Assembly (NCBI GenBank): GCA_937120535.1
Contig: CAKZJX010000031.1
Coordinates: 1-62,452, forward strand
Source of the DNA: an uncultured Anaerolineae bacterium
GTDB lineage: Bacteria; Chloroflexota; Anaerolineae; Anaerolineales; Villigracilaceae
Direction of reading: 5' to 3'
DNA length: 62,452 bases
This document shows positions 1 through 62,452 of the stretch, in pieces. Within the stretch, counting starts at the first letter, position 1; every line of letters starts with the position of its first letter. The notes under the pieces are model-generated. The model had not been told where the DNA came from and did not search any database. It was given only the letters and a program-made list of their open reading frames with translations. The translations under genes and the position numbers were made by a program.

Positions 1-391
1 GGAAGCCCAAAAAGGGGCGCGTCAACCGGTCTACCAGGATGATGAAGATTTGTTGTTTTTTATCCCCAACGAAGGTGAATCGCTCGTCCCTTTCCACCTT
101 CTCGACCCTGGCGAGAACAGACCGGTCGGGTATCTGTTCGGGGTGGGCTTTGACCCACAACGAAACCGTGCAATGATGCACGCCCAAATGCTGCGCAATC
201 CGACGCAAACTCATGCCATCCACATACAGCTCGACCGCTTTCCGCCTGATCTCTTCTGGATACGCCCAGGGTTTCCGCTCTGGCGTATATTTGATGTGAC
301 CGAACAGGCAGCGATACCGCTGACTGCCGCTGCCGGTTTTCCCGACTTGGTTTTGTCGTTCGGTTCGGCGACATTGTGGACATTCTATCAT
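1..391 (-). mobile_element. IS1-family transposase, partial (C-terminal part lies beyond the left edge)
   Basis: The minus strand reads from an ATG at 391 and stays open to the window edge, giving about 130 residues. It begins with a CPQC zinc-finger-like pair, then a helix-turn-helix with the motif MSLRRIAQHLGVHHCTVSLW, then a DE-FTFVGDKK segment followed by a beta strand and VDRLTR. This order matches IS1-type InsA fused in frame to InsB (family knowledge). The second half of the usual N-terminal zinc finger is degenerate (RCLFGH). The six-A run at 56-61 is read in frame, so no frameshift is needed. The upstream end of the element is probably near 400-425, but I cannot define its terminal repeat without the other end. 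Confidence 0.75.
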
Positions 392-462
392 GTCGCGATT
401 TTAGCCCATTTTTAAGCCACTCCCGCCTCCCAAACCTTTCCTCGGCCACGGAAGAATTCAAG

Positions 463-468
463 TATACT
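463..468 (+). promoter_or_regulatory. Probable -10 box (TATACT) for tyrA
   Basis: TATACT lies about 40 bases before the tyrA ATG, giving a leader of roughly 35 bases that contains an AAAGGA ribosome-binding site. No convincing -35 was seen. Confidence 0.4.
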
Positions 469-509
469 TGTCCAATAGCTTGCCCACCGCGATTCAGAAA
501 GGACCCAAA

Positions 510-1514
510 ATGACTGCGCAAATCACGATCATCGGCCTAGGACAAATGGGTGGCTCGATCGGCCTGGCCCTAGCGGCTCACTCCTCGCGTCTAACCCGGC
601 TTGGACACGACAAGGACCCCGAAACGGCCCACTTGGCCCGCAAGCTCGGAGCCGTGGATAGTATTTGCTATAACCTGCCGGCGGCGGTACAACAAGCCGA
701 TATTGTCCTGCTTGCCGTGCCATTGAACGAGGTGTACGATACCTTAAAGCACATTGCTCAAGATCTCAAAGAGGGTGCGGTGGTTATAGATACTTCCCCT
801 GCCAAGCGTCAAGTGGAACGTTGGGCGCTGGACGTGCTTCCCCCCAGGCGATATTACTTGGGAATTGCAGCAGCCGTTCAAAGCGCCTACTTGCAGCAGG
901 CCGGCGGCGGCTTGCAGGCCGCCCATGCCGATCTCTTCCAGGATGCCGTCTTTTTCCTATGCCCGCCTTCTGGCACGCCTGCCGAAGTGGCCGATTTGGG
1001 GATGAATCTGGCCCGCCTGGTTGGAGCCAGGCCGATCTTTTCCGATGCTATGGAGGTCGATGGGCTACTGGCCACGATGTCTACCCTGCCGCATTTGTTG
1101 ACGGTATCGTTGATTGCCGTCACCGCCGACCAACCCGGCTGGCAAGATGCACGTTTCCTGGCCGGCCGCTCTTATGGAGCCGCCATGGCAGTGGCCTTTG
1201 ACCGTGAGGATGCCAATGCCCTCTGCGAGGCCGCTTTGCTCAATCGGGAGAACGTGGTGCATGCTCTTGATCGCTATCTTGCTGCCCTGACCGACCTACG
1301 CAGACGTATTGCGGATCAAGATCGTGAGGGGCTGCGCCAGCTTGTTCACCAGGTCTATCAACAGGGCCATCGTTGGCTGGCCGAACCACGTTCGGCGGGG
1401 CCGGCCTCTTTGAAATCATCGTCTGCCTCATCAGAAGAACCCGCCGGCCTGGGACAACATTTGCGCCAGATGGTTCTTGGACGGCTATTCGATCGTCCTT
1501 TGGGCAAGCAATAA
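510..1514 (+). CDS. tyrA: Prephenate/arogenate dehydrogenase (TyrA)
   Basis: 334 residues. It catalyses the NAD(P)-dependent oxidative decarboxylation of prephenate (or arogenate) in tyrosine synthesis, in the cytoplasm. The N-terminal Rossmann motif GLGQMGGSIGLAL (residues about 9-21) is followed by an alpha-helical C-terminal half typical of the family. I chose the ATG at 510 because it directly precedes the dinucleotide-binding strand and has AAAGGA about 7 bases upstream; an in-frame TTG at 468 would place the start inside the -10 box. There is no chorismate mutase fusion and no ACT domain. The gene stands alone, converging on the phosphoribosyltransferase gene. The last 60 residues are rich in Ala, Ser and Arg and are not conserved family sequence. 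Confidence 0.85.
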   Translation: MTAQITIIGLGQMGGSIGLALAAHSSRLTRLGHDKDPETAHLARKLGAVDSICYNLPAAVQQADIVLLAVPLNEVYDTLKHIAQDLKEGAVVIDTSPAKRQVERWALDVLPPRRYYLGIAAAVQSAYLQQAGGGLQAAHADLFQDAVFFLCPPSGTPAEVADLGMNLARLVGARPIFSDAMEVDGLLATMSTLPHLLTVSLIAVTADQPGWQDARFLAGRSYGAAMAVAFDREDANALCEAALLNRENVVHALDRYLAALTDLRRRIADQDREGLRQLVHQVYQQGHRWLAEPRSAGPASLKSSSASSEEPAGLGQHLRQMVLGRLFDRPLGKQ

Positions 1515-1526
1515 CCCCAAAAACAA

Positions 1527-1544
1527 GCCGTGTGGTTCCACGGC
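1527..1544. terminator. Short GC-rich hairpin between convergent genes
   Basis: GCCGTG (1527-1532) pairs with CACGGC (1539-1544) around a 6-base loop, in the 51-base gap between two convergent stop codons. There is no strong T-run, so termination is only suggested. Confidence 0.35.
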
Positions 1545-1565
1545 CTGTCTGCATCATCCTTTGCG

Positions 1566-2129
1566 TCAGGAAGATGTTTCCTCATCCATAAACAGCGGCA
1601 GATGTCCTAGGGAGTAAACGTGCATCCATTGCGCCCGATCGCCTTCCGTCAGAATGGCTGCTTCGCCCACCACCTGGGCGCCCACCTTGTCCATCAGGAG
1701 TCGCATCCCTTGTAGGGTGGAGCCAGTGCTGATCACGTCGTCCAAAAGCACCACTTTCTTGCCCCGCAGCAGATCGTGGTCCTTCTCATCGAGCACCAGA
1801 ATCTGCGGATAGCCGGTGGTGATCGAAAGCGTTTCGACCATCAAGGCGGCACCCATATAGGGTTTGTAGGTCTTGCGCAACACCACGTAGGGTTTGCTCA
1901 TCTCCAAAGCCAAGGCATACACCAGAGGAATGGATTTTGCTTCGGCGGTGACCAGCATGTCGAAATCCAACTCTTGCAACTTTTTGCCCAGCTCGCGCGC
2001 ACAGGCCTGAACCAGTTCGGTGTCTCCCAAGATATTCAAAATCGCAATTCGAAGCCCTGGACGGACCTCAAAGAGAGGAAGGTGACGCTTCACACCAGCA
2101 ATTTCGATCGCATACGTCTCACGAGCCAT
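1566..2129 (-). CDS. Purine-type phosphoribosyltransferase (adenine phosphoribosyltransferase-like)
   Basis: 187 residues. The PRPP-binding loop VVLLDDVISTGSTL (residues about 126-139) and the preceding type I phosphoribosyltransferase fold are clear. Enzymes of this group convert a purine base plus PRPP to the nucleotide and pyrophosphate (salvage, cytoplasm). Length and the segment TAEAKSIPLVYALA fit the adenine/xanthine group; the exact base cannot be decided from sequence. The ATG at 2129 is preceded by GGAGG. It is divergent from the DUF951 gene, sharing an 85-base intergenic region. Confidence 0.75.
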   Translation of the reverse strand: MARETYAIEIAGVKRHLPLFEVRPGLRIAILNILGDTELVQACARELGKKLQELDFDMLVTAEAKSIPLVYALALEMSKPYVVLRKTYKPYMGAALMVETLSITTGYPQILVLDEKDHDLLRGKKVVLLDDVISTGSTLQGMRLLMDKVGAQVVGEAAILTEGDRAQWMHVYSLGHLPLFMDEETSS

Positions 2130-2201
2130 GTTTATTCCTCCAAGGTGGGTTAAGGCGCTTTCCCGCCTCGGTGTAGTTTATCATAAACGCTTCAGGGCAG
2201 G

Positions 2202-2207
2202 TATAAT
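2202..2207 (+). promoter_or_regulatory. -10 box (TATAAT), leaderless arrangement, DUF951 gene
   Basis: GGTATAAT is followed after 7 bases by the ATG at 2215. Transcription would start at or next to the ATG, and there is no room for a Shine-Dalgarno sequence. Confidence 0.6.
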
Positions 2208-2214
2208 TTTCAAC

Positions 2215-2439
2215 ATGCTGCCCGACCTACAACTCAACGATGTTGTCCGTTTGCGCAAACCTCACCCTTGTGGGTCATTCTTGTGGAAGGTGACTCGCCT
2301 GGGCGCAGATATTGGTTTGGAATGCCTGGGCTGTGGACGGCGCATTTTGTTGACCCGACGCGAATTGATGCGACGCACCAAGGCGATCCTTTCAGCGCCG
2401 CATTCGAGTTCTGAGAATGGAGTTCCTCCTAAACTATGA
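2215..2439 (+). CDS. DUF951 family small protein
   Basis: 74 residues. It matches the DUF951 pattern: an acidic-hydrophobic start, then RLRKPHPCG, then ADIGLECLGCGRR and a basic tail. Three cysteines (the PCG and CLGCG motifs) suggest a small beta-rich, possibly metal-binding or nucleic-acid-binding module; the function of the family is not established. The ATG at 2215 is chosen because a perfect TATAAT ends 7 bases upstream and the homologous part begins there; an in-frame upstream extension exists but would overlap the promoter. The stop overlaps the next start (ATGA), so translation of the glycosyltransferase is probably coupled to it. Confidence 0.75.
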   Translation: MLPDLQLNDVVRLRKPHPCGSFLWKVTRLGADIGLECLGCGRRILLTRRELMRRTKAILSAPHSSSENGVPPKL

Positions 2440-3575
2440 GAAAACCCCATGTTCTGTTTTTGTTCTCCGATACCGGTGGAGGCCATCGTTCGGCCACCGA
2501 AGCAATCATTGAAGCCATCGGTTTGGAGTTTGGCGATCAGATGACCACCGAGATGGTGGATGTCTTCCGCGACTATGCGCCGGTGCCGTTCAACAAAATG
2601 CCCGAACTGTACCCCTACCTGGTCAAAGCGCCACAGCTCTGGAAGGCCGGCTTTTACATCAGCGACGGGCGAAAGCGGGCGCAAGTGTTGGCCAGTGCCC
2701 TGCGACCTTATGCAGCTCGAGCTGCCAGGCGTCTGATCGAGAATCACCCCAGCGATGTGATCGTTGGGACGCATATGGTGGCCAATTTTGTCAGCCTGTG
2801 GGCGTTAGGACGCGGACGCAAACAGCCCTTTATCACCGTTGTGACCGATGCGGTGACGACTCATGCGCTGTGGTTCGATCATCGCGCCGACTTGATCTTG
2901 GTGCCCACCGAATATGCTCGTCAGCGCGCCATTACCTATGCAATGCCGCCTCACAAAGTCAAAGTGGTCGGCCAGCCGGTCTCAGAGCGTTACTGTTCTC
3001 CGATCGGCGATAAACGTGCTCTGCGCCAAAAGCTAGGATGGCCAGTGGACAAGCCAATCGTCCTGTTGGTAGGCGGCGGGGAAGGGATGGGCCCCCTGGC
3101 GAAGACCGCCTATGCGATTGACGCGTCGGGTCTGGATGTGGCTCTGATCGCTGTGGCCGGCCGCAATACACGCCTTCAGGCTGAATTAGAGACCTACTCG
3201 TGGCACATCCCGACGCGGATCTATGGTTTCACGCGCGACATGCCCGATTTTATGCGCGCCGCCGATGTGCTGGTGACCAAAGCCGGCCCGGGCACCATCG
3301 CCGAGGCCCTGATCGCTGGCCTGCCGATGATCCTCTACGCTCGCCTGCCTGGTCAAGAGGACGGCAACGTGACCTTCGTCCAGAAGGAGCGTGTCGGTGT
3401 CTGGGCGCCGCGCCCGGCGCGGGTGGTGAATACCCTGCGAAGCTGGATCGAGAACCCAGCCCTACGAGAGCAGTTCGTCGAGAATTGTCGTCGTGCGGCC
3501 CGCCCCGAAGCTTCGCGGCTGATCGCGCGCTTCATCGGCGCCCAAGTCGGTTTGTGTGAGGAACCGCAGGTGTGA
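2436..3575 (+). CDS. MGDG synthase-like glycosyltransferase (GT28-type)
   Basis: 379 residues. The N-terminal motif FLFSDTGGGHRSATEA (residues about 8-23) is the hallmark of the monogalactosyldiacylglycerol synthase/processive diacylglycerol glucosyltransferase group. The C-terminal GT-B half has LLVGGGEGMGPL and TKAGPGTIAEAL for UDP-sugar binding. The likely role is transfer of a hexose to diacylglycerol at the cytoplasmic membrane; acceptor and sugar are inferred only. There is no transmembrane segment, as is usual for these peripheral enzymes. The start overlaps the DUF951 stop by 4 bases and there is no separate promoter. Confidence 0.8.
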   Translation: MRKPHVLFLFSDTGGGHRSATEAIIEAIGLEFGDQMTTEMVDVFRDYAPVPFNKMPELYPYLVKAPQLWKAGFYISDGRKRAQVLASALRPYAARAARRLIENHPSDVIVGTHMVANFVSLWALGRGRKQPFITVVTDAVTTHALWFDHRADLILVPTEYARQRAITYAMPPHKVKVVGQPVSERYCSPIGDKRALRQKLGWPVDKPIVLLVGGGEGMGPLAKTAYAIDASGLDVALIAVAGRNTRLQAELETYSWHIPTRIYGFTRDMPDFMRAADVLVTKAGPGTIAEALIAGLPMILYARLPGQEDGNVTFVQKERVGVWAPRPARVVNTLRSWIENPALREQFVENCRRAARPEASRLIARFIGAQVGLCEEPQV

Positions 3576-3635
3576 GCGAACGGGGTGTACACCCAAATCG
3601 CAGCTCAGACGACTCTTCTCCCGAACAGGCAGGGG

Positions 3636-3641
3636 TATAAT
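3636..3641 (+). promoter_or_regulatory. -10 box (TATAAT), leaderless arrangement, tsaE
   Basis: GGGTATAAT is followed after exactly 7 bases by the tsaE ATG at 3649. Same geometry as at 2202. Confidence 0.6.
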
Positions 3642-3648
3642 CCCATCC

Positions 3649-4146
3649 ATGCCGATCCTCGATGCCCATAGCCTGGAATTCATCAGCCGTAGCCCTGAAC
3701 AGACACGACGTATCGGCCTGCGCCTGGGGGCACTGTTGCAACGCGGCGATGTGATCGGCCTGCAAGGCGAACTCGGAACGGGGAAGACCACGTTCGTCCA
3801 GGGCTTGGCCCAGGGATGGGGCGCTCTGGATGCCGTGTGTAGCCCAACGTTCGTGATTGTCAATGTCTATCGGCGCGCAGATCAGATGCCTTTCTTCCAC
3901 ATGGACGCCTATCGTCTAGACTCGCCGGCCGAGGGCGAGGAACTCGATCTGGTTGCGATGTTGGATGCCGGCCCATTGGTCGTAGAATGGGCCGAGCGGG
4001 TGGAGCGCCTGTTGCCGGACGAGCGGCTGTGGGTGATGTTGAAGCATATGAGCGAGGAGCATCGTCAGTTGCGGTTCATGGCTCGCGGCAGCCGATATGA
4101 CCAGGTGCTCCATGCCTTGCGCCGATCGTTGCTAGGAGGTCCTTAA
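3649..4146 (+). CDS. tsaE: tRNA threonylcarbamoyladenosine synthesis ATPase TsaE
   Basis: 165 residues, the usual TsaE length. Walker A is LQGELGTGKTTFVQG (residues about 38-52), followed by the family signature SPTFVIVNVY and a C-terminal LVVEWAERV strand. TsaE binds ATP and drives the TsaB-TsaD complex that makes the t6A modification of ANN-decoding tRNAs. The start at 3649 is the first in-frame ATG after a TATAAT box; longer in-frame extensions would run through the promoter. It is first gene of a tight run tsaE-tsaB-rimI-udg, with tsaB overlapping by one base. Confidence 0.92.
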   Translation: MPILDAHSLEFISRSPEQTRRIGLRLGALLQRGDVIGLQGELGTGKTTFVQGLAQGWGALDAVCSPTFVIVNVYRRADQMPFFHMDAYRLDSPAEGEELDLVAMLDAGPLVVEWAERVERLLPDERLWVMLKHMSEEHRQLRFMARGSRYDQVLHALRRSLLGGP

Positions 4147-4811
4147 TGTTGTTGGCAGTAGACACCTCTACGGCGCAACTGGGGTTGGCGCTGTACGATG
4201 AAGCTCAGGTCCAAGCCGAACTGATCTGGACCTCCCAGGCGCATCACACGGTGGAGCTGGCGCCAACTTTGGCCTCTCTCTTGGAGCGGCTGGGCCTCAC
4301 CACCCAAGCGCTCTCGGCGCTGGCCGTGGCCATCGGCCCCGGTTCGTTCACCAGCTTGCGCGTGGGGTTGGCGTTCGTCAAGGGGTTGGCTTTGGCGCGA
4401 ACTTTGCCGGTGATCGGTGTTCCTACCCTGGACGCAGTGGCTGCTTCGGCGCCGGTGCAGGATTGCCGCCTGGCCACGGTGATCCAGGCTGGTCGCAGAC
4501 GCATTGCAGTGGGATGGTATCGGCCCTCGCCGGACGGTTGGCAAGCCGAGGGGCCGGCCCAGGTCACCACAGTTGAGGCCTTGGCCGAATCCATCCGAGG
4601 GCCGACCTTGGTGGTGGGCGAATTGGACTCGGCGGAGCGCCAGCGGTTGGCGCGCAAGCGCAAATGGGTTCGGTTGGCCTCGCCGGCCCAATCGGTGCGA
4701 CGGCCGGCTTTGCTGGCCGAGTTAGCTTGGAAACGACACCAGGCCGGCCAGGTGGATGATGTCCTCTCGTTGGCGCCGATCTACCTGCACATCGAAGGAG
4801 GACCATCGTGA
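4146..4811 (+). CDS. tsaB: tRNA threonylcarbamoyladenosine synthesis protein TsaB
   Basis: 221 residues. The N-terminus LLAVDTSTAQLGLALYD and the segment AVAIGPGSFTSLRVGLAF are diagnostic for TsaB, the non-catalytic ASKHA-fold partner of TsaD. It forms the scaffold on which TsaE and TsaD act in t6A synthesis. The ATG shares its A with the last base of the tsaE stop (TAATG), preceded by AGGAGG. tsaD itself is not in the window. Confidence 0.92.
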   Translation: MLLAVDTSTAQLGLALYDEAQVQAELIWTSQAHHTVELAPTLASLLERLGLTTQALSALAVAIGPGSFTSLRVGLAFVKGLALARTLPVIGVPTLDAVAASAPVQDCRLATVIQAGRRRIAVGWYRPSPDGWQAEGPAQVTTVEALAESIRGPTLVVGELDSAERQRLARKRKWVRLASPAQSVRRPALLAELAWKRHQAGQVDDVLSLAPIYLHIEGGPS

Positions 4812-5278
4812 TTGAAATTCGTAGGATGACCCTGGACGATCTACCAGCCGTGGTGGAAATCGAGCATATCTCGTTTTCTATGCCTTGGTCTGAGCGGGCG
4901 TTCCGCTATGAAGTGCAGGAGAACCCGGCTGCTCGCGGTTGGGTGACCACCCTAGATGGACGAGTGGTGGCTATGATGGTGCTCTGGATGATCGCCGACG
5001 AGGCGCATATTGCCACGATTGCCACTCATCCCCACTTTCGGCGGCGTGGATTTGCCCGGCAGATGTTGATCAAGGCCTTGCAGGCTGCTCGACAGGAAGG
5101 GGCCAAGCATGCCTTGCTAGAGGTGCGCGCTCATCATCATGCGGCCCAAAATCTGTATCGCAGCTTGGGCTTCATCGAGGTTGGCTATCGGCCCAAGTAT
5201 TACTTCGACAACGGCGAAGACGCCATTTTGATGAACTTAGAGACGCTCGACGCCTTGGAAGGATTGGAGGCAGAATGA
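4808..5278 (+). CDS. rimI: Ribosomal protein S18-alanine N-acetyltransferase (RimI)
   Basis: 156 residues, GNAT fold. Acetyl-CoA-binding loop FRRRGFARQML (residues about 77-87), then ARQEGAKHALLEVRAHHHAAQNLYRSLGF-type core and the RimI-like ending KYYFDNGEDAILM. It acetylates the N-terminal alanine of S18 or similar substrates. Start is GTG at 4808, overlapping the tsaB stop (GTGA), with GAAGGAGG just upstream. tsaB-rimI adjacency is a widespread arrangement. Confidence 0.9.
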   Translation: MIEIRRMTLDDLPAVVEIEHISFSMPWSERAFRYEVQENPAARGWVTTLDGRVVAMMVLWMIADEAHIATIATHPHFRRRGFARQMLIKALQAARQEGAKHALLEVRAHHHAAQNLYRSLGFIEVGYRPKYYFDNGEDAILMNLETLDALEGLEAE

Positions 5279-5904
5279 ACGCCGAAGAGATTTTGAACCA
5301 AATTGCTGCCGAAGTGGCGGTCTGCACCCGCTGCCCGTTGCATAAGAGCCGCAAGAAAGCCGTGCCCGGCGAGGGACCGGCCAACAGCGAGATCATGTTC
5401 ATCGGCGAAGGGCCGGGATTCCATGAGAACGAACAGGGGCGTCCGTTCGTCGGCGCCGCCGGCCAATTCCTCGATCAGTTGCTGGCCCGGGCAGGGTTGA
5501 AGCGCTCCGAAGTCTGGATCGGCAATGTCGTAAAGTGCCGCCCTCCCGACAATCGCGATCCGTTCCCCGAAGAACTAGCCACCTGCGATGACTACCTTGA
5601 ACGGCAGATTGCTGCCATCAACCCCAAGATCATCGTCACTCTTGGCCGTTTCTCCATGGCCAAGTTCCTCCCTGGAGCGAAGATCAGCGCTGTGCATGGG
5701 CAGATGCGCCGTGTGGGCGATCGCTTTGTGATTGCCATGTTCCATCCGGCAGCAGCTCTCCACAACCTCAACCTCCGGCCCCTGATCTTGGCCGATTTTG
5801 CCAAACTGCCGCAATTGCTCGAGCAGGCGCGCCGTGAGTTGGACCGATCGACGCCGGCGCCCCAAGCTCCTAAACAAGAACCCAAACAACTCAGTTTGTT
5901 TTGA
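5275..5904 (+). CDS. Family 4 uracil-DNA glycosylase (Fe-S type)
   Basis: 209 residues. It removes uracil from DNA in base-excision repair. The four cluster cysteines are visible: C17 and C20 (CTRC), C88 (KCRPPDNRDP) and C104. The catalytic region GEGPGFHENEQGRPFVGAAG and the HPAAALHN leucine-loop motif are present. Family 4 enzymes are common in thermophiles and in Chloroflexota. The ATG at 5275 overlaps the rimI stop (ATGA); a much longer in-frame extension upstream is only the alternative frame of rimI. The C-terminus is Pro/Gln-rich and ends QLSLF, which resembles a sliding-clamp (PIP-like) tail. Confidence 0.88.
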   Translation: MNAEEILNQIAAEVAVCTRCPLHKSRKKAVPGEGPANSEIMFIGEGPGFHENEQGRPFVGAAGQFLDQLLARAGLKRSEVWIGNVVKCRPPDNRDPFPEELATCDDYLERQIAAINPKIIVTLGRFSMAKFLPGAKISAVHGQMRRVGDRFVIAMFHPAAALHNLNLRPLILADFAKLPQLLEQARRELDRSTPAPQAPKQEPKQLSLF

Positions 5905-5931
5905 CCTTATATCGCTGAGGACGACCAATCG

Positions 5932-7254
5932 ATGACCATCAAAGAAGCATTGATCCAAAAATTTCAAACCCGCTCCGCCCGCGTGGCTGTGTTGGGTTTG
6001 GGCTATGTCGGTTTGCCGTTGGCTGTGGTGTTCGGTCAGGCCGGCTTTTCAGTGACCGGCATTGATCCCGATGCCCGAAAAGTGGAGAAGTTGAACCGAG
6101 GCGAATCATACATCCCCGACGTATCGAGCGAAGAAGTGAGCAGCTTGGTTCGCTCTGGACGCTTGCGGGCCACAACCGATTTCTCGGTCTTGCAAGAGAT
6201 GGATGGAGTGAGCATCTGTGTGCCGACTCCACTGCGAAAGACCGGCGACCCCGACCTGTCGTTTATTCTGGCGGCAACCGACGAGCTGGCTCGCTACATG
6301 CATCCTGGGATTGCGGTGGTGCTAGAATCCACAACCTATCCGGGCACCACGCGCGAGATCCTCCTTCCCAGGCTGGGCGCAGCTCAGGGGTTGACGGTGG
6401 GGGTGGATTGGTTCCTGGCCTTCTCGCCAGAGCGCGTTGACCCCGGCCGCCGCGACTGGACCACCGTGAACACGCCGAAGGTGATGGGCGGCATCACCGA
6501 GGCCTGCGGCGAGGTAGCCGCCGCCTGGTATGGAATGGCTATCCAGACGGTGCATCACGTCTCATCGGCAGAAGTGGCCGAGATGGCCAAACTGTTGGAG
6601 AACACCTTCCGCATGATCAACATCGGTTTGGTGAATGAGCTGGCGATCATTTGTGAGCGCCTGGGAATTGACGTATGGGAAGTGATCGATGCTGCAGCTA
6701 CCAAACCGTTCGGTTTTATGAAATTCACCCCGGGCCCGGGCCTGGGCGGCCACTGCATCCCAATTGATCCGCTCTACCTCTCCTGGAGGATGAAGACCGT
6801 CAACTACAAGACGCGCTTCATCGAGCTGGCCGATGAGATCAACGCCAACATGCCGCACTATGTGGTCACCCGCCTGCTCGAGGCGATGAACGATCGCGGC
6901 GCTACCCTCAAGGGCAGTCGAGTGCTGGTCCTGGGCGCCGCCTATAAACCCGACGTAGACGATCCGCGCGAATCGCCGGCCTTCGACGTGATCGGCCTGC
7001 TCCAGAAGAAAGGCGCCCAAGTGTCGTACCACGACCCGTATATCCCTCACATTCGTCACGAACACGACGGTTGGGAGATGGATTGTGTGCCCGACTTGAT
7101 TCAAGCCGTGCGTCAGGCCGATGCAGTGGTGATCATCACCAATCACAGCGTGTACGATTATCCGGCCATCGTCCGTGAAGCAAAATTCATCTTCGATACG
7201 CGCAACGCCACCGGTCCTCTAGCCAAAGGCAATCCCAAGATCGTCCGATTGTGA
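5932..7254 (+). CDS. Nucleotide-sugar dehydrogenase (UDP-GlcNAc/ManNAc or UDP-Glc 6-dehydrogenase type)
   Basis: 440 residues. NAD-binding motif GLGYVGLPLAVVFG (residues about 22-35); catalytic Cys in GPGLGGHCIPIDPLYLSW (residue about 275); C-terminal UDP-binding domain with LVLGAAYKPDVDDPRESPA. The four-electron oxidation of a UDP-hexose to the uronic acid is the family reaction. The GPGLGGHCIPIDP motif favours the WecC/WbpA (UDP-HexNAc) branch over UDP-Glc dehydrogenase. An AGGA site lies 9 bases before the ATG. Followed within 25 bases by an epimerase, so it belongs to a surface polysaccharide cluster. Confidence 0.85.
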   Translation: MTIKEALIQKFQTRSARVAVLGLGYVGLPLAVVFGQAGFSVTGIDPDARKVEKLNRGESYIPDVSSEEVSSLVRSGRLRATTDFSVLQEMDGVSICVPTPLRKTGDPDLSFILAATDELARYMHPGIAVVLESTTYPGTTREILLPRLGAAQGLTVGVDWFLAFSPERVDPGRRDWTTVNTPKVMGGITEACGEVAAAWYGMAIQTVHHVSSAEVAEMAKLLENTFRMINIGLVNELAIICERLGIDVWEVIDAAATKPFGFMKFTPGPGLGGHCIPIDPLYLSWRMKTVNYKTRFIELADEINANMPHYVVTRLLEAMNDRGATLKGSRVLVLGAAYKPDVDDPRESPAFDVIGLLQKKGAQVSYHDPYIPHIRHEHDGWEMDCVPDLIQAVRQADAVVIITNHSVYDYPAIVREAKFIFDTRNATGPLAKGNPKIVRL

Positions 7255-7277
7255 ACGATCTGCATAGCGAGGAAACC

Positions 7278-8258
7278 ATGTCCTATTATCTGGTCACTGG
7301 CGTGGCCGGCTTCATCGGCGCCCGAACGGCAGAAGCGCTTATCTCACAGGGTCACACCGTCCTAGGTGTGGACAACATGAACGACGCCTACGATGTTCGC
7401 ATGAAGGAGTATCGCCTGCATCGGCTGCAGTCGCTGCCCAATTTTCGCTTCTTGCGAGATGACATTTCCGATAAAGGGATTGTCTCGCGTCTGCTGGCCG
7501 TTGCTGAGGGACCCTTCAATGCGTTGATCCACTTGGCGGCGCGGGCCGGCGTTCGCCTCAGCGTGGAGAACCCCTGGGTGTTCTTTGAATCGAACGTGAT
7601 CGGCACCCTGAACATGCTGGAACTCTGCCGCCAGATCGGATGCCGCAAGTTCCTGTTGGCTTCCACTTCCAGCATTTACGGCGCCACTCCCCCCTATCCG
7701 ACCCCGGAAACGGCCTCCAGCAGCGAACCTCTGCAGCCCTACGCCGCCAGCAAGAAGAGCGCTGAAGTTCTGGCCTATAGCTATCATCATCTGTACGGGA
7801 TCGACGTCAGCGTGGTGCGCTATTTCACTGTCTATGGGCCGGCCGGCCGGCCCGATTTGGCTATGTTTCGCTTTGTGCAATGGATCAGCGAAGGGCGTCC
7901 AGTGCGCGTCAACGGCGACGGCGCCCAATCGCGTGGCTTCACCTACATCGACGACATCGTGCGCGGCACCCTGGCTGCCCTACAACCCTTTGGCTATGAG
8001 ATCATCAACCTCGGCGGCCATGAGGTGATTACCATTAACGAGCTGATCCACCTCACCGAAGAGCTGATCGGCCATCGCGCCCGGGTAGAATACGGCCCTC
8101 CCAACCAGGCCGACATGTTCCGCAACTGGGCCGATATTTCCAAAGCCCAGCGCTTGCTTGGCTGGCAGCCTCAAGTCACCCTGCGCGAAGGCATGCAGCG
8201 GCTGATCGACTGGTATCGCGCCGAACGCCACTGGGCCAAAGACATTGTGACCACCTGA
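7278..8258 (+). CDS. NAD-dependent sugar epimerase (UDP-glucuronate 4-epimerase-like)
   Basis: 326 residues, extended short-chain dehydrogenase fold. The NAD motif GVAGFIGARTAEAL is at residues about 7-20, the active-site serine in STSSIYG, and the catalytic pair in PYAASKKSAE. It would invert C4 of a UDP-uronic acid or UDP-hexose made by the preceding dehydrogenase. I start at the ATG 7278, which has GAGGA upstream and sits 6 residues before the Rossmann strand; an in-frame GTG at 7251 overlaps the dehydrogenase stop. Confidence 0.82.
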   Translation: MSYYLVTGVAGFIGARTAEALISQGHTVLGVDNMNDAYDVRMKEYRLHRLQSLPNFRFLRDDISDKGIVSRLLAVAEGPFNALIHLAARAGVRLSVENPWVFFESNVIGTLNMLELCRQIGCRKFLLASTSSIYGATPPYPTPETASSSEPLQPYAASKKSAEVLAYSYHHLYGIDVSVVRYFTVYGPAGRPDLAMFRFVQWISEGRPVRVNGDGAQSRGFTYIDDIVRGTLAALQPFGYEIINLGGHEVITINELIHLTEELIGHRARVEYGPPNQADMFRNWADISKAQRLLGWQPQVTLREGMQRLIDWYRAERHWAKDIVTT

Positions 8259-8292
8259 GCGTGCCCCTCCGACCGAGCGGTTTGCCAACGGT

Positions 8293-9693
8293 ATGATTCC
8301 TCTGAAGTCCCTGCTTGCCCGCTGGAACGCCGATGCTTTGCTGCGTCGCGTCGTGCGCAACAGCAGTTTCCTGTTCTCCTCAACCGTGGCCTCAGCGGCC
8401 TTAGGGTTCCTGCAGGGCATCCTGGTGGTCCGTCTGATCGGCATTGCCCATTATGGCTTGCTCGTCGGAACGGTCTTCGTCTTTGTCACCAACGTCAACC
8501 GTTTGCTCTCCTTTCGCATGGCCGAGGCGACTGTCAAATACCTGCGCCAGGCCCTAGAACAAGGGGATTTGCAAGGCGCAGCCAGCCTGGTCAAAAGGAT
8601 CGCCTGGATCGAAGCGGCCACCTCGGTGATAGCCTACCTGGTCTTGCTGGGGCTAGCGCCTGTGGCGGCACGCAACCTGGCCGGCGACCCAAGCCTGGCG
8701 CCGCTCTTCGCCGCCTACGGTCTGTTCCTGATCGGCAACCTTGTCTATGAAACTGCTAGCGGTGTGTTGCAAACTCTGCGGCGGTTCGACCGCATTTCGG
8801 CCGCTCAGTTTACGGGCAGCCTGATCACTGCCTTGCTCATCCTGGGGGCGTTCCTGCTGCGCGGTCATCTGGTGCACATCCTAGCCGCCTACCTGGCCGG
8901 TAAACTAACTGCCGGCCTCCTGATCACCCTCTTTGCCGTCCATGCCCTGCGCGCTCACCTGGGGCCGGCTTGGGGGCATCCCTCTCCCCACCTCCTTCCC
9001 AGCCGCTCCTCGTCCGCTGCGATCGATGCGCCCACCTCCCCTGCTAATCGTCCTCCCTGGCGCGACATTCTGGCCTTTGCCTTCCAGACCAACCTCAACG
9101 GCACGGTCAACCTGATCGTGCGCGACTCAGCGCCCCTCTTCCTGGCCTTCTTCGCCGGCCCGGCCGAAGTCGGCTATTTCAAACTGGCCCTTTCCTTAGT
9201 CAACTTGATCACCCTGCCGATCGAACCCTTCATCTGGCCGACCTACGCCGAAATCGCCGAAACCATCGCCCGCGCCCAATGGGCCACCACTCGGCAGCTG
9301 CTATGGCGCATCTCGATCATCGCTGCTGCCTGGACCCTTCCTGCTGGAGCCGCCCTGATCGCCTTGGGAAAGTGGCTCATCCCGTTTGTCTATGGCGCCG
9401 AGGCGGGGCCGGCCTATCCGGCGACGGTCTTGCTTCTAGTCGGCTACGGCATGGCCAACATCTTCCACTGGAACCGTCCCCTCTTGCTGGCCCTTCACAA
9501 ACCCTCCTATCCGTTGATGGTCTCGGCCATCGTAGGCGCAGGCCAGCTGGCCTTGATTGGCCTGATTATCCCCCCTTTTCGCCACCTTGGTATGGCGGCC
9601 CTGCTATCTGCTTACCTACTGATCTCGATCCTGCTCACCGTTTGGCGCGGCCTGGCCGAACTCCGAGGTCGTGCCCTCCCCTCTGCCCGATGA
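8293..9693 (+). CDS. Wzx-type polysaccharide flippase (MOP superfamily)
   Basis: 466 residues with about 12-14 hydrophobic segments, e.g. near residues 20-45, 80-105, 115-135, 150-180, 290-330, 350-375 and 380-460. Length and pattern match oligosaccharide/lipid-linked repeat-unit flippases of the cytoplasmic membrane. A central hydrophilic loop (around residues 230-260) separates two six-helix halves. The annotated ATG at 8293 lies inside a TATGAT word, so the true start could be a little downstream. The stop overlaps the next start (ATGA). Confidence 0.8.
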   Translation: MIPLKSLLARWNADALLRRVVRNSSFLFSSTVASAALGFLQGILVVRLIGIAHYGLLVGTVFVFVTNVNRLLSFRMAEATVKYLRQALEQGDLQGAASLVKRIAWIEAATSVIAYLVLLGLAPVAARNLAGDPSLAPLFAAYGLFLIGNLVYETASGVLQTLRRFDRISAAQFTGSLITALLILGAFLLRGHLVHILAAYLAGKLTAGLLITLFAVHALRAHLGPAWGHPSPHLLPSRSSSAAIDAPTSPANRPPWRDILAFAFQTNLNGTVNLIVRDSAPLFLAFFAGPAEVGYFKLALSLVNLITLPIEPFIWPTYAEIAETIARAQWATTRQLLWRISIIAAAWTLPAGAALIALGKWLIPFVYGAEAGPAYPATVLLLVGYGMANIFHWNRPLLLALHKPSYPLMVSAIVGAGQLALIGLIIPPFRHLGMAALLSAYLLISILLTVWRGLAELRGRALPSAR

Positions 9694-10799
9694 ACATCGT
9701 TGCCATTGCCGGCTCTTCCATCCCCTCCGACACAGCCAACAGCATCCAGGTGATGAAAGCCTGCTCGGCCCTGGTTGAACTCGGCCATTCCCTCACCCTG
9801 ATCGTGCCCGAGTTCGCCGGCCGGCCTCAGATCGACATCCAACGCCACTATGGCATCCCTTGCCCCTTCCCCATTGAATGGCTTCCCAGCCCTTCGCGTC
9901 GCCTCTTCCCCATCCTTGCCTTTGGGCGCGCCCTGCGCCATCGGCCCGAGCTGATCTACACCTGGTTCCCCTTCTCGGCGGCGTTGGGACTACTGGCCCG
10001 CACGCCTGTTGTCCTGGAGGCCCACTTTTACCCCACTGGTCGCTTCGGCCCTCTATGGCATTGGGCCTTTGTGCACCTGCCCGGTCAGAAACGTCTGGTC
10101 TGCATCACCCAAGCGCTCTTAGACATCTTGGAACGTGACTTCGGCACCCACCTCCGCCCCGAAGAGATCGTCATCGCTCCCAACGGAGTCGAACTCGAGC
10201 GCTTCGCTTCCTTACCGAACCCCGAACAGGCTCGCCGTGCCCTCGGCCTTCCCTCCGCGCCGACCGTTGTATGCGCTGGCCACCTCTACCCGGGTCGCGG
10301 CGCTGACCTGTTCCTTGAGTTAGCCAAGTCCCTGCCCGAGGTCCAGTTCGTGTGGGTTGGTGGTCGGCCTGCCGACGTGCAAGAGTGGACTCGCCGAGCG
10401 ACCGGTATACAGAACATCGCCTTTCTTGGCTTTGTCCCCAACCACGAACTGCCGCGCTACCTAGCCGCAGCCGATGTGCTGCTCATGCCCTATGGGCGTG
10501 TCATTTTGGGTTCCAGCGGCTCCCTATCCTCGGCGGCGGTTGCCAGCCCGATGAAAATGTTCGAATACATGGCAGCCGGCCGGCCCATCCTCTCGAGCGA
10601 TCTGCCCGTGATCCGCGAAGTGCTTGACGAGACCATGGCCGTCTTTGCCCCACCTGAAGATGTGTCTGCCTGGCGCTCGGCCTTGATCGAATTGCTGAGC
10701 GACCCGCAACGTCGTGCCCGCCTGGCGGCCAACGCCCGCCGTGTTATAGAGCGATACACCTGGTCGGCGCGTGCACGAGCTATCCTGGCCGGCTGGTAA
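9690..10799 (+). CDS. Glycosyltransferase family 4
   Basis: 369 residues, GT-B fold. C-terminal half shows IVIAPNGVELERF, VVCAGHLYPGRGADLFLELA and the donor-binding region MKMFEYMAAGRPILSSDLPVIREV, all typical of GT4 retaining enzymes. The N-terminal half (acceptor side) is family-typical but not diagnostic. It probably extends a lipid-linked oligosaccharide in the cytoplasm. ATG at 9690 overlaps the flippase stop; in-frame sequence further upstream is only the alternative frame of the flippase. Confidence 0.85.
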   Translation: MNIVAIAGSSIPSDTANSIQVMKACSALVELGHSLTLIVPEFAGRPQIDIQRHYGIPCPFPIEWLPSPSRRLFPILAFGRALRHRPELIYTWFPFSAALGLLARTPVVLEAHFYPTGRFGPLWHWAFVHLPGQKRLVCITQALLDILERDFGTHLRPEEIVIAPNGVELERFASLPNPEQARRALGLPSAPTVVCAGHLYPGRGADLFLELAKSLPEVQFVWVGGRPADVQEWTRRATGIQNIAFLGFVPNHELPRYLAAADVLLMPYGRVILGSSGSLSSAAVASPMKMFEYMAAGRPILSSDLPVIREVLDETMAVFAPPEDVSAWRSALIELLSDPQRRARLAANARRVIERYTWSARARAILAGW

Positions 10800-11101
10800 A
10801 TGTCTTCGGCGCTTGTCTTGCCTCTGTTGCTTGCTGCCATCTGATAGTTCCTTCTTTGCGTGACCTTCTCTGGGCCGGCGCCGTGCAAATACACCGTTCG
10901 CACGTTTGGCCCAAGCGTTCCCTCTGAGTCCCAGAAAAATCACCAGGACAACCAACAGCAGGGTAATGCCAAACCGAAACAGTTGAAACAAAGGCGACAT
11001 GTAATTCTAACCGGCAAATCTTTTCAAAGAACACATCCCTTCTTGACAAATTCTTTACATCTTCCCATTATGATCAGCGCAGAACGAAAGGAGATGAGAC
11101 G
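10800..11101. other. Intergenic region, about 300 bases
   Basis: Downstream of the glycosyltransferase and upstream of a small membrane protein gene. A TTGACA sits at 11043-11048 and AAAGGAGATGA lies before the next ATG. On the minus strand an open frame from 11000 encodes one hydrophobic stretch (ITLLLVVLVIFLGL) but then runs into the glycosyltransferase gene; I do not call it. Confidence 0.4.
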
Positions 11102-11536
11102 ATGAACAGAGTATGGAAATGGATTCTCGGTATCCTAGCGGTTCTGGTGCTTCTCTGGCTGCTGGTTCCGATCGGCTATGCATGGCGGTCCTACTCCCTA
11201 GGCGCCTTCGATGCGCCCTGGATCGACCCCAATTGCTACTGGATGTGGCATCATCCCGGCCGACCCTCGATGTGGTTCGGCTGGGGAGGGTATGGAATGT
11301 TCCCCTTCGGCGGTTTCGTATGGGGATGGATAGGAGGCCTGATCCGGCTTCTCATCTTGGCCGCCCTGCTCTACGGGGCGTATTGGCTCGGTCAACGCAG
11401 CCTCCGCTCCCAGCCGAACCCCGTGCCGGCCGCGCCGGCCCCGAGCGCCTCCTCCGCCCCGACGTCTCCCCCCGCTCCTACGCCTGAAGCGGCCCCTGCC
11501 CCACCCCCGGCCGATACCTCCTCTCAAGCGACCTAA
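11102..11536 (+). CDS. Small membrane protein of unknown function, aromatic-rich
   Basis: 144 residues; I do not recognise a family. Residues about 5-27 form a transmembrane helix (ILGILAVLVLLWLLVPIGYA). An external segment follows, rich in Trp, Gly, His and Met (WIDPNCYWMWHHPG, MWFGWGGYGMF), then a second helix near residues 75-98 (GGLIRLLILAALLYGAYWLG). The last 45 residues are a Pro/Ala/Ser-rich tail. The ATG is preceded by AAAGGAGATGA at good spacing. Single-gene unit ended by a strong hairpin. The His/Met/Cys/Trp-rich loop could bind metal or haem; this is a guess. Confidence 0.6.
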   Translation: MNRVWKWILGILAVLVLLWLLVPIGYAWRSYSLGAFDAPWIDPNCYWMWHHPGRPSMWFGWGGYGMFPFGGFVWGWIGGLIRLLILAALLYGAYWLGQRSLRSQPNPVPAAPAPSASSAPTSPPAPTPEAAPAPPPADTSSQAT

Positions 11537-11553
11537 TCTCCCTCTCTCCCCAC

Positions 11554-11588
11554 ACAACAAGCCGGCCCTTTCCAGACCGGCTTGTTGT
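11554..11588. terminator. Bidirectional hairpin terminator
   Basis: Perfect 12-bp stem ACAACAAGCCGG / CCGGCTTGTTGT with an 11-base loop, between the stop codons of two convergent genes (11536 and 11607). Confidence 0.7.
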
Positions 11589-11606
11589 CTTCCTGCCCAC
11601 TCTAGC

Positions 11607-12314
11607 TCACACCCGTCCCGTGATGGTGGCCAATTTCAACTCAGCGATCGCCTTGGTGATCTGAATCTCGCGCGGGCAAGCCAGAGTGCAGTTAAACGCC
11701 GTATGGCAGCGCGCCAGGCCCGAGGTCTCGCTGATGATCTTCAACCGTTCGGCAGCAGCCTCGTCGCGGCTATCGAAGATGAAGCGGTGTGCCGCCACCA
11801 AGGCCGCCGGCCCTAGATAATCATCGCTCGCCCAGAAAGAAGGACACGACGTCGTGCAACATGCGCACAGAATACACTTGGTCGTGTCATCGAAACGAGC
11901 GCGTTCTTCGGGGCTCTGGCGACGTTCGCGACCATCCTCGGGCAAGGGTGAATTATTGATAAACCACGGCAGCACCTTCTTATAATTCTCAAAGAACGGC
12001 TCCATATCTGTGATCAGGTCTTTAATGACCTTCAAGCCCAAGATCGGCTCCACCGTGATATGCGTGCCCACATCGCGCACCAACACCTTACAAGCCAGCA
12101 TGTTCTGCCCGTTGATGCGCATCGCGTCAGAGCCGCACACACCGTGAGCACAAGAACGGCGAAAAGCCAATGTGCCGTCGTAATACCCCTTAACGTATTC
12201 CAACAAATCCAACACCCGATCGGTTTCTTGGGCATTCTCGATGACATACGTCTCATAGTGGAAAGTCTTATCCACTTCAGGGTGATAGCGGAAGATCTTC
12301 AATGTCACCTGCAT
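11607..12314 (-). CDS. sdhB: Succinate dehydrogenase/fumarate reductase iron-sulfur subunit
   Basis: 235 residues. The N-terminal plant-ferredoxin domain has the [2Fe-2S] ligands in RRSCAHGVCGSDAM and MLACKVL. The C-terminal domain has CILCACCTTSCPSFW and CHTAFNCTLACPREI for the [4Fe-4S] and [3Fe-4S] clusters. It carries electrons from the SdhA flavin to the membrane quinone site. It is last of sdhC-sdhD-sdhA-sdhB, 20 bases after sdhA. Confidence 0.93.
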   Translation of the reverse strand: MQVTLKIFRYHPEVDKTFHYETYVIENAQETDRVLDLLEYVKGYYDGTLAFRRSCAHGVCGSDAMRINGQNMLACKVLVRDVGTHITVEPILGLKVIKDLITDMEPFFENYKKVLPWFINNSPLPEDGRERRQSPEERARFDDTTKCILCACCTTSCPSFWASDDYLGPAALVAAHRFIFDSRDEAAAERLKIISETSGLARCHTAFNCTLACPREIQITKAIAELKLATITGRV

Positions 12315-12334
12315 GGCATCACCTCACCAAAGCG

Positions 12335-14128
12335 CTAATACACGCGTTCCTTAGGCGGATACTTAGTGATCACAACCGGTTTATAGCTGATCTCGGTGTG
12401 ACCGTTCCGTTTCCAGATCAGCGTGTGCTTGAGCCAATTCTGATCATCGCGATCAGGATAATCCTCTCGCGAATGACCACCACGCGACTCGGTGCGATTC
12501 AAGGCGCTTTCGGCCACCACCTCAGCCACATCCAACAAATTGCCCAGCTCCCATGCATTAAGCAATTCCGTGTTAAAAATGCGCCCCGTATCGCGCACAC
12601 GGATATGCTTATAGCGCTCCTTCAGCTCATGGATCTTCTCGATCGCAAAGCGCATCCCCCTCTCGTTGCGATAGATCCCCACCTCTTCAAACATCACCTT
12701 GCGCATCTCTCGCCCGATCTCAAAGGCGTTTTCCCTGCCAGAGCCGTTGCGCAAGGCCTCCAATTGAGCGCGAACCTCCTCTTCCGGATGAGCGGGGAGC
12801 GCTTCGAAATCGGCATGTTTAGCGAACTCAGCTGCCTTCAACCCAGCATGCTTGCCGAACACCACCAAGTCAAGAAGCGAATTGGTTCCCAACCGATTCG
12901 CCCCATGCACCGAGACACAGGCACACTCACCGGCAGCATACAAGCCCGGCAACACAGTGTTCTTCTCGTCAATGACCACTTCACCGTACTTGTTGGTGGG
13001 AATGCCGCCCATCGTATAGTGGGCCGTGGGCTGGACCGGCATCATCTCCGTGAGCGGATCGACGCCCAGGTAGACACGGCAGAAATCAATGATGTCAGGC
13101 AATTTCGTTAGGATTTGCTCCCCAGTCACCGTGTAAGGTGAACCGTCGGGATTGGTACGGCCATCCATTGCGGCATATTGATTGACTGACTCAGGACGCA
13201 CGTCGAGCCAGACGTAGTTCTGGCCATTCACCCCACGACCCTCGCGGATCTCGGTGTAAATGGCGCGGCTGATCACATCGCGCGAGGCCAGGTCCTTCAC
13301 CGTCGGTGCGTATTTCGACATAAAGCGCTCCCCCAGGCCGTTGATCAACACCCCGCCCTCACCGCGCACTCCTTCGGTGATCAAGATGCCGAGCTTGTAA
13401 ATGCCCGTGGGATGGAATTGGAAGAATTCCATGTCCTCCAGCGGCAGACCACGGCGCAACACGATAGCTGCACCATCACCAGTATACGAGTAAGCGTTCG
13501 AGGTCACTTCAAAGATGCGGCCATGGCCACCGGTAGCGAAGATCACCGCTTTGGCATGGAAGGTGTGGAATTCACCGGTCGCCAGCTCGACGGCCACCAC
13601 GCCGGCCGTCCGTCCATTGACCAAGATCAAATCGAGCACCTGGAACTCATCGAAGAAAGTCACTTGATTCTTCAGACACTGCTGATACAGGGTTTGCAAG
13701 ATCATGTGGCCGGTGCGATCGGCAGCGTGACAAGCACGTCGGACAGGCTTGCCGGTCACATTATTCGTATGCCCCCCAAACGGTCGCTGAGAGATGCGCC
13801 CATCAGGCGTGCGGTCGAACGGTAGCCCCATGTGTTCCAGTTCAATGATCGCCTGTGGGGCCTCGTAGCACATGAATTCAATCGCATCCTGATCCCCTAG
13901 ATAATCCGACCCCTTGACCGTATCATACGTGTGCCATTCCGGATGATCCTCTTCGAGATTCCCCAGAGCCGCTCCGATGCCTCCTTGGGCCGTACCAGTG
14001 TGTGAGCGGGTAGGGTAGAGTTTGCTGATCACGGCCGTTTTGGCCGTGCGCGAGGCGTAGAGGGCGGCCATTAAGCCGGCCCCTCCTGCACCAACAACCA
14101 CAACATCAAATTGATGAAGCTTGGTCAT
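12335..14128 (-). CDS. sdhA: Succinate dehydrogenase/fumarate reductase flavoprotein subunit
   Basis: 597 residues. FAD motif [18 protein letters not shown] near the N-terminus; covalent-flavin His region [14 protein letters not shown]; active-site region [14 protein letters not shown]-type; [12 protein letters not shown] and [17 protein letters not shown] at the capping/FAD site. It oxidises succinate to fumarate (or the reverse) at the cytoplasmic face of the membrane. ATG at 14128 chosen: it immediately precedes the FAD strand. The open frame continues upstream to 14509 but that part is the shadow of sdhD. Confidence 0.94.
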
Positions 14129-14139
14129 GAAATCAACTC

Positions 14140-14571
14140 CTACCAAGTCCAAACCACATACAACCCTGCGACCACCATTAACAGCAGGAACACGATGCTC
14201 AACGCACGAACGTTGCGCCGTCCTCTGGGATGGACGATGTAATCGTCGGCGATCACCACCAAACCATGTACCCCGTGGGCTGTAGCGACCAGCAACATGG
14301 CCGAAGCAGTCAGCCGCCAGAAGGGCGTAGCCCAAGGCTCTAGATCGGGTATATTCGTATTTTGGATATGGCCAGCTATTGACAGGAAGCCCCAGCGCAG
14401 GACATCCGCCATGTTCATCTGGGTGCGCGCTCCCATCAAGAAGGCACCGACCATCGCTACCAAGATCAGGCCATACATGACCAGCGCCGAAAGGCGCGTG
14501 AAGAGCCACATCAGCATTTCAAAGTTCAAGCCGCGCTCGCGCAGGGAGAGACGTCGTGATTTCGCAGCCAT
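14140..14571 (-). CDS. sdhD: Succinate dehydrogenase membrane anchor subunit
   Basis: 143 residues with three transmembrane segments (about residues 23-45, 78-103 and 118-141). The central helix region contains [14 protein letters not shown], with conserved histidine and the D-Y pair near the quinone site of SdhD proteins. It anchors SdhAB and helps bind quinone and haem b. The ATG at 14571 is preceded by GGAGG, which overlaps the end of sdhC; the in-frame TTG four codons upstream is part of that ribosome-binding site. Confidence 0.85.
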
Positions 14572-14572
14572 A

Positions 14573-14947
14573 TTAACCTCCAAGCGCCGTAGAAAGAATA
14601 GTATAAACAGCTAAGCCGTAAATCGGCAGGAAAACTGCCCACTCGATCCACAACGCTTCGCGACCATATACCCATAAGGATGGCCAGAGATCGAGCAGGG
14701 TGATCCGCAAGCCGTTGACGGCATGGAACAGGACAAAAAAGTAAACTACGATCTGAAAGGCCCAGTGCATGTACAGATCGTTCAAGAACTGCCCCACAGG
14801 ACCGCCCAACGCCGTAGAGAGGATGTGAACGGTTAATAAAATGGCCATTCCCAATCCGCCCAAGCGATGCAGGATGAAGGCCCACATAGGCCCTCGGCCC
14901 TTATACCGCAAGGCCGTTGCCAGACTGACATTGTGCTTCAGTGCCAT
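14573..14947 (-). CDS. sdhC: Succinate dehydrogenase cytochrome b556 subunit
   Basis: 124 residues, three transmembrane helices. The SdhC signature is visible: AFILHRLGGLGMAILL for the first helix and VLFHAVNGLRITLLDL in the second, with the haem-ligand histidine. First gene of the sdh operon; AAGGAGG precedes the ATG at good spacing. The upstream region holds a candidate promoter. Confidence 0.88.
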   Translation of the reverse strand: MALKHNVSLATALRYKGRGPMWAFILHRLGGLGMAILLTVHILSTALGGPVGQFLNDLYMHWAFQIVVYFFVLFHAVNGLRITLLDLWPSLWVYGREALWIEWAVFLPIYGLAVYTILSTALGG

Positions 14948-14963
14948 CGAGATGCCTCCTTGG

Positions 14964-14992
14964 AGAATTCATCGGATGGTGTAAAGTGTCAA
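14964..14992 (-). promoter_or_regulatory. Candidate sdhCDAB promoter
   Basis: On the minus strand, TTGACA (14992-14987) is followed after 17 bases by AATTCT (14969-14964). The implied start is about 10-15 bases before sdhC, just ahead of AAGGAGG. The -10 box is poor, so this is tentative. Confidence 0.35.
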
Positions 14993-15194
14993 TTCGGTCA
15001 GATGCCGTTTCTGACCGGCCCTCGACTCAACCGAAGAAGCTATCGAAACGCCTTACGAGCGCCGGCCATGAACCGCGGACTCGATGTTCCTCCACAGATA
15101 GGGAAATTCTCTCACCCGATCGTCCTGATTGAAAAGTGACAATGCTCATAGCTTATTTGTTCTAGACTTCCCTATTCAGGAAAGACTTGACCCG

Positions 15195-15200
15195 TATAAT
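15195..15200 (+). promoter_or_regulatory. -10 box (TATAAT) upstream of a mini-ORF in the Rieske operon leader
   Basis: CCGTATAAT is followed after 6 bases by ATG at 15207, the same geometry as the leaderless genes in this window. It could drive a roughly 365-base leader for the Rieske/cytochrome b operon. Confidence 0.45.
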
Positions 15201-15206
15201 CCACGT

Positions 15207-15245
15207 ATGCTATCGATTCCAATTAATGAAGATTGTCGCTTTTAG
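15207..15245 (+). CDS. Possible 12-residue leader peptide ORF
   Basis: ATG at 15207 to TAG at 15243-15245 encodes MLSIPINEDCRF. It begins 6 bases after a TATAAT box. Its stop codon overlaps the first base of a 7-bp hairpin (GATCCCC 15245-15251 with GGGGATC 15267-15273). This looks like the layout of a translated leader with an attenuator or ribosome-release hairpin, but no regulated amino-acid run is obvious. It could equally be chance. Confidence 0.25.
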   Translation: MLSIPINEDCRF

Positions 15246-15273
15246 ATCCCCAACCGCATCCTGCTAGGGGATC
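15245..15273. promoter_or_regulatory. Leader hairpin
   Basis: GATCCCC (15245-15251) and GGGGATC (15267-15273), 15-base loop, directly at the mini-ORF stop. Confidence 0.35.
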
Positions 15274-15569
15274 GAATCTACTTACACGAAATCGCTTAGC
15301 CTATGCGCACATCGTTGGATTCTAACCGAAATTCGTGCACCCTGCGAATATGCTATAGAAAGGCTAAGCCTAAAGCCATGCCGATACGGAAACGAAAGGT
15401 CGTTTCCAGAAGAAAGCATGCTGTCGTCTAAGAGACTTTTGGAACCGCTCTTTGTCCCAGTCATACAATTCCTTCCTGCGAATTTTGTTCAAGTTCCGCT
15501 ACCTTTTCTCACAACGTTCTTTCCTGCAGATGGCCTTGCGCCGCTGCATTTTCACTCCTTGGAGGTTGT

Positions 15570-16064
15570 ATGTCTGAACCTATTAGTCGCAGGGATTTCA
15601 TGAAAGCCACGGTTTACTTTGTGGGAGGACTGGTTAGCGCAGCGATCGGCCTGCCGTCCATTGTATACCTGCTTGATCCGGCTTTGCGCTCTGAGGCCGG
15701 CGAAGCTTGGGTGCCCATCGGCAAACTGACTGATATGCCCGAGATCGGCAAGCCCTACCCCTTCTCATTCACCCGCGTTCGGATCAACGGATGGGAACGC
15801 ACCGCCAGCACCCATGGCGGCTTTGTCATTCGCCGCTCCGAGGATCCGAACGACTTGCTGCTCCTCAACAGCCGTTGCACCCACCTGGCTTGCACTGTGA
15901 ACTGGAAGGAGGAGGAGGGCATATTCGCCTGTCCTTGCCACGATGCCGGCTTCGACAAAGAAGGACGAGTGACTCACGGGCCGCCGCCGCGTCCCCTTGA
16001 TCGGTATGAGAACTTCCGAATCACTGAAGATGGCGTTCTCGAGATCCTATACAAGGAAGGGTAG
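15570..16064 (+). CDS. Rieske [2Fe-2S] subunit of the quinol:electron acceptor complex
   Basis: 164 residues. A twin-arginine signal (SRRDFMK at residues 6-12) and a hydrophobic anchor (about 14-35) place it on the outer face of the membrane. Cluster-binding boxes are CTHLAC (C103, H105, C108) and CPCHDAGF (C121, C123, H124), the usual two Cys and two His ligands plus the disulfide pair. It passes electrons from quinol oxidised by the cytochrome b subunits to a c-type haem. ATG at 15570 has GGAGG 5 bases upstream. First gene of a three-gene operon. Confidence 0.9.
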   Translation: MSEPISRRDFMKATVYFVGGLVSAAIGLPSIVYLLDPALRSEAGEAWVPIGKLTDMPEIGKPYPFSFTRVRINGWERTASTHGGFVIRRSEDPNDLLLLNSRCTHLACTVNWKEEEGIFACPCHDAGFDKEGRVTHGPPPRPLDRYENFRITEDGVLEILYKEG

Positions 16065-16066
16065 CT

Positions 16067-16726
16067 ATGTGGAAGCGTTTCTTCGACTGGTTGGATGAAC
16101 GCCTTGGTTTCAACGGCATGTACAAGGCCTTGCTTGATCGCCCGGAACCCCGCGGCAACTGGTGGAACACGCTGGGATCGGCTAGCCTAGTGCTGTTTCT
16201 GCTGCAGGGGATCACCGGTATCTTTTTGACCATGTATTACACTCCCTCCCCGGACCATGCCTACGACAGCATCACCTACATCATGAATGACGTGGCTTTC
16301 GGTTGGCTAGTGCGCGGCGTCCATCACTGGGGAGCCACATTGATGGTGCTGGTGGTGTTCATCCACATGCTGCGCGTTTTTGTCAGCGCTTCGTTCAAGT
16401 ATCCACGCGAATTGACCTGGATCATCGGCGTGGGGTTGCTCCTAGCCACGCTGGGCATGGGATTTACCGGTTATTTGCTCCCTTGGAACCAACGTTCCTA
16501 CTGGGCCACGGTGGTCGGCACCCAGATTGCTGGGACAGCGCCGTTGGTGGGGGAATTCATCTTGCGGGCCTTGCGTGGCGGCACAGATCTGAGCGCCCTT
16601 ACCTTGCAGCGCTTCTTCGCTATCCATATCTGGGTGCTGCCTGCGGTGATGACTGCCCTGATTGGGGCCCACCTCTACCTGATTATCCGTCATGGCGAAT
16701 CGCACTGGCCCAAACAGAACGATTAG
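16067..16726 (+). CDS. Cytochrome b6-type subunit (N-terminal cytochrome b)
   Basis: 219 residues, about four transmembrane helices, equivalent to the N-terminal half of cytochrome b or to PetB. Haem-ligand helices: VHHWGATLMVLVVFIHMLRV and RFFAIHIWVLPAVMTALIGAH. The Qo-side sequence GFTGYLLPWNQRSYWA is typical. It holds two b haems and the quinol sites. Two bases separate it from the Rieske stop. The split into a b6-like gene and a subunit IV-like gene is of the b6/f type. Confidence 0.9.
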   Translation: MWKRFFDWLDERLGFNGMYKALLDRPEPRGNWWNTLGSASLVLFLLQGITGIFLTMYYTPSPDHAYDSITYIMNDVAFGWLVRGVHHWGATLMVLVVFIHMLRVFVSASFKYPRELTWIIGVGLLLATLGMGFTGYLLPWNQRSYWATVVGTQIAGTAPLVGEFILRALRGGTDLSALTLQRFFAIHIWVLPAVMTALIGAHLYLIIRHGESHWPKQND

Positions 16727-16735
16727 GAGCCGCCT

Positions 16736-18154
16736 ATGAACCACGATTGGAAGCAGAAAATCAACGAACGCTATGAGCAGGAACTACGTAAGGGCGAATT
16801 CTTTTGGCCAGATAGCGTCTTTCGAGATGCTATCGTTGCACTGGGATTGGTGATTCTGTTGCTGTTGCTCGCCACCTTCGTTGGCGTCCCGAACGAACCG
16901 AAAGCCGATCCCGCCGACACCTCCTATCTGCCACGTCCAGAGTGGTACTTCCTGTTCCTGTTCAAATTCTTGGCCCTCTACGGACAGATCCCCCTGCTGG
17001 GCAGGGTTGAATGGTTAGCCACGGTGGTGGTTCCCTTGCTGGCGATCGGCCTGTTGTTGTTCTTGCCCTTTATCGAACGCGGTCGGGATCGGCACTACAC
17101 CAAGCGCGCCATTCCGCTAGCAATCATGGCTTTGATCGTGGTGGATATGGTCAGCCTGACCCTGATGGCCGAGATCCCCACCGTGGCGCCAGAAGACGCT
17201 CCTCTCGGCTGGAAACTCGCCGTGGCACTGCAACCGATCACCGGCCTGGCTATTCCGGGGGTAGGCCTGGTGCTTCTGTTGGTCTTGCCCAAAATCCACC
17301 GTAACGCCACGTGGCGCACGCCGGCCTGGATCGCCGGCATCGGATCGGGATCGATGCTCGTGCTGACAGCGACCATCCTGGTGCTCTACGGCGCGTTCGG
17401 CCCGCCACCGGAAAAGACCGAAGAAGTGCCGGTTACCCTGGCGGAGAAAATCTTGGCCGGCCAAGACCTGTATTCGATCCATTGCGTAGAATGCCACGGC
17501 GACGATGGCAAGGTGACAGTGATCGAGGGCGTAGAGGGACTGGAGGGCAAGCAGATCTCGCCGATCAACAGCCGCGATGTGCTCTATACGGTGAACGACG
17601 CATCGATGGTGGAGATCATCGCCTACGGCCGGCCCGATTCGGGCATGCCCCCGCTCGGCAAGCAGTATAACCCAGAAGGGTTGAGCAAGAGCGAGATCGA
17701 TTACATCGTGCTCTTCATGCGCTACATGTGGGACGACCGCTTCCAGCCGCCGGCCGAGGTGCTGCAGCCGCTATTCCCACCGTTGGCCGCCGGTGAGGTG
17801 CCGTCCTACGAGGTGCACATCGCACCGATCGTCAAACGCTACTGCATCTCCTGTCATCGTCCAGGCAAGGACAACAACAATTACCTGATGACCACCTATG
17901 AGGAAGTCCTGTTCAGCGGCGACAACGCCGACAAAAATGTGGTAGCCGGCGATCCGAATTCCTACCTCCTGCTCACCATCCAGGGACAAGAGATCCTGGA
18001 TGCCGAGGGCAACGTGCTGATCGGGGTCATGCCGCCGCGCGGCACGCTCAAACCCGATGCGATCGACGCTCTTATCCGCTGGGTGATGAACGGCATGCCG
18101 CGCACCGCCGAAGAGGCTGCCCGTCTAACTCCCACACCAACCCCTACGCCCTAA
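16736..18154 (+). CDS. Cytochrome b subunit IV fused to a dihaem cytochrome c domain
   Basis: 472 residues. Residues about 1-220 form a subunit IV/PetD-like part, with the PEW motif at residues 68-70 followed by YFLFLFKFLALYG and further helices. Residues about 230-460 are outside the membrane and contain two haem c sites: CVECH (250-254) and CISCH (370-374). The chain ends in a short TPTPTPTP tail. The protein therefore combines quinol oxidation with the c-type electron exit, replacing a separate cytochrome c1 or f. Third gene of the operon, 9 bases after the b6-like gene, followed by a strong hairpin. Confidence 0.88.
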   Translation: MNHDWKQKINERYEQELRKGEFFWPDSVFRDAIVALGLVILLLLLATFVGVPNEPKADPADTSYLPRPEWYFLFLFKFLALYGQIPLLGRVEWLATVVVPLLAIGLLLFLPFIERGRDRHYTKRAIPLAIMALIVVDMVSLTLMAEIPTVAPEDAPLGWKLAVALQPITGLAIPGVGLVLLLVLPKIHRNATWRTPAWIAGIGSGSMLVLTATILVLYGAFGPPPEKTEEVPVTLAEKILAGQDLYSIHCVECHGDDGKVTVIEGVEGLEGKQISPINSRDVLYTVNDASMVEIIAYGRPDSGMPPLGKQYNPEGLSKSEIDYIVLFMRYMWDDRFQPPAEVLQPLFPPLAAGEVPSYEVHIAPIVKRYCISCHRPGKDNNNYLMTTYEEVLFSGDNADKNVVAGDPNSYLLLTIQGQEILDAEGNVLIGVMPPRGTLKPDAIDALIRWVMNGMPRTAEEAARLTPTPTPTP

Positions 18155-18162
18155 GAGGGTTT

Positions 18163-18215
18163 CCGACGCTGGGGATCGGGCTGCCTCGAACCAGGGGCGG
18201 CCCGATTCTCGTCGG
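18163..18215. terminator. Bipartite hairpin between convergent genes
   Basis: Inner 11-bp stem (18175-18185 with 18196-18206, one G-U pair) inside an outer CCGACG/CGTCGG stem (18163-18168 with 18210-18215). It lies between the stop of the cytochrome operon (18154) and the end of the minus-strand glycosyltransferase gene (18221). Confidence 0.6.
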
Positions 18216-18220
18216 CTCGC

Positions 18221-19285
18221 TCAGCCGAGCAATACTTCCAGGTAAGCATCCACCATCCGATCCAAGCCGAGCAGGGCCTCGGCACGCGCCCGGGCCCCTT
18301 GCTGGAAGCGCGGCAGATCGTCCAGCAAGGAATCAGCAGCTCGGGCCAGGGCAGGAATGTTGGGCCAGTCCAATTGCCAGGGATCGCCTCCGTAGGGAAC
18401 CAATATGCCGCCTTCTTGCCCGACCAACTCGCGCAGCGCACCGCTATCGAAAGCCACCACCGGCAAACCGCAGGCCAGCGCTTCGATCACGGCGTTTGGG
18501 CAAGCCGAGTTGACATCCGCAGAATACAGCAGGTGCGCCGACCGCGCCAGGTAAGGGATTCGATCGCGCGAGATAACGCCAGCAAAGCGGATCGCCAAGG
18601 GAATAGGATGCAGGCAAAACTGATGATCCTGGACGGTGACAGAGTGGCCTTGGCGGCTCAAGAAGCGATACAAGGCCTGTTGGGTAGCCCGATCGGCCAC
18701 GCCGGCGACCATCAGTTCCACGCGCCGGCGCTCTGCCAAGGCCAAGCCCAGGGCGGCAGCATGCAGCAAGCCTACGCTCCAGGGCCCTCCTAGATTGCCC
18801 TCCAACAGCAGGATGCGCAGGCGATCGTCGGGACGATCGTGAGGCCCTTCGGGAGAGAACGCCCGCAAATCCACACCGTTGAGGATGACCGTCGCCGGCG
18901 CACGCACAGCGCCGTACCATGTCTCCCACCAGCGACGAACAAATTGGCTCTGATAGACGATGCGATCGGCCAACCGAGCGCGGATCCACCTCAGCAACAG
19001 GTTGCCGTACTCGGCGCGCAGGTGGTAGACCAGGCCGCTCCAGCGGACGCGCTGGATCCAGTTGATGCCATCCAGGCGCTGTACCAGGCGCACACCTCGA
19101 CGGCGCAGTTGATATAGCTCGGCCAGACGCGAGGTGCCGGCCAGGATCAGCGCAGCATCACACGGGGCGACAGGGTCATAGGTCACCTGCAGGCCGCGGG
19201 CGCGCAGGCCGGCCTCGAACTTCAGACGAAAACCGGCCACCCCGCCAACCCGTTCCACACGAGGGAGAATGCAAATCGTGGGCAT
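18221..19285 (-). CDS. Glycosyltransferase family 4
   Basis: 354 residues, GT-B fold. The N-terminal part has LPRVERVGGVAGFRLKF; the C-terminal half has VILNGVDLRAFSPEGP and VIEALACGLPVVAFDSGAL with the family donor-site glutamate and a loop EGGILVPYGG. The substrate is unknown. ATG at 19285 begins the first strand; an in-frame extension to 19384 is intergenic. It lies 138 bases downstream of the membrane glycosyltransferase gene on the same strand, so the two may be co-transcribed. Confidence 0.75.
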   Translation of the reverse strand: MPTICILPRVERVGGVAGFRLKFEAGLRARGLQVTYDPVAPCDAALILAGTSRLAELYQLRRRGVRLVQRLDGINWIQRVRWSGLVYHLRAEYGNLLLRWIRARLADRIVYQSQFVRRWWETWYGAVRAPATVILNGVDLRAFSPEGPHDRPDDRLRILLLEGNLGGPWSVGLLHAAALGLALAERRRVELMVAGVADRATQQALYRFLSRQGHSVTVQDHQFCLHPIPLAIRFAGVISRDRIPYLARSAHLLYSADVNSACPNAVIEALACGLPVVAFDSGALRELVGQEGGILVPYGGDPWQLDWPNIPALARAADSLLDDLPRFQQGARARAEALLGLDRMVDAYLEVLLG

Positions 19286-19423
19286 ACGAGAGCAACACCT
19301 GAAAGGGAAGATCAACAACCAAGTTGAGAAGATCTGGCTAATCGAGGGGCTCCATCGGTCACCGAGCGCCCCCGCCAGGGCCAAGGACCGCCCGACAGCA
19401 CAAGCACCCCACCCGACAGCCGC

Positions 19424-20992
19424 TCACGGGGAGGCCGGCAGCGGGCGGGTCAGATCATAGATCACAAAGCCTGGCCCCTGGGCAAAAACCGCATAGCCGG
19501 CCAAGCGCTCTTGCAGCTTGGGCTGACGCGCCAGGTCAGCCAGATCGGTGACCAGGAACAGTTCTTTGTTGCTAGCCAGGCGCTCGAACAGTTCGTCGAA
19601 GGTTTTGCCTTGGCCACGCACGGCGCTATGGGCCTGGTCGGTCGAGTCGGGCCAGTTGGTCGCATACGCCCAACCCCAATAGATCAAGGGAAGGCCATAG
19701 TCCTGGGTGAGGGCGACCACGCGCCGGCCGCGGACGAGATCCCCCACTTGGCGCCAGAAATCGGCCTGGGGGCGGTAGTCGGTGGACTTTAGGGTGGAGC
19801 GAATCGTCCATAGGCCGGCAAGCAGGCTAAGGGTCAGGAGGGAAGCGACCAGAAGGCGGTTCAGGCGAGATCGAGAGGCGCAGTCGGCCAGCCGGTCCAG
19901 GATCGCCTCTCCGAGCGGAGTCAAGGACAGCGCCGCAATCGGGATGAGAGGCAGGTTGTAGTAGTCGTGGGTGGAGACGTGGTAGTTGAAGAACACGGCA
20001 AAGGCCAGGTAGCTTCCCCATAGGCCGAGGAGCAGGGCGCGGGCGGAGAGGCGTTGGATGGTCAATAGGCCCGCCAAGGCCAAAGGCACGGCGACCAACC
20101 CCAGCACGTTGTGCAGCATTTGGGCCCATCCTAGATACATGGAGGGCGAAAGGAAGAGAGCCGGCAGGAAGCGACCGCCAAACTGCTGTCCGAGGAAGCC
20201 GCGGCTCAGGCCGTAGATCACCCAGGCTGCGCCGGGCAGCGCGCCCAGTATGGCCATCATCCACAGCTGAGGGTGACGGATGAGAGAGCGCAGGGAAGTC
20301 CAGCCGAGAGCAGCGCCCAACCCCCCACCGATAACAAAGAAGGCGGCCGGCAGTTTGACGAAAATAGCCAGGCCACCTAACAGGGCAGCCAATAGGGCAT
20401 AGCGCCTGGAGGCACGGCGATCGACGCCGGCCGAATCGGCAAATGCAGCCTGGGCCCAGCGGTGGACGGCCCACCAAAAGCCGATGGTGAGCATTAGCAT
20501 CAGCGAGTCGGGCTGAAAGGATCGGCTGGCTAGCACGCCGTAGGGCAGGAGCAGGTAGAAGGCTAAGGTAAAAAGCGGCGCCTCTGGGCCGGCCGAGCCG
20601 CTCGAAGCGGAGGCTGGAGGAGCCCGTCCGAATAAGTCCCGGCTCAATAGGTAGAGAAAGAGGCCACCGATCAGCCAGCAGAGCGTCGAATACAAGCGAG
20701 GCACCCACAACTGTTCTCCGGTGACCTGCCAGGTGAGGGCGGCGAGGCGCTCGAGAATCTCCGGCTCGATAGTGGGGCGTAGCTTGGCCTGTTGGATGGC
20801 AAAGCGATGCTGTTCAGCCGGCGCCTCAGGCCAGGCAGCATAGTACAGCCCTCGGGCTTTGATGGCCGAAAACAGTTGACGGGTAGGGTGAAATTCCAGC
20901 GGAAGATCGGTCAAGTCGTACAGGCGGATGAGCAGACCCGAAGCCAATACGATAAGTACCATCCAGCGGCGAAAACAACCGAAGCAGGACAT
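19424..20992 (-). CDS. Multi-spanning glycosyltransferase, PMT/ArnT type (GT39/GT83-like)
   Basis: 522 residues with about 10-12 transmembrane segments. The N-terminus LIRLYDLTDLPLEFHPTRQL resembles the first external loop of dolichyl/undecaprenyl-phosphate mannosyltransferases and ArnT, where an acidic residue acts as catalytic base (here probably E33 or near D26; not certain). The C-terminal 100 residues are soluble. It would transfer sugar from a polyprenyl phosphate carrier at the outer face of the membrane. The ATG at 20992 lies 6 bases after a TATAAT box. Confidence 0.72.
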   Translation of the reverse strand: MSCFGCFRRWMVLIVLASGLLIRLYDLTDLPLEFHPTRQLFSAIKARGLYYAAWPEAPAEQHRFAIQQAKLRPTIEPEILERLAALTWQVTGEQLWVPRLYSTLCWLIGGLFLYLLSRDLFGRAPPASASSGSAGPEAPLFTLAFYLLLPYGVLASRSFQPDSLMLMLTIGFWWAVHRWAQAAFADSAGVDRRASRRYALLAALLGGLAIFVKLPAAFFVIGGGLGAALGWTSLRSLIRHPQLWMMAILGALPGAAWVIYGLSRGFLGQQFGGRFLPALFLSPSMYLGWAQMLHNVLGLVAVPLALAGLLTIQRLSARALLLGLWGSYLAFAVFFNYHVSTHDYYNLPLIPIAALSLTPLGEAILDRLADCASRSRLNRLLVASLLTLSLLAGLWTIRSTLKSTDYRPQADFWRQVGDLVRGRRVVALTQDYGLPLIYWGWAYATNWPDSTDQAHSAVRGQGKTFDELFERLASNKELFLVTDLADLARQPKLQERLAGYAVFAQGPGFVIYDLTRPLPASP

Positions 20993-20998
20993 GGGGAC

Positions 20999-21004
20999 AT
21001 TATA
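20999..21004 (-). promoter_or_regulatory. -10 box (TATAAT, minus strand), leaderless arrangement, PMT-like gene
   Basis: On the minus strand GTATAAT is followed after 6 bases (GTCCCC) by the ATG at 20992. It is divergent from the sbcC promoter about 50 bases away. Confidence 0.6.
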
Positions 21005-21050
21005 CAGCGTTCAAGTGGAGCAGGGGTCAGCGGGTGAGCGACGAAAACGG

Positions 21051-21056
21051 TATAAT
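21051..21056 (+). promoter_or_regulatory. -10 box (TATAAT), leaderless arrangement, sbcC
   Basis: CGGTATAAT is followed after 9 bases by the sbcC ATG at 21066; no Shine-Dalgarno sequence fits in between. Confidence 0.55.
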
Positions 21057-21065
21057 TTACCCCAT

Positions 21066-23177
21066 ATGATTCCCATCTCGTTGCGCATCTCCGGCTTTCT
21101 CTCGTATCGTCAACCGGTGGAGCTGAATTTTCGATCGTTCGACCTGGCGTGCATTTCAGGTCACAACGGCGCCGGCAAATCGTCTCTGCTGGATGCGATC
21201 ACTTGGGTGCTGTTTGGCGAGGCGCGCAGCAAGGATAAAGAGACCATTATCAACCTCCAATCCAAAGTGGCCGAGGTGACATTGGTGTTCGAGTATGAGG
21301 GCAATATATATCGCGTGCAGCGGACGGCGCCGCGCGGCAAGACCACGCTGCTGGAATTTCAGATTTGGGAAGCCGATCTGGAATCGGACCCTGATCCACC
21401 GGCGCACCCCAGATCGGACTTCTCCACCCCTGGACGCTGGAGGCCCCTCACCGAGAAGTCCCTGCGCGAGACCCAAGCCCGTATCGAGCAAACCCTGCGT
21501 TTGGACTACGATACGTTCATCAACGCCTCATTCTTCTTGCAGGGAAAAGCCGATCAGTTCGCCCAAAAGAGGCCAGCCGAGCGCAAGGCCGTGCTCTCCA
21601 GCGTCCTCGACCTGGACGTGTGGGAAACCTATCGCGAACGCGCGGCAGAACGCCGTCGAGAGGTTGAAAAGGAAGTGAGCGCCATCGATCGCTTGGTGGC
21701 TGATCTCGATGCCGAGCTGGCCGAAGAGGGGCTGCGCCGGCGGCGCCTGCAGGCCCTGGAGGCCGAGTTGCAGCAGCTCCAGGCGGCGCGCCAAGCCCAA
21801 GAGCAGGCCCTGGAACGCCTGCGCCAGATTGCCGCCTCGCTCGATCAGCGCTTGGCCGAGGAGCGAGCACGCCTGGAGGAAGAACACCGTAGCCTGTTGG
21901 AACAAGAGAAAGCGATGCGCGAGCAGGCTGCTTCGCTGGAGCGCTGGACGGCCCAACACAAGCAGGACCAGGCCGAGTTGGCGCAGATCGAAGCCGCTCT
22001 GGGCCGGCGCGGTGAACTGGAACAGGAACGCAACACCGCCCGCGAGGAAGCCTCTGCCTTAGAAGCCGAAAACAAACTGCTCAAGCGCGAGATGGATGAC
22101 CTAAAAGCACGCCTCGATCGCCTGGCGCAGGCCAAGGGAGCCGAATGCCCCTTGTGTGGCCAGCCCTTGAGCGCAGAGCATCGCCGCCAGACCTTGGAAC
22201 AGCTGACCGAACAAGGAAAAGCCCGCGGCAACCGCTACCGCGCCAACCAAGCCCGCATCGAACAACTCAAACAGGCCATTGCCGGATATGATGCTCACCT
22301 GGCCCGCATGAACGCCGACGAAACCAAACGGCTCACCCTGACCTCCCGCCTCGGCCAATTGACCGAACGGATCGAGGCGGCTCGAACGGCCCTGTCCCGC
22401 TGGGAAGCAAAAGACGCACCTCGCCTGCGCGAAGTTGAAGCCTTGCTCTCCGAGGAGCGCTATGCCGCCGCGGCCCAACTTCCTGCCGTCAATTTGGAGG
22501 AGGCCGAACGTGCCCTGTTGCGGCTAAAAGAAGAAGAGAACAAAAAGCACCAAGAAGTGGGCGGCGCACGACAGTTGGTCGAGGTCCTCGAGACTCTGCG
22601 CGCTCGCAAGCAGAGCCTACAAGCCGAACGCCAGGCCAAGGCGCTGCTGGTCGCCCGCTACAAAACCCTGGAGCGCGCCTTTAGCAAGGATGGAATCCCC
22701 ACCCTGCTGATCGAACAAGCCCTGCCGCAGATCGAGGCCCGCGCCAATGAATTGCTCGACCGCCTGACTGACGGCCGGATGAGCATCCGCTTCATCACCC
22801 AGAGCGAATACAAAGATGCTCGGCGCACCGACCTGAAGGAAACGCTGGACATCTTGATCAGCGACGGCGCCGGCGCGCGGCCCTACGAACTCTATTCCGG
22901 CGGCGAGGCCTTCCGTGTCAACTTTGCCATCCGCTTGGCCTTGTCCGAGTTCCTGGCTCGCCGTCGCGGGGCCCGTCTGCAAACGCTGGTGATCGACGAA
23001 GGCTTTGGCTCGCAAGATGCCCAAGGCCGTCAACGCTTGGTGGAAGCCATCAACGCCGTTCGCGGCGATTTTGCCAAGATCCTGGTCATCACCCACCTGG
23101 ATGATCTCAAGGATGCCTTTCCGACCCGCATCGAAGTTGAAAAGACGCAGAACGGGTCACAAATTCGAGTGTTCTGA
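21066..23177 (+). CDS. sbcC: SbcC/Rad50-type SMC ATPase
   Basis: 703 residues. Walker A GHNGAGKSSLLDA (residues about 32-44) follows a typical LRISGFLSYRQPVELNF start. A long heptad-rich coiled coil is interrupted near residue 360 by a zinc-hook motif CPLCGQPL. The C-terminal lobe has the signature region SGGEAFRVNFAIRLALSE and Walker B LVIDEGFGSQD (about 640-650). With SbcD/Mre11 it forms a nuclease that processes DNA ends and hairpins. At about 700 residues it is shorter than E. coli SbcC but normal for Rad50-like proteins of this phylum. No sbcD gene is in the window. Confidence 0.9.
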   Translation: MIPISLRISGFLSYRQPVELNFRSFDLACISGHNGAGKSSLLDAITWVLFGEARSKDKETIINLQSKVAEVTLVFEYEGNIYRVQRTAPRGKTTLLEFQIWEADLESDPDPPAHPRSDFSTPGRWRPLTEKSLRETQARIEQTLRLDYDTFINASFFLQGKADQFAQKRPAERKAVLSSVLDLDVWETYRERAAERRREVEKEVSAIDRLVADLDAELAEEGLRRRRLQALEAELQQLQAARQAQEQALERLRQIAASLDQRLAEERARLEEEHRSLLEQEKAMREQAASLERWTAQHKQDQAELAQIEAALGRRGELEQERNTAREEASALEAENKLLKREMDDLKARLDRLAQAKGAECPLCGQPLSAEHRRQTLEQLTEQGKARGNRYRANQARIEQLKQAIAGYDAHLARMNADETKRLTLTSRLGQLTERIEAARTALSRWEAKDAPRLREVEALLSEERYAAAAQLPAVNLEEAERALLRLKEEENKKHQEVGGARQLVEVLETLRARKQSLQAERQAKALLVARYKTLERAFSKDGIPTLLIEQALPQIEARANELLDRLTDGRMSIRFITQSEYKDARRTDLKETLDILISDGAGARPYELYSGGEAFRVNFAIRLALSEFLARRRGARLQTLVIDEGFGSQDAQGRQRLVEAINAVRGDFAKILVITHLDDLKDAFPTRIEVEKTQNGSQIRVF

Positions 23178-23203
23178 TCGTTTCTCAGCCTATTCCGCCC
23201 TGA

Positions 23204-23209
23204 TATAAT
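23204..23209 (+). promoter_or_regulatory. -10 box (TATAAT), likely leaderless GTG start
   Basis: TGATATAAT is followed after 8 bases by an in-frame GTG at 23218. The alternative ATG at 23233 would give a 15-20 base leader without a clear Shine-Dalgarno sequence. Confidence 0.5.
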
Positions 23210-23217
23210 CTTTGCCT

Positions 23218-24729
23218 GTGAAGCCTTCGCCCATGACCTATGACGTGATCGTGATCGGCGCCGGCCACAACGGCTTGACCGCCGCCGCCTACTTGGCGAA
23301 ACAAGGGAAGCGCATTCTGGTGCTGGAGCGCCGTCCCCAGATCGGTGGTTCAGTGGTCACCGAAGAATTCAGCGAGGGATTCCGCGTCGATTCGGTCTGG
23401 GCCGGCGGCCGGCTGCGCCCCGCCATCGAGCGCGAACTTCGCCTGAACCGCTACGGCTGGCAGCCCGACCCTGCGCCAGCCCCCTTCGCTCTGTTCCACG
23501 ACGACTCGACCCCTCTAGTGTTCGACCCTGACCCGCTCCAAGCCGCCCAAGCCATTCGGCGCTTCTCCGAGCGCGACGCGGCGCGCTGGCCCGAATTTGT
23601 GCGCTTCCTGGACCGCGCTGCCTACCTGCTGGACGTGACCTACGAGACCATCATGCCGCGCCTGCCGCGCAGCTTCACCCTGGCTGAAGGCTATGGTCTG
23701 CTAGAGTGGGCCCTCGAGCTGCGCCTGGCCGGCCGTCGCGAAATGTTGCACTTCATCCGCGCCCTGCCGATGACCGCCCTCGAATTGGCCGAAGAATCTT
23801 TCGAATCGGAGCCGGTGCGAGCAGCTGTGGCAGCCCTCGCCATCCACAGCCACACGCTGGGGCCGTTCTCGGCCGGCACCGGCTACACCCTGATCCACAA
23901 CTGGCTCAACCGCGGCGGCATGGCCCACCCCAACGTTGGCAAAGCTGGCCAACTCACCCAAGCCCTGGCCCAGACCGTCACCACCCACGGCGGCCAGATC
24001 CGCACCCAAGCCGAAGTCACTCGCATCCTGATAGACACCTATACCTGCCGCGGCGTTGCCCTGAGCGATGGCAGCGAGATCTCAGCCCGCGCTGTACTTT
24101 CCACCGCCGACCCCAAACGCACCTTCTTCGCCCTGGTCGGCGCGGTCTACCTGCCGACCGAGTTTGTAGCCGCCGTGCGCTCGATCAAGATGCGTGGCGC
24201 GGCTGCCCGAGTGCACCTGCTCACCGATGGCCAGCACGGTCTGCCCGCGGGCACCATAGCCGTTGCCCCTTCGGTCACCTACCTAGAGCGAGCCTACGAC
24301 GCCGCCAAATACAACCAGATGTCCGAGCGGCCGTTTGTGGAAGCCACCGTTTCTGGAAACGTGATCAGCCTCTTCGTCCAATTCGTCCCCTATACTTGGG
24401 ATGCACCCCCGCAAGCGGCCCGCTCCATCGTCCTGCAGCGCGCTCTAGAGGTGCTAGCTCCATACGCCCCACGCCTGGCCTCCTCGATCCGACAGAGCGT
24501 TGTCCTGCTCCCTCAAGACCTGGAAGAAACCTACAGCTTGACCGAAGGCGACCTGAACCACGGCCAGCTCATGCTCGACCAGTTCCTCTTCATGCGCCCG
24601 CTTCCGGGCTGGTCCAACCACAAGACGCCGATCGACAACCTATACCTAGGCGGCAGCGGCGTGCACGGTGGAGGAGGCGTCTCGGGCACGGCCGGCCGCA
24701 ATGCTGCCCGTGTGTTGCGCCGCCTATGA
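23218..24729 (+). CDS. FAD-dependent oxidoreductase, phytoene desaturase (CrtI)/PYROXD2-like
   Basis: 503 residues (GTG start; 498 if the ATG at 23233 is used). N-terminal FAD motif YDVIVIGAGHNGLTAAAYLA followed by VLERRPQIGGSVVTEEF, as in CrtI-type desaturases and isomerases. The C-terminus has LYLGGSGVHGGGGVSGTAGRNAA, the second FAD-contact motif. The closest match by feel is the PYROXD2 branch, whose substrates are mostly unknown, so a carotenoid role is not certain. The stop overlaps the start of a GT2 gene that resembles carotenoid glycosyltransferases, which supports a lipid or carotenoid pathway. Confidence 0.72.
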   Translation: MKPSPMTYDVIVIGAGHNGLTAAAYLAKQGKRILVLERRPQIGGSVVTEEFSEGFRVDSVWAGGRLRPAIERELRLNRYGWQPDPAPAPFALFHDDSTPLVFDPDPLQAAQAIRRFSERDAARWPEFVRFLDRAAYLLDVTYETIMPRLPRSFTLAEGYGLLEWALELRLAGRREMLHFIRALPMTALELAEESFESEPVRAAVAALAIHSHTLGPFSAGTGYTLIHNWLNRGGMAHPNVGKAGQLTQALAQTVTTHGGQIRTQAEVTRILIDTYTCRGVALSDGSEISARAVLSTADPKRTFFALVGAVYLPTEFVAAVRSIKMRGAAARVHLLTDGQHGLPAGTIAVAPSVTYLERAYDAAKYNQMSERPFVEATVSGNVISLFVQFVPYTWDAPPQAARSIVLQRALEVLAPYAPRLASSIRQSVVLLPQDLEETYSLTEGDLNHGQLMLDQFLFMRPLPGWSNHKTPIDNLYLGGSGVHGGGGVSGTAGRNAARVLRRL

Positions 24730-25889
24730 TCGCCTTCCTTCTCTCCTTCGCCGCCCTGGGGATCGGCTTGATCATCCTGCGCTGGATTCATTCCCAACAC
24801 CGGATGGATGTAGTCGTCACCCCGGCGCACGTCCAGCCGCCGGCCCCCTTGATCAGCTTATGCGTGCCGGCCCGCAACGAGGAGCGCAACATCGCCCGCT
24901 GTTTAAAGGCCCTGCTCGCCCAGACTTACCCGAACCTGGAGATCATCGTTGTAGACGACCGATCGACCGACTCCACCCCGCGCATCCTCGACGACCTGGC
25001 CCAATGCGACCCCCGTCTGCGGGTCATCCACGGTTCCGAACTCCCCCCAGGCTGGGCCGGCAAACCCTATGCCCTCCACCAAGCCTCGGCCGTTGCCCGC
25101 GGCGAATGGCTATGCTTCGTGGATGCCGACACCTTCCTCGCCCCCCACGCCCTAGCCTCCTGCTACCTCAAAGCCCTGGAGACCAAGGCAGACCTATTCA
25201 CCATCCTGACCTACCAAGAACTGGGCACCTTCTGGGAAAAAACCCTCATGCCCTTGGTGTTGACCGCCATGTCGGTAGGCTTCCCACCGCGCCGCGTGAA
25301 CGACCCTCGCCGGCCCGATGCCGTGGCTAATGGCCAATTCATCCTCATTCGGCGGGCGGTCTATCAGGACCTCGGCGGCCATGCAGCCGTACGCGACCAG
25401 ATCGTAGAAGACAAAGCTCTAGCCGAGCACGTCAAACGGAACGGCTACCGCCTGATACTAGCCGACGGACAACAAATAGCCCGCACCCGCATGTATCGCT
25501 CCCTGCCCGAGATGTGGGAAGGTTGGACGAAGAACATCTACCTCGGCCTGCGCGATCGTCCCTCGCTGCTCCTGTTGGGAGCGTTTGGGGCCGCCCTGGC
25601 CTGGCTAGCGGCGTTGGTTCTACCGCTCTGGCCATTGCTCGGCCTGGCGTGGTACCTACAAGGCGGTGGAGGGCCGGCCCTGGGCGTAATCGTCCACCCC
25701 CTGATCCTATGGGGCGCCCTGCTCTGGGAACGGGCCAACGCCTGTGCCGCCCTGGGCATCCCGCGCCGCTACAGCCTCACCACTCCCTTGGGAGCAGCGG
25801 TATTTGCCGCCATTATGCTCGTCTCCGCCTGGAACGTGATCTCAGGCCGCGGCATCCGCTGGAAAGGACGTCACTACGCCGTTTCCTAA
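24726..25889 (+). CDS. Membrane-associated glycosyltransferase family 2 (CrtQ-like)
   Basis: 387 residues. An N-terminal helix (IAFLLSFAALGIGLIIL) precedes a GT-A domain with ISLCVPARNEERNIARCL, IVVDDRSTDSTPRIL, the DxD-like FVDADTFL, and a basic-acidic QIVEDKALAEHVKRNGYR region. Two or three transmembrane segments follow (about 275-300, 305-330 and 350-375). This layout matches 4,4'-diaponeurosporenoate glycosyltransferase-like and hopanoid HpnB-like enzymes. The ATG overlaps the oxidoreductase stop (ATGA). Substrate is inferred from context only. Confidence 0.75.
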   Translation: MIAFLLSFAALGIGLIILRWIHSQHRMDVVVTPAHVQPPAPLISLCVPARNEERNIARCLKALLAQTYPNLEIIVVDDRSTDSTPRILDDLAQCDPRLRVIHGSELPPGWAGKPYALHQASAVARGEWLCFVDADTFLAPHALASCYLKALETKADLFTILTYQELGTFWEKTLMPLVLTAMSVGFPPRRVNDPRRPDAVANGQFILIRRAVYQDLGGHAAVRDQIVEDKALAEHVKRNGYRLILADGQQIARTRMYRSLPEMWEGWTKNIYLGLRDRPSLLLLGAFGAALAWLAALVLPLWPLLGLAWYLQGGGGPALGVIVHPLILWGALLWERANACAALGIPRRYSLTTPLGAAVFAAIMLVSAWNVISGRGIRWKGRHYAVS

Positions 25890-25973
25890 TCGGACTCTTT
25901 GGAAGTTTCTCCTGAGCTGACCCCATCTATAGGATGGACAACCTGCACGACTTTCTGCCAAAGGAGCAATCTC

Positions 25974-26417
25974 ATGAATCTGAGAGCCCTTCTTCTCTCC
26001 TGGCTTTCTCTGGCCCTCCTGTTGACCGCTTGTGCCCCTCAAAGCAGCGCTCCGGCCATCGAAGTGGAAGACCCTTGGGGTCCTGCCGTACCCTCCTCAA
26101 GCGACATGGCTGCCTTCTACATGGTCCTTCACAACCGCGGTGCACAGCCCGATCGCCTCATTGCCGCCTCCTCCCCGGCCTGCAGCATGACCGAACTCCA
26201 CCAATCGATCCTATCCTCCGATGGCGTTATGCGCATGCAACAAGTCCGCGCCATCGAAATCCCGGCGAGAGGGCGTGTCGAGCTCAAACCAGGCGGCCTG
26301 CACGTGATGTGCATGCACAAAAAAGCGGCCTTTGCCGTTGGCGACACCTACTCCCTAACCCTCACCTTCGAAAAAGCCGGCCCGATCCAAGTCCAAGTCT
26401 CCATCCGCAACCCCTAA
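25974..26417 (+). CDS. PCu(A)C-type periplasmic copper chaperone, lipoprotein
   Basis: 147 residues. A lipoprotein signal ends in LLLTAC (lipobox Cys near residue 22). The domain shows AAFYMVLHNRG, MTELHQSILSSDGVMRMQQV and GGLHVMCMHKK, i.e. the conserved His and Met ligands of the PCu(A)C family. These proteins deliver Cu(I) to cytochrome oxidase CuA/CuB sites or to copper trafficking outside the membrane. No SCO gene or oxidase subunit gene is adjacent. AAAGGAG precedes the ATG at 25974. Confidence 0.85.
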   Translation: MNLRALLLSWLSLALLLTACAPQSSAPAIEVEDPWGPAVPSSSDMAAFYMVLHNRGAQPDRLIAASSPACSMTELHQSILSSDGVMRMQQVRAIEIPARGRVELKPGGLHVMCMHKKAAFAVGDTYSLTLTFEKAGPIQVQVSIRNP

Positions 26418-26472
26418 CCCCTCCCGCTCTCCCTTCTCCTGCTCTCCCGCTCTCATGCCCTCCTCCTCCCAC

Positions 26473-26501
26473 TTGACTCCCCTCTCCTTTCCCCTTAAGA
26501 T
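26473..26501 (+). promoter_or_regulatory. Probable gyrA promoter
   Basis: TTGACT (26473-26478), 17-base spacer, TAAGAT (26496-26501). The resulting leader of about 110 bases contains a GGCGACC/GGTCGCC hairpin (26539-26545 with 26572-26578) before the gyrA GGAG site. Confidence 0.5.
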
Positions 26502-26618
26502 ACTCCCCTAGAACAAACATGCTCTCGCTTTGGCATCAGGCGACCCTTCCGCAAAGCGACCACCGAAGATAGGTCGCCGATGGCCTAGCGCGGCGGACAC
26601 CAGCGATACGGAGCGAAC

Positions 26619-29123
26619 ATGGAACTCGGTCTCGTTCGTAAAATTGACATCGATCGCGAAATGCAGCAGGCCTACCTCGATTACGCCATGAGCGTGATCG
26701 TCTCACGCGCCCTGCCCGACGCGCGCGACGGCCTAAAACCTGTCCAACGGCGCATTCTATATGCCATGCACGACATGGGCTTGCGACCCGATGCCCCCTA
26801 CAAAAAATCAGCGCGCATCGTCGGCGAAGTGCTCGGAAAATACCACCCCCATGGCGACGCTCCGGTCTACGAAGCTATGGCTCGCCTGGCCCAAGACTTC
26901 ACCATGCGCCTCCCCCTCATCGACGGTCAAGGCAACTTCGGCTCAGTGGATGGCGATCCACCGGCGGCCATGCGCTACACCGAAGCGCGCCTCACCTCGG
27001 CTGCCGTGGACTTGCTCACCGACATCCAAAAGAACACCGTCGAATTCATCCCCAACTTCGACGATACCCTTCAAGAACCGGCGGTACTGCCGGCCGCCAT
27101 CCCCAACCTGCTCGTCAACGGCGCCACCGGCATTGCCGTCGGCATGGCCACCTCCATCCCTCCCCACAACCTGGGCGAGATCGTAGACGCCTGCGTATAC
27201 ATGCTCGAACGCTGGGAGCGCCTGGACGACATTGACGTCGAACAACTCATCAAATTCGTCCAAGGGCCCGACTTCCCCACCGGCGGCGTCATCCTCCAAG
27301 AAAAAGGCCACGAAGGAATCGAAACCGCCTACGGCACCGGACGTGGCCGCATCACCGTGCAAGCCAAAGCCCACATCGAAGAAATGGAACGTGGCAAAAG
27401 CCGCATTATCATCACCGAACTGCCCTACAATGTTAACAAGGCTAGCCTGATCGAACGCATCGCCGAACTGGCTCGCGAAGACCACCTGGACGGCTTGGCC
27501 GACCTGCGCGACGAATCCGACCGTCGCGGCATGCGAATCGTCCTCGAACTAACCAAGAACGCCGACCCCCAAGCCCTCCTGCGCGAGCTCTACCGACGCA
27601 CCCCCATGCAGACCACCTTCAGCATCAACCTGCTGGCCTTGGTGGACGGCGAACCCCGCACCCTCACCCTCAAACAAGCCCTGCGCGTCTATCTGGAACA
27701 CCGCCTGACGGTCATCCGCCGCCGCACTGAATTCGACCTGGCTAAAGCCGAGGCCCGTCAACACATCCTCGAAGGCTACCTGATCGCCCTCCAGAACCTA
27801 GACCCGATCATCCACCTGATCCGCTCCGCCCCCGACGCCGAGACCGCGCGCACCAAACTAATGCGCCGCTACAAACTCACCGAGATCCAAGCCACGGCTA
27901 TCCTAGACATGCAGCTGCGTCGCCTGGCTGCCCTAGAGCGCAAAAAGATCGAGACCGAATACAAAGAAGTCACCGCCCTAATCAAACAACTCAAAGCCTT
28001 GCTCAAATCCCCCAAACTGATGCGCCGCGTAGCTGCCGATGAACTGCTCAAACTCAAGGCGGCCTACGCCGACCGTCGCCGCACCCAGATCGTCAACCTA
28101 CGCCAAGGCAAGGCCGAAACACCGCTCACCGTCACCGACCTGCTGTCCGATCAGACCATCTGGGTGAGCGTGACCACCGAGGGTCTCATCGCCCGCACAC
28201 CCGACGACAAACGACCGCCCCGCGCCGGCCACGACGCTCCGCGTTGGCTAGTACGGGCCTCCACCTCCGACACCCTCTACCTAGCCACCGAGAGTGGTCG
28301 TTGCGCCGCTGTCGCCCTGCACGTCCTGCCCGAAGCCGAAAAACCGAGCAACGGTGCGCCCTACTACAAAGTCTCCCCGTTGAGCCAAGACGATCCCTTG
28401 GCGGCGCTCTTCGCCCTTCCGGCCCGCAAGAGCGACCTGCCTGAGGGCGCCTGTGTGCTCACCGTCACCCACAACGGCATGGTCAAGAAAAGCCCGGTGA
28501 GCGAGCTCCCTGGTCCCTCCGCTCAGCCTTTCACCCTGGTGCGGGTGAACAAAGGCGACCGCTTGGGATGGGTGGGCCTGACCGACGGCACAAACGCTCA
28601 CATCCTGCTGTTCACTGCCCGCGGCATGGCGATTCGCTTCAAGGAAGACGAAGTGCGACCCATGGGGTTGGTGGCAGCCGGCGTGAACGGCATCAAACTC
28701 GACGAAGGCGATTACCTGATCGGCGCCGAAATCCTTCCTGCCGAGGGCGACATCCTCCTACTAACCTCCGACGGCAAAGCCCGGCGCGTCTCCCCCAAAG
28801 AATTCCCCCTGCAAGGCCGATACGGCAAAGGAGTGCGCGCCTGGGAACTACCCCACCACGTCACCTTGGCTGGCGCCGTGTTAGGCAAACCCAACCAAGT
28901 AGCCATCATCCTGCTCAAAAAAGGCGCGCCCAAATCCACCCGCCTCGACGCTGTGGCCCTACGCAAGCGTTCCGCCATCCGCGGCGATCTCCTGCTCGAA
29001 GTGCGCCAGGAAGATGCCATCCTCGGCCTCGCCCTGCCCTGGACGGTGGATCGCTTCCTGAAAACCGACGGAAAAGACAAACCAGCCAAAAACAACCGCC
29101 AAACCGCCCGCCGCAAACGATGA
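26619..29123 (+). CDS. gyrA: DNA gyrase (or topoisomerase IV) subunit A
   Basis: 834 residues. Winged-helix breakage domain with [20 protein letters not shown] and the catalytic tyrosine Y120 in AMRYTEARL. The quinolone-pocket stretch is [12 protein letters not shown] (76-87), with Ala where E. coli has Ser83. A coiled coil lies around residues 430-490, then a six-bladed beta-pinwheel C-terminal domain. The GyrA-box equivalent is [12 protein letters not shown], a degenerate form, so an assignment as ParC cannot be excluded. With GyrB it introduces negative supercoils. The last 20 residues are Lys/Arg-rich. The stop overlaps the next start. Confidence 0.88.
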
Positions 29124-30091
29124 ACCGCCTCCCCTCCCCTCTCGATCGACCTGCGGTTCCCCTTCGGACCCTGATCGGGATCGGCCTACTTGGCGCGATC
29201 CTCCTCCTCGCCTGCGTTCCCCTCCCCACCTCAACGGCGACGCCTCCTCCCCTCATCCCATACCCGACCCGAACACCTACCCTCATCCCCACCATCGCCC
29301 TGCTCCCCACAATTTCCCTCTCGATCTCCCCCACACCCACCCCTTTCACCTACGTCGTCCAGCCTGGAGACACCATGAGCGCCATCGCTGCGCGCTTTGG
29401 CGTCTCGCTCGAAGCGCTGATGGCTGCCAACCCCACCGTGCTCCCCAACCTCCTCCCGATCGGCGCCACCCTGATCATCCCCACCGACCCAGACAACCCG
29501 GCCGGCCCAGCTCCCCCGACGCCGGCCCCCTTCACCATCTCCCAAGCGTCCTGCTACCCCCTTCCAGACGATAGCCTCTACTGCCTGGCCTTAGTCCAAA
29601 ACGACGGCCCCCAAGCCCTAGAAAACCTCTCGGCACGCCTAGTTCTATTTACCCCCAACGGCCAATTCTTTGCCGAACAAACTGCCGTCTTGCCCTTCAA
29701 CCGCCTCTCCCCTGGCATGGCATTGCCCATAGCGGCACTCTTCCCGTCGCCTCTTCCGCCCGACGTGCAGCTACGCCTACAACCCATTTCCGCTATCGCC
29801 CTGCCACCCGACGACCCTCGCTTTCTCGAGACCACCCTGAGCGATCTGACCACCCAGCCGGCCCCCGATGGCCGGACGGTTCGGATAAGCGGCCAGGTAC
29901 TCCTGCCATCAATAGCGCAGTCCGTTTGGATAATCGCCATAGCCTACGACAAACACGATCGAGTAGTGGGCTTCCGCCGCTGGGAGCGCCAGGGGCCAAT
30001 TCCCAGCGGCGCCCTCCCCTTCGTCCTGACCGTGGCTGGCTTTCGAGCGATAGGCCGAGTTAAAATCTTCGTAGAAGCCCAAGCCGAGTGA
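29120..30091 (+). CDS. LysM-domain lipoprotein
   Basis: 323 residues. N-terminal membrane segment and lipobox (LLLAC, Cys 32), then a Thr/Pro-rich linker (about 35-76), then one LysM domain ([19 protein letters not shown] to about residue 121). Residues about 145-320 form a beta-rich domain with alternating hydrophobic strands that I do not recognise, possibly an immunoglobulin-like fold. LysM binds peptidoglycan or other GlcNAc polymers. The ATG overlaps the gyrA stop (ATGA), so the two are probably co-translated, an unusual pairing. Confidence 0.75.
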
Positions 30092-30511
30092 CCGCCTTGC
30101 CTCACCCGGCCCAGCCAACGCTCTCCGTGCAAGTGTGATCCGTTCGCAGATATATTCGGTAAAATAGCGTTTGTTCTGTTGAATCGGCGTTGATGATTCG
30201 AGAATGGGATCGGTGTATCGCAGAGGGGCCGGCTGATACATTGGCGCTCTCATCCCTAGCGAATAGCGTTGACGCGGTTCTCTGCAAACCGATTGGAGAG
30301 CACAACATGGCCGGAAATCCCAGGCGCCCCGCCCAGCAAAACTCGGCATCGAAATTCCGCTGCAACCCACAGTACGGCATTATTCACTAACTTTGCACTT
30401 CTAGCTTCAGACCACCATATATGCTGGACTGAGCGGTCACCCAACGCCAGATATGGCACGGAAACCCAAAAGTGCAAACATCGTGATTATTCCAATCCTT
30501 TGGAGGCCAAT
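30092..30511. other. Intergenic region, about 420 bases, no recognised feature
   Basis: Open frames on both strands overlap here but none resembles a known protein. A weak TAAAAT lies near 30161 and TGGAGG immediately precedes the next ATG. I see no tRNA, terminator or clear repeat. Confidence 0.4.
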
Positions 30512-31537
30512 ATGAATTTAGCAATGTGGAAGAAAGCCCTTAACGTGATCCCAGAGGTGTCAAAAGAAGAATGGGATCGTCTGGATGTCATTTCGAAGTG
30601 GTTGATCTCCTCGCGAGCAGCTGTACTAGTGATGACATTTATCTCTGCTGCCTTGGCCGGGATTTTCGCTTGGCGCGATGGCTCATTCTCCTTCGCTCCA
30701 TGGCTGATCCTAACCATTGGTCTAATCTTGGCTCATGCTTCGAACAACATTTTCAACGATTTCACCGATTACATCCGTGGCGTCGATAAGAACAATTATT
30801 TCCGCACAATATATGGTGCTCAACCGATCGCCTCAGGTTTAATGACCAAGCGTCAACACCTAACGTACTTCGGCGTCACTGGCTTACTGGCGCTTCTCTG
30901 CGGGCTTTACCTCGTGTTGATCAATGGTCATGACCCCCTGATCTGGACCTTGATTGGGCTAGGAGCTTTCTTTGTCCTGTTTTACACCTGGCCGTTAAAA
31001 TATATCGCCCTTGGCGAATTGGCCGTGTTAATCGTTTGGGGGCCACTCATGATCGGAGGAGGCTATTATGTCCTGACCCACCGTTGGGACTGGAACGTGA
31101 CCATGGCTAGCCTACCCTACGTGCTTGGTGTCACCACGGTCATCTTCGGAAAGCACATTGACAAATTATCGATTGACAAAGAGAAGAGAATTTATACCTT
31201 GCCGGTGGTGATCGGTGAGAAGGCTGCACGCTATGCAGTGTTGAGCATGATGATCCTCCCTTACTTCTTGACAGCCTACCTGATCACTATTAAGTTTTTC
31301 ACACCGGTGATGGCCATCGTGGTGCTTGCCCTGCCGACACTGAAACAAGTTTTCCCAGCGTTCCTCAAGCCTAAACCCGAGACTTGCCCTCCCGGCTTTC
31401 CCGAAGGACAGGGAGGATGGCCGCTGTTCTTTGCCCCGCTAGCATTTTGGAACAACCGAAAATTCGGTACGCTATTTATGCTTGGCTTGATCGCAGATTC
31501 TATGCTACGAGTCGCTATGCCCTGGTTTTGGCGATGA
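30512..31537 (+). CDS. UbiA-family prenyltransferase (MenA-like)
   Basis: 341 residues with about eight transmembrane helices. First Asp-rich motif NNIFNDFTDYIRGVD (79-93), second motif around GKHIDKLSIDKEKR in the third quarter. These bind the prenyl diphosphate through Mg2+. The segment LGELAVLIVWGPLMIGGGYY is close to MenA, so attachment of a polyprenyl chain in menaquinone synthesis is likely but not proven. It has an unusually long C-terminal part with a Pro-rich loop (KPKPETCPPGFPEGQGGW). ATG at 30512 has TGGAGG 6 bases upstream. It is a single-gene unit ended by a strong hairpin. Confidence 0.75.
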   Translation: MNLAMWKKALNVIPEVSKEEWDRLDVISKWLISSRAAVLVMTFISAALAGIFAWRDGSFSFAPWLILTIGLILAHASNNIFNDFTDYIRGVDKNNYFRTIYGAQPIASGLMTKRQHLTYFGVTGLLALLCGLYLVLINGHDPLIWTLIGLGAFFVLFYTWPLKYIALGELAVLIVWGPLMIGGGYYVLTHRWDWNVTMASLPYVLGVTTVIFGKHIDKLSIDKEKRIYTLPVVIGEKAARYAVLSMMILPYFLTAYLITIKFFTPVMAIVVLALPTLKQVFPAFLKPKPETCPPGFPEGQGGWPLFFAPLAFWNNRKFGTLFMLGLIADSMLRVAMPWFWR

Positions 31538-31622
31538 GATCTGTGGGGCGATTTCGATGGAATGCCGGTCGGCAAGGCGGGGACAGGGTTGGCCAACCCC
31601 AAGAAACGTTTTTCGAAACCAA

Positions 31623-31661
31623 ACACCTCCACGGCCATCAAGCACTTTGCCGTGGAGGTGT
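31623..31661. terminator. 13-bp perfect hairpin between convergent genes
   Basis: ACACCTCCACGGC (31623-31635) pairs with GCCGTGGAGGTGT (31649-31661), 13-base loop, between the UbiA stop (31537) and the lipoprotein end (31682). Read on the minus strand it is followed by TTGGTTTCG, a T-rich tail. Confidence 0.65.
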
Positions 31662-31681
31662 GTCGTCAGTTAGGCAATCTA

Positions 31682-32374
31682 CTACGGGACAACGACTCGG
31701 AATTGCATCGAGCAAAAATTACGGCTTCCCACACGTATGACCCAAGTAGCGGAATAGGTGCCGGCGTTTGTAGGAGCAGTCATATCAGCCACCAAGTCGA
31801 TCTGTTGCTGCGAACGGACATCTCTAGGAAGGTCATAGATGGGCTGGACATGGATTCGCGCTCCACTTTGATAACGATAGTCTACGCTATTGTGGTCCCA
31901 GGTTTTGTATCCTGTGTTGAGCACTTTCCAGACCACATTGAAATTTTTCCCCCTCGGCACACTTGCCCCAAGCGGTGGAGAGGTGCTAAGGACCACGCAA
32001 GCATAATCATCGGGATTTCCACCGCCTCCGCCTCCGCCGCCCCCTCCGCCCGATCCGCCGCCAGTGCCCCCGCCGGTGCCGCCGCCTGAGCCTCCTCCTG
32101 CTGGTATAGAGAAAACGATGATCGAGGTAGGCGTCAGGGTAACCGTAGGGGTAAGCGATGGGGTGAGGGTGGGAAGTGGCGAGGGCGTTGGAGTATATCG
32201 GTTGATGGCCAAGGCTGTGCCGGCTTGGGCAGCGCCATAGGTGGCGGCGATGATCGTCTCTACGGCGCCGGCGGGTTGGGTGGGCAACGGCGCTACAATA
32301 GGCAAAGCAGGAACGCAAGCCAATACAAAGACCACAGTCACACAGAGAAGGCCAATCAGCTTTTTTCGTTCCAT
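31682..32374 (-). CDS. Lipoprotein with NBR1-type Ig-like domain
   Basis: 230 residues. Signal peptide with lipobox VLAC (Cys near 20); a TP-rich linker (about 60-85); a nearly pure Gly/Ser stretch (about 92-118); then a C-terminal beta-sandwich (about 122-230). That domain has VVWKVLNTGYKTWD, a proline- and glycine-bounded strand set, and ends CSMQFRVVV. The pattern NxGxxxW matches the domain first described in human NBR1 (next to BRCA1), which is abundant in secreted Chloroflexota proteins. Function unknown, probably cell-surface adhesion or binding. GGAGGG precedes the ATG. Paralogous to the next gene. Confidence 0.75.
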   Translation of the reverse strand: MERKKLIGLLCVTVVFVLACVPALPIVAPLPTQPAGAVETIIAATYGAAQAGTALAINRYTPTPSPLPTLTPSLTPTVTLTPTSIIVFSIPAGGGSGGGTGGGTGGGSGGGGGGGGGGGNPDDYACVVLSTSPPLGASVPRGKNFNVVWKVLNTGYKTWDHNSVDYRYQSGARIHVQPIYDLPRDVRSQQQIDLVADMTAPTNAGTYSATWVIRVGSRNFCSMQFRVVVP

Positions 32375-32468
32375 GCTATCCCTCCAGAAAAATCGTTATC
32401 TCCACAAGATCTGCCCGGCTCCCTAGACAATCTCACCAACGCGACCGCAGGGCAAGAGAGTGATTCTC

Positions 32469-33203
32469 CTACGGCGTCATCCCTGGTTTGATGACCTTGA
32501 TCTGGATATATGGCCTGCAGAATTTGACGCCATCGCCAATAATGGCCATTTGCACGGTAATCCAGATCGGCTGGTTGCCCTCAAAGTTCGGAGCGGTTAG
32601 CTCTACACCTAAGGTGACGATTTCGTTTGGCTTAACATCCTGGCCAATACCCACAGTCAATGGGGTCGGATTAGTGGTCAGATTCCAATTTGCAGAGTTA
32701 TCCGAACGAACGACCTCGCTGATGGGCAACCAGGAATAGGTAGCGGCAGACCAAGTTTTCGTCCCGGTGTTCTTCAACGTCCACTTGACATCTAGCTTAT
32801 CTCCCACCTTGAGAATAGTGGCGGGTGAACTGTCGCGCGGGACCTGATCAATCAACTGACAACGATAGCGGGGATCCGGTGTTGGCCCCCCTCCTCCACC
32901 ACCAACAAACGGCGCGTTTGTCCCACCACTGAAGGGAGTAGGTGCAAACGGAGTTAAGGTGGGGAAGGGAGTCAGGGTAGGCAATGGCGTGTGGGTAGGC
33001 GTCGACGTGGGCAAGGGAGTATTGGTCGCCACAGGCTGGGCAGCTGCAGTGAGGACGTCGCGCGCCGCAATCGTTTGCGCTATTGAAGTTTCAATTTGCC
33101 GTGCAACCGCTTGGGGATCCGGTGTAACCGGTGCGGCAGGTGTACAAGCGGCGATAGCCATCGCAAGAGCGAGGAAAATGGATAGCAGATGGGGCAATCT
33201 CAC
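32469..33203 (-). CDS. Lipoprotein with NBR1-type Ig-like domain, translationally coupled to kamA
   Basis: 244 residues. Signal with lipobox AIAAC; a helical ATQ/IAARD-like stalk; a TPTP linker; a Gly-rich hinge; then an Ig-like domain (about 110-240) with VKWTLKNTGTKTW and the ending FCRPYIQIKVI. I start at GTG 33203, which overlaps the kamA stop (GTGA) and has GGGAG upstream; the in-frame ATG at 33269 lies inside kamA. It shares domain plan with the genes at 31682 and 56631. Confidence 0.75.
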   Translation of the reverse strand: MRLPHLLSIFLALAMAIAACTPAAPVTPDPQAVARQIETSIAQTIAARDVLTAAAQPVATNTPLPTSTPTHTPLPTLTPFPTLTPFAPTPFSGGTNAPFVGGGGGGPTPDPRYRCQLIDQVPRDSSPATILKVGDKLDVKWTLKNTGTKTWSAATYSWLPISEVVRSDNSANWNLTTNPTPLTVGIGQDVKPNEIVTLGVELTAPNFEGNQPIWITVQMAIIGDGVKFCRPYIQIKVIKPGMTP

Positions 33204-34555
33204 TGTTTTTCTCCCTGTGGATTTTCCTCTTCTGTCTGCTCCTGGGTGCCAATGCCGAGAGGAATCCACTTGCGTTCGTCTTTGAGTCGATGCTGAATGC
33301 CGCCGCGGTCGTGGATCTGGTCAAATCCTTCAGGCTTGATGAACATCTGCTCGCCTTCCAGCAGGCCATGGATGCCAATTTGGCCAGGCTCGGGGCGCCT
33401 GTCGCCCTTGAACTTAGCCGCGCGGCTCGGATGATAGTCCGTCGGCTCCTCATAGGTCGTGATGTAGCCCTCATAGTTGCGCAACACCACCTTGTGATCG
33501 GACATACTCAAGAGGTAATTGGGCATGACCGGAATCTTGCCTCCGCCCCCTGGAGCATCAATCACATAGGTCGGGACCGCATACCCAGAGGTGTGGCCGC
33601 GCAATCCTTCGATAATTTCGATGCCTTTGGCAACCGGCGTGCGGAAGTGGCCCGCTCCTTCAACCAAGTCACACTGATAAAGGTAATATGGACGGACGCG
33701 AATGCGGACCAAATCGTGAACAAGCTTGCGCTGGATATGAACATTATCATTCACGCCGGCCAGCAGAACGGACTGGTTCCCGAGAGGGATGCCGGCCCTC
33801 GTTAAACGATCACAAGCTTCGGCCAGTTCCAAGCTGATCTCGTTCGGGTGATTCACATGGATGTTCATCCAGAGCGGATGGTACTTTGCCAACATATCAC
33901 ACAGCTCTTGGGTCACGCGCATCGGCAGAAAGACTGGCACGCGCGAGCCAATACGAACAATTTCGACGTGAGGGATCTCACGTAGACGGCTGAGAATCTG
34001 TTCTAGAATCTTGGGTGCTAACACGAGCGGATCGCCCCCAGAGAGCAACACGTCTCGGATCTGGGGGGTTCGCTTGATGTATTCAATTTGCATATCGAAT
34101 TCCGTCTGTGAGAAGGTCTGGCTGGGATCGCCAACAATCCGGGAGCGCGTGCAATAGCGACAGTAGGACGCACACTGAGTGGTAACTAACATGAGTACCC
34201 GATCAGGATAGCGATGGACCAGGCCAGGAACAGGCGAATGGCGGTCTTCGGCTAGCGAGTCTTCCATCATGCCCGTGAAAGTCGTTAACTCCTCTGCGGT
34301 GGGGATGACTTGTCGCCGGATAGGATCCTCGGGATCGTTGGGGTCGATCAACGAGATGAAATAAGGGGTAATATCCACACGGAACAAGCCTTTGGTCTGC
34401 AAGGCTTTCCGTTCTGACTCGGTTAGGGGAATTACCTGCTCGATTTCTTCTGCGGTATTCAAGCGATGGCTGAGTTGCCAGCGCCAATCATTCCATTTTT
34501 CATCAGGGACATCGGTATAAATCGGGGCTCGTTTTGATACAAAGGGGGTAGGCAT
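33200..34555 (-). CDS. kamA: Lysine 2,3-aminomutase (radical SAM, PLP)
   Basis: 451 residues. The radical-SAM cluster motif CASYCRYC has C128, C132 and C135; the PLP-binding lysine is K340 in DAPGGGGKIP. SGGDPL (172-177) and the lysine-recognition aspartates are in place. It isomerises L-lysine to L-beta-lysine, used for lysine fermentation or for the osmolyte N-acetyl-beta-lysine. The C-terminal 30 residues are highly charged. No kamB/ablB acetyltransferase or fermentation genes are adjacent. AGGAG precedes the ATG; a lipoprotein gene follows with a 4-base overlap. Confidence 0.93.
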   Translation of the reverse strand: MPTPFVSKRAPIYTDVPDEKWNDWRWQLSHRLNTAEEIEQVIPLTESERKALQTKGLFRVDITPYFISLIDPNDPEDPIRRQVIPTAEELTTFTGMMEDSLAEDRHSPVPGLVHRYPDRVLMLVTTQCASYCRYCTRSRIVGDPSQTFSQTEFDMQIEYIKRTPQIRDVLLSGGDPLVLAPKILEQILSRLREIPHVEIVRIGSRVPVFLPMRVTQELCDMLAKYHPLWMNIHVNHPNEISLELAEACDRLTRAGIPLGNQSVLLAGVNDNVHIQRKLVHDLVRIRVRPYYLYQCDLVEGAGHFRTPVAKGIEIIEGLRGHTSGYAVPTYVIDAPGGGGKIPVMPNYLLSMSDHKVVLRNYEGYITTYEEPTDYHPSRAAKFKGDRRPEPGQIGIHGLLEGEQMFIKPEGFDQIHDRGGIQHRLKDERKWIPLGIGTQEQTEEENPQGEKQ

Positions 34556-34750
34556 GGCTTTCTCCTCTCAAGAAATACAAGAACATCAGACAACGGACGA
34601 GAGACCAGAAACAGTAATATCAAACTCTGTCCGGCGGGTCGTGGTCAGAACGGAAAAAACCGGCAAAGTAAGACATCATGCCAGGATTGTAAAAGCAAAC
34701 TGGATAGGGGTCAATGTCATTTTCTCGTGCTCGAGAAGCGATTAGGGTAG

Positions 34751-34756
34751 TACAAT
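34751..34756 (+). promoter_or_regulatory. -10 box (TACAAT) for the DegV gene
   Basis: TACAAT is followed by a leader of about 20 bases with a GGGGGAGAAAG ribosome-binding site before the ATG at 34782. The region 34556-34750 separates it from divergent kamA. Confidence 0.45.
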
Positions 34757-34781
34757 AGGGGGAGAAAGAATAAATGAAGAC

Positions 34782-35645
34782 ATGTCTCAAACCGCTATTG
34801 TGACCGACAGCACAGCCAGCATTCCAGAATCGATGTTAAGGGCCTTGAATATCCATACTGTGGCCTATTATATCCACCGGGGCAGTGAGGTGCTACGCGA
34901 TCTAGTCACCATTCAACGAGAAGAGTTCTTGCACTGGTTGACCACGGCTACCACATTGCCTACAACAGCCAGCCCGGGTCCAGGGGACTACCTGGAGATG
35001 TACCGCACGTTAATTGCACAAGGGGTACGGAATATTCTCTCGATCCACATGACATCGGTGGGAAGCGGAGCCTACCAGGCGGCCTGTGTTGCACGCGACG
35101 GCTTGCGCGAGGAGGCCCCTGATGTGCGTATTGAAGTAATAGACACACGTAATGTTTCTCTATGCCAGGGATGGATGGCGATCGAGGCTGCCCGCAGAGT
35201 TTTAGAAGGACTATCCTTCGATGAGATCGTGGAACGCGTCAAACAGATGATCCCGATCACACAGATGATCCAGACCGCCGATACCTTGAAGTACCTTTAC
35301 ATGGGTGGTCGGATTGGAAAGGCGCAACACCTGGTGGGATCGCTCTTGCACATTCGACCGTTGATTAGAATGAAAGATGGCGTGATCGTCGCTCTGGGAA
35401 AGGCACATAGTCGTCTGCAAGCCTATATGGCTATAGCCAATATGATGGCCGAAACGATCGGCAAAGGTGCTGCAAAGGTGGCCTACGTTCACGCTGGCGC
35501 TTTGCAGGAAGCGGAAAAGATTCGCAACTTGGTAGAAGCTAAGGTCAACATCGTTGAGTCGTTTTTTGCAGAACTTTCTCCGGCTCTGGCGGTCCATACC
35601 GGACCTGGCACAGCAGGCGTGTGCTTTTTCCCGGTAAAAACGTAG
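34782..35645 (+). CDS. DegV family fatty-acid-binding protein
   Basis: 287 residues. N-terminal IVTDSTASIPESML is the DegV signature; the SIHMTSVGSGAYQAA segment and RIGKAQHLVGSLLHIRPLI complete the two-lobe fold. DegV/FakB proteins hold a fatty acid for phosphorylation by FakA in phospholipid synthesis. No FakA (DAK-domain) gene is adjacent, so the link is by family only. Stands alone with its own promoter. Confidence 0.85.
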   Translation: MSQTAIVTDSTASIPESMLRALNIHTVAYYIHRGSEVLRDLVTIQREEFLHWLTTATTLPTTASPGPGDYLEMYRTLIAQGVRNILSIHMTSVGSGAYQAACVARDGLREEAPDVRIEVIDTRNVSLCQGWMAIEAARRVLEGLSFDEIVERVKQMIPITQMIQTADTLKYLYMGGRIGKAQHLVGSLLHIRPLIRMKDGVIVALGKAHSRLQAYMAIANMMAETIGKGAAKVAYVHAGALQEAEKIRNLVEAKVNIVESFFAELSPALAVHTGPGTAGVCFFPVKT

Positions 35646-35910
35646 TTCTCGGTTGAAAAACCATTCAAGCACGAAGCAGGATGGTTTAACTCAATCGAAA
35701 TGAGAAGTCCACGATTTATTTTATGGATGGCCCAAACTTCAGCGTTTCCCGATTCCACCCCCCGGTTCCTGAGGAAAGCGAAGAGTTCGGTTTGGGAAGG
35801 CATTACTGAAGCAGCCATGGACGTTCTTGGCTGCCGCTCATCCTGTTCAAGATAGTCCCAGGTGGAGCGCGTTTTACGTGTAGCTGAGAAGTCTTTGGGT
35901 TGATAAGATA

Positions 35911-37317
35911 ATGAAGCTTTCTTTTTGGCATAAGGTGCTATATGGATCGGGCGATTGGGGGCTTTCTTCCATGGGAATGTTGCGTTCGATCTTCTACGCC
36001 ATCTATGTCACAGACGTAGTCGGCCTGGATCCAAGAATTGGTTCCTTGGCAGCCTTGATCGGGTTGATTTGGGATGGCATGAACGATCCATTGATAGGTA
36101 TGTTCAGCGATCGAACGCACACTCGGTGGGGACGACGTTTGCCCTTTTTGCTCTGGTTTGGTATACCGTTCGGATTGTCGTTTGTCTTTCTGTGGTGGGC
36201 GCCGCCCTGGAAAAGCCAGATTGCCCTGGCCATGCACATCACCTTAGTGTTCATCGCCGCTGACACGTTATCCACGCTGATCTCGATCCCTTATCTCTCG
36301 CTCACCCCAGAACTGGTTGAGGACTATGACGAGCGCACTTTTCTGACCGGTTTTCGAAATTTTTTTCAATTGACCGCCGGTCTAACGGTGGTGGTTGCTG
36401 CGCCGATGATCGTGGACGCAGCATTGGCAGCCGGCCTCACTCAACAACAAGGCTTCTTGCTGGTAGGCAGTTTATTCGGTCTGCTGGCTATTCCTCCCTA
36501 TCTCATCATGCCCCTAGTTTTTAAGGAGCGTTTGAAAAACAAGGCGCCCCAAGCCATCTCCTTGCCAGAGATGTTGCGAACCGCTTGGGCCAACAAGCCA
36601 TTTCGAGTGGTCGCTGCGGTTCACACCTTGAACTGGTCGGCCGTGGATATGATGGCGGTCATGTTCCCCTACTTTGCTCTATACTGGCTCGCGGCCGGCG
36701 ACCCCTTGACTACGGTAAACCTCTTTGGCTTCGGGCTCGCCCTTGAGTCGGCATTGCTCGGCGTCTTAATGATAGTCACCATTCTGTCCGTTCCTTTTTG
36801 GTTGTGGTTCTCCCGACGGACGAACAAGCGCCTCGCGTACATAAGCGGCGTTCTGTTCTGGGTGATCATTCAGCTAATGGTGTTCTCTGTCCAACCCGGA
36901 GAAATTGAAACCATGCTCTGGCTCTGTGCGCTTCTCGGGATCGGGCTTTCGGCCGGCTACGTTTTGCCGGATTCGATGCTGCCCGACATCATCGAATGGG
37001 ACGAATTGCATACCCATCGCCGCCAAGAGGGGATCTATTATGGGGCCCGAGCGTTCATCCGTAAAATGAGCGGAGCCTTGACGGTAGCAGCGGCTCTCCA
37101 ACTCCTCGGTTGGTCAGGTTATTCGGCCCCTCAGGGCGAAGAATTCGTATACAGTCAACCTGAAGCGGTCTTGACGATGATCCGTCTGCTGATCTCCCCG
37201 ATCGGAGCGACGCTGCTGCTAGGCGCCGCGTTGTTTGCCTGGATGTATCCTCTCTCGCGCCAGAAACACGGTCGCTTGCGCCAATTGTTGGAGCGCAGGC
37301 GACGAATCACAGCATGA
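35911..37317 (+). CDS. MFS transporter, glycoside-pentoside-hexuronide (GPH) type
   Basis: 468 residues, about 12 transmembrane helices. The N-terminus KVLYGSGDWGLSS, the loop DGMNDPLIGMFSDRTHTRWGRRLPFLL, and the mid-protein LPDSMLPDIIEWDELHTHRRQEG segment are GPH/MelB hallmarks. Members carry sugars or glycosides with H+ or Na+. Substrate cannot be told. No glycosidase gene is nearby. The ATG lies 2 bases after a TGATAAGAT promoter-like word, so start or promoter assignment here is uncertain. Confidence 0.82.
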   Translation: MKLSFWHKVLYGSGDWGLSSMGMLRSIFYAIYVTDVVGLDPRIGSLAALIGLIWDGMNDPLIGMFSDRTHTRWGRRLPFLLWFGIPFGLSFVFLWWAPPWKSQIALAMHITLVFIAADTLSTLISIPYLSLTPELVEDYDERTFLTGFRNFFQLTAGLTVVVAAPMIVDAALAAGLTQQQGFLLVGSLFGLLAIPPYLIMPLVFKERLKNKAPQAISLPEMLRTAWANKPFRVVAAVHTLNWSAVDMMAVMFPYFALYWLAAGDPLTTVNLFGFGLALESALLGVLMIVTILSVPFWLWFSRRTNKRLAYISGVLFWVIIQLMVFSVQPGEIETMLWLCALLGIGLSAGYVLPDSMLPDIIEWDELHTHRRQEGIYYGARAFIRKMSGALTVAAALQLLGWSGYSAPQGEEFVYSQPEAVLTMIRLLISPIGATLLLGAALFAWMYPLSRQKHGRLRQLLERRRRITA

Positions 37318-37499
37318 CCACCTAAGATATAGCAAGCACACAGAATATCAGCGGCTTAGACGCGCCGCACCTTGGAGTTGTTTCACTTGGATGCCAATGG
37401 CGGGAACACGCACCGGTTGAGCGCCCATTGGAGAATATCCCCCCTGCCGCTTTTCGGGAATTTTAGGAAAAGGGCTAGGCAGCGCTGAGCCCCCTGTTG
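37318..37499. other. Convergent intergenic region, about 180 bases
   Basis: Between the stops of the MFS transporter and the penicillin-binding-protein-like gene. No clear hairpin or promoter was found. Confidence 0.4.
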
Positions 37500-39980
37500 C
37501 TAGGGTGAATTGCGGACGACGACCAGCACAGTAGCTGTTTCCAACCGTTGATCGGCATAAACTACACTCAATTGAATAGCGTATAGGCCTTGTAGGCCGC
37601 TGGTATCCCAGTCGGCCAGTGAGCCATTGAAGACGGGCGTGGTGGCCTCAGCGATGCGCTGCCAACGCTGGGGATACAATCCCTGGCCAATTTGAACAAA
37701 ATAGGAACGAAATCCACTTCCGGCCGCTGTACCGACAATAGGAACACGACCTTGCACTTCTGCAAACAAGCTCGGCGATGTGATGTTGGCATTGGGATTG
37801 GGAGGCGGCGGTTGGATGGCATCATACGTCTGTGGAGGAAGAGGCAAGCCGGCCTGGAACGCCCAGGGGCGGGCGCGTTCCGGGACATCTAGAAACACGC
37901 GCTCTTCCACAAGTTCTGGCGGCGTGAAGACGGTAGCCAACAGGCCAGTTTCACGGTTGACCGGGTAAGTCTGGAACAGGGTGTCGGCCTGAACCGGCTC
38001 GAAGCCGGCCAGAAACACTTCGCGCACGATGTTGGGACAATAGGGAGTGGGAAGCAGCCCTGAGGGATCACATACTTCCACCTCAACACTCCCTTCGGGA
38101 GGTAGCCAATCCTCAGCCGGCTGTGAGGCAGATGCCACCTGCATCAGGGCGGCCCAGAGCACGGCCGGCAGGCGAGGAGGGAGAGTAAGGGTCTCCTTCT
38201 CGGCTAGAGGAGCCAACTCTCCAACCCAGACGCCGACCAAACGGCTGGGGGTATAGCCGATCAGCCAAGCATCGGGGCCATTCGTCCAACCGCCCTTGAT
38301 GGCCACGGGGCGCCCGATCTGGGTAGGATTGGGGTTGCCCCAAGAGGGCCAGCGGGCCGGCTCATCGCTCAGCACATCGTTGATCAGATACGCCAGAGGG
38401 GGAGCTACAATCGATTGGCTCAGGGGTTGCTTCCAATCTAACCAGAGAGCGCCATCAACAGTCTCAATACGCAGAATCAGAGACGGACGGATCGAATCCT
38501 GAAAGCGTTGGCCGTTGCGCGTGCCTAGGGTGGCCAGGATACCATAGGCCGAGGCGAGATCGAGCAGCGTCTGGGGGGAGGAATCGAAGAGAAAGGTTGC
38601 GCCCGGATCGAGGTCTAGGCCGAACGAGCGGGCTGTGTTGATCACATTCGGCCGTCCCATTTGATCGAGCACCTCCAGCGCCGGAGCGAGGTAATCGTTG
38701 GCCAGGGCGATGCGCAAACGCATCGGACCCTGGAAACGTCCATCGGTAGGAGTGAGATCGTCTCGCGGGATGTCCCATACCAATGAGGCCGGGCCAAGGC
38801 CACGCGTGAAGCCGGTCAGGTAAATGAACGGGGTGAGGAGAGTGCCGGCCGGGCGGCTGGGAAACACGCCGGCCATGGCCAAAATCTGCCCGCTGCCAGG
38901 GTCCAAGACAAGGACGCCTACCCCGGGCTGCAAGAGCGAGACAGGCGGGATGGCTGAGAGGTAGCGCGCCGCTTCGCAGGCGATCGGGGCAGCCGGCTCA
39001 TTGACCAGACGAACAGTGTAAAGCTGGGTAAGGCAAATCGCCGACTGTTGTAGGTCATACTCCAAGGTGGTGATGATGTTCACGCCGCCGCGTTCGAGAC
39101 GTTGCACGTCGTACACCGAGGCAAGTTGTCGGAGAAGCAAGGAAAAAAATTCCGGAGGCGTTGGGGGAGACGTTACAGGTGGTTCAAAAGAGATGGGCGG
39201 GACTTGCTCGATCAGGCCCAGGGCCTGCATGGACACTAAGAGTTCATGAGCACGCTGGGAAGCAGCTTGAGGAGCGTCCAGAGGATTCAAGCTCGGGACT
39301 TGAGCGGCGGCAGCCAGCAAGGCCGACTCGGTTAGCGTGAGCTCTTCGGCTGATTTTCCAAAATAAAAGCTCGCTGCAGCGCCTACTCCAAAGGCATAAT
39401 TGCCGAAGTTGGCCGTGTTCAGATACCACTCCAAGATTTGCTCACGTCCAAAACGGGCTGTGATTTGCGCCGCCAACAGTCGCTCACGCAAGGCACGGCG
39501 CAAAGAAGGAGGTTCGTGGAACAGGAGAAAGTCGTAGGCCAGGGTCTGTGCGAGGGTGGGATGAGCGGAAGGATCGTCCAGCTCATCCAGCAAAAAGCCG
39601 GGATGGTGTGGGAAGCGCGGATCCAGGGCAACTTGAATGGCTTGTTGGAGCGGGACAGGGATACGGTTCAGAGGGATGTAGCGGCGAGGGGAATCGCTCG
39701 GGGCGAGGGTGAACAGCAGGTATTTGCCAGTGCGATCATAGAGGCGCGTGGGTTGAAGCAAGGCGCCCTGCGTTGGGTGAAGCAGCGTGGGCAGAAGGTC
39801 CGGCGAAGGTAAGTCACGGGTGAGTTCGGCGTAGCCAAAGGCCACGGTCAGAAGAGCTAGGGCGAGCAACGCCGAAGTAGTGTAGCCCACCCCAACGCCC
39901 AGGGCATGGCGATAGCGTTCAAGACGCCGCTGCGCAGTGCGGCGTTCGCGGCGACGATGAACGAGGGGGAGAAAAGGCAT
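37500..39980 (-). CDS. Penicillin-binding-protein-like protein (GT51 plus transpeptidase folds) with degenerate active sites
   Basis: 826 residues, full length, no stop. Order: basic cytoplasmic tail, transmembrane helix (about 29-50), GT51-like domain (about 80-235), transpeptidase-like domain (about 290-615), C-terminal PbpC-like beta domain (about 735-822). The scaffold is well kept: LQQAIQVALDPRFPHHPG and LEWYLNTANFGNYAFGVGAA align without gaps to active enzymes. However, the GT51 catalytic Glu is Leu119. The transpeptidase SxxK is TLLT (380-383), SxN is DYL (429-431) and KTG is KGG (562-564). It is therefore probably non-catalytic and may act as a scaffold or regulator. Last gene after folP, 11 bases apart. 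Confidence 0.8.
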   Translation of the reverse strand: MPFLPLVHRRRERRTAQRRLERYRHALGVGVGYTTSALLALALLTVAFGYAELTRDLPSPDLLPTLLHPTQGALLQPTRLYDRTGKYLLFTLAPSDSPRRYIPLNRIPVPLQQAIQVALDPRFPHHPGFLLDELDDPSAHPTLAQTLAYDFLLFHEPPSLRRALRERLLAAQITARFGREQILEWYLNTANFGNYAFGVGAAASFYFGKSAEELTLTESALLAAAAQVPSLNPLDAPQAASQRAHELLVSMQALGLIEQVPPISFEPPVTSPPTPPEFFSLLLRQLASVYDVQRLERGGVNIITTLEYDLQQSAICLTQLYTVRLVNEPAAPIACEAARYLSAIPPVSLLQPGVGVLVLDPGSGQILAMAGVFPSRPAGTLLTPFIYLTGFTRGLGPASLVWDIPRDDLTPTDGRFQGPMRLRIALANDYLAPALEVLDQMGRPNVINTARSFGLDLDPGATFLFDSSPQTLLDLASAYGILATLGTRNGQRFQDSIRPSLILRIETVDGALWLDWKQPLSQSIVAPPLAYLINDVLSDEPARWPSWGNPNPTQIGRPVAIKGGWTNGPDAWLIGYTPSRLVGVWVGELAPLAEKETLTLPPRLPAVLWAALMQVASASQPAEDWLPPEGSVEVEVCDPSGLLPTPYCPNIVREVFLAGFEPVQADTLFQTYPVNRETGLLATVFTPPELVEERVFLDVPERARPWAFQAGLPLPPQTYDAIQPPPPNPNANITSPSLFAEVQGRVPIVGTAAGSGFRSYFVQIGQGLYPQRWQRIAEATTPVFNGSLADWDTSGLQGLYAIQLSVVYADQRLETATVLVVVRNSP

Positions 39981-39991
39981 AGGGAGAACGA

Positions 39992-40894
39992 TCAGGCGGA
40001 AGGGACGGGGATGCGGACGATAGCATCGGTCATCTTGACCACGCGGCTGACAGGCAGGACATCGTGCACGCGGACGATGTCAGCGCCGCGGGTGATGGCA
40101 ACAGCAACGGCGGCAATCGTCCCCTCTAGGCGCTGGTCAGGAGGTAGGTTGAGGGTGTATCCGATGAATGATTTGCGCGAGGGACCGACCAGGATGGGAA
40201 AACCGAGGGCGCGAATCTCGTCCAGGCGACGGATCAGCTCCAGGTTTTGGGCAACGGTTTTGCCGAAACCGATGCCTGGATCGAGGATGATGTGTTCGTC
40301 GGGAATGCCGGCCCGGCGGGCGAGCGCAACTGATTCCATCAGCTCGCGCTTTACGTCTTCGATCAAGTCCTGATAGTCGGCACCCAGATAGGCGCTGCCC
40401 AAACGCTCGCGCACCTCGACATTGGCCGGATTGCTTCGATTGTGCATCAGGATGACTGGCGCTCGACGTTCAGCAGCCAGACGAGCCATGGCTGGATCGG
40501 CGCGCAGGCCCCACACATCGTTGATCAGGTGTGCGCCAGCCTGCAAGGCCGCCTCGGCGACCTCGGCTTTGTAGGTATCGATCGAGAGAACAGCTTGAGG
40601 GAATGCTTCGGCGATAGCCTGAATCGCCGGCACCACGCGCGCCTTCTCGGTAGCAGCATCCACTGGTTGTGAGCCGGGCCGAGTGGATTCCCCGCCGATG
40701 TCGAGGATATCACAGCCGGCCTCGAGAAAGGCGCGCGCCTGCTCTAGCGCCCGACGCTCAGGATCGCGATCGCCTTCCTGAGCCGAGAGCAGGCCATCCC
40801 CGGAGAACGAATCGGGCGTAACGTTGAGGATGCCCATCAGATAGGTGCGAGCCCCCCATTCGAAGGTCCGTTCGGCGATTCGTAAGGCTTTCAT
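39992..40894 (-). CDS. folP: Dihydropteroate synthase
   Basis: 300 residues, TIM barrel. Signatures MGILNVTPDSFSGDG (residues about 19-33), DIGGESTRPGS (about 60-70) and DPGIGFGKTVAQN (about 205-217) are intact. It joins p-aminobenzoate to dihydropterin pyrophosphate in folate synthesis and is the sulfonamide target. The ATG overlaps the stop of the preceding STAS-like gene (ATGA). No other folate genes are nearby. Confidence 0.93.
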   Translation of the reverse strand: MKALRIAERTFEWGARTYLMGILNVTPDSFSGDGLLSAQEGDRDPERRALEQARAFLEAGCDILDIGGESTRPGSQPVDAATEKARVVPAIQAIAEAFPQAVLSIDTYKAEVAEAALQAGAHLINDVWGLRADPAMARLAAERRAPVILMHNRSNPANVEVRERLGSAYLGADYQDLIEDVKRELMESVALARRAGIPDEHIILDPGIGFGKTVAQNLELIRRLDEIRALGFPILVGPSRKSFIGYTLNLPPDQRLEGTIAAVAVAITRGADIVRVHDVLPVSRVVKMTDAIVRIPVPSA

Positions 40895-41313
40895 GGAATT
40901 TGATCGAGCGGTCGAGATAACCAGGCTTCGGCTTCGTTGATGTCGGTGAAGATCTTGATAGCAGCGGTGGTCTCGGCCGGCGCCAGCGCTGCCACGGTGC
41001 GTATTGCATCGGCGACCTGCTGATTGACCACCACGACCGCCAGGCGAATGTTGCGCGCTGCCGGATCGCTGTTCACCTCAATCGCTGCCTGAATGGCCTT
41101 TTCAGGGATCTCGGCAACAGCACGCAGATCGTATAGGTTACGCGTACGGCGATCGGAGCCAAGCAAATGCTCCAGAGCAAATTCTCGCCAAGCTTGGATG
41201 GTGGCGTCGGAGAGATCGGTGAAGGTCAAGGTCATGCCTCCGTCCTGGCGACGGGTGACATTGAGCCCAATGCCAGGAGAGGGAGTCCAATGTAACGGCT
41301 TGAGTTGAGTCAT
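40891..41313 (-). CDS. STAS/SpoIIAA-like small protein
   Basis: 140 residues. Alternating strands and helices with a central NLYDLRAVAEIPEKAI and an ending FTDINEAEAWLSRPL match the SpoIIAA-like/STAS-SEC14 type of fold; the match is by pattern only. Such proteins bind partners or lipids; the role here is unknown. GGAGG precedes the ATG. It leads a unit of this gene, folP and the penicillin-binding-like gene. Confidence 0.5.
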   Translation of the reverse strand: MTQLKPLHWTPSPGIGLNVTRRQDGGMTLTFTDLSDATIQAWREFALEHLLGSDRRTRNLYDLRAVAEIPEKAIQAAIEVNSDPAARNIRLAVVVVNQQVADAIRTVAALAPAETTAAIKIFTDINEAEAWLSRPLDQIP

Positions 41314-41362
41314 CGGCGCCTCCAGGGTAGGGATAACACAGGATGCAGCAGCGTTGTATGGA

Positions 41363-41368
41363 ATTATA
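41363..41368 (-). promoter_or_regulatory. -10 box (TATAAT, minus strand) for the STAS-like/folP unit
   Basis: GGTTATAAT on the minus strand, about 50 bases before the ATG at 41313, leaving a 40-base leader with GGAGG. It overlaps the end of the XPB-N-like gene, so the promoter is internal to that gene's last codons. Confidence 0.45.
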
Positions 41369-42992
41369 ACCCAGGCGTCTCTCGCACCTCGAGCAGGATC
41401 CCCAAATCGGCCAAGGCAGCTGCAATCTTGGGAAGAGCTCGGACCGGAACGATCACCGCAGTGGGCCCGAGCGGCTCCCCAAGAAAGCGCGCAGCTTTGG
41501 AATTGCGCAGCTCTTCTAGGACCTCGGGGCGGGCCACACGCAACACGGTGTAGGTCTCCACCCGGGCTTCACTGCCAAACCTCTCCCAACGCTTGAGGGC
41601 TTTGATCAGAGACGGCGGCAGTTTGCCTTGGGTAGCTTTGGCCAACAGGGAGAGAAGTTGACCTGCCTTGAGCCCTTGCTCGGTGGCATGACGCAGGGAA
41701 TGAGCGCTCACATAGTAGCGATATTCTTCTCGATGAGGTTCTTCCCACTCGCAGAAACGGGCAATCTGATAGCGAACGGCGCGTGAGGCATAGCGCGGCG
41801 CGATGATGCGACCATTGGATAGGACGGTAAAGCGGGCTTCTCCTTCGGGTGCGGTCGGCAAAGTCGTTCTCATGCGGAAGGCGGTGATCTCCTTATCGGG
41901 CTCAGGAGCGGCCAGGTCCACCAGGCCAAGGTGGTGCATGATCTGTATTAGGAAACGGATCAGAGCGCCTTCCACGGCATCCCAATAGGCAAAGCCACGG
42001 AGATATTGACCATCGGCCACACGTTTGATAAACCAAGAATCGTAATCCCCAGCTGGGCGCTGGAAGTCGGGATGGTGACGCTTGAGATCGCGCAAGAAGG
42101 CCGGCAAAGACCACCACTGATCGGGAGGGAGGGCCGTTAGGAAGGAGAGCAATGTGCGTCGGGTCTGGAGAGGATCGTTGGTCCACTCGCCTTCGCATTG
42201 GAGGGTGGGGATCAGGCGCAGTTCGTTGAAGGCGCGCGAGCTCTTCCAGGCTTCCGAGAGCAGGGCCAAGGCTGGCTGGCGTGGGGATTCCAGGAAGGTT
42301 TTGACGGCTTCGGGGCGCAAGGCATGCTTGGCGTTGATCAGGCCGGCGGCCTGAAGCAGGGCCGGCAGGGCCAAGCGCCCTTCGGTGCGCCAGAATGGCG
42401 AGAGGAAGGGCAAGTAGTCTCGGTTGCCGAGGCGCAGGGCAGCCAGCAAGGTGGTGGCATCGTCTAAAATATGATCGGCGGCTAGGATCTCGTGCGTTCG
42501 CTCGATGGGAGTGGCGGGCCGGCCAAACGGCTGTGCAGTCGCTTCCAATTGTGAAGGCAGGAGCGAAGCCAACAGAGCCAGTAAGTCATCGGGGAGGTAA
42601 GCGAATTCTTGCGGGCCGTTTTCGGCATCAAAGAAGGCACGGTAGAGCAGGCCGTGGTAGTAGAGGGTTTCCGTGGAAGAGATAGGATGACGATGAGGTT
42701 GTTCGCGATCGCGTCGGGCAGGACCCATCTCGCGCAGGGGACCGAAACGACGCGTAAACTCGGCCCAAGGAATGCGCCCGCCGGAGGCCACGAGCGACCG
42801 CAGGGCATAGCGCGCTTGGGAGGGGAGAAGGTCGAGGGTCTCGCCGAGCAGGTTCGGGGTTAAGAAGGAAGCGCTCAGCGTTTCGACCGCTGCCGGACGA
42901 CCCGCAGGGGGCAGTTCCACCCCCCAACGTTCGGCCAGTAGGGAAAGGTGTCCGGCATCACACGAGAGAAGAGCCGCACGCAGATCGGGCAT
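41364..42992 (-). CDS. XPB/Ssl2-like helicase-conserved domain protein (no helicase core)
   Basis: 542 residues. The C-terminal part (about 385-540) resembles the helicase-associated XPB/Ssl2 N-terminal domain: FTVLSNGRIIAPRYASRAVR, YVSAHSLRHATEQGLKAGQL, then VLRVARPEVLEEL and FLGEPLGPTAVIVPV. The N-terminal two thirds is helical and Leu-rich, with repeated winged-helix-like stretches. No Walker A or DEAD motif is present. Actinobacterial relatives are annotated as helicase C-terminal proteins; function is unknown, perhaps DNA damage recognition. It follows the lipid-kinase gene after a hairpin. Confidence 0.6.
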   Translation of the reverse strand: MPDLRAALLSCDAGHLSLLAERWGVELPPAGRPAAVETLSASFLTPNLLGETLDLLPSQARYALRSLVASGGRIPWAEFTRRFGPLREMGPARRDREQPHRHPISSTETLYYHGLLYRAFFDAENGPQEFAYLPDDLLALLASLLPSQLEATAQPFGRPATPIERTHEILAADHILDDATTLLAALRLGNRDYLPFLSPFWRTEGRLALPALLQAAGLINAKHALRPEAVKTFLESPRQPALALLSEAWKSSRAFNELRLIPTLQCEGEWTNDPLQTRRTLLSFLTALPPDQWWSLPAFLRDLKRHHPDFQRPAGDYDSWFIKRVADGQYLRGFAYWDAVEGALIRFLIQIMHHLGLVDLAAPEPDKEITAFRMRTTLPTAPEGEARFTVLSNGRIIAPRYASRAVRYQIARFCEWEEPHREEYRYYVSAHSLRHATEQGLKAGQLLSLLAKATQGKLPPSLIKALKRWERFGSEARVETYTVLRVARPEVLEELRNSKAARFLGEPLGPTAVIVPVRALPKIAAALADLGILLEVRETPGL

Positions 42993-42998
42993 GGTTAT

Positions 42999-43031
42999 CT
43001 GGAAAGGTCAATCGGATTCTAACCTTTCCAG
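42999..43031 (-). other. Intercistronic hairpin
   Basis: Perfect 10-bp stem CTGGAAAGGT / ACCTTTCCAG (42999-43008 with 43022-43031) fills the 44-base gap between the lipid kinase stop and the XPB-N-like ATG. On the minus strand its loop carries TAGAAT, a -10-like word. It may be an attenuator or an RNA-processing site. Confidence 0.5.
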
Positions 43032-43036
43032 GGTTC

Positions 43037-43972
43037 CTATGCAACTGCTGGACCACGTACCACCTGCAAGGCACTAGGCAACGCTTCGAACAGCAGACGA
43101 CGCACGTTGGAACCAAATGAGGTGATGACTTCGCCATCGGCATGAATATACAGCGGACGATCCGACTCGAGGCGAATCTTCTTGAACGATTGCAGACGGA
43201 TCGTCGGAAAGCGCAGATGGGTGCCTTTGATGAATTCGGGCAACAGGCGGAACATCATTGGCCGAGAGACCCGCTGAACGGTCAGGATTTGCATCACACC
43301 ATCATCTAGCTTAGACTCGGGGGAAATCAGGAATCCGCCTCCTTCGCGCGGGCCGTTGCAGATGGTAGTCATTAGGACGCAATCGTCCCATGCCTCTCGA
43401 TCGCTCTCGAAGCGGATGCAGGCGGGATGGTGATTGAGCAGGATGGTTTGGATCACGGCCGTCAGGTACATGAGAAAGCCCTTGACAATCGGCAATTGAT
43501 GGGAACGGATGTTGACGATGGCATCAAAACCGATGCCAACGGTGTTATCGAAGTATTCCTGACGACCGCGAGTTTCATCGGTGAGTAAGCCGATGTCCAC
43601 CGGCGAGGCCTGGCCGTTCAGAGCAAGGGCCAAAGCGCGCTCCGCTTGAGCAGGGATGCCCAGGGCATGGGCAAAATCATTGCCCGAGCCGATGGGGACG
43701 ATGCCGAGCAAAGGGCGTCTTTCGGCAGGGATGCGCATCAAGCCATTGATCACCTCGTGGACGGTGCCATCGCCGCCCAAGGCGACGACTCGGTCGTAGC
43801 CTTCGCTCGCTGCTTGTCCGGCCAATTCCATGGCATGGGTGGGGTAGATCGTGTCGCTCCACGAAGCCTCACCGTCGAATTCCTCAACCACGGCTCGCAA
43901 GTCGTTTGCGATGCGCCGGGCGCGCCCCATGTCGGCCATGGGGTTGAAGATCAGTTTGACCTTTTTGGGCAT
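43037..43972 (-). CDS. Diacylglycerol kinase-family lipid kinase (YegS/BmrU-like)
   Basis: 311 residues. KKVKLIFNPMADMGRA start, nucleotide loop VALGGDGTVHEVINGLM (about residues 59-75) and GIVPIGSGNDFAHALGIP (about 84-101) define the family. The C-terminal domain is all-beta and ends normally. It phosphorylates a lipid such as diacylglycerol or a related alcohol at the membrane. AAGGATGG precedes the ATG. Divergent from the SDR gene with about 175 bases between, containing a minus-strand TATAAC at 44010-44015. Confidence 0.85.
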   Translation of the reverse strand: MPKKVKLIFNPMADMGRARRIANDLRAVVEEFDGEASWSDTIYPTHAMELAGQAASEGYDRVVALGGDGTVHEVINGLMRIPAERRPLLGIVPIGSGNDFAHALGIPAQAERALALALNGQASPVDIGLLTDETRGRQEYFDNTVGIGFDAIVNIRSHQLPIVKGFLMYLTAVIQTILLNHHPACIRFESDREAWDDCVLMTTICNGPREGGGFLISPESKLDDGVMQILTVQRVSRPMMFRLLPEFIKGTHLRFPTIRLQSFKKIRLESDRPLYIHADGEVITSFGSNVRRLLFEALPSALQVVRGPAVA

Positions 43973-44147
43973 GAAACCATCCTTGTTAAGAGCGATATAG
44001 AGTTTGTAGGTTATAACCCCATCGAGAGGAGAAAGGATTGGGCATATTGGATCAGGTATAAGCGCTTTTGGGTGCGCAGGTCAGAAGATCTCCCGACAAG
44101 TGTGTTAGAATGAAACAAAATGCCTTATTAGGAACAGGCTGACTGAT

Positions 44148-44927
44148 ATGAATCCAACTCTATCCCCTGCAACGCCTCTGCGACCCCGACGACGGGCCAT
44201 CCTGGTCGGAGCGTCTAGCGGTTTGGGGGCCGCTTTGGCCCGCAAGTTGGCACGCGAGGGATGGACGATCGCATTGATCGCTCGGCGAGCCGAGCTTTTA
44301 GAACGCTTGCAAGCCGAGATCAATGCGGATGGTATCATACGTGCGCTCACTTATATACACGACGTAAAACGCCATGAACAGGTTACACCTCTGTTGCGAC
44401 AGATCGTTGCCGATCTTGGGGGATTGGACCTGTTCATTTTCAACGCCGGCATCAACCTGCCTCCCGGCCTAGAAACGCTCAACGCCGAAACTGACTTGGA
44501 GATGATTGCGGTAAACTTATCCGGCGCCATTGCCTGGCTAGCGCCAGTTGCCAATCTATTCAAAGAAGCCGGGGAGGGGATGATCGTAGGCGTTTCTTCG
44601 GTAGCTGGCGATCGCGGGCGCTACGCCAACCCGGGCTATAATGCATCCAAAGCCGGCCTAACCGCTTATCTCGAGTCGCTGCGCAACCGCCTCTCGCGAC
44701 ACGGCGTACATGTGTTGACCGTGAAGCCCGGTTTTGTCGATACCGACATGCTGCGCGCTAGCCTTGGACCAAAACCCTTCACCATTTCGCCCGAACGCGC
44801 CGCTGAGGATATCTATCGAGCCATTCGTCAACGCAAGCAGGTGATCTATACTCATCCGATCTGGCGCTGGATCATGCTGGTTATCCGGCATATCCCATCA
44901 TTTCTTTTCCGACGATTGCGCATCTAG
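44148..44927 (+). CDS. Short-chain dehydrogenase, DprE2-like
   Basis: 259 residues. NAD(P) motif AILVGASSGLGAALARKL (residues about 16-33), NAGINLP, and the Ser-Tyr-Lys site in VSSVAGDRGRYANPGYNASK. The segment VLTVKPGFVDTDM and the C-terminal membrane-seeking tail (IMLVIRHIPSFLFRRL) resemble DprE2, the decaprenylphosphoryl-2-keto-ribose reductase. That reading is supported by the next gene, a DprE1-like oxidase. TAGAAT at 44104 is a possible -10 box. Confidence 0.75.
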   Translation: MNPTLSPATPLRPRRRAILVGASSGLGAALARKLAREGWTIALIARRAELLERLQAEINADGIIRALTYIHDVKRHEQVTPLLRQIVADLGGLDLFIFNAGINLPPGLETLNAETDLEMIAVNLSGAIAWLAPVANLFKEAGEGMIVGVSSVAGDRGRYANPGYNASKAGLTAYLESLRNRLSRHGVHVLTVKPGFVDTDMLRASLGPKPFTISPERAAEDIYRAIRQRKQVIYTHPIWRWIMLVIRHIPSFLFRRLRI

Positions 44928-44976
44928 CGCCGAAGGCGCTGACGCCTGCTTCATTGCCTCTTGCTTCTTTGCTACA

Positions 44977-46386
44977 ATGACTCACTTTTCCATCTTCGAA
45001 AACTTCGGACACTCGCTGAAAGCTCAAGCGCATCGGATTGAAGCGCGCTCAGTAGAAGACGTTGAACGGGCGTTTCGCCTAGCGCGTCAATACGGACTCA
45101 CAGTCACGGCTCGGGGCGCAGGGCGTAGCTACAACGATGCGGCCATGAACGGCGGCGGCATGGTGTTGGATTTCTCGGCCATGAACCGCATCTCGGAATG
45201 GGACCCGAAAACCGGTTTGGTGCGCTGTGAACCTGGGGTCACCATCCGCCAACTCTGGGAGCATGTCTTGCCCGATGGGTGGTGGCCGCCTGTGGTTTCG
45301 GGAACGATGACCACCACTTTGGGGGGCTGCCTAGCGGCTAACATTCATGGGAAGAACAACTTTCATATGGGGACCATCGGCGAGCATGTGGTGGAGTTCA
45401 CGGCGCTGTTGCCCTGCGGCAATTTGGTCACTTGCTCCCCCCAGCAGAACGCCGAACTGTTTTATGCCATGATCGGCGGCTATGGTTTGTTGGGCGTTTT
45501 CTTGACCATTACGTTGCAAATGAAGCGGGTCTTCTCAGGCCTGTTAGAGGTGCATGCCTGGCCAACGTCTACCCTGGCCGACCACCTGAAAAGCTTAGAA
45601 GATCATGCGCCCGATTTCGATTATATTGTCGGCTGGCTGGATTGCATCACTATCGGCCATGGTCAGATCCATGCCGCCCGCCACCTGCACGACGGTGAGG
45701 ATCCGGCACCTCAGCAGACGCTTTCGCTCGCCTATCAAACCTTGCCGAGCCGGCTGTTTGGCGTGATCCCGAAAAGGCCCTTGCACGTCTTGATTCGGCC
45801 CTTTATGAACAACCTGGGTATTTGGGGGATTAACACGGCGAAGTATTTGGTCAGCTTGCGACGTCACGTCTTCCGGCAGAGTCATGCGGCTTTTCATTTT
45901 TTGTTGGATTATGTGCCGAAGTGGGAATTGGCCTACGGAAGCGGCGGCCTAATCCAATACCAGAGCTTGCTGCCGAAGGAGACAGCGCTTCCGGTCTGGA
46001 CCGAAATGTTGGCTCTCGCCAAACGACACGGCGTTCCTCCCTACCTGGGAGTGACCAAACGACATCGCCCCGATCCGTTCCTGCTGAGTCACGCCGTCGA
46101 TGGGTTCTCTCTAGCGATGGATTTCAAGGTGACTGAGGCCAGGCGCCGGCGCTTGTGGCAGGTGTTGCAAGACTTTGACCGGATTGGGCTGGAGGCCGGC
46201 GGGCGGTTCTATTTCGTCAAGAATAGCGAGACAACCGCCGAGACTGCTCGCGCTTTCTACGGCAAAGAGAGGTTGTTGAAGTTCAAGCAACTCAAGCAAC
46301 GCTGCGATCCAGATGGAATATTGCAGTCGGATTTGTATCGGCGCATCTTTGGGCCAGCACTGGCTTCTCTGGATGGTCAGGGATAA
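44977..46386 (+). CDS. FAD-linked oxidase, DprE1-like
   Basis: 469 residues. The PCMH-type FAD-binding domain shows VTARGAGRSYNDAAMNGGG, CEPGVTIRQLWEHVLPDG and SGTMTTTLGGCLAANIHGKN. The C-terminal half has the D-arabinono-1,4-lactone oxidase/DprE1 layout with KRHRPDPFLLSHAVDGFSLAMDF. DprE1 oxidises decaprenyl-phosphoryl-ribose at C2, and the preceding SDR would complete the epimerisation to the arabinose donor. The acceptor and prenyl carrier here are unproven. The ATG at 44977 overlaps a TACAAT word, so the start may be misplaced or the motif may be chance. Confidence 0.78.
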   Translation: MTHFSIFENFGHSLKAQAHRIEARSVEDVERAFRLARQYGLTVTARGAGRSYNDAAMNGGGMVLDFSAMNRISEWDPKTGLVRCEPGVTIRQLWEHVLPDGWWPPVVSGTMTTTLGGCLAANIHGKNNFHMGTIGEHVVEFTALLPCGNLVTCSPQQNAELFYAMIGGYGLLGVFLTITLQMKRVFSGLLEVHAWPTSTLADHLKSLEDHAPDFDYIVGWLDCITIGHGQIHAARHLHDGEDPAPQQTLSLAYQTLPSRLFGVIPKRPLHVLIRPFMNNLGIWGINTAKYLVSLRRHVFRQSHAAFHFLLDYVPKWELAYGSGGLIQYQSLLPKETALPVWTEMLALAKRHGVPPYLGVTKRHRPDPFLLSHAVDGFSLAMDFKVTEARRRRLWQVLQDFDRIGLEAGGRFYFVKNSETTAETARAFYGKERLLKFKQLKQRCDPDGILQSDLYRRIFGPALASLDGQG

Positions 46387-46410
46387 TTTGTTGGCGAAGA
46401 GGGTTTGGCT

Positions 46411-47187
46411 GTGTTGAGCCGGCTAGAGGTGATTGACCTGGGCTTGATCGAATACGAGCGCGCCTGGGCACTGCAAGAGGCCTATGCGGCAGAGATCGCC
46501 GCCGGCCAGCGGCTGCCAACCTTACTGCTGCTGGAACATCCCCACACCTTCACTTTTGGCCGACGCGGCCAGCCCGAACACTTGCTCTGGTCGCCAGAGG
46601 AGCTGGAGCGGCGCGGCGTGACGGTGCACTGGGTGGACCGCGGCGGCGATGTGACGTATCACGGGCCGGGCCAGTTGGTCGGCTATCCCTTGCTGCCCTT
46701 GGAACGCATCGGGCCGGCTCACCTCGGCCGAACCGAAGCGAGAAGTGAGGCGGGAGCGGAGGCAACGCCTGTGGCGGATTACGTCGGGTATATCCGACGC
46801 CTCGAACGGGTTCTGATCCTCGCCCTGGAGCGTTTGGGGGTGAGGGCTGTGCAGCGGGCCGGCCTGAGCGGGGTCTGGCTGCCCCCTGAGGTGTGGGGCC
46901 GACGTCGAGATAGGCAAACCGCTTCAGGGGCCGGCATGGCCAAGATCGCTTCGATCGGGGTGAAAGTGGATGCGCAGGGGATCACCCGCCACGGGTTTGC
47001 TCTGAATGTCTGCCCTGACATGTCGTATTGGAAGGGAATTGTGGCCTGCGGGTTGCACGAGCCAATGGCCGCCCTGGCCGAGGTGATCTCGCCAGCCCTC
47101 TCCATGGAGCAAGTGAAAGCCCAAGTGGTAGCGGCATTTGGACAGGTGTTTGATATGCAACCTATGCTGGTCGAATCGACGGCCTAG
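46411..47187 (+). CDS. lipB: Octanoyl-[acyl-carrier-protein]:protein octanoyltransferase (LipB)
   Basis: 258 residues. LipB signatures: LLLLEHPHTFTFGRRG, VDRGGDVTYHGPGQLVGYPL, KIASIGVKV with the catalytic lysine, and ISYWKGIVACGL-like NVCPDMSYWKGIVACGL with the catalytic Cys. It transfers octanoate from ACP to lipoyl domains. Two insertions (around residues 108-123 and 158-168) lengthen it compared with short homologues. The start codon is unclear: GTG 46411 is favoured; TTG 46405 and TTG 46414 are alternatives, with GAAGAGGG upstream. lipA is not in the window. Confidence 0.9.
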   Translation: MLSRLEVIDLGLIEYERAWALQEAYAAEIAAGQRLPTLLLLEHPHTFTFGRRGQPEHLLWSPEELERRGVTVHWVDRGGDVTYHGPGQLVGYPLLPLERIGPAHLGRTEARSEAGAEATPVADYVGYIRRLERVLILALERLGVRAVQRAGLSGVWLPPEVWGRRRDRQTASGAGMAKIASIGVKVDAQGITRHGFALNVCPDMSYWKGIVACGLHEPMAALAEVISPALSMEQVKAQVVAAFGQVFDMQPMLVESTA

Positions 47188-47220
47188 GGGGTTTAGGACT
47201 TTCGTCGGATGAGCAGAAAA

Positions 47221-47250
47221 TTGACGTTTCGGCGGCATCCCTGTTACACT
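47221..47250 (+). promoter_or_regulatory. Probable promoter of the FHA protein gene
   Basis: TTGACG (47221-47226), 18-base spacer, TACACT (47245-47250). The leader is about 80 bases with AGGAGGT at 47326-47332. Confidence 0.5.
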
Positions 47251-47338
47251 GGGGCAAGAACGTATCTCTCGGGTCGGTGAGTCGCCGTGGGTGCGAGCAG
47301 GTGCGTTTAGGTTGGCAAATGTCTTAGGAGGTTAAGCG

Positions 47339-47902
47339 ATGATCACTAAGTATCAATTCGTAATGCGTAGTGGGCCGACGGCGGGTGCTCTGTATCCGTT
47401 GGAGGGGGAAGCGATCTCCATCGGTCGAGACGCGTCGAGCACGATTCAGATCAATGATCCGGAGGTCTCTCGTCGCCACGCTCGCTTGCAATTTCAAGGG
47501 GGACGATATGTGATCGAGGATTTGGGTTCAACCAACGGCACCTATGTCAATGGACAGCGATTGATAGGGCCGTATGTGCTCAAGCCGGGGGACGTGGTTT
47601 CGCTAGGTGAAAATATCGTGCTGGCGTTTGAGGCTGTGGAGTTCGATCCTGGGGCAACTGTGGCCGTTCAACGAGCAGCGCCGCCTCCTCCGCTGCGTCC
47701 TATGGCTCCGCCCCCGGCGCCGGCCTACGTGGGACAAGTGCCGCCAGGGCCGGCCACGCCTACCCGCAGTATCAATCCGCTTCCGATCACCATCGGTGTG
47801 GGAGTGCTGGTGTTCCTATGCGCTTGTGTGATCTTCTTCTGGTGGGTGGACTCGGCCAATCTGTGGTGTACGTTCTTCCCGTTCCTAGGCGGGTGCCCCT
47901 AG
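47339..47902 (+). CDS. FHA-domain membrane protein
   Basis: 187 residues. The forkhead-associated domain spans about residues 10-95, with ISIGRDASSTIQIN, VSRRHARLQF and IEDLGSTNGTYVNG, i.e. the conserved phosphothreonine-binding Arg, Ser and Asn. A Pro-rich linker (about 105-140) leads to a C-terminal transmembrane helix (about 148-170) and a short Cys-containing tail. It probably reads Ser/Thr-kinase signalling at the inner membrane face. No kinase gene is adjacent. Strong AGGAGGT ribosome-binding site. Confidence 0.82.
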   Translation: MITKYQFVMRSGPTAGALYPLEGEAISIGRDASSTIQINDPEVSRRHARLQFQGGRYVIEDLGSTNGTYVNGQRLIGPYVLKPGDVVSLGENIVLAFEAVEFDPGATVAVQRAAPPPPLRPMAPPPAPAYVGQVPPGPATPTRSINPLPITIGVGVLVFLCACVIFFWWVDSANLWCTFFPFLGGCP

Positions 47903-47937
47903 GCTTCTCCACTCTAGGTGCGAAGAAAGGCCAAGCC

Positions 47938-50900
47938 TTAATCCAGAATATGGTGCTGTAGGTCCCAAAGGCGGCGATAGAGACCATTGCTGGCCAGCAG
48001 GTCGTCGTGATGGCCGCGCTCTACGATGCGACCGCGATCTAGGACCAAGATCTCGTCAACTCGATCCAGGCCAACCAGGCGATGGGTGATTAAGAGGGAG
48101 GTCTTCTGCTTCATCAAGGCGAAGAGGTTCTCTAACACCTGTTGTTCGGTCAGCGGGTCGAGGTTGGCGGTCGGCTCGTCTAGGATCAGGATAGGGGCGT
48201 TCTTGAGGATGGCGCGAGCGATGGCCAGCCGCTGACGCTCGCCGCCGGAAAGACGTAATCCTTGTTCGCCGATGCGCGTGTCGTAGCCATTGGGCAAGCT
48301 CACGATGAAGTCGTGAATCTGGGCTGCTCGAGCAGCAGCCTCGATCTCTTCTTGGGTCAACCGACGACGAGCTAGACGCAAATTGTCGCGAATGGAGGCG
48401 TTGAAGAAGTAGGCGTTTTGCGAGACGACGGCAATGTGAGCGCGAACGTGCTCCGGGTGGAGTTGGCGAATGGAACGACCACCCAAGTAGATGTCTCCGT
48501 CCTGGTATTCCCAGAAGCGCAGGATGAGATGGGCGATGGTGCTCTTGCCGGCGCCGCTCGGGCCGACGATGGCCAGGGAGCGACCGGGCGGCAGGTCAAA
48601 GGTCACATCTTGGACGGCAGGAGGAAGGGGGTCTCTCCCGTTGGGATTGGGGTAGGAAAAGGTCAGGTGGACGATCTGGAGGTGGGGAGGGATCGATTTG
48701 GACGCTAGCTCAGCAGGCGATTCAGGCGGCTCCTCAACGGCGGGACGGGTGTCTACTATTTCAAAGAGGCGCTGCGCCGCCCGCCGACAGGCATTCCACA
48801 TCTGGGCCGCGGCCGGCAGCGGGGTGACGGCTTCAAACGAAGCCAGGGTGAGCAAGGCCAAGGCAGCCAGCATGGGGCCGGCGAGTTGACCGGCGCTGAC
48901 CAGCGGGATGGAAAGCACCAGCACAATCCACAGCCCCAGGTTGGTAAGCAGGATAGAGAAGGCCGAATACAAGCCGGCTATGCGCGCCATGCGACGCTGG
49001 GCCTCGCCATAACGCCAGCCCAGCTCGGTCAGTTGGCTCAGGCGCTCGGCAGATCGGCGGAAAGCAATGAGATCGGCCATGCCTTGGATGCCATCCACCA
49101 GACGGGTATGTAGGTCGGCGCGCAGGGTGATGGTTTGGATGGCGGGGCGACGGCTAAGGACTTGGGAGAGGAGGGGGAGGATCACGCCCAGGGCCAGGAA
49201 CACGGTCAGGTAGGCCGGACCCAGCGTGGGGGAGAAGGAACCGAGGAAGAGGGCGGTTCCCAAACCGACGATCAGCGCAGCGAGGGGCGGTGAAACGACG
49301 CGGACGTAGAAGTTTTCCAGCGTTTCTACATCGCCCACGATGCGGGCCAGCAGATCACCAGAGCGGAATTCCATCAATCGCGCCGGGGCCAACGGTTCCA
49401 GTTTTTCGTAAAACCAGACTCGCAAGCGAGCCAACAGGCGGAAGGTGACGTCGTGAGAGACCAGGCGCTCCAGGTAGCGCAGCAGGGCACGGCTTATACC
49501 AAAGAAACGCGTACCAACTACGGAGACGCCCAGATCAGCAACCGAGGTGACAATGGCTGCAGTGGAGATCAGCCAAGCGGAAGTGCCCATCAAAGCGACA
49601 CTGGCGCCAACGGTGCCGGCACCCAGCAGCACCGAGAGGGCTACCCGTCCCCAGTGGCCCTGCAGGAAGGCTAGCAAGCGGGCCAGGATGGATGCGCCCC
49701 GATAGGGCAATGCGGTCGGCTCGGGAAAGCTCAAGACATCGGAGGCGGGAGAGGTGGCCGGCATAGGGATCGGGCCATCGGAGATCGGGCGTCCTTCGGC
49801 TTCGAAGCCGCTCTGATAGGTGCGCACCATGGCGGCATACAAGCCGTTTTGGGCCAGCAGGTGGCGATGGGTGCCTTGTTCGACCAGACGACCTTGGTCG
49901 AGCACAAGGATACGATCGGCTTGGAAGATGGTGTTCAGGCGATGGGCGATGGTGATCACGGTGCGCCCGCGGATCAGGCGGCGGGTGGATTCTTCGAGCA
50001 GGGCTTCGGTTTCGGGGTCTAGGCTGGAGGTGGGTTCGTCTAGGATGAGGATCGGTGCGTCGAGCAGGAAGGCACGCGCCAGGGCCAGGCGCTGGGCCTG
50101 GCCGGCCGAGAGGCGCGCTCCCCCTTCGCCGATCACGGTGTCGTATCCCTGGGGAAGGGTCTGGATGAAGTCGTGGAGGTGGGCGGAGCGTGCGGCAGCG
50201 ATGACTTCTTGGAGCGAGGCTTCGGGACGGCCGAGTTTGATGTTGTTGGCAATGGTGTCATGGAAGAGGTAAGGGCGCTGCGGCACCCAGGCAATGGTCG
50301 GCCGATGATGTTGGGGAGGCGGGAAAGGTAGCAAGCGACCGTTTACGCTCAGAGAGAGACTCCCCGAGGTGGGATGCAGAAATCCCAACAGCAGGTTGAC
50401 CAATGTGGATTTGCCGGCGCCGGTCTTGCCAACCAGAGCCAGGTGTTGATCGGATGGGATGCTCAGGGTTATTCCTTGCAGGGCCGGCGTGGTCTCTCCG
50501 GGGTAGGTGTAAGTGAGATCTTGGATGTGGATGGTGAAAGGGGTACTTTTGAGATCGGGGAGAGGGGAAGGGGCCTCTGGAACATCAGTAGAGGTGGGGG
50601 GCGGCGGCGCTGGAACGTCGAGGACTTCAAAGATGCGCCGGGCGGCGGTGACGCCCGACATGCCGGCGTGAAAGCGCGCCCCCAGAGCTCGCAGGGGCAT
50701 GTAGAATTCGGGAGCCAACACCAACAGGAAGAGGGCCGGCTGGAATTCGATGAAGCCGTACAGCAGGCGGAAGCCGATCTCCACGGCAACGATGGCGGTG
50801 CTGATGGTGGCCAAGAGCTCCAACGCCAGCGCCGAGAGAAAGGTGACGCGCAATACGCCGAGGGTGGCCTGACGATACTGTTCGCTGGCCTGGGCGATGG

Positions 50901-51555
50901 TTTTGGTTTGTGCTTTGGAGCGACCGAATACCTTGAGGGTGGTCAAGCCCTGCAAACTATCCAGAAAGTGGGCGCTTAGCAGGCTGAGCTTTTCGTACTG
51001 GCGGTGGGTGATGGCTTCGGCGCCTTTGCCGATCATGATCATAAAGAAGGGGATCAGCGGCGCAGTCACCAGAAACACAAAGCCTGTCAACAGGTCAATC
51101 GGAAAGACCACGACCAGAATGGAGAACGGCACCAAGGCCGTGATCACTAGGTGGGGCAGGTATTGGCTGTAGTAGGCATCGAGGGCTTCGATGCCTTCTA
51201 CTGCGGCGGTGGTCAGCTCGCCGGTGCGCTGGCCGCGGGTGTAGGCTGGCCCGAGGCGCAGCAGGTGGGCGAATAAGCGCTGGCGCAGGTCGGTCTTCAC
51301 GCGGACGGCCACAACGTTGGCCGTCACTTCGCTGCCCCAGGTGAGGGCGGCGCGCAGGGCGATCAGGAACAGGAATCCAAGCAGGGCACGGCTCACCTGA
51401 TCGAGGGCATGTCCTCTCAGAAAGACGTCATTGATAATGCGACTGAGCAGCCAAGCTTGGGCGATAGTCGCCAGGCCGGCTAGAAAGCTGCTCAGGATGG
51501 TCATCAAAAACGGGAGACGGGCATGACGAGCAAGAGCAATTAGACGACGGTGCAT
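47938..51555 (-). CDS. cydDC: Fused CydD-CydC ABC transporter (thiol exporter for cytochrome bd assembly)
   Basis: 1205 residues, two complete ABC exporter halves in one chain. First half: six-helix membrane domain (about 15-310), Walker A VGKTGAGKSTLVN, signature LSAGQ, Walker B LILDEPTSSLD. Second half: membrane domain (about 640-920), Walker A VGPSGAGKSTIAH, signature LSGGE, Walker B LILDEPTANLD. CydDC usually is a heterodimer exporting glutathione/cysteine; the order here is CydD then CydC with a Pro-rich linker near residue 590-620. The ATG at 51555 is 7 bases after a TACACT box, so it has its own leaderless promoter although it lies downstream of the cydAB genes. Confidence 0.88.
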   Translation of the reverse strand: MHRRLIALARHARLPFLMTILSSFLAGLATIAQAWLLSRIINDVFLRGHALDQVSRALLGFLFLIALRAALTWGSEVTANVVAVRVKTDLRQRLFAHLLRLGPAYTRGQRTGELTTAAVEGIEALDAYYSQYLPHLVITALVPFSILVVVFPIDLLTGFVFLVTAPLIPFFMIMIGKGAEAITHRQYEKLSLLSAHFLDSLQGLTTLKVFGRSKAQTKTIAQASEQYRQATLGVLRVTFLSALALELLATISTAIVAVEIGFRLLYGFIEFQPALFLLVLAPEFYMPLRALGARFHAGMSGVTAARRIFEVLDVPAPPPPTSTDVPEAPSPLPDLKSTPFTIHIQDLTYTYPGETTPALQGITLSIPSDQHLALVGKTGAGKSTLVNLLLGFLHPTSGSLSLSVNGRLLPFPPPQHHRPTIAWVPQRPYLFHDTIANNIKLGRPEASLQEVIAAARSAHLHDFIQTLPQGYDTVIGEGGARLSAGQAQRLALARAFLLDAPILILDEPTSSLDPETEALLEESTRRLIRGRTVITIAHRLNTIFQADRILVLDQGRLVEQGTHRHLLAQNGLYAAMVRTYQSGFEAEGRPISDGPIPMPATSPASDVLSFPEPTALPYRGASILARLLAFLQGHWGRVALSVLLGAGTVGASVALMGTSAWLISTAAIVTSVADLGVSVVGTRFFGISRALLRYLERLVSHDVTFRLLARLRVWFYEKLEPLAPARLMEFRSGDLLARIVGDVETLENFYVRVVSPPLAALIVGLGTALFLGSFSPTLGPAYLTVFLALGVILPLLSQVLSRRPAIQTITLRADLHTRLVDGIQGMADLIAFRRSAERLSQLTELGWRYGEAQRRMARIAGLYSAFSILLTNLGLWIVLVLSIPLVSAGQLAGPMLAALALLTLASFEAVTPLPAAAQMWNACRRAAQRLFEIVDTRPAVEEPPESPAELASKSIPPHLQIVHLTFSYPNPNGRDPLPPAVQDVTFDLPPGRSLAIVGPSGAGKSTIAHLILRFWEYQDGDIYLGGRSIRQLHPEHVRAHIAVVSQNAYFFNASIRDNLRLARRRLTQEEIEAAARAAQIHDFIVSLPNGYDTRIGEQGLRLSGGERQRLAIARAILKNAPILILDEPTANLDPLTEQQVLENLFALMKQKTSLLITHRLVGLDRVDEILVLDRGRIVERGHHDDLLASNGLYRRLWDLQHHILD

Positions 51556-51562
51556 AGCCTAA

Positions 51563-51568
51563 AGTGTA
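51563..51568 (-). promoter_or_regulatory. -10 box (TACACT, minus strand), leaderless arrangement, cydDC
   Basis: GGTACACT on the minus strand is followed after 7 bases by the ATG at 51555. Confidence 0.5.
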
Positions 51569-51601
51569 CCGATAAAAGAGAGGGATGGGAAGGGCAAACG
51601 A

Positions 51602-51634
51602 GAAGGGTTGAACGGCTTGCCCCTTCAACCCTTC
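51602..51634. terminator. 11-bp hairpin terminator after the cydAB-SQR unit
   Basis: GAAGGGTTGAA (51602-51612) pairs with TTCAACCCTTC (51624-51634), 11-base loop. On the minus strand it lies about 25 bases after the stop of the 42-residue ORF and is followed by TCGTTTGCC. Confidence 0.6.
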
Positions 51635-51658
51635 ACACAGGCCAAACGATGGAAGGGA

Positions 51659-51787
51659 TTACTTCCACTTGCTCTGAACGGCTGCGATATACACTTTGAT
51701 ACTGAGGACGATAAAGCGCCAGAGCTGGTAGAGCTTGAAGCTCATCCAGAATTTTTCAGCTTTGGAGAATTCTTGCGACCCAGACAT
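51659..51787 (-). CDS. Small 42-residue protein, possible respiratory microprotein
   Basis: ATG at 51787, stop at 51661-51659. The sequence starts MSGSQEFSKAEKFWMSFK and has a hydrophobic central segment (LWRFIVLSIKVYIAAV, about residues 22-37) with a basic C-terminus (KWK). AGAGGA lies 6-8 bases upstream of the ATG. It starts 12 bases after the SQR-like stop and is followed by a terminator, so it is the last gene of the cyd unit. CydX-type microproteins also have one helix, but this one has an N-terminal soluble half and I do not recognise its family. Confidence 0.55.
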   Translation of the reverse strand: MSGSQEFSKAEKFWMSFKLYQLWRFIVLSIKVYIAAVQSKWK

Positions 51788-51798
51788 AGGATTCCTCT

Positions 51799-53238
51799 CT
51801 ATTCAGGGATAAGTGTCCAGCCGGGTAGGCCTTTGAACTTCCAGATGAAGGTGTGGTGGAGCATGAACTTCATCCATGCGCCAGCCAAGCCCATCTCCAG
51901 ATGGGAGATGAACAGATCGCGCCCATATTCGTTGTGGTACTTCTTGCGATTGGGAACCACCGGACGCATCACAATGGTGACAGCATTTCCATCCCACAGC
52001 GAGTCACCCATGGAGGCGATACAGGCGACAACCATCTCGCTCATGCGCTCTTCGTGGGTCATAGAGCCTTTTTCGATCAGGTCAATCACGTTCATGGCCA
52101 CCACGCGCCCGATCATACCGCTCACCATGCCCGTGCGCGGGGGCGAAGCGGTGATCGCCAGGTTGTTCTTGTTGGTAAACGGTTTAGAGATAGGCCCAGG
52201 AGGTGCAAAGGCGATGCCGGCAGCAAAGATGTTGGGATAGTTGGGATTCTGGTAGCGGGCCGGCCAGGCTTCCGGAGTTTGGGCCAATTCCTCATAGGAG
52301 AGGCCATAGATCGCGTCTACCACCACAAAACCGGCTGGGTTGACCAATTTGCTCGAGACATCCGACCCATCCTTGCCGATATACTTGAAAGGCTGGCCCT
52401 TGAATTGGGGGATGAGCATGGCGAAGTCAAATTCGGTAACCCCTTCCTCGCCCTGATAGTTTTGCCAATAGATCTTGCCTTCTTCGACTTTGGTCACGCC
52501 GGTTTGCACTTGGTAGCGAATGCCGTGATCGTTGAACACAGAGCGAATGAATTCCTCACTGCGCAAGATATGGCCGTTGCGTTTGATCTGCACGCCGTTG
52601 ACGCCGAAATCGCCCAGCTCCGGCTCGTTCGAAAGCCAGAGCAGATCGGCTTTATCGCGCAGACCTTTTTTGAGCAGATCTTTGTGGATATTGACGAGGT
52701 ATTCAAAGGCTGCTCCCTGACAGGTAGCCAGAGGATGCCCCGTACCGACCACGATCTTGACCTTCTCCCCTTTGCGCATTCGCTCGCATAAGGCCAGGTA
52801 GGCATCGCGAGCTTTGACCGCATGGGGCAAGGTGCATATGGAATGGGTGTAACCGTTTTCCGGGCCCAGGCCAGGCGTGCCAGCGTAATTCAGGAAGGGG
52901 CCGCTGGCGATGATCAAATAATCGTAATCCAAGCGGACAGTTTGGCCGCTGCCGATTTCCGTTTCAATGATATATTGATCGCCTGGGTCGGGATGGATCT
53001 CGGTGACAGCAGCATGAACAAAGCGAATGTTTTTGCGATCATAGACCGGCTTGAGCTTAAAAATGGTCTGTTCCGGCTTCATGTGACCCATGCCGACCCA
53101 GACCCAGGATGGCACGTAACCGAACACATCCCGGTTGCTGACCACGGTGATCTCATGCTTCTTGCCGATCTTGCTGCCAAGATAAAGGGCCGCCGTTTGG
53201 CCGGCAAAACCTGAGCCAATCACAACTACTTTTGCCAT
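51799..53238 (-). CDS. Sulfide:quinone oxidoreductase-like FAD flavoprotein
   Basis: 479 residues. N-terminal FAD motif KVVVIGSGFAGQTAALYLG; YDYLIIASGPFLNYAG in the second dinucleotide region; cysteines near ICTLPHAVKARDA, LATCQGAAFEY and VVACIASMGD at positions like those of sulfide:quinone reductases. The C-terminus has an amphipathic stretch (MKFMLHHTFIWKFKGLPG) for membrane binding. It would reduce quinone with sulfide; an NDH-2-like role with NADH cannot be excluded. The ATG at 53238 has GGAGAT upstream. It lies 65 bases after cydB in the same direction, so its electrons may go straight to cytochrome bd. Confidence 0.75.
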   Translation of the reverse strand: MAKVVVIGSGFAGQTAALYLGSKIGKKHEITVVSNRDVFGYVPSWVWVGMGHMKPEQTIFKLKPVYDRKNIRFVHAAVTEIHPDPGDQYIIETEIGSGQTVRLDYDYLIIASGPFLNYAGTPGLGPENGYTHSICTLPHAVKARDAYLALCERMRKGEKVKIVVGTGHPLATCQGAAFEYLVNIHKDLLKKGLRDKADLLWLSNEPELGDFGVNGVQIKRNGHILRSEEFIRSVFNDHGIRYQVQTGVTKVEEGKIYWQNYQGEEGVTEFDFAMLIPQFKGQPFKYIGKDGSDVSSKLVNPAGFVVVDAIYGLSYEELAQTPEAWPARYQNPNYPNIFAAGIAFAPPGPISKPFTNKNNLAITASPPRTGMVSGMIGRVVAMNVIDLIEKGSMTHEERMSEMVVACIASMGDSLWDGNAVTIVMRPVVPNRKKYHNEYGRDLFISHLEMGLAGAWMKFMLHHTFIWKFKGLPGWTLIPE

Positions 53239-53303
53239 TCGTATCTCCATAGATTGTGAAATAAGTAACAAGACGGAGGGCTTTGCCTCCGCCTTGTTTT
53301 GGA

Positions 53304-54344
53304 CTAGTAAACCAAGTCCTTCTTCTCTACAGTGATCCGCTTACGGAACATGTAATAGGTCCATGCCTGATAGGCCAGCACAATCGGCACGAAGATCAGG
53401 GCAATGATCGTCATGGCCGTTAGGGTGTACTGGGACGAGGAGGCGTTGTAGATGGTCAGGTTCCATGCTGGCTTCAGGCTAGAGATCATTACCCGCGGGA
53501 ACATCAGCATGAAGAAGGACACCTGAGTCAAGACGATGTAGGCCGAGACAGCGGCAAAGGCCCGTCCTTCGCGACGCTGGTTGATGAAGTAAATGGAAGA
53601 GACCAACGCTACCACAGAAAGGATGGGGATGATGCCCGGGTTGACGCCGATCTTGGTCAGGACGTCGGTGTAGACATAGGTACCGATGGTAAGCAAGATT
53701 ACTGCAACCAAGGCAATCCAGTAGAGCTTCTTGGAGAGAGCATGAGCACGTTCACGTAGCTCGCCATCTAATTTGAGGGTCAAGAAATTGGCGCCGTGCA
53801 GCAGGAAGACCGCCACCGTGGCCAATCCGCCGATCAAGCCGTAGGGGTTAAGCAGGCTGATAGTGGTTACCAAGCCGTTCGGGCTGACATAGTTCATGTT
53901 GGCATCAATCGGAACGCCTTTGGCCAGGTTGGCAAACGCTGTGCCGAGCAACAGGGCCGCCAGGAAGGAACCGATGGCGATCATCCAATCGAAGCGATTG
54001 CGCCATTTCGGATCGGGGCTTTTCGAGCGATACTCGAACGAAACGCCGCGCAGGATCAGACCCACCAGCAGGAGGAAGAGGGGCAGGTAGAAGCCACTGA
54101 ACATGGTGGCGTACCAGTGGGGGAAGGCGGCAAAGGTTGCCCCGCCGGCCGTCAGCAACCATACCTCGTTCCCATCCCAAAATGTGCCGATGGTGTTGAT
54201 GATCGCCCGACGCTCCTCATCCTTTTTACCGAGGAAGGGCAGGAGCATACCCACCCCGAAGTCAAAGCCCTCAAGGAAGTAGAAGCCAATCCACAGAATG
54301 GCGATCAGGATGAACCACAAGGTTTGGAGAAATTCATAGGACAT
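53304..54344 (-). CDS. cydB: Cytochrome bd ubiquinol/menaquinol oxidase subunit II
   Basis: 346 residues, about nine transmembrane helices. Start LQTLWFILIAILWIGFYFLEGFDFGVGMLLPFL is the CydB signature, followed by FWDGNEVWLLTAGGATFAAFP. It forms the heterodimer with CydA that reduces O2 to water. The stop is followed by an SQR-like gene; the ATG is 14 bases after the cydA stop, with GGAGGC upstream. Confidence 0.93.
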   Translation of the reverse strand: MSYEFLQTLWFILIAILWIGFYFLEGFDFGVGMLLPFLGKKDEERRAIINTIGTFWDGNEVWLLTAGGATFAAFPHWYATMFSGFYLPLFLLLVGLILRGVSFEYRSKSPDPKWRNRFDWMIAIGSFLAALLLGTAFANLAKGVPIDANMNYVSPNGLVTTISLLNPYGLIGGLATVAVFLLHGANFLTLKLDGELRERAHALSKKLYWIALVAVILLTIGTYVYTDVLTKIGVNPGIIPILSVVALVSSIYFINQRREGRAFAAVSAYIVLTQVSFFMLMFPRVMISSLKPAWNLTIYNASSSQYTLTAMTIIALIFVPIVLAYQAWTYYMFRKRITVEKKDLVY

Positions 54345-54358
54345 GGTGAGCCTCCATA

Positions 54359-55747
54359 TTAGTCATCTGCCCCAACCGGGGAGAGCGCGACGTCCACCGA
54401 TTCATGCATGGCGGCTTCTGGGCCGGCCAGAGCGTATTTCTTCATCAGTCGGAACATGATCACGGCCAACGAACCGTACACCAAGGTGTAGCCGATCAGC
54501 GAGATCCAGAGATCGGCCACCGTCAGGTTGGGCGAGATGGCGTCTTCCACCTTGAGCAAACCATACACCACCCAGGGCTGGCGCCCCATTTCGGTCAGGA
54601 TCCAACCGCTCATGCCGGCCAAGTAGGGCATCGCCACCGCCCAGGGCAACCACTTGAAGCCCGGCCGGTTCTCATATCCCTCACGGCGCATTGCAAGCAG
54701 AATCCAGGCAGAGACTCCCATCATGATGAAACCAAACACCATCATGATGCGGAACGTCCAGTAGGTGACCACCATCAACGGGATGTAATTGCCGGGCCCA
54801 TACTGAGCTTCATACTGAGCCTGCAGCTCGTTGACTCCTTTCACCTCGCAGTCAAAGTTGTTGCAGGCCAAGAAGCTCATCAGGTAGGGAATGCGGATTG
54901 ACCACACCTCGCGCCGGCCGCTGAGGTCGCCGATGGTGAGCAACGAGAAGGAGGCCGGCTGTTCGGTCTCCCAGATGGCCTCCAGGGCAGCCAACTTCAT
55001 GGGCTGCTGTTCATACATCAACTGACCCATCGTATGCCCACCCAGGAAGACGATGATGCTGGCGATCAGCCCCACCCAAGCGCCGATGCGCAGCGAGCGG
55101 CGGAAAAAGTCCACATTCTGCTTGCGCAGCAGATGATAGGCGCTCACGCTGATGATCAGGAAGGCGGCAGTCACCAACCCGACGGCCAGCGTATGCCAGA
55201 TGAAGGTCCAGGCTTTTGAGTTACCGATCAGAGCAAAGAAATCCACCAATTCAGCGCGACCGGTTGCCTCGTTGAGCACATACCCCACCGGATGCTGCAT
55301 CCAGCCGTTGGCAATCAGAATCCAGATCGCCGAGAGGTTGGAGCCGATAGCCACCAGCCAGATCGAAGCCAGATGTACCTTTTCAGGGATACGCCCTTCC
55401 CCGAAAATCCACACCCCTAGGAAGGTAGACTCCATGAAGAAGGCCAGCAGCGCTTCGATGGCCAGCGGTGCACCGAAAATGTCACCCACGTATCGCGAAT
55501 AGCCCGACCAGTTCATGCCGAACTGAAACTCCATCACGATACCGGTGACCACGCCCATGGCGAAGTTGATCAGCAACAACTTTCCCCAAAACTTCGCCAT
55601 CTTGCGCCAGGTCTCATCCCGCGTTTGGTAGTAGCGAGTCTGCATATAGGCCACAAACCAGCCCATGCCTAGGGTGAGCGGGACAAAGAGCCAGTGATAG
55701 ATGCTAGTGAGAGCAAATTGCCATTGAGATAGAAGGGTTGGGTTCAT
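54359..55747 (-). CDS. cydA: Cytochrome bd oxidase subunit I
   Basis: 462 residues, nine transmembrane helices. Haem-ligand histidine in ALTSIYHWLFVPLTLG (His near residue 18), a second in the LIWHTLAVGL region (about 183), and the conserved MGRQPWVVYG. The Q-loop is of the short type. It contains haems b558, b595 and d and oxidises quinol. ATG at 55747 has AAGGAG 6 bases upstream; the GTG two codons earlier is less likely. It starts 45 bases after the Rrf2 gene stop, so it probably belongs to the same transcript. Confidence 0.94.
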   Translation of the reverse strand: MNPTLLSQWQFALTSIYHWLFVPLTLGMGWFVAYMQTRYYQTRDETWRKMAKFWGKLLLINFAMGVVTGIVMEFQFGMNWSGYSRYVGDIFGAPLAIEALLAFFMESTFLGVWIFGEGRIPEKVHLASIWLVAIGSNLSAIWILIANGWMQHPVGYVLNEATGRAELVDFFALIGNSKAWTFIWHTLAVGLVTAAFLIISVSAYHLLRKQNVDFFRRSLRIGAWVGLIASIIVFLGGHTMGQLMYEQQPMKLAALEAIWETEQPASFSLLTIGDLSGRREVWSIRIPYLMSFLACNNFDCEVKGVNELQAQYEAQYGPGNYIPLMVVTYWTFRIMMVFGFIMMGVSAWILLAMRREGYENRPGFKWLPWAVAMPYLAGMSGWILTEMGRQPWVVYGLLKVEDAISPNLTVADLWISLIGYTLVYGSLAVIMFRLMKKYALAGPEAAMHESVDVALSPVGADD

Positions 55748-55792
55748 ATGCACTCCTTATTGGGAAGAGGTTGAAACGAATGAAAGCCGAAA

Positions 55793-56224
55793 TTATGCAG
55801 GATGAGGAACGGTTGCATCCTTTGTTAAGTCCTCAAACGTAATTGACGCTAGTTCGCGCATCATCGCTATCTGGGCGCGCATCCATTTAGGACGCACCGG
55901 ACATTCAGCGCGAAAAGGGCAGTCATCTTCGCCGTGCGATTCCATACACTCCGAAAGCTGGATCGGCCCTTCAAAGGCTTGGACGACATCCCACAGGCTG
56001 ATCTTATTGGGCGGACGGGAAAGTTCCAGCCCACCCTCGCGCCCAGGAAAAGTGCGAATCAAACCGACCAGAGCTAATTGAGCCACAATCCGTGCTAGGA
56101 ATGCCTTAGGGATCAACATTTGACGTTGAATTTCGCCGGAAGATAACCGTGTGCCGATGGGTTGCCTGGCTAAAGCCAAGATCACGCGCACTGCATAGTC
56201 GGTTTGGCGATTAATTTGGAGCAT
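55793..56224 (-). CDS. Rrf2-family transcriptional regulator with Cys-rich cluster site
   Basis: 143 residues. Winged helix at about 1-60 with the typical LQINRQTDYAVRVILALA start and a recognition helix MLIPKAFLARIVAQL. Three cysteines C93, C102 and C108 (C-x8-C-x5-C) match the Fe-S ligands of NsrR/IscR-like members. It would sense NO or redox state through an Fe-S cluster. It is the first gene of the cydA-cydB unit and is probably autoregulatory; a palindrome ATTAC-N7-GTAAT lies about 40 bases upstream. Confidence 0.85.
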   Translation of the reverse strand: MLQINRQTDYAVRVILALARQPIGTRLSSGEIQRQMLIPKAFLARIVAQLALVGLIRTFPGREGGLELSRPPNKISLWDVVQAFEGPIQLSECMESHGEDDCPFRAECPVRPKWMRAQIAMMRELASITFEDLTKDATVPHPA

Positions 56225-56260
56225 TTTCTATCTCTATTACCTTTATTACATCAGTAAACG

Positions 56261-56277
56261 ATTACTTTCATTGTAAT
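56261..56277. promoter_or_regulatory. Candidate Rrf2 operator
   Basis: ATTAC-N7-GTAAT, a 5-bp perfect dyad with 7-base spacer, about 37 bases upstream of the Rrf2 ATG. A second dyad TGACA-N2-TGTCA lies at 56300-56311. Confidence 0.4.
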
Positions 56278-56380
56278 GATTTTGTGTAAGAGAAGCATAT
56301 GACATGTGTCACATTTTGCTTATCAAAACGTCATAACCTTGCTCAGGCTGGGACGGCCCTCTGGCTTTTTTACGACCGAG

Positions 56381-56442
56381 ACCGCAGAGGAGACAGAGTC
56401 CTTTTTGATGGGTATCTCTGCGCTCTCTGCGCTCTCGGCGGT
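56381..56442. repeat. Dispersed intergenic repeat of the ACCGCAGAG/CTCTGCG type
   Basis: ACCGCAGAGGAGACAGAG (56381-56398) is followed by a near inverted copy with tandem CTCTGCG units and CTCGGCGGT (56416-56442). Sequences of this kind occur in many copies between genes of environmental bacteria (general knowledge). It is the reason for spurious open frames on both strands here. Confidence 0.5.
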
Positions 56443-56525
56443 TGACTCTTGCAAGGGGCTCACACAAGCAAAGCCCTTGGCCCATTTCGCAGCCAGACCG
56501 TCAGAAACCTCGATCTTTGTGGTAG

Positions 56526-56531
56526 TATAAT
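56526..56531 (+). promoter_or_regulatory. -10 box (TATAAT) for the lipoprotein gene at 56631
   Basis: TATAAT with a leader of about 90 bases before GGAGG and the ATG. No good -35. Confidence 0.45.
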
Positions 56532-56630
56532 CGCGGCATTGCCCATTGTGCGGAAATTCCGGAACCCGATCGAGATCGCCATCGTCTCTTGAGTAACACT
56601 CGAATCCCACGTCTACCGAGGAGGCTTATG

Positions 56631-57251
56631 ATGCGCATCCTTTCCTTGATCCTACTCGCTTCGTTTGCGCTGGCCGCTTGTCAACCGTTCCCATCGCCAC
56701 CTACCCCTACCCAGGGGCCAGATATAGCCGCAACCCAGACCCAAATCGGCACATCTGTTGCCCAAACGCTCACCGCCGTTTTCGAGACCCAGGTAGCGGC
56801 ATACACGCCAACGCCCGAAGACACCCCCACCCCAATTCCCACGGCTACCTTGACCCCCTTCCCTACCTTCACCCCTTTCCCCACAGCTACTCCGTATCGC
56901 CCGCCGGCTGTCACTCCGACTATCCCACGCCCTTACGCCTGCCTCGTCATAAACAAATCGCCGGCTGACAACACCGTCTTCAACAAGAACGCCGACTTCG
57001 ACATCAAATTCTGGCTGAAAAACGTGGGCACCAAAAAGTGGGATGACGGCATTGACCTGCTCTATGATAGCGGCACAAACTTCCTCACCAATCCGAATTT
57101 TCGTTACGAATTGCCTGAAGTCGACCCTGGAGAGACGGTCGGGCCGTTTGTCTTCGACGCCAAGGCTCCGAACAAAGCCGGCACCTACACCATGACGTTC
57201 AAACTACAAGGTGGCTTCTGCCAACCATACATCCGAATCGAAGTCAAGTGA
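56631..57251 (+). CDS. Lipoprotein with NBR1-type Ig-like domain
   Basis: 206 residues. Signal with lipobox ALAAC (Cys near 15); a helical stalk DIAATQTQIGTSVAQTLTAV similar to the stalk of the lipoprotein at 32469; a TPTP/TPFPTFTPF linker (about 58-100); an Ig-like domain (about 105-206) with KFWLKNVGTKKWDDG and a FCQPYIRIEV ending. It is the third paralogue in the window. I start at the second ATG (56631), 5-6 bases after GGAGG; the ATG at 56628 is only 2-3 bases away. Its stop codon is directly followed by a MITE-like element. Confidence 0.75.
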   Translation: MRILSLILLASFALAACQPFPSPPTPTQGPDIAATQTQIGTSVAQTLTAVFETQVAAYTPTPEDTPTPIPTATLTPFPTFTPFPTATPYRPPAVTPTIPRPYACLVINKSPADNTVFNKNADFDIKFWLKNVGTKKWDDGIDLLYDSGTNFLTNPNFRYELPEVDPGETVGPFVFDAKAPNKAGTYTMTFKLQGGFCQPYIRIEVK

Positions 57252-57253
57252 GG

Positions 57254-57421
57254 CTGGGCTTGTTCAATAAGTCTCTTTGGATGGTACGAACTGTCTCTAG
57301 AAGAGCCACAAGCAGGCTGTTTGACCCTTGAATCAGCGGCTGATTCCATCGCTGATCCCCTCCTATGCCTGCTCCACTGGGCTCTCCTTTCGCACCAAGG
57401 GTACTTGTTGAACAAGCCCAG
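57254..57421. mobile_element. MITE-like inverted-repeat element, 168 bases
   Basis: Perfect 14-bp terminal inverted repeats CTGGGCTTGTTCAA (57254-57267) and TTGAACAAGCCCAG (57408-57421), continuing as an imperfect match to about 27 bases. Inside, AGAGCC...AGCAGGC (57302-57317) pairs with GCCTGCT...GGGCTCT (57367-57385), and AATCAGC-G-GCTGATT sits at the centre (57331-57345). The whole element can fold into one long hairpin. It has no open reading frame. The left end begins 2 bases after the lipoprotein stop; a target duplication is not clear (TGA may flank). Confidence 0.6.
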
Positions 57422-57461
57422 TGAAATTTGATCGCTCTATCTCACCCCAAGGAGCTTTTCT

Positions 57462-59267
57462 ATGTCTACCCTTCCCCATTGGGATATGAGCAACGTATAT
57501 CCGTCCCTTGAATCCAAAGCGTTCAAGGCAGCCACAAAGAAATATACCGCTCTGCTCGATGAACTTGAATCATCCTTGGACCAACTTGTTCGAAAAGCCA
57601 GCTCCAAGACATCCCCCAAACGCCTCGGTCAATTTATCGGAGAGACCGTTGACCGCTTCAACGAGATCTACGAGCTGGGTGGCACCTTGAACGCTTACGT
57701 GTACGCCTTTGTCACCACCGATTCGCGCGATCGGCTAGCCATGCGCACCCTGTCCCAACTCGAACAAATACAAGTGCGACAGCACATACTGGGCACGCGC
57801 TTTCAGGCTTGGCTAGGCAAGCTCGGCAAGACTACCTTGAAAAAGGCGATCCCGTTTCATCCATCAGCCCAATCGCACGCCTTCATCCTTCAGGAGATGG
57901 CAGAGCAAGCTCAATACCTGATGAGCGAAGCCGAAGAGTCGCTGGCTGCCGCGCTGACCTTGAGCGGTGGAAACGCCTTTGGCAAACTGCAAGGAACCGT
58001 TACCTCGCAACTCACGGTCGAGTTTGAGCTAGAGGGTCAGGTGAAGAAACTGCCCATGCCGGCCCTGATCAACCTCCGTTCTCACCCCGACGAATCCGTC
58101 CGCCATCGCGCCTACGAAGCCGAAAACCAAGTCTGGGAATCCGTCAAAGAAATCTTGGCAGCCTGTCTGAACGGCGTCAAGGGCGAGACCATCACCCTCA
58201 ACCGCCGTCGTGGTCGAGAAGATGCCCTTCATTCAGCGCTCGACGCCGCCCGTATTGACCGTCAGACGCTGGACGTCATGTTGCGGGCCATGCGCGAGTC
58301 CTTCCCCACATTCCGCCGCTACTTTCACAGCAAAGCCCAAAAACTCGCTAAAGAAAAACTGGCCTGGTGGGACCTATTCGCCCCCACCGGCAAGGTCGAC
58401 AAGGTGTACTCCTTTGAGGAAGCACGGGACCTGATCTTGGAAACCTTTGGTTCATTCTCCTCCGATCTGCGAGACATGGCTCAAACGGCCTTCGACCGCC
58501 GCTGGATTGACGCCGAACAGCGCGAAGGCAAGCGCGGCGGTGCGTTTTGCATGGACGTTCCAGCGGTCAAAGAGAGCCGCATCCTCGCCAATTACGACGG
58601 TTCGTTTGAACAGGTGAGCACCCTGGCTCACGAGCTTGGCCACGCCTACCACAATCACTGTGCCCATCAGGCCGGCAAGACCGAGATGCAACAGTTCACG
58701 CCGATGACCCTGGCCGAGACCGCCTCCATCCTCTGCGAAACCATCGTCACCGAAGCCTTGCTGGCTCGAGCCAGCGATCCAAAGGAACAGCTAGCCATCC
58801 TGGAATTGCAGCTGATCAATGCCTCCCAGGTGATCGTGGATATTTACTCCCGCTTCCTCTTTGAAAAAGAAGTCTTCGAGCGTCGCGAGAAGGCAGAACT
58901 CTCGGCCGATGAATTCTGCGAGATCATGGAACGCGCTCAGAAGGCCACCTACGGCGACGGACTCGACGAGCGCTACCTGCAGAAATTCATGTGGACCTGG
59001 AAGCCGCACTACTACGAACCGCGTCTCTCCTTCTACAATTTCCCCTACGCTTTTGGCCTGCTCTTCGGACTTGGCCTGTATGCCATCTACCAACAACGAG
59101 GTTCGGCATTCATCCCAGAATACAAAAACTTGTTGGCCTCCACGGGCGAGGCTTCGGCGGCCGATCTGGCCGCTCGGTTTGGGATCGACATTCGCAAGAA
59201 GAAATTCTGGAAAGACAGCTTGACCATCATCGGCCGTCAAATTGACCGCTACTGCGAACTTTCTTAG
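57462..59267 (+). CDS. pepF: M3-family oligoendopeptidase (PepF-like)
   Basis: 601 residues, the usual PepF length. Zinc-binding motif HELGH at residues 390-394 with the downstream glutamate in the TLAETASILCETIV helix. The N-terminal helical half and the C-terminal FYNFPYAFGLLFGLGLYAIY are family-typical. It hydrolyses short peptides in the cytoplasm. AAGGAG precedes the ATG at 57462. It is the first of a plus-strand group with the rhodanese and cupin genes. Confidence 0.92.
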   Translation: MSTLPHWDMSNVYPSLESKAFKAATKKYTALLDELESSLDQLVRKASSKTSPKRLGQFIGETVDRFNEIYELGGTLNAYVYAFVTTDSRDRLAMRTLSQLEQIQVRQHILGTRFQAWLGKLGKTTLKKAIPFHPSAQSHAFILQEMAEQAQYLMSEAEESLAAALTLSGGNAFGKLQGTVTSQLTVEFELEGQVKKLPMPALINLRSHPDESVRHRAYEAENQVWESVKEILAACLNGVKGETITLNRRRGREDALHSALDAARIDRQTLDVMLRAMRESFPTFRRYFHSKAQKLAKEKLAWWDLFAPTGKVDKVYSFEEARDLILETFGSFSSDLRDMAQTAFDRRWIDAEQREGKRGGAFCMDVPAVKESRILANYDGSFEQVSTLAHELGHAYHNHCAHQAGKTEMQQFTPMTLAETASILCETIVTEALLARASDPKEQLAILELQLINASQVIVDIYSRFLFEKEVFERREKAELSADEFCEIMERAQKATYGDGLDERYLQKFMWTWKPHYYEPRLSFYNFPYAFGLLFGLGLYAIYQQRGSAFIPEYKNLLASTGEASAADLAARFGIDIRKKKFWKDSLTIIGRQIDRYCELS

Positions 59268-59278
59268 AGGTTAGCCTG

Positions 59279-59740
59279 ATGACAAGACGAACCACCCTGC
59301 TCCTGTTCCTTGCCTTGACGATCGGATTGACAGCCTGTGCACCGACGGCGTCTTCCCCTACGGCGTCGCCAGCGCCGGCTCAACCATCCGCTTCAGCTTT
59401 GCCGCGCAGCGAAGCTGAGATCCCGCGGGTGAGTGTAGAAGAAGCCAAAGCCGCCCTCGATGCCGGCCTGGCCATCTTGGTAGATGTGCGCAGCGCCGAC
59501 GCCTTTGCGGCCGGCCACCTCCCCGGTGCCAAATCCATCCCCCTCTCAGAAATCGAACGAGATCCCAGCAGCGTCCCCCTAAGCCGAAATCGCTGGATCA
59601 TCACTTACTGTGCTTGACCCGATGAACGATTGAGCGCCCGTGCGGCGTTCCTCCTGCTCCAACATGGGTTTGTCAAAGTGACCCCGATGCTCGGCGGCCT
59701 CTGGGCCTGGCTGGATGCCGGATACCCAATCGAACGCTGA
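59279..59740 (+). CDS. Rhodanese-domain lipoprotein with in-frame TGA (candidate selenoprotein)
   Basis: 153 residues if TGA at 59615-59617 is read through. Lipoprotein signal with lipobox LTAC (Cys 20), a Pro/Ser/Ala linker, then a rhodanese domain (about 50-150). The frame reads IITYCA-TGA-PDERLSARAAF and continues through LLQHGFVKVTPMLGG and LWAWLDAGYPIE to a second TGA at 59738. Relatives have YC(A/S)CPxE at this place, so the TGA replaces Cys 113, two residues after the catalytic C111. A 7-bp hairpin with G in position 2 of its loop follows 15 bases later. Either it encodes selenocysteine, or it is a fresh nonsense mutation that would leave a 112-residue protein. GAGGTT precedes the ATG. 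Confidence 0.7.
59632..59650 (+). promoter_or_regulatory. SECIS-like hairpin after the in-frame TGA
   Basis: GAGCGCC (59632-59638) pairs with GGCGTTC (59644-59650), one G-U pair, with a 5-base loop CGTGC. The loop begins 22 bases after the last base of the TGA and has G as second base. This falls within the rules used for bacterial SECIS elements (short upper stem, small apical loop, G in the first two loop bases, 16-37 bases from the TGA). Confidence 0.45.
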
Positions 59741-59748
59741 AAAAAGCC

Positions 59749-60069
59749 ATGGAACCTCGTGTTACCCCCTGGGATCAACCCACCCCTCCCACCGAAGCCG
59801 ATCTGCGCCACCGTTTTTCCCAAGAAGGCCTATCTTACCTGGCCTGGTCAAACGGGCCTTATGACACCTACCCCCCTCATTGGCACGAGTATCACAAGGT
59901 GATTTACGTGTTGCAAGGGTCAATCACCTTCCAAGTACCTGAGCTAGGACAAGAGTACACCCTAAAAGCCGGCGACCGGCTCGACCTGCCGGCCGGCACC
60001 CTGCACGCTGCCGAAGTAGGCCCACAGGGCGTGGTTTGTCTAGAGGCCCATAAACTGGCGCAAGGCTAA
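59749..60069 (+). CDS. Cupin-domain protein
   Basis: 106 residues, one cupin. Motif 1 HWHEYHKVIYVLQGSITF with metal-ligand His and Glu, motif 2 DRLDLPAGTLHAAEVG. Small cupins bind metal and may be enzymes or sensors; no substrate can be told. It starts 8 bases after the second stop of the rhodanese frame, in the same direction. Its stop overlaps the end of the convergent histidine kinase gene by 4 bases. Confidence 0.82.
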   Translation: MEPRVTPWDQPTPPTEADLRHRFSQEGLSYLAWSNGPYDTYPPHWHEYHKVIYVLQGSITFQVPELGQEYTLKAGDRLDLPAGTLHAAEVGPQGVVCLEAHKLAQG

Positions 60070-62369
60070 GTCTGCTTCGGTTGAACAACCCCAAACTCCC
60101 AGCGAACAGCGCTGCCCATCGGCTGCGTCTTTCCATCCCCCTGCCGGCTAAGAGGCAACAAGACGTGGAACTGGCTGCCCGGCAAACGTTCCTCGTCGTA
60201 TCCCTCACTTTCTACCCAAATGCGCCCACCGTGCGCCTCCACGATACCTTTGGACAAGGCCAAGCCTAGCCCGATTCCCCCGCCTTTGAAGCGACTCTTG
60301 CTTGTAGAGTGCCGATCCAGATCGCCCGGTTGATAAAACTTGGTGAAAATCAGATCGCGAAAATCGGGATCCACGCCCACACCGGTATCGTTCACAACGA
60401 TCTCCACGCCGCCGTCCGGTAGATCGTTGCGATTGGGCGGAACCAGCCGGCCGGTGATTTCAATCCGTCCCCCGTTTGGGGTGAACTTGATGGCGTTGTT
60501 CACCAAATGCAGAAAAACCTTGTACAAAATGTTCGGATCGGCCCGGATCAACGGCAGAGCAGGGACATCAACAATGAGGGCCAGTTGTCGGTCGGCCAGA
60601 AGCTTTCTCAAGTCCAAGCAGGCATTGCGCACCAGCAGCGCCGTATCCACCGGCTGCAAATATAGCTGCAGCGCGCGCGCGTCGATCTGAGCGAGGTCAA
60701 ACATCGAATCCATGATCTCATGCAGGCGCAAGGTGCTCTTATGAAGGGCGGCGATCATCGGTTTCAAACTTTCATCCAGACTCGGATGTTCTGAGAGCAT
60801 CTCGATATAGCCGCGCATCACCGTGAGCGGCGTACGCAACTCATGCGAAGCAATCGAAATAAAATCGCTCTTGGTTCGATCCAACTGTTCCAGGTCACGA
60901 TTGGCCTTATCCAAATCTCGGTACGCCTGCGTCAATCGCTGGTTAAGCTTCACCAGATGGTCCACCAAGCGAGCGTTCTCCAGCGCTACCGCCGTCTGAT
61001 TGGCTAGAGCGGCGACGGTGACCAGATCATCTTCACTGAAGCGCTGCCCTGAGAGCTTTGCGCCCAGCGCCAACAACCCAATCCAGCGACGATTAGCGAA
61101 GATCGGTGCGTAGACCTCAGCGTCCAAACGGCTGAACCATTGGCGCTCCTGGAAACCCACTTCTTGGAACTTAGGCAGCAAATCCAAATCGAATTGCAAC
61201 AACAGTTTCTGCTCACGCGCTAGGTGAACGGCAATCGGGTGGTCCTCGGCTAGGACAAGTGGAGGGATAGAGCGCTCCTGCTCTGAGCGAACTGCGCGCA
61301 AGCGATAGGCGCGACGACCATCGGGCATGGTTTCCGTGTCCACCAAGAAGAGAAAACCACGCCGCAGTTCCATCTCCTCTAAAATCAGGCCCATGGCCAC
61401 GTTAGCCAAGCGTTGAACATCCAGGATGTTGCTGATCGACTCGCTATACTGACGCAACATTCGGCCGGCGTCGGTGATCTGAATATCCAACAGATCGTCC
61501 ACCACGCGCTGCACTACCCCCAACATCGGGGTGAAGAGCATGGCCAACAAAATCGCAGTCATAGCACCGGTGATCAAAGGATTGTAATTTGGCAAAGCTC
61601 GAAAGAGCGGTTGAACCCCCAGCGTACTAATCAAGTAGAAAATCACGATCAACGAAGTTGTAACGACATAGATCAAGATGCGGCGCAATAGCAAGCGTGA
61701 ATCGGGCAAATGATGGTTCAACGTCACATAGGCTATCAATGCAGCGCCCGCTAAGCGCAGTGGTGCTCCGACCACCGGCAAATAAGCAAACAAGAGCAGA
61801 TCGTTAACGCTTATCAGGATCGCAATCGGAATCCAATACGAAATCCGATTGCGATGAGATGGTTGACGCAGATAGTGCTGTGCAGTAAGAAAATGAACGA
61901 TTGTCCCCGCCATGAAGATGAGCCATCCCAACAGGCTCCATCCCAATGTCAGACCCTCGCGCGGCAGCATCACCCGACCGTTGGTCCAAATCACCTCCGG
62001 CAAGGGCAACACGTCCAAGGTCAAGATCGCCAGGATCAACGCCCAAGACGCGCCCACCCACAGCCAAAGCCACCCCTCCAAACGCAAAAAAGCGCGCACG
62101 ATCAAAATCAACAAGAATGACAGGAAAAACGCACCGAAGGTTTGGACGGCGACAAAATCGCTTACCCCCATACGTGGGATCACATCGCCGCGCCAAAGCG
62201 CTTCCACTCCCTGCAACAGCATGGCTGCTGCCAGATAAACAACGATCAACCACGCCGCCAGCTCCTGATCGCTACGGCGACGGATGGCCCACACCAACAG
62301 TGCAACATACAACGCAACGCCAACGAGCGTACCCAAGAAAGCCAAAAACTGTGGCGTAAAAGCGGGCAT
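60066..62369 (-). CDS. Sensor histidine kinase, 7TM-GAF-HisKA-HATPase
   Basis: 767 residues. About eight hydrophobic segments in residues 8-290 (a 7TM-type sensor input), GAF domain (about 310-465), short coiled coil, HisKA with the phospho-acceptor H509 in SHELRTPLTV, and an HATPase domain with N-box NNAIKF, G1 VNDTGVGVDP and G2 GGIGLGLALSKGIVEAHGG. It autophosphorylates and would signal to a response regulator that is not in the window. ATG at 62369 has AAGGTGAG upstream, which lies within or next to the probable end of the transposase element at the right edge. Confidence 0.88.
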   Translation of the reverse strand: MPAFTPQFLAFLGTLVGVALYVALLVWAIRRRSDQELAAWLIVVYLAAAMLLQGVEALWRGDVIPRMGVSDFVAVQTFGAFFLSFLLILIVRAFLRLEGWLWLWVGASWALILAILTLDVLPLPEVIWTNGRVMLPREGLTLGWSLLGWLIFMAGTIVHFLTAQHYLRQPSHRNRISYWIPIAILISVNDLLLFAYLPVVGAPLRLAGAALIAYVTLNHHLPDSRLLLRRILIYVVTTSLIVIFYLISTLGVQPLFRALPNYNPLITGAMTAILLAMLFTPMLGVVQRVVDDLLDIQITDAGRMLRQYSESISNILDVQRLANVAMGLILEEMELRRGFLFLVDTETMPDGRRAYRLRAVRSEQERSIPPLVLAEDHPIAVHLAREQKLLLQFDLDLLPKFQEVGFQERQWFSRLDAEVYAPIFANRRWIGLLALGAKLSGQRFSEDDLVTVAALANQTAVALENARLVDHLVKLNQRLTQAYRDLDKANRDLEQLDRTKSDFISIASHELRTPLTVMRGYIEMLSEHPSLDESLKPMIAALHKSTLRLHEIMDSMFDLAQIDARALQLYLQPVDTALLVRNACLDLRKLLADRQLALIVDVPALPLIRADPNILYKVFLHLVNNAIKFTPNGGRIEITGRLVPPNRNDLPDGGVEIVVNDTGVGVDPDFRDLIFTKFYQPGDLDRHSTSKSRFKGGGIGLGLALSKGIVEAHGGRIWVESEGYDEERLPGSQFHVLLPLSRQGDGKTQPMGSAVRWEFGVVQPKQT

Positions 62370-62409
62370 CTTAAGAACTCACCTTACGCAGTTGGAGTAA
62401 ACTTGGTGC

Positions 62410-62452
62410 ATGAAAAACGGCAAACTCTTTGACCTGTACAGCGATTATCTGA
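62410..62452 (+). mobile_element. Probable start of an IS4/IS701-type transposase gene, cut by the window edge
   Basis: ATG at 62410 opens a frame MKNGKLFDLYSDYL that runs off the end. The KLFDLYxDYL opening is typical of IS701-like transposases I know from Chloroflexi and cyanobacteria. Only 14 codons are present, so this is tentative. The ~40 bases before it (ACTCACCTTACGCAGTTGG...) may be the element's terminal region. Confidence 0.4.

Follow-up and report, generated by a model that had tools for sequence, protein, structure and literature searches.

The features of the locus are listed in Table 1, with positions given for the window, that is, the whole stretch of 62,452 nucleotides of Anaerolineae DNA that was analysed. 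At its centre is a rhodanese gene that begins with the ATG at 59279, is interrupted by one in-frame TGA and ends at 59738-59740 with a further TGA; the next ATG is at 59749. The context of the internal codon is IITYCA-TGA-PDERLSARAA: Cys111 precedes it, and residue 113, the proposed selenocysteine (Sec), is the third residue of the loop. PF00581 is the sole Pfam domain in the 153-aa read-through protein and spans the TGA (residues 52-146; E 3.1e-14, 53.7 bits against a cut-off of 22.2); an N-terminal DedA/VTT domain is absent. Judging from the lipobox, which was read by eye, the product is very probably exported and anchored to lipid.

Table 1. Features of the rhodanese locus and its immediate neighbours.
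Feature	Position	Strand	Basis
M3-family oligoendopeptidase	57462..59267	+	ends 11 bases upstream of the rhodanese; Pfam PF01432, 1.5e-31
Rhodanese lipoprotein gene (probable) with a single in-frame TGA	59279..59740	+	153 aa on read-through; Pfam PF00581 and predicted fold
Cys20 of lipobox-like LTAC	59336..59338	+	by eye
Cys111, rhodanese nucleophile position	59609..59611	+	invariant in alignment A1; the loop Cys of 3tp9 falls at the same aligned position
Proposed Sec codon TGA (residue 113)	59615..59617	+	shared by all 21 top matches in the 41-genome search; three homologues of Cys type have Cys here
Probable SECIS hairpin; stem of 7 bp, loop CGUGC (59639-59643)	59632..59650	+	near-frozen codons and covariation
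Cupin	59749..60069	+	8 bases downstream of the rhodanese; Pfam PF07883, 4.4e-10

The initial annotation had described a single in-frame TGA at 59615 read as YCA-TGA-PDE, a rhodanese pattern persisting past it and a gene end 8 bases before the next gene. All three descriptions are accurate; frame and pattern are maintained throughout alignment A1 (which leaves out L014, where stretches of N occur, and L055 and L056, which are almost identical; alignment A4 consists of 39 of 77 usable loci plus the window protein). It had also held that truncation to 112 residues would cost the protein its active half, which is true only in part. The standard open reading frame is indeed 112 aa long, stopping at the 59615-59617 TGA, and lacks both Sec and the domain's second half, but Cys111 is retained at the nucleophile position because it stands before the TGA.

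Across 151 loci (141 distinct), a peptidase of the M3 cluster lies upstream of the rhodanese in 26 (23 distinct) and a cupin downstream in 12 (11 distinct); in seven of the 151 a glyoxalase-superfamily protein is found between the M3 peptidase and cupin neighbours. In one paralogue group the following gene encodes a second rhodanese-like lipoprotein (11 loci, 8 distinct), and the surroundings of the L056 paralogue include a PCuAC copper chaperone, a DUF305 protein, a cupredoxin and a DtxR-type regulator with a FeoA domain. The neighbouring genes point to no clear functional lead. Four loci from genomes placed in three genera (L054, L055, L056 and L063, in G023, G001, G014 and G146) share a stretch of 3.4-4.4 kb that bears a Sec-rhodanese paralogue, at 98.7 to 100% identity, reflecting either recent transfer or mis-binned contigs. 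Elsewhere in the window are a gene for a lipoprotein-like product that contains an Ig-like domain of the NBR1 type (56589-57251; PF16158, 1.2e-09) and, on the minus strand (53304-56224), an Rrf2-type regulator gene followed by the genes for both subunits (I and II) of cytochrome bd oxidase.

A search of 41 genomes (the genome of origin plus 40) returned an in-frame TGA in every one of the 21 best matches, which come from 13 genomes. The TGA falls at the same codon throughout: 20 matches read WII[TP]YC[AT]-TGA and the 21st (G020) LIITYCT-TGA, and when the closest relatives were checked at residue 113, as had been suggested at the outset, neither TGC nor TGT was found at that codon in any of the 21. 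One of these matches (G011) is additionally listed with a TAA. Below the 21 there is a drop in match quality, from E 1e-27 to 1.9e-15, and TGA is then absent except in G025, a much weaker match (E 1.3e-8) whose two TGA codons both lie outside the active-site loop.

Three Cys-type homologues were read from plasmid records, with the loops YCACPNE, YCSCPNE and YCDCPAE; in all three Cys occupies the place of the TGA, just where the initial annotation had expected it. Two are annotated as DedA/VTT-domain proteins and the third is without annotation. A tblastn search of plasmids with the window protein gave 142 records, none spanning 80% of the query, and the exact Cys version of the lineage peptide, WII[TP]YCTC, matched four stretches in the species collection, none of them a relative. 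A related group of exported rhodaneses from one family of the phylum, f36 (L098, L099, L104, L106, L108, L126 and L128-L130), carries a YGDA, YGDS or similar loop with neither Cys nor Sec and with no TGA; these proteins are perhaps binding-only.

The genome of origin (3.11 Mb in 140 contigs, 98% complete) was checked for the Sec machinery and holds selA (561 bits), selB (357 bits, above the cut-off), selD (357 bits) and a tRNA-Sec (75.5 bits against a cut-off of 47), for which ARAGORN gives the anticodon TCA. The selD gene (L047, C42:60685-61617) itself carries an active-site TGA, in the context SCAG-TGA. Within the 41-genome set selA is present in all 13 TGA carriers and tRNA-Sec above the cut-off in 11, the best hits in the other two (G007 and G008) being tRNA-Ser. 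Because many of the 28 non-carriers also have these genes (selA in 20, tRNA-Sec in 18), the contrast is not significant for tRNA-Sec alone (p 0.28) and weak for selA (p 0.04). A hand tally of a phylum sample of 400 genomes gave selA in 45 of 47 carriers among the matches listed and in 277 of 353 others (p 0.003), a contrast that is only indicative since the 353 include further TGA carriers, at least G091, G108, G119, G127, G137, G155 and G190, all with selA. The selA gene is missing from carriers G303 and G361 and from G067 (L118), a carrier not counted among the 47; all three, as well as G007 and G008, are draft assemblies.

In bacteria, SECIS elements follow a rule of distance from the UGA and of loop. 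The hairpin downstream of the TGA (GAGCGCC-CGTGC-GGCGTTC) begins 14 bases after that codon, which we take to be a SECIS-like distance. As judged from sequence comparison, the evidence for this putative element is conservation and covariation, not energy. Codon usage was compared among 18 distinct sequences (20 less two exact duplicates; G020, outside the motif, was read separately). The codons at +6 to +10 after the TGA are AGC GCC CGT GCG GCG, with a single exception (GCA). The other invariant residues with synonymous codons (Ile, Ile, Tyr, Cys and Glu) use two codons each, two of them deviating once in 18; near-uniform codons elsewhere by the TGA are ATC at -6 and GAA at +3 (each 17 of 18) and ACC at -1 (17 of 17 Thr).

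Covariation was assessed in 64 sequences from the phylum, found by protein profile and taken from 68 distinct motif-positive sequences. L110, L115, L116 and L119, which have another Cys-Sec spacing and hairpin, were left out, and L118 (VCTUHHE) is absent because the motif required Tyr or Phe before the Cys. All five inner pairs are formed in 61 of the 64, whereas 2000 draws from a codon-preserving null averaged 3.1 such sequences and never exceeded 9; the two outer pairs are formed in just 42 and 37. Two-sided changes occur in all seven pairs, each in at least one sequence, and compensated inner stems include GCGTC/GACGC (L093), GCGCT/AGCGT (L083) and CAGCC/GGCTG (L078). The covariation score was equalled by none of 500 shuffles, and versions of the stem slid along the alignment fall far behind in the number of cells paired. 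The folding energy of the window hairpin is ordinary (z -0.65; equalled or bettered by 48 of 200 shuffles), the lowest-energy fold of 59610-59670 is a different one, and a search of 54000-62452 against Rfam gave no match at E up to 1. The hairpin proposed by the initial annotation is conserved and covarying across the phylum, although its energy is unremarkable.

A DNA pattern combining the CxU loop and the hairpin matched at least 119 stretches in contigs. An HMM identifies all 80 loci analysed as rhodaneses, the weakest at E 8.6e-8; they come from Chloroflexi, Acidobacteria, Deltaproteobacteria, Nitrospiraceae, Rokuibacteriota, Gemmatimonadetes and other taxa; because the hairpin itself had selected them, they were kept out of the covariation counts. 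Viral contigs yielded no match to the DNA pattern for loop and hairpin.

These data bear directly on how the TGA is read. That it arose by nonsense mutation, or by an error of sequencing, in what is otherwise an ordinary rhodanese gene can be rejected as practically without likelihood: TGA does serve as a regular stop codon in this genome, and ends the rhodanese gene itself, but the same-codon conservation, the frame and rhodanese pattern kept after it, the near-frozen codons and the covarying hairpin all speak against such a reading. It is also very improbable that the UGA is recoded as Cys or Trp by a different tRNA with a UCA anticodon, giving in effect a plain Cys-x-Cys rhodanese. The Cys found in homologues at the place of residue 113 would suit this idea, but the TCA-anticodon tRNA found is tRNA-Sec, selA, selB and selD are present, and a strongly constrained hairpin stands at SECIS-like distance. 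Given the machinery, the TGA shared by 13 genomes, the frozen and covarying hairpin and the Cys homologues, the UGA at 59615 is almost certainly decoded as Sec, and the Cys-x-Sec loop put forward by the initial annotation has all four lines of evidence in its favour. SelB and charged tRNA-Sec would read the codon under the guidance of the hairpin; failing insertion, the product would be a 112-residue fragment.

The AlphaFold2 model of the protein is a rhodanese (pLDDT 95-98 in the domain and 95 in the loop block), with Cys111 placed after the strand formed by residues 106-110. Its closest fold match is 3tp9 (Z 18.3, 1.5 A over 105 residues), and persulfide reductases and fusions of persulfide dioxygenase with rhodanese are among its fold neighbours. 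Sec is a residue capable of resolving chemistry. In the mechanism we propose, Cys111 would take up sulfane sulfur or an oxidant from the substrate; Sec113 would then attack Cys111 to give a selenenylsulfide (Cys-Se bond), afterwards reduced by a partner thiol. We are inclined to view the protein as a thiol/persulfide oxidoreductase outside the membrane, with Cys111 as the loaded and Sec113 as the resolving residue, a role that is probable rather than firm.

A selenoprotein working as a sulfurtransferase, which carries sulfur via a Cys111 persulfide and is not a redox enzyme, is a weaker but serious competitor to which we assign perhaps one chance in three. The rhodanese fold, the invariant Cys at the nucleophile position in alignment A1, the persulfide-handling fusions and reductases among the fold neighbours and the second rhodanese-like lipoprotein that follows one paralogue group all agree with it. 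The classical rhodanese loop, however, is of the CxxGxR/S type, whereas the loop here is C-x-U-P-x-E; moreover, Cys111 is itself Sec in 8 of 137 rows of the tree, a replacement that would fit redox tuning and hence the oxidoreductase.

In these eight rows (L085, L086, L093, L101, L102, L105, L141 and L210) the loop takes the form UxU: TGA stands at the position of the catalytic Cys as well as at that of Sec113, with one sense codon between, and one conserved hairpin lies downstream. Among the eight, L210 is on an Anaerolineales chromosome and L141 on a Chloroflexaceae contig. The distribution of UxU on the tree needs five changes, at least two of them forced by well-supported branches, with 68 of the 134 inner branches unresolved and changes counted without direction, so that gain and loss are indistinguishable. 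The G155:C3 match likewise shows two TGA codons (by count only). A second kind of TGA-containing rhodanese is present in L110, L115 (G116) and L116 (G124): here the arrangement is C-x4-U (YCTGATUG and similar) and the hairpin GCGGCC-CGTG..-GGCCGC.

The term UxU is absent from the accessible portions of PMC13188914, PMC12013277 and PMC9312934, and a literature search for a UxU rhodanese came back empty, which is a weak negative. Both the count of UxU forms and their novelty are provisional, because the tree is poorly resolved and literature coverage partial; on this provisional footing, Sec-x-Sec rhodaneses are less familiar than the CxU kind and were not found in print. A more far-reaching reading, which we offer as speculative and consider rather unlikely to hold in full, is that the Chloroflexota possess a large family of exported Sec-rhodaneses, for the most part lacking annotation, whose catalytic Cys would repeatedly have given way to a second Sec (a diselenide-capable UxU) with one hairpin decoding both UGA codons, and which would constitute a Sec-specialised extracytoplasmic redox system, not a set of sulfurtransferases.

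Two practical consequences concern annotation: standard frame calling cuts the window rhodanese short, so that Sec and half of its domain are lost, and NF041203, the NCBI model now available, reaches its cut-off in none of the 201 Chloroflexota genomes tested. Beyond annotation, the series CxC, CxU and UxU, together with a strongly conserved and covarying SECIS, lends itself to finding out what a rhodanese loop gains from Sec, and the UxU forms raise the question of whether two neighbouring UGA codons can be decoded by a single bacterial SECIS.

Among known systems, GlpE-type single-domain rhodaneses share the fold (E. coli GlpE, 1gmx: Z 16.1, 2.4 A over 105 residues) but have another loop, without Sec, and the window protein scores 32.4 bits against a PRK00162 cut-off of 102. 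The fusions of a DedA family protein and a thiosulfate sulfurtransferase have the same loop, YC(A/S/D)CP(N/A)E; they differ in bearing Cys for Sec and, in two of the three read, the N-terminal DedA/VTT domain that the window protein lacks. TsoB (NF045694), in the portion of PMC13188914 available a rhodanese/DsbD fusion-like selenoprotein with the motif UxxxxU, is likewise a rhodanese-containing selenoprotein, whose model is matched by every one of the 18 A1 members at E up to 1 (best 3.3e-09). TsoB is, however, a fusion with two Sec residues at another spacing, whereas the window protein is CxU and scores 19.3 bits against a cut-off of 805. The spacing of the C-x4-U rhodaneses is reminiscent of the UxxxxU so listed for TsoB.

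The nearest relative is NF041203 (rhodanese_LYCAU), the top NCBIfam hit of the window protein, matched by 18 of 18 members of A1. Both combine a rhodanese domain with a Cys-x-Sec loop, YCA-TGA in the window protein, which differs in starting with a lipobox or membrane anchor (by eye) and in scoring 62.4 bits against a curated cut-off of 115. Being the best hit, with CxU, yet below threshold, it is like and kin to this family while falling outside its formal limit. The cut-off is passed by two of ten other query proteins, L144 (116.5) and L185 (163.5). At E up to 1e-15 the 201 genomes contain 31 matches to NF041203, 29 of them with TGA (L269 is one of the two without), the window gene itself lying above that E-value. 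A literature search on selenoproteins with Chloroflexota or Anaerolineae gave nothing pertinent among the matches listed, and the word rhodanese was not found in the accessible part of PMC12013277. Rhodanese form 3 (NF041203), CxU, is listed as a selenoprotein in the available portion of a 2026 review (PMC13188914), where it is credited to Zhang and Gladyshev 2005, and the CxU form appears also in the part available of a 2022 review (PMC9312934). CxU rhodanese selenoproteins are thus already described, and the window protein belongs to this known kind.
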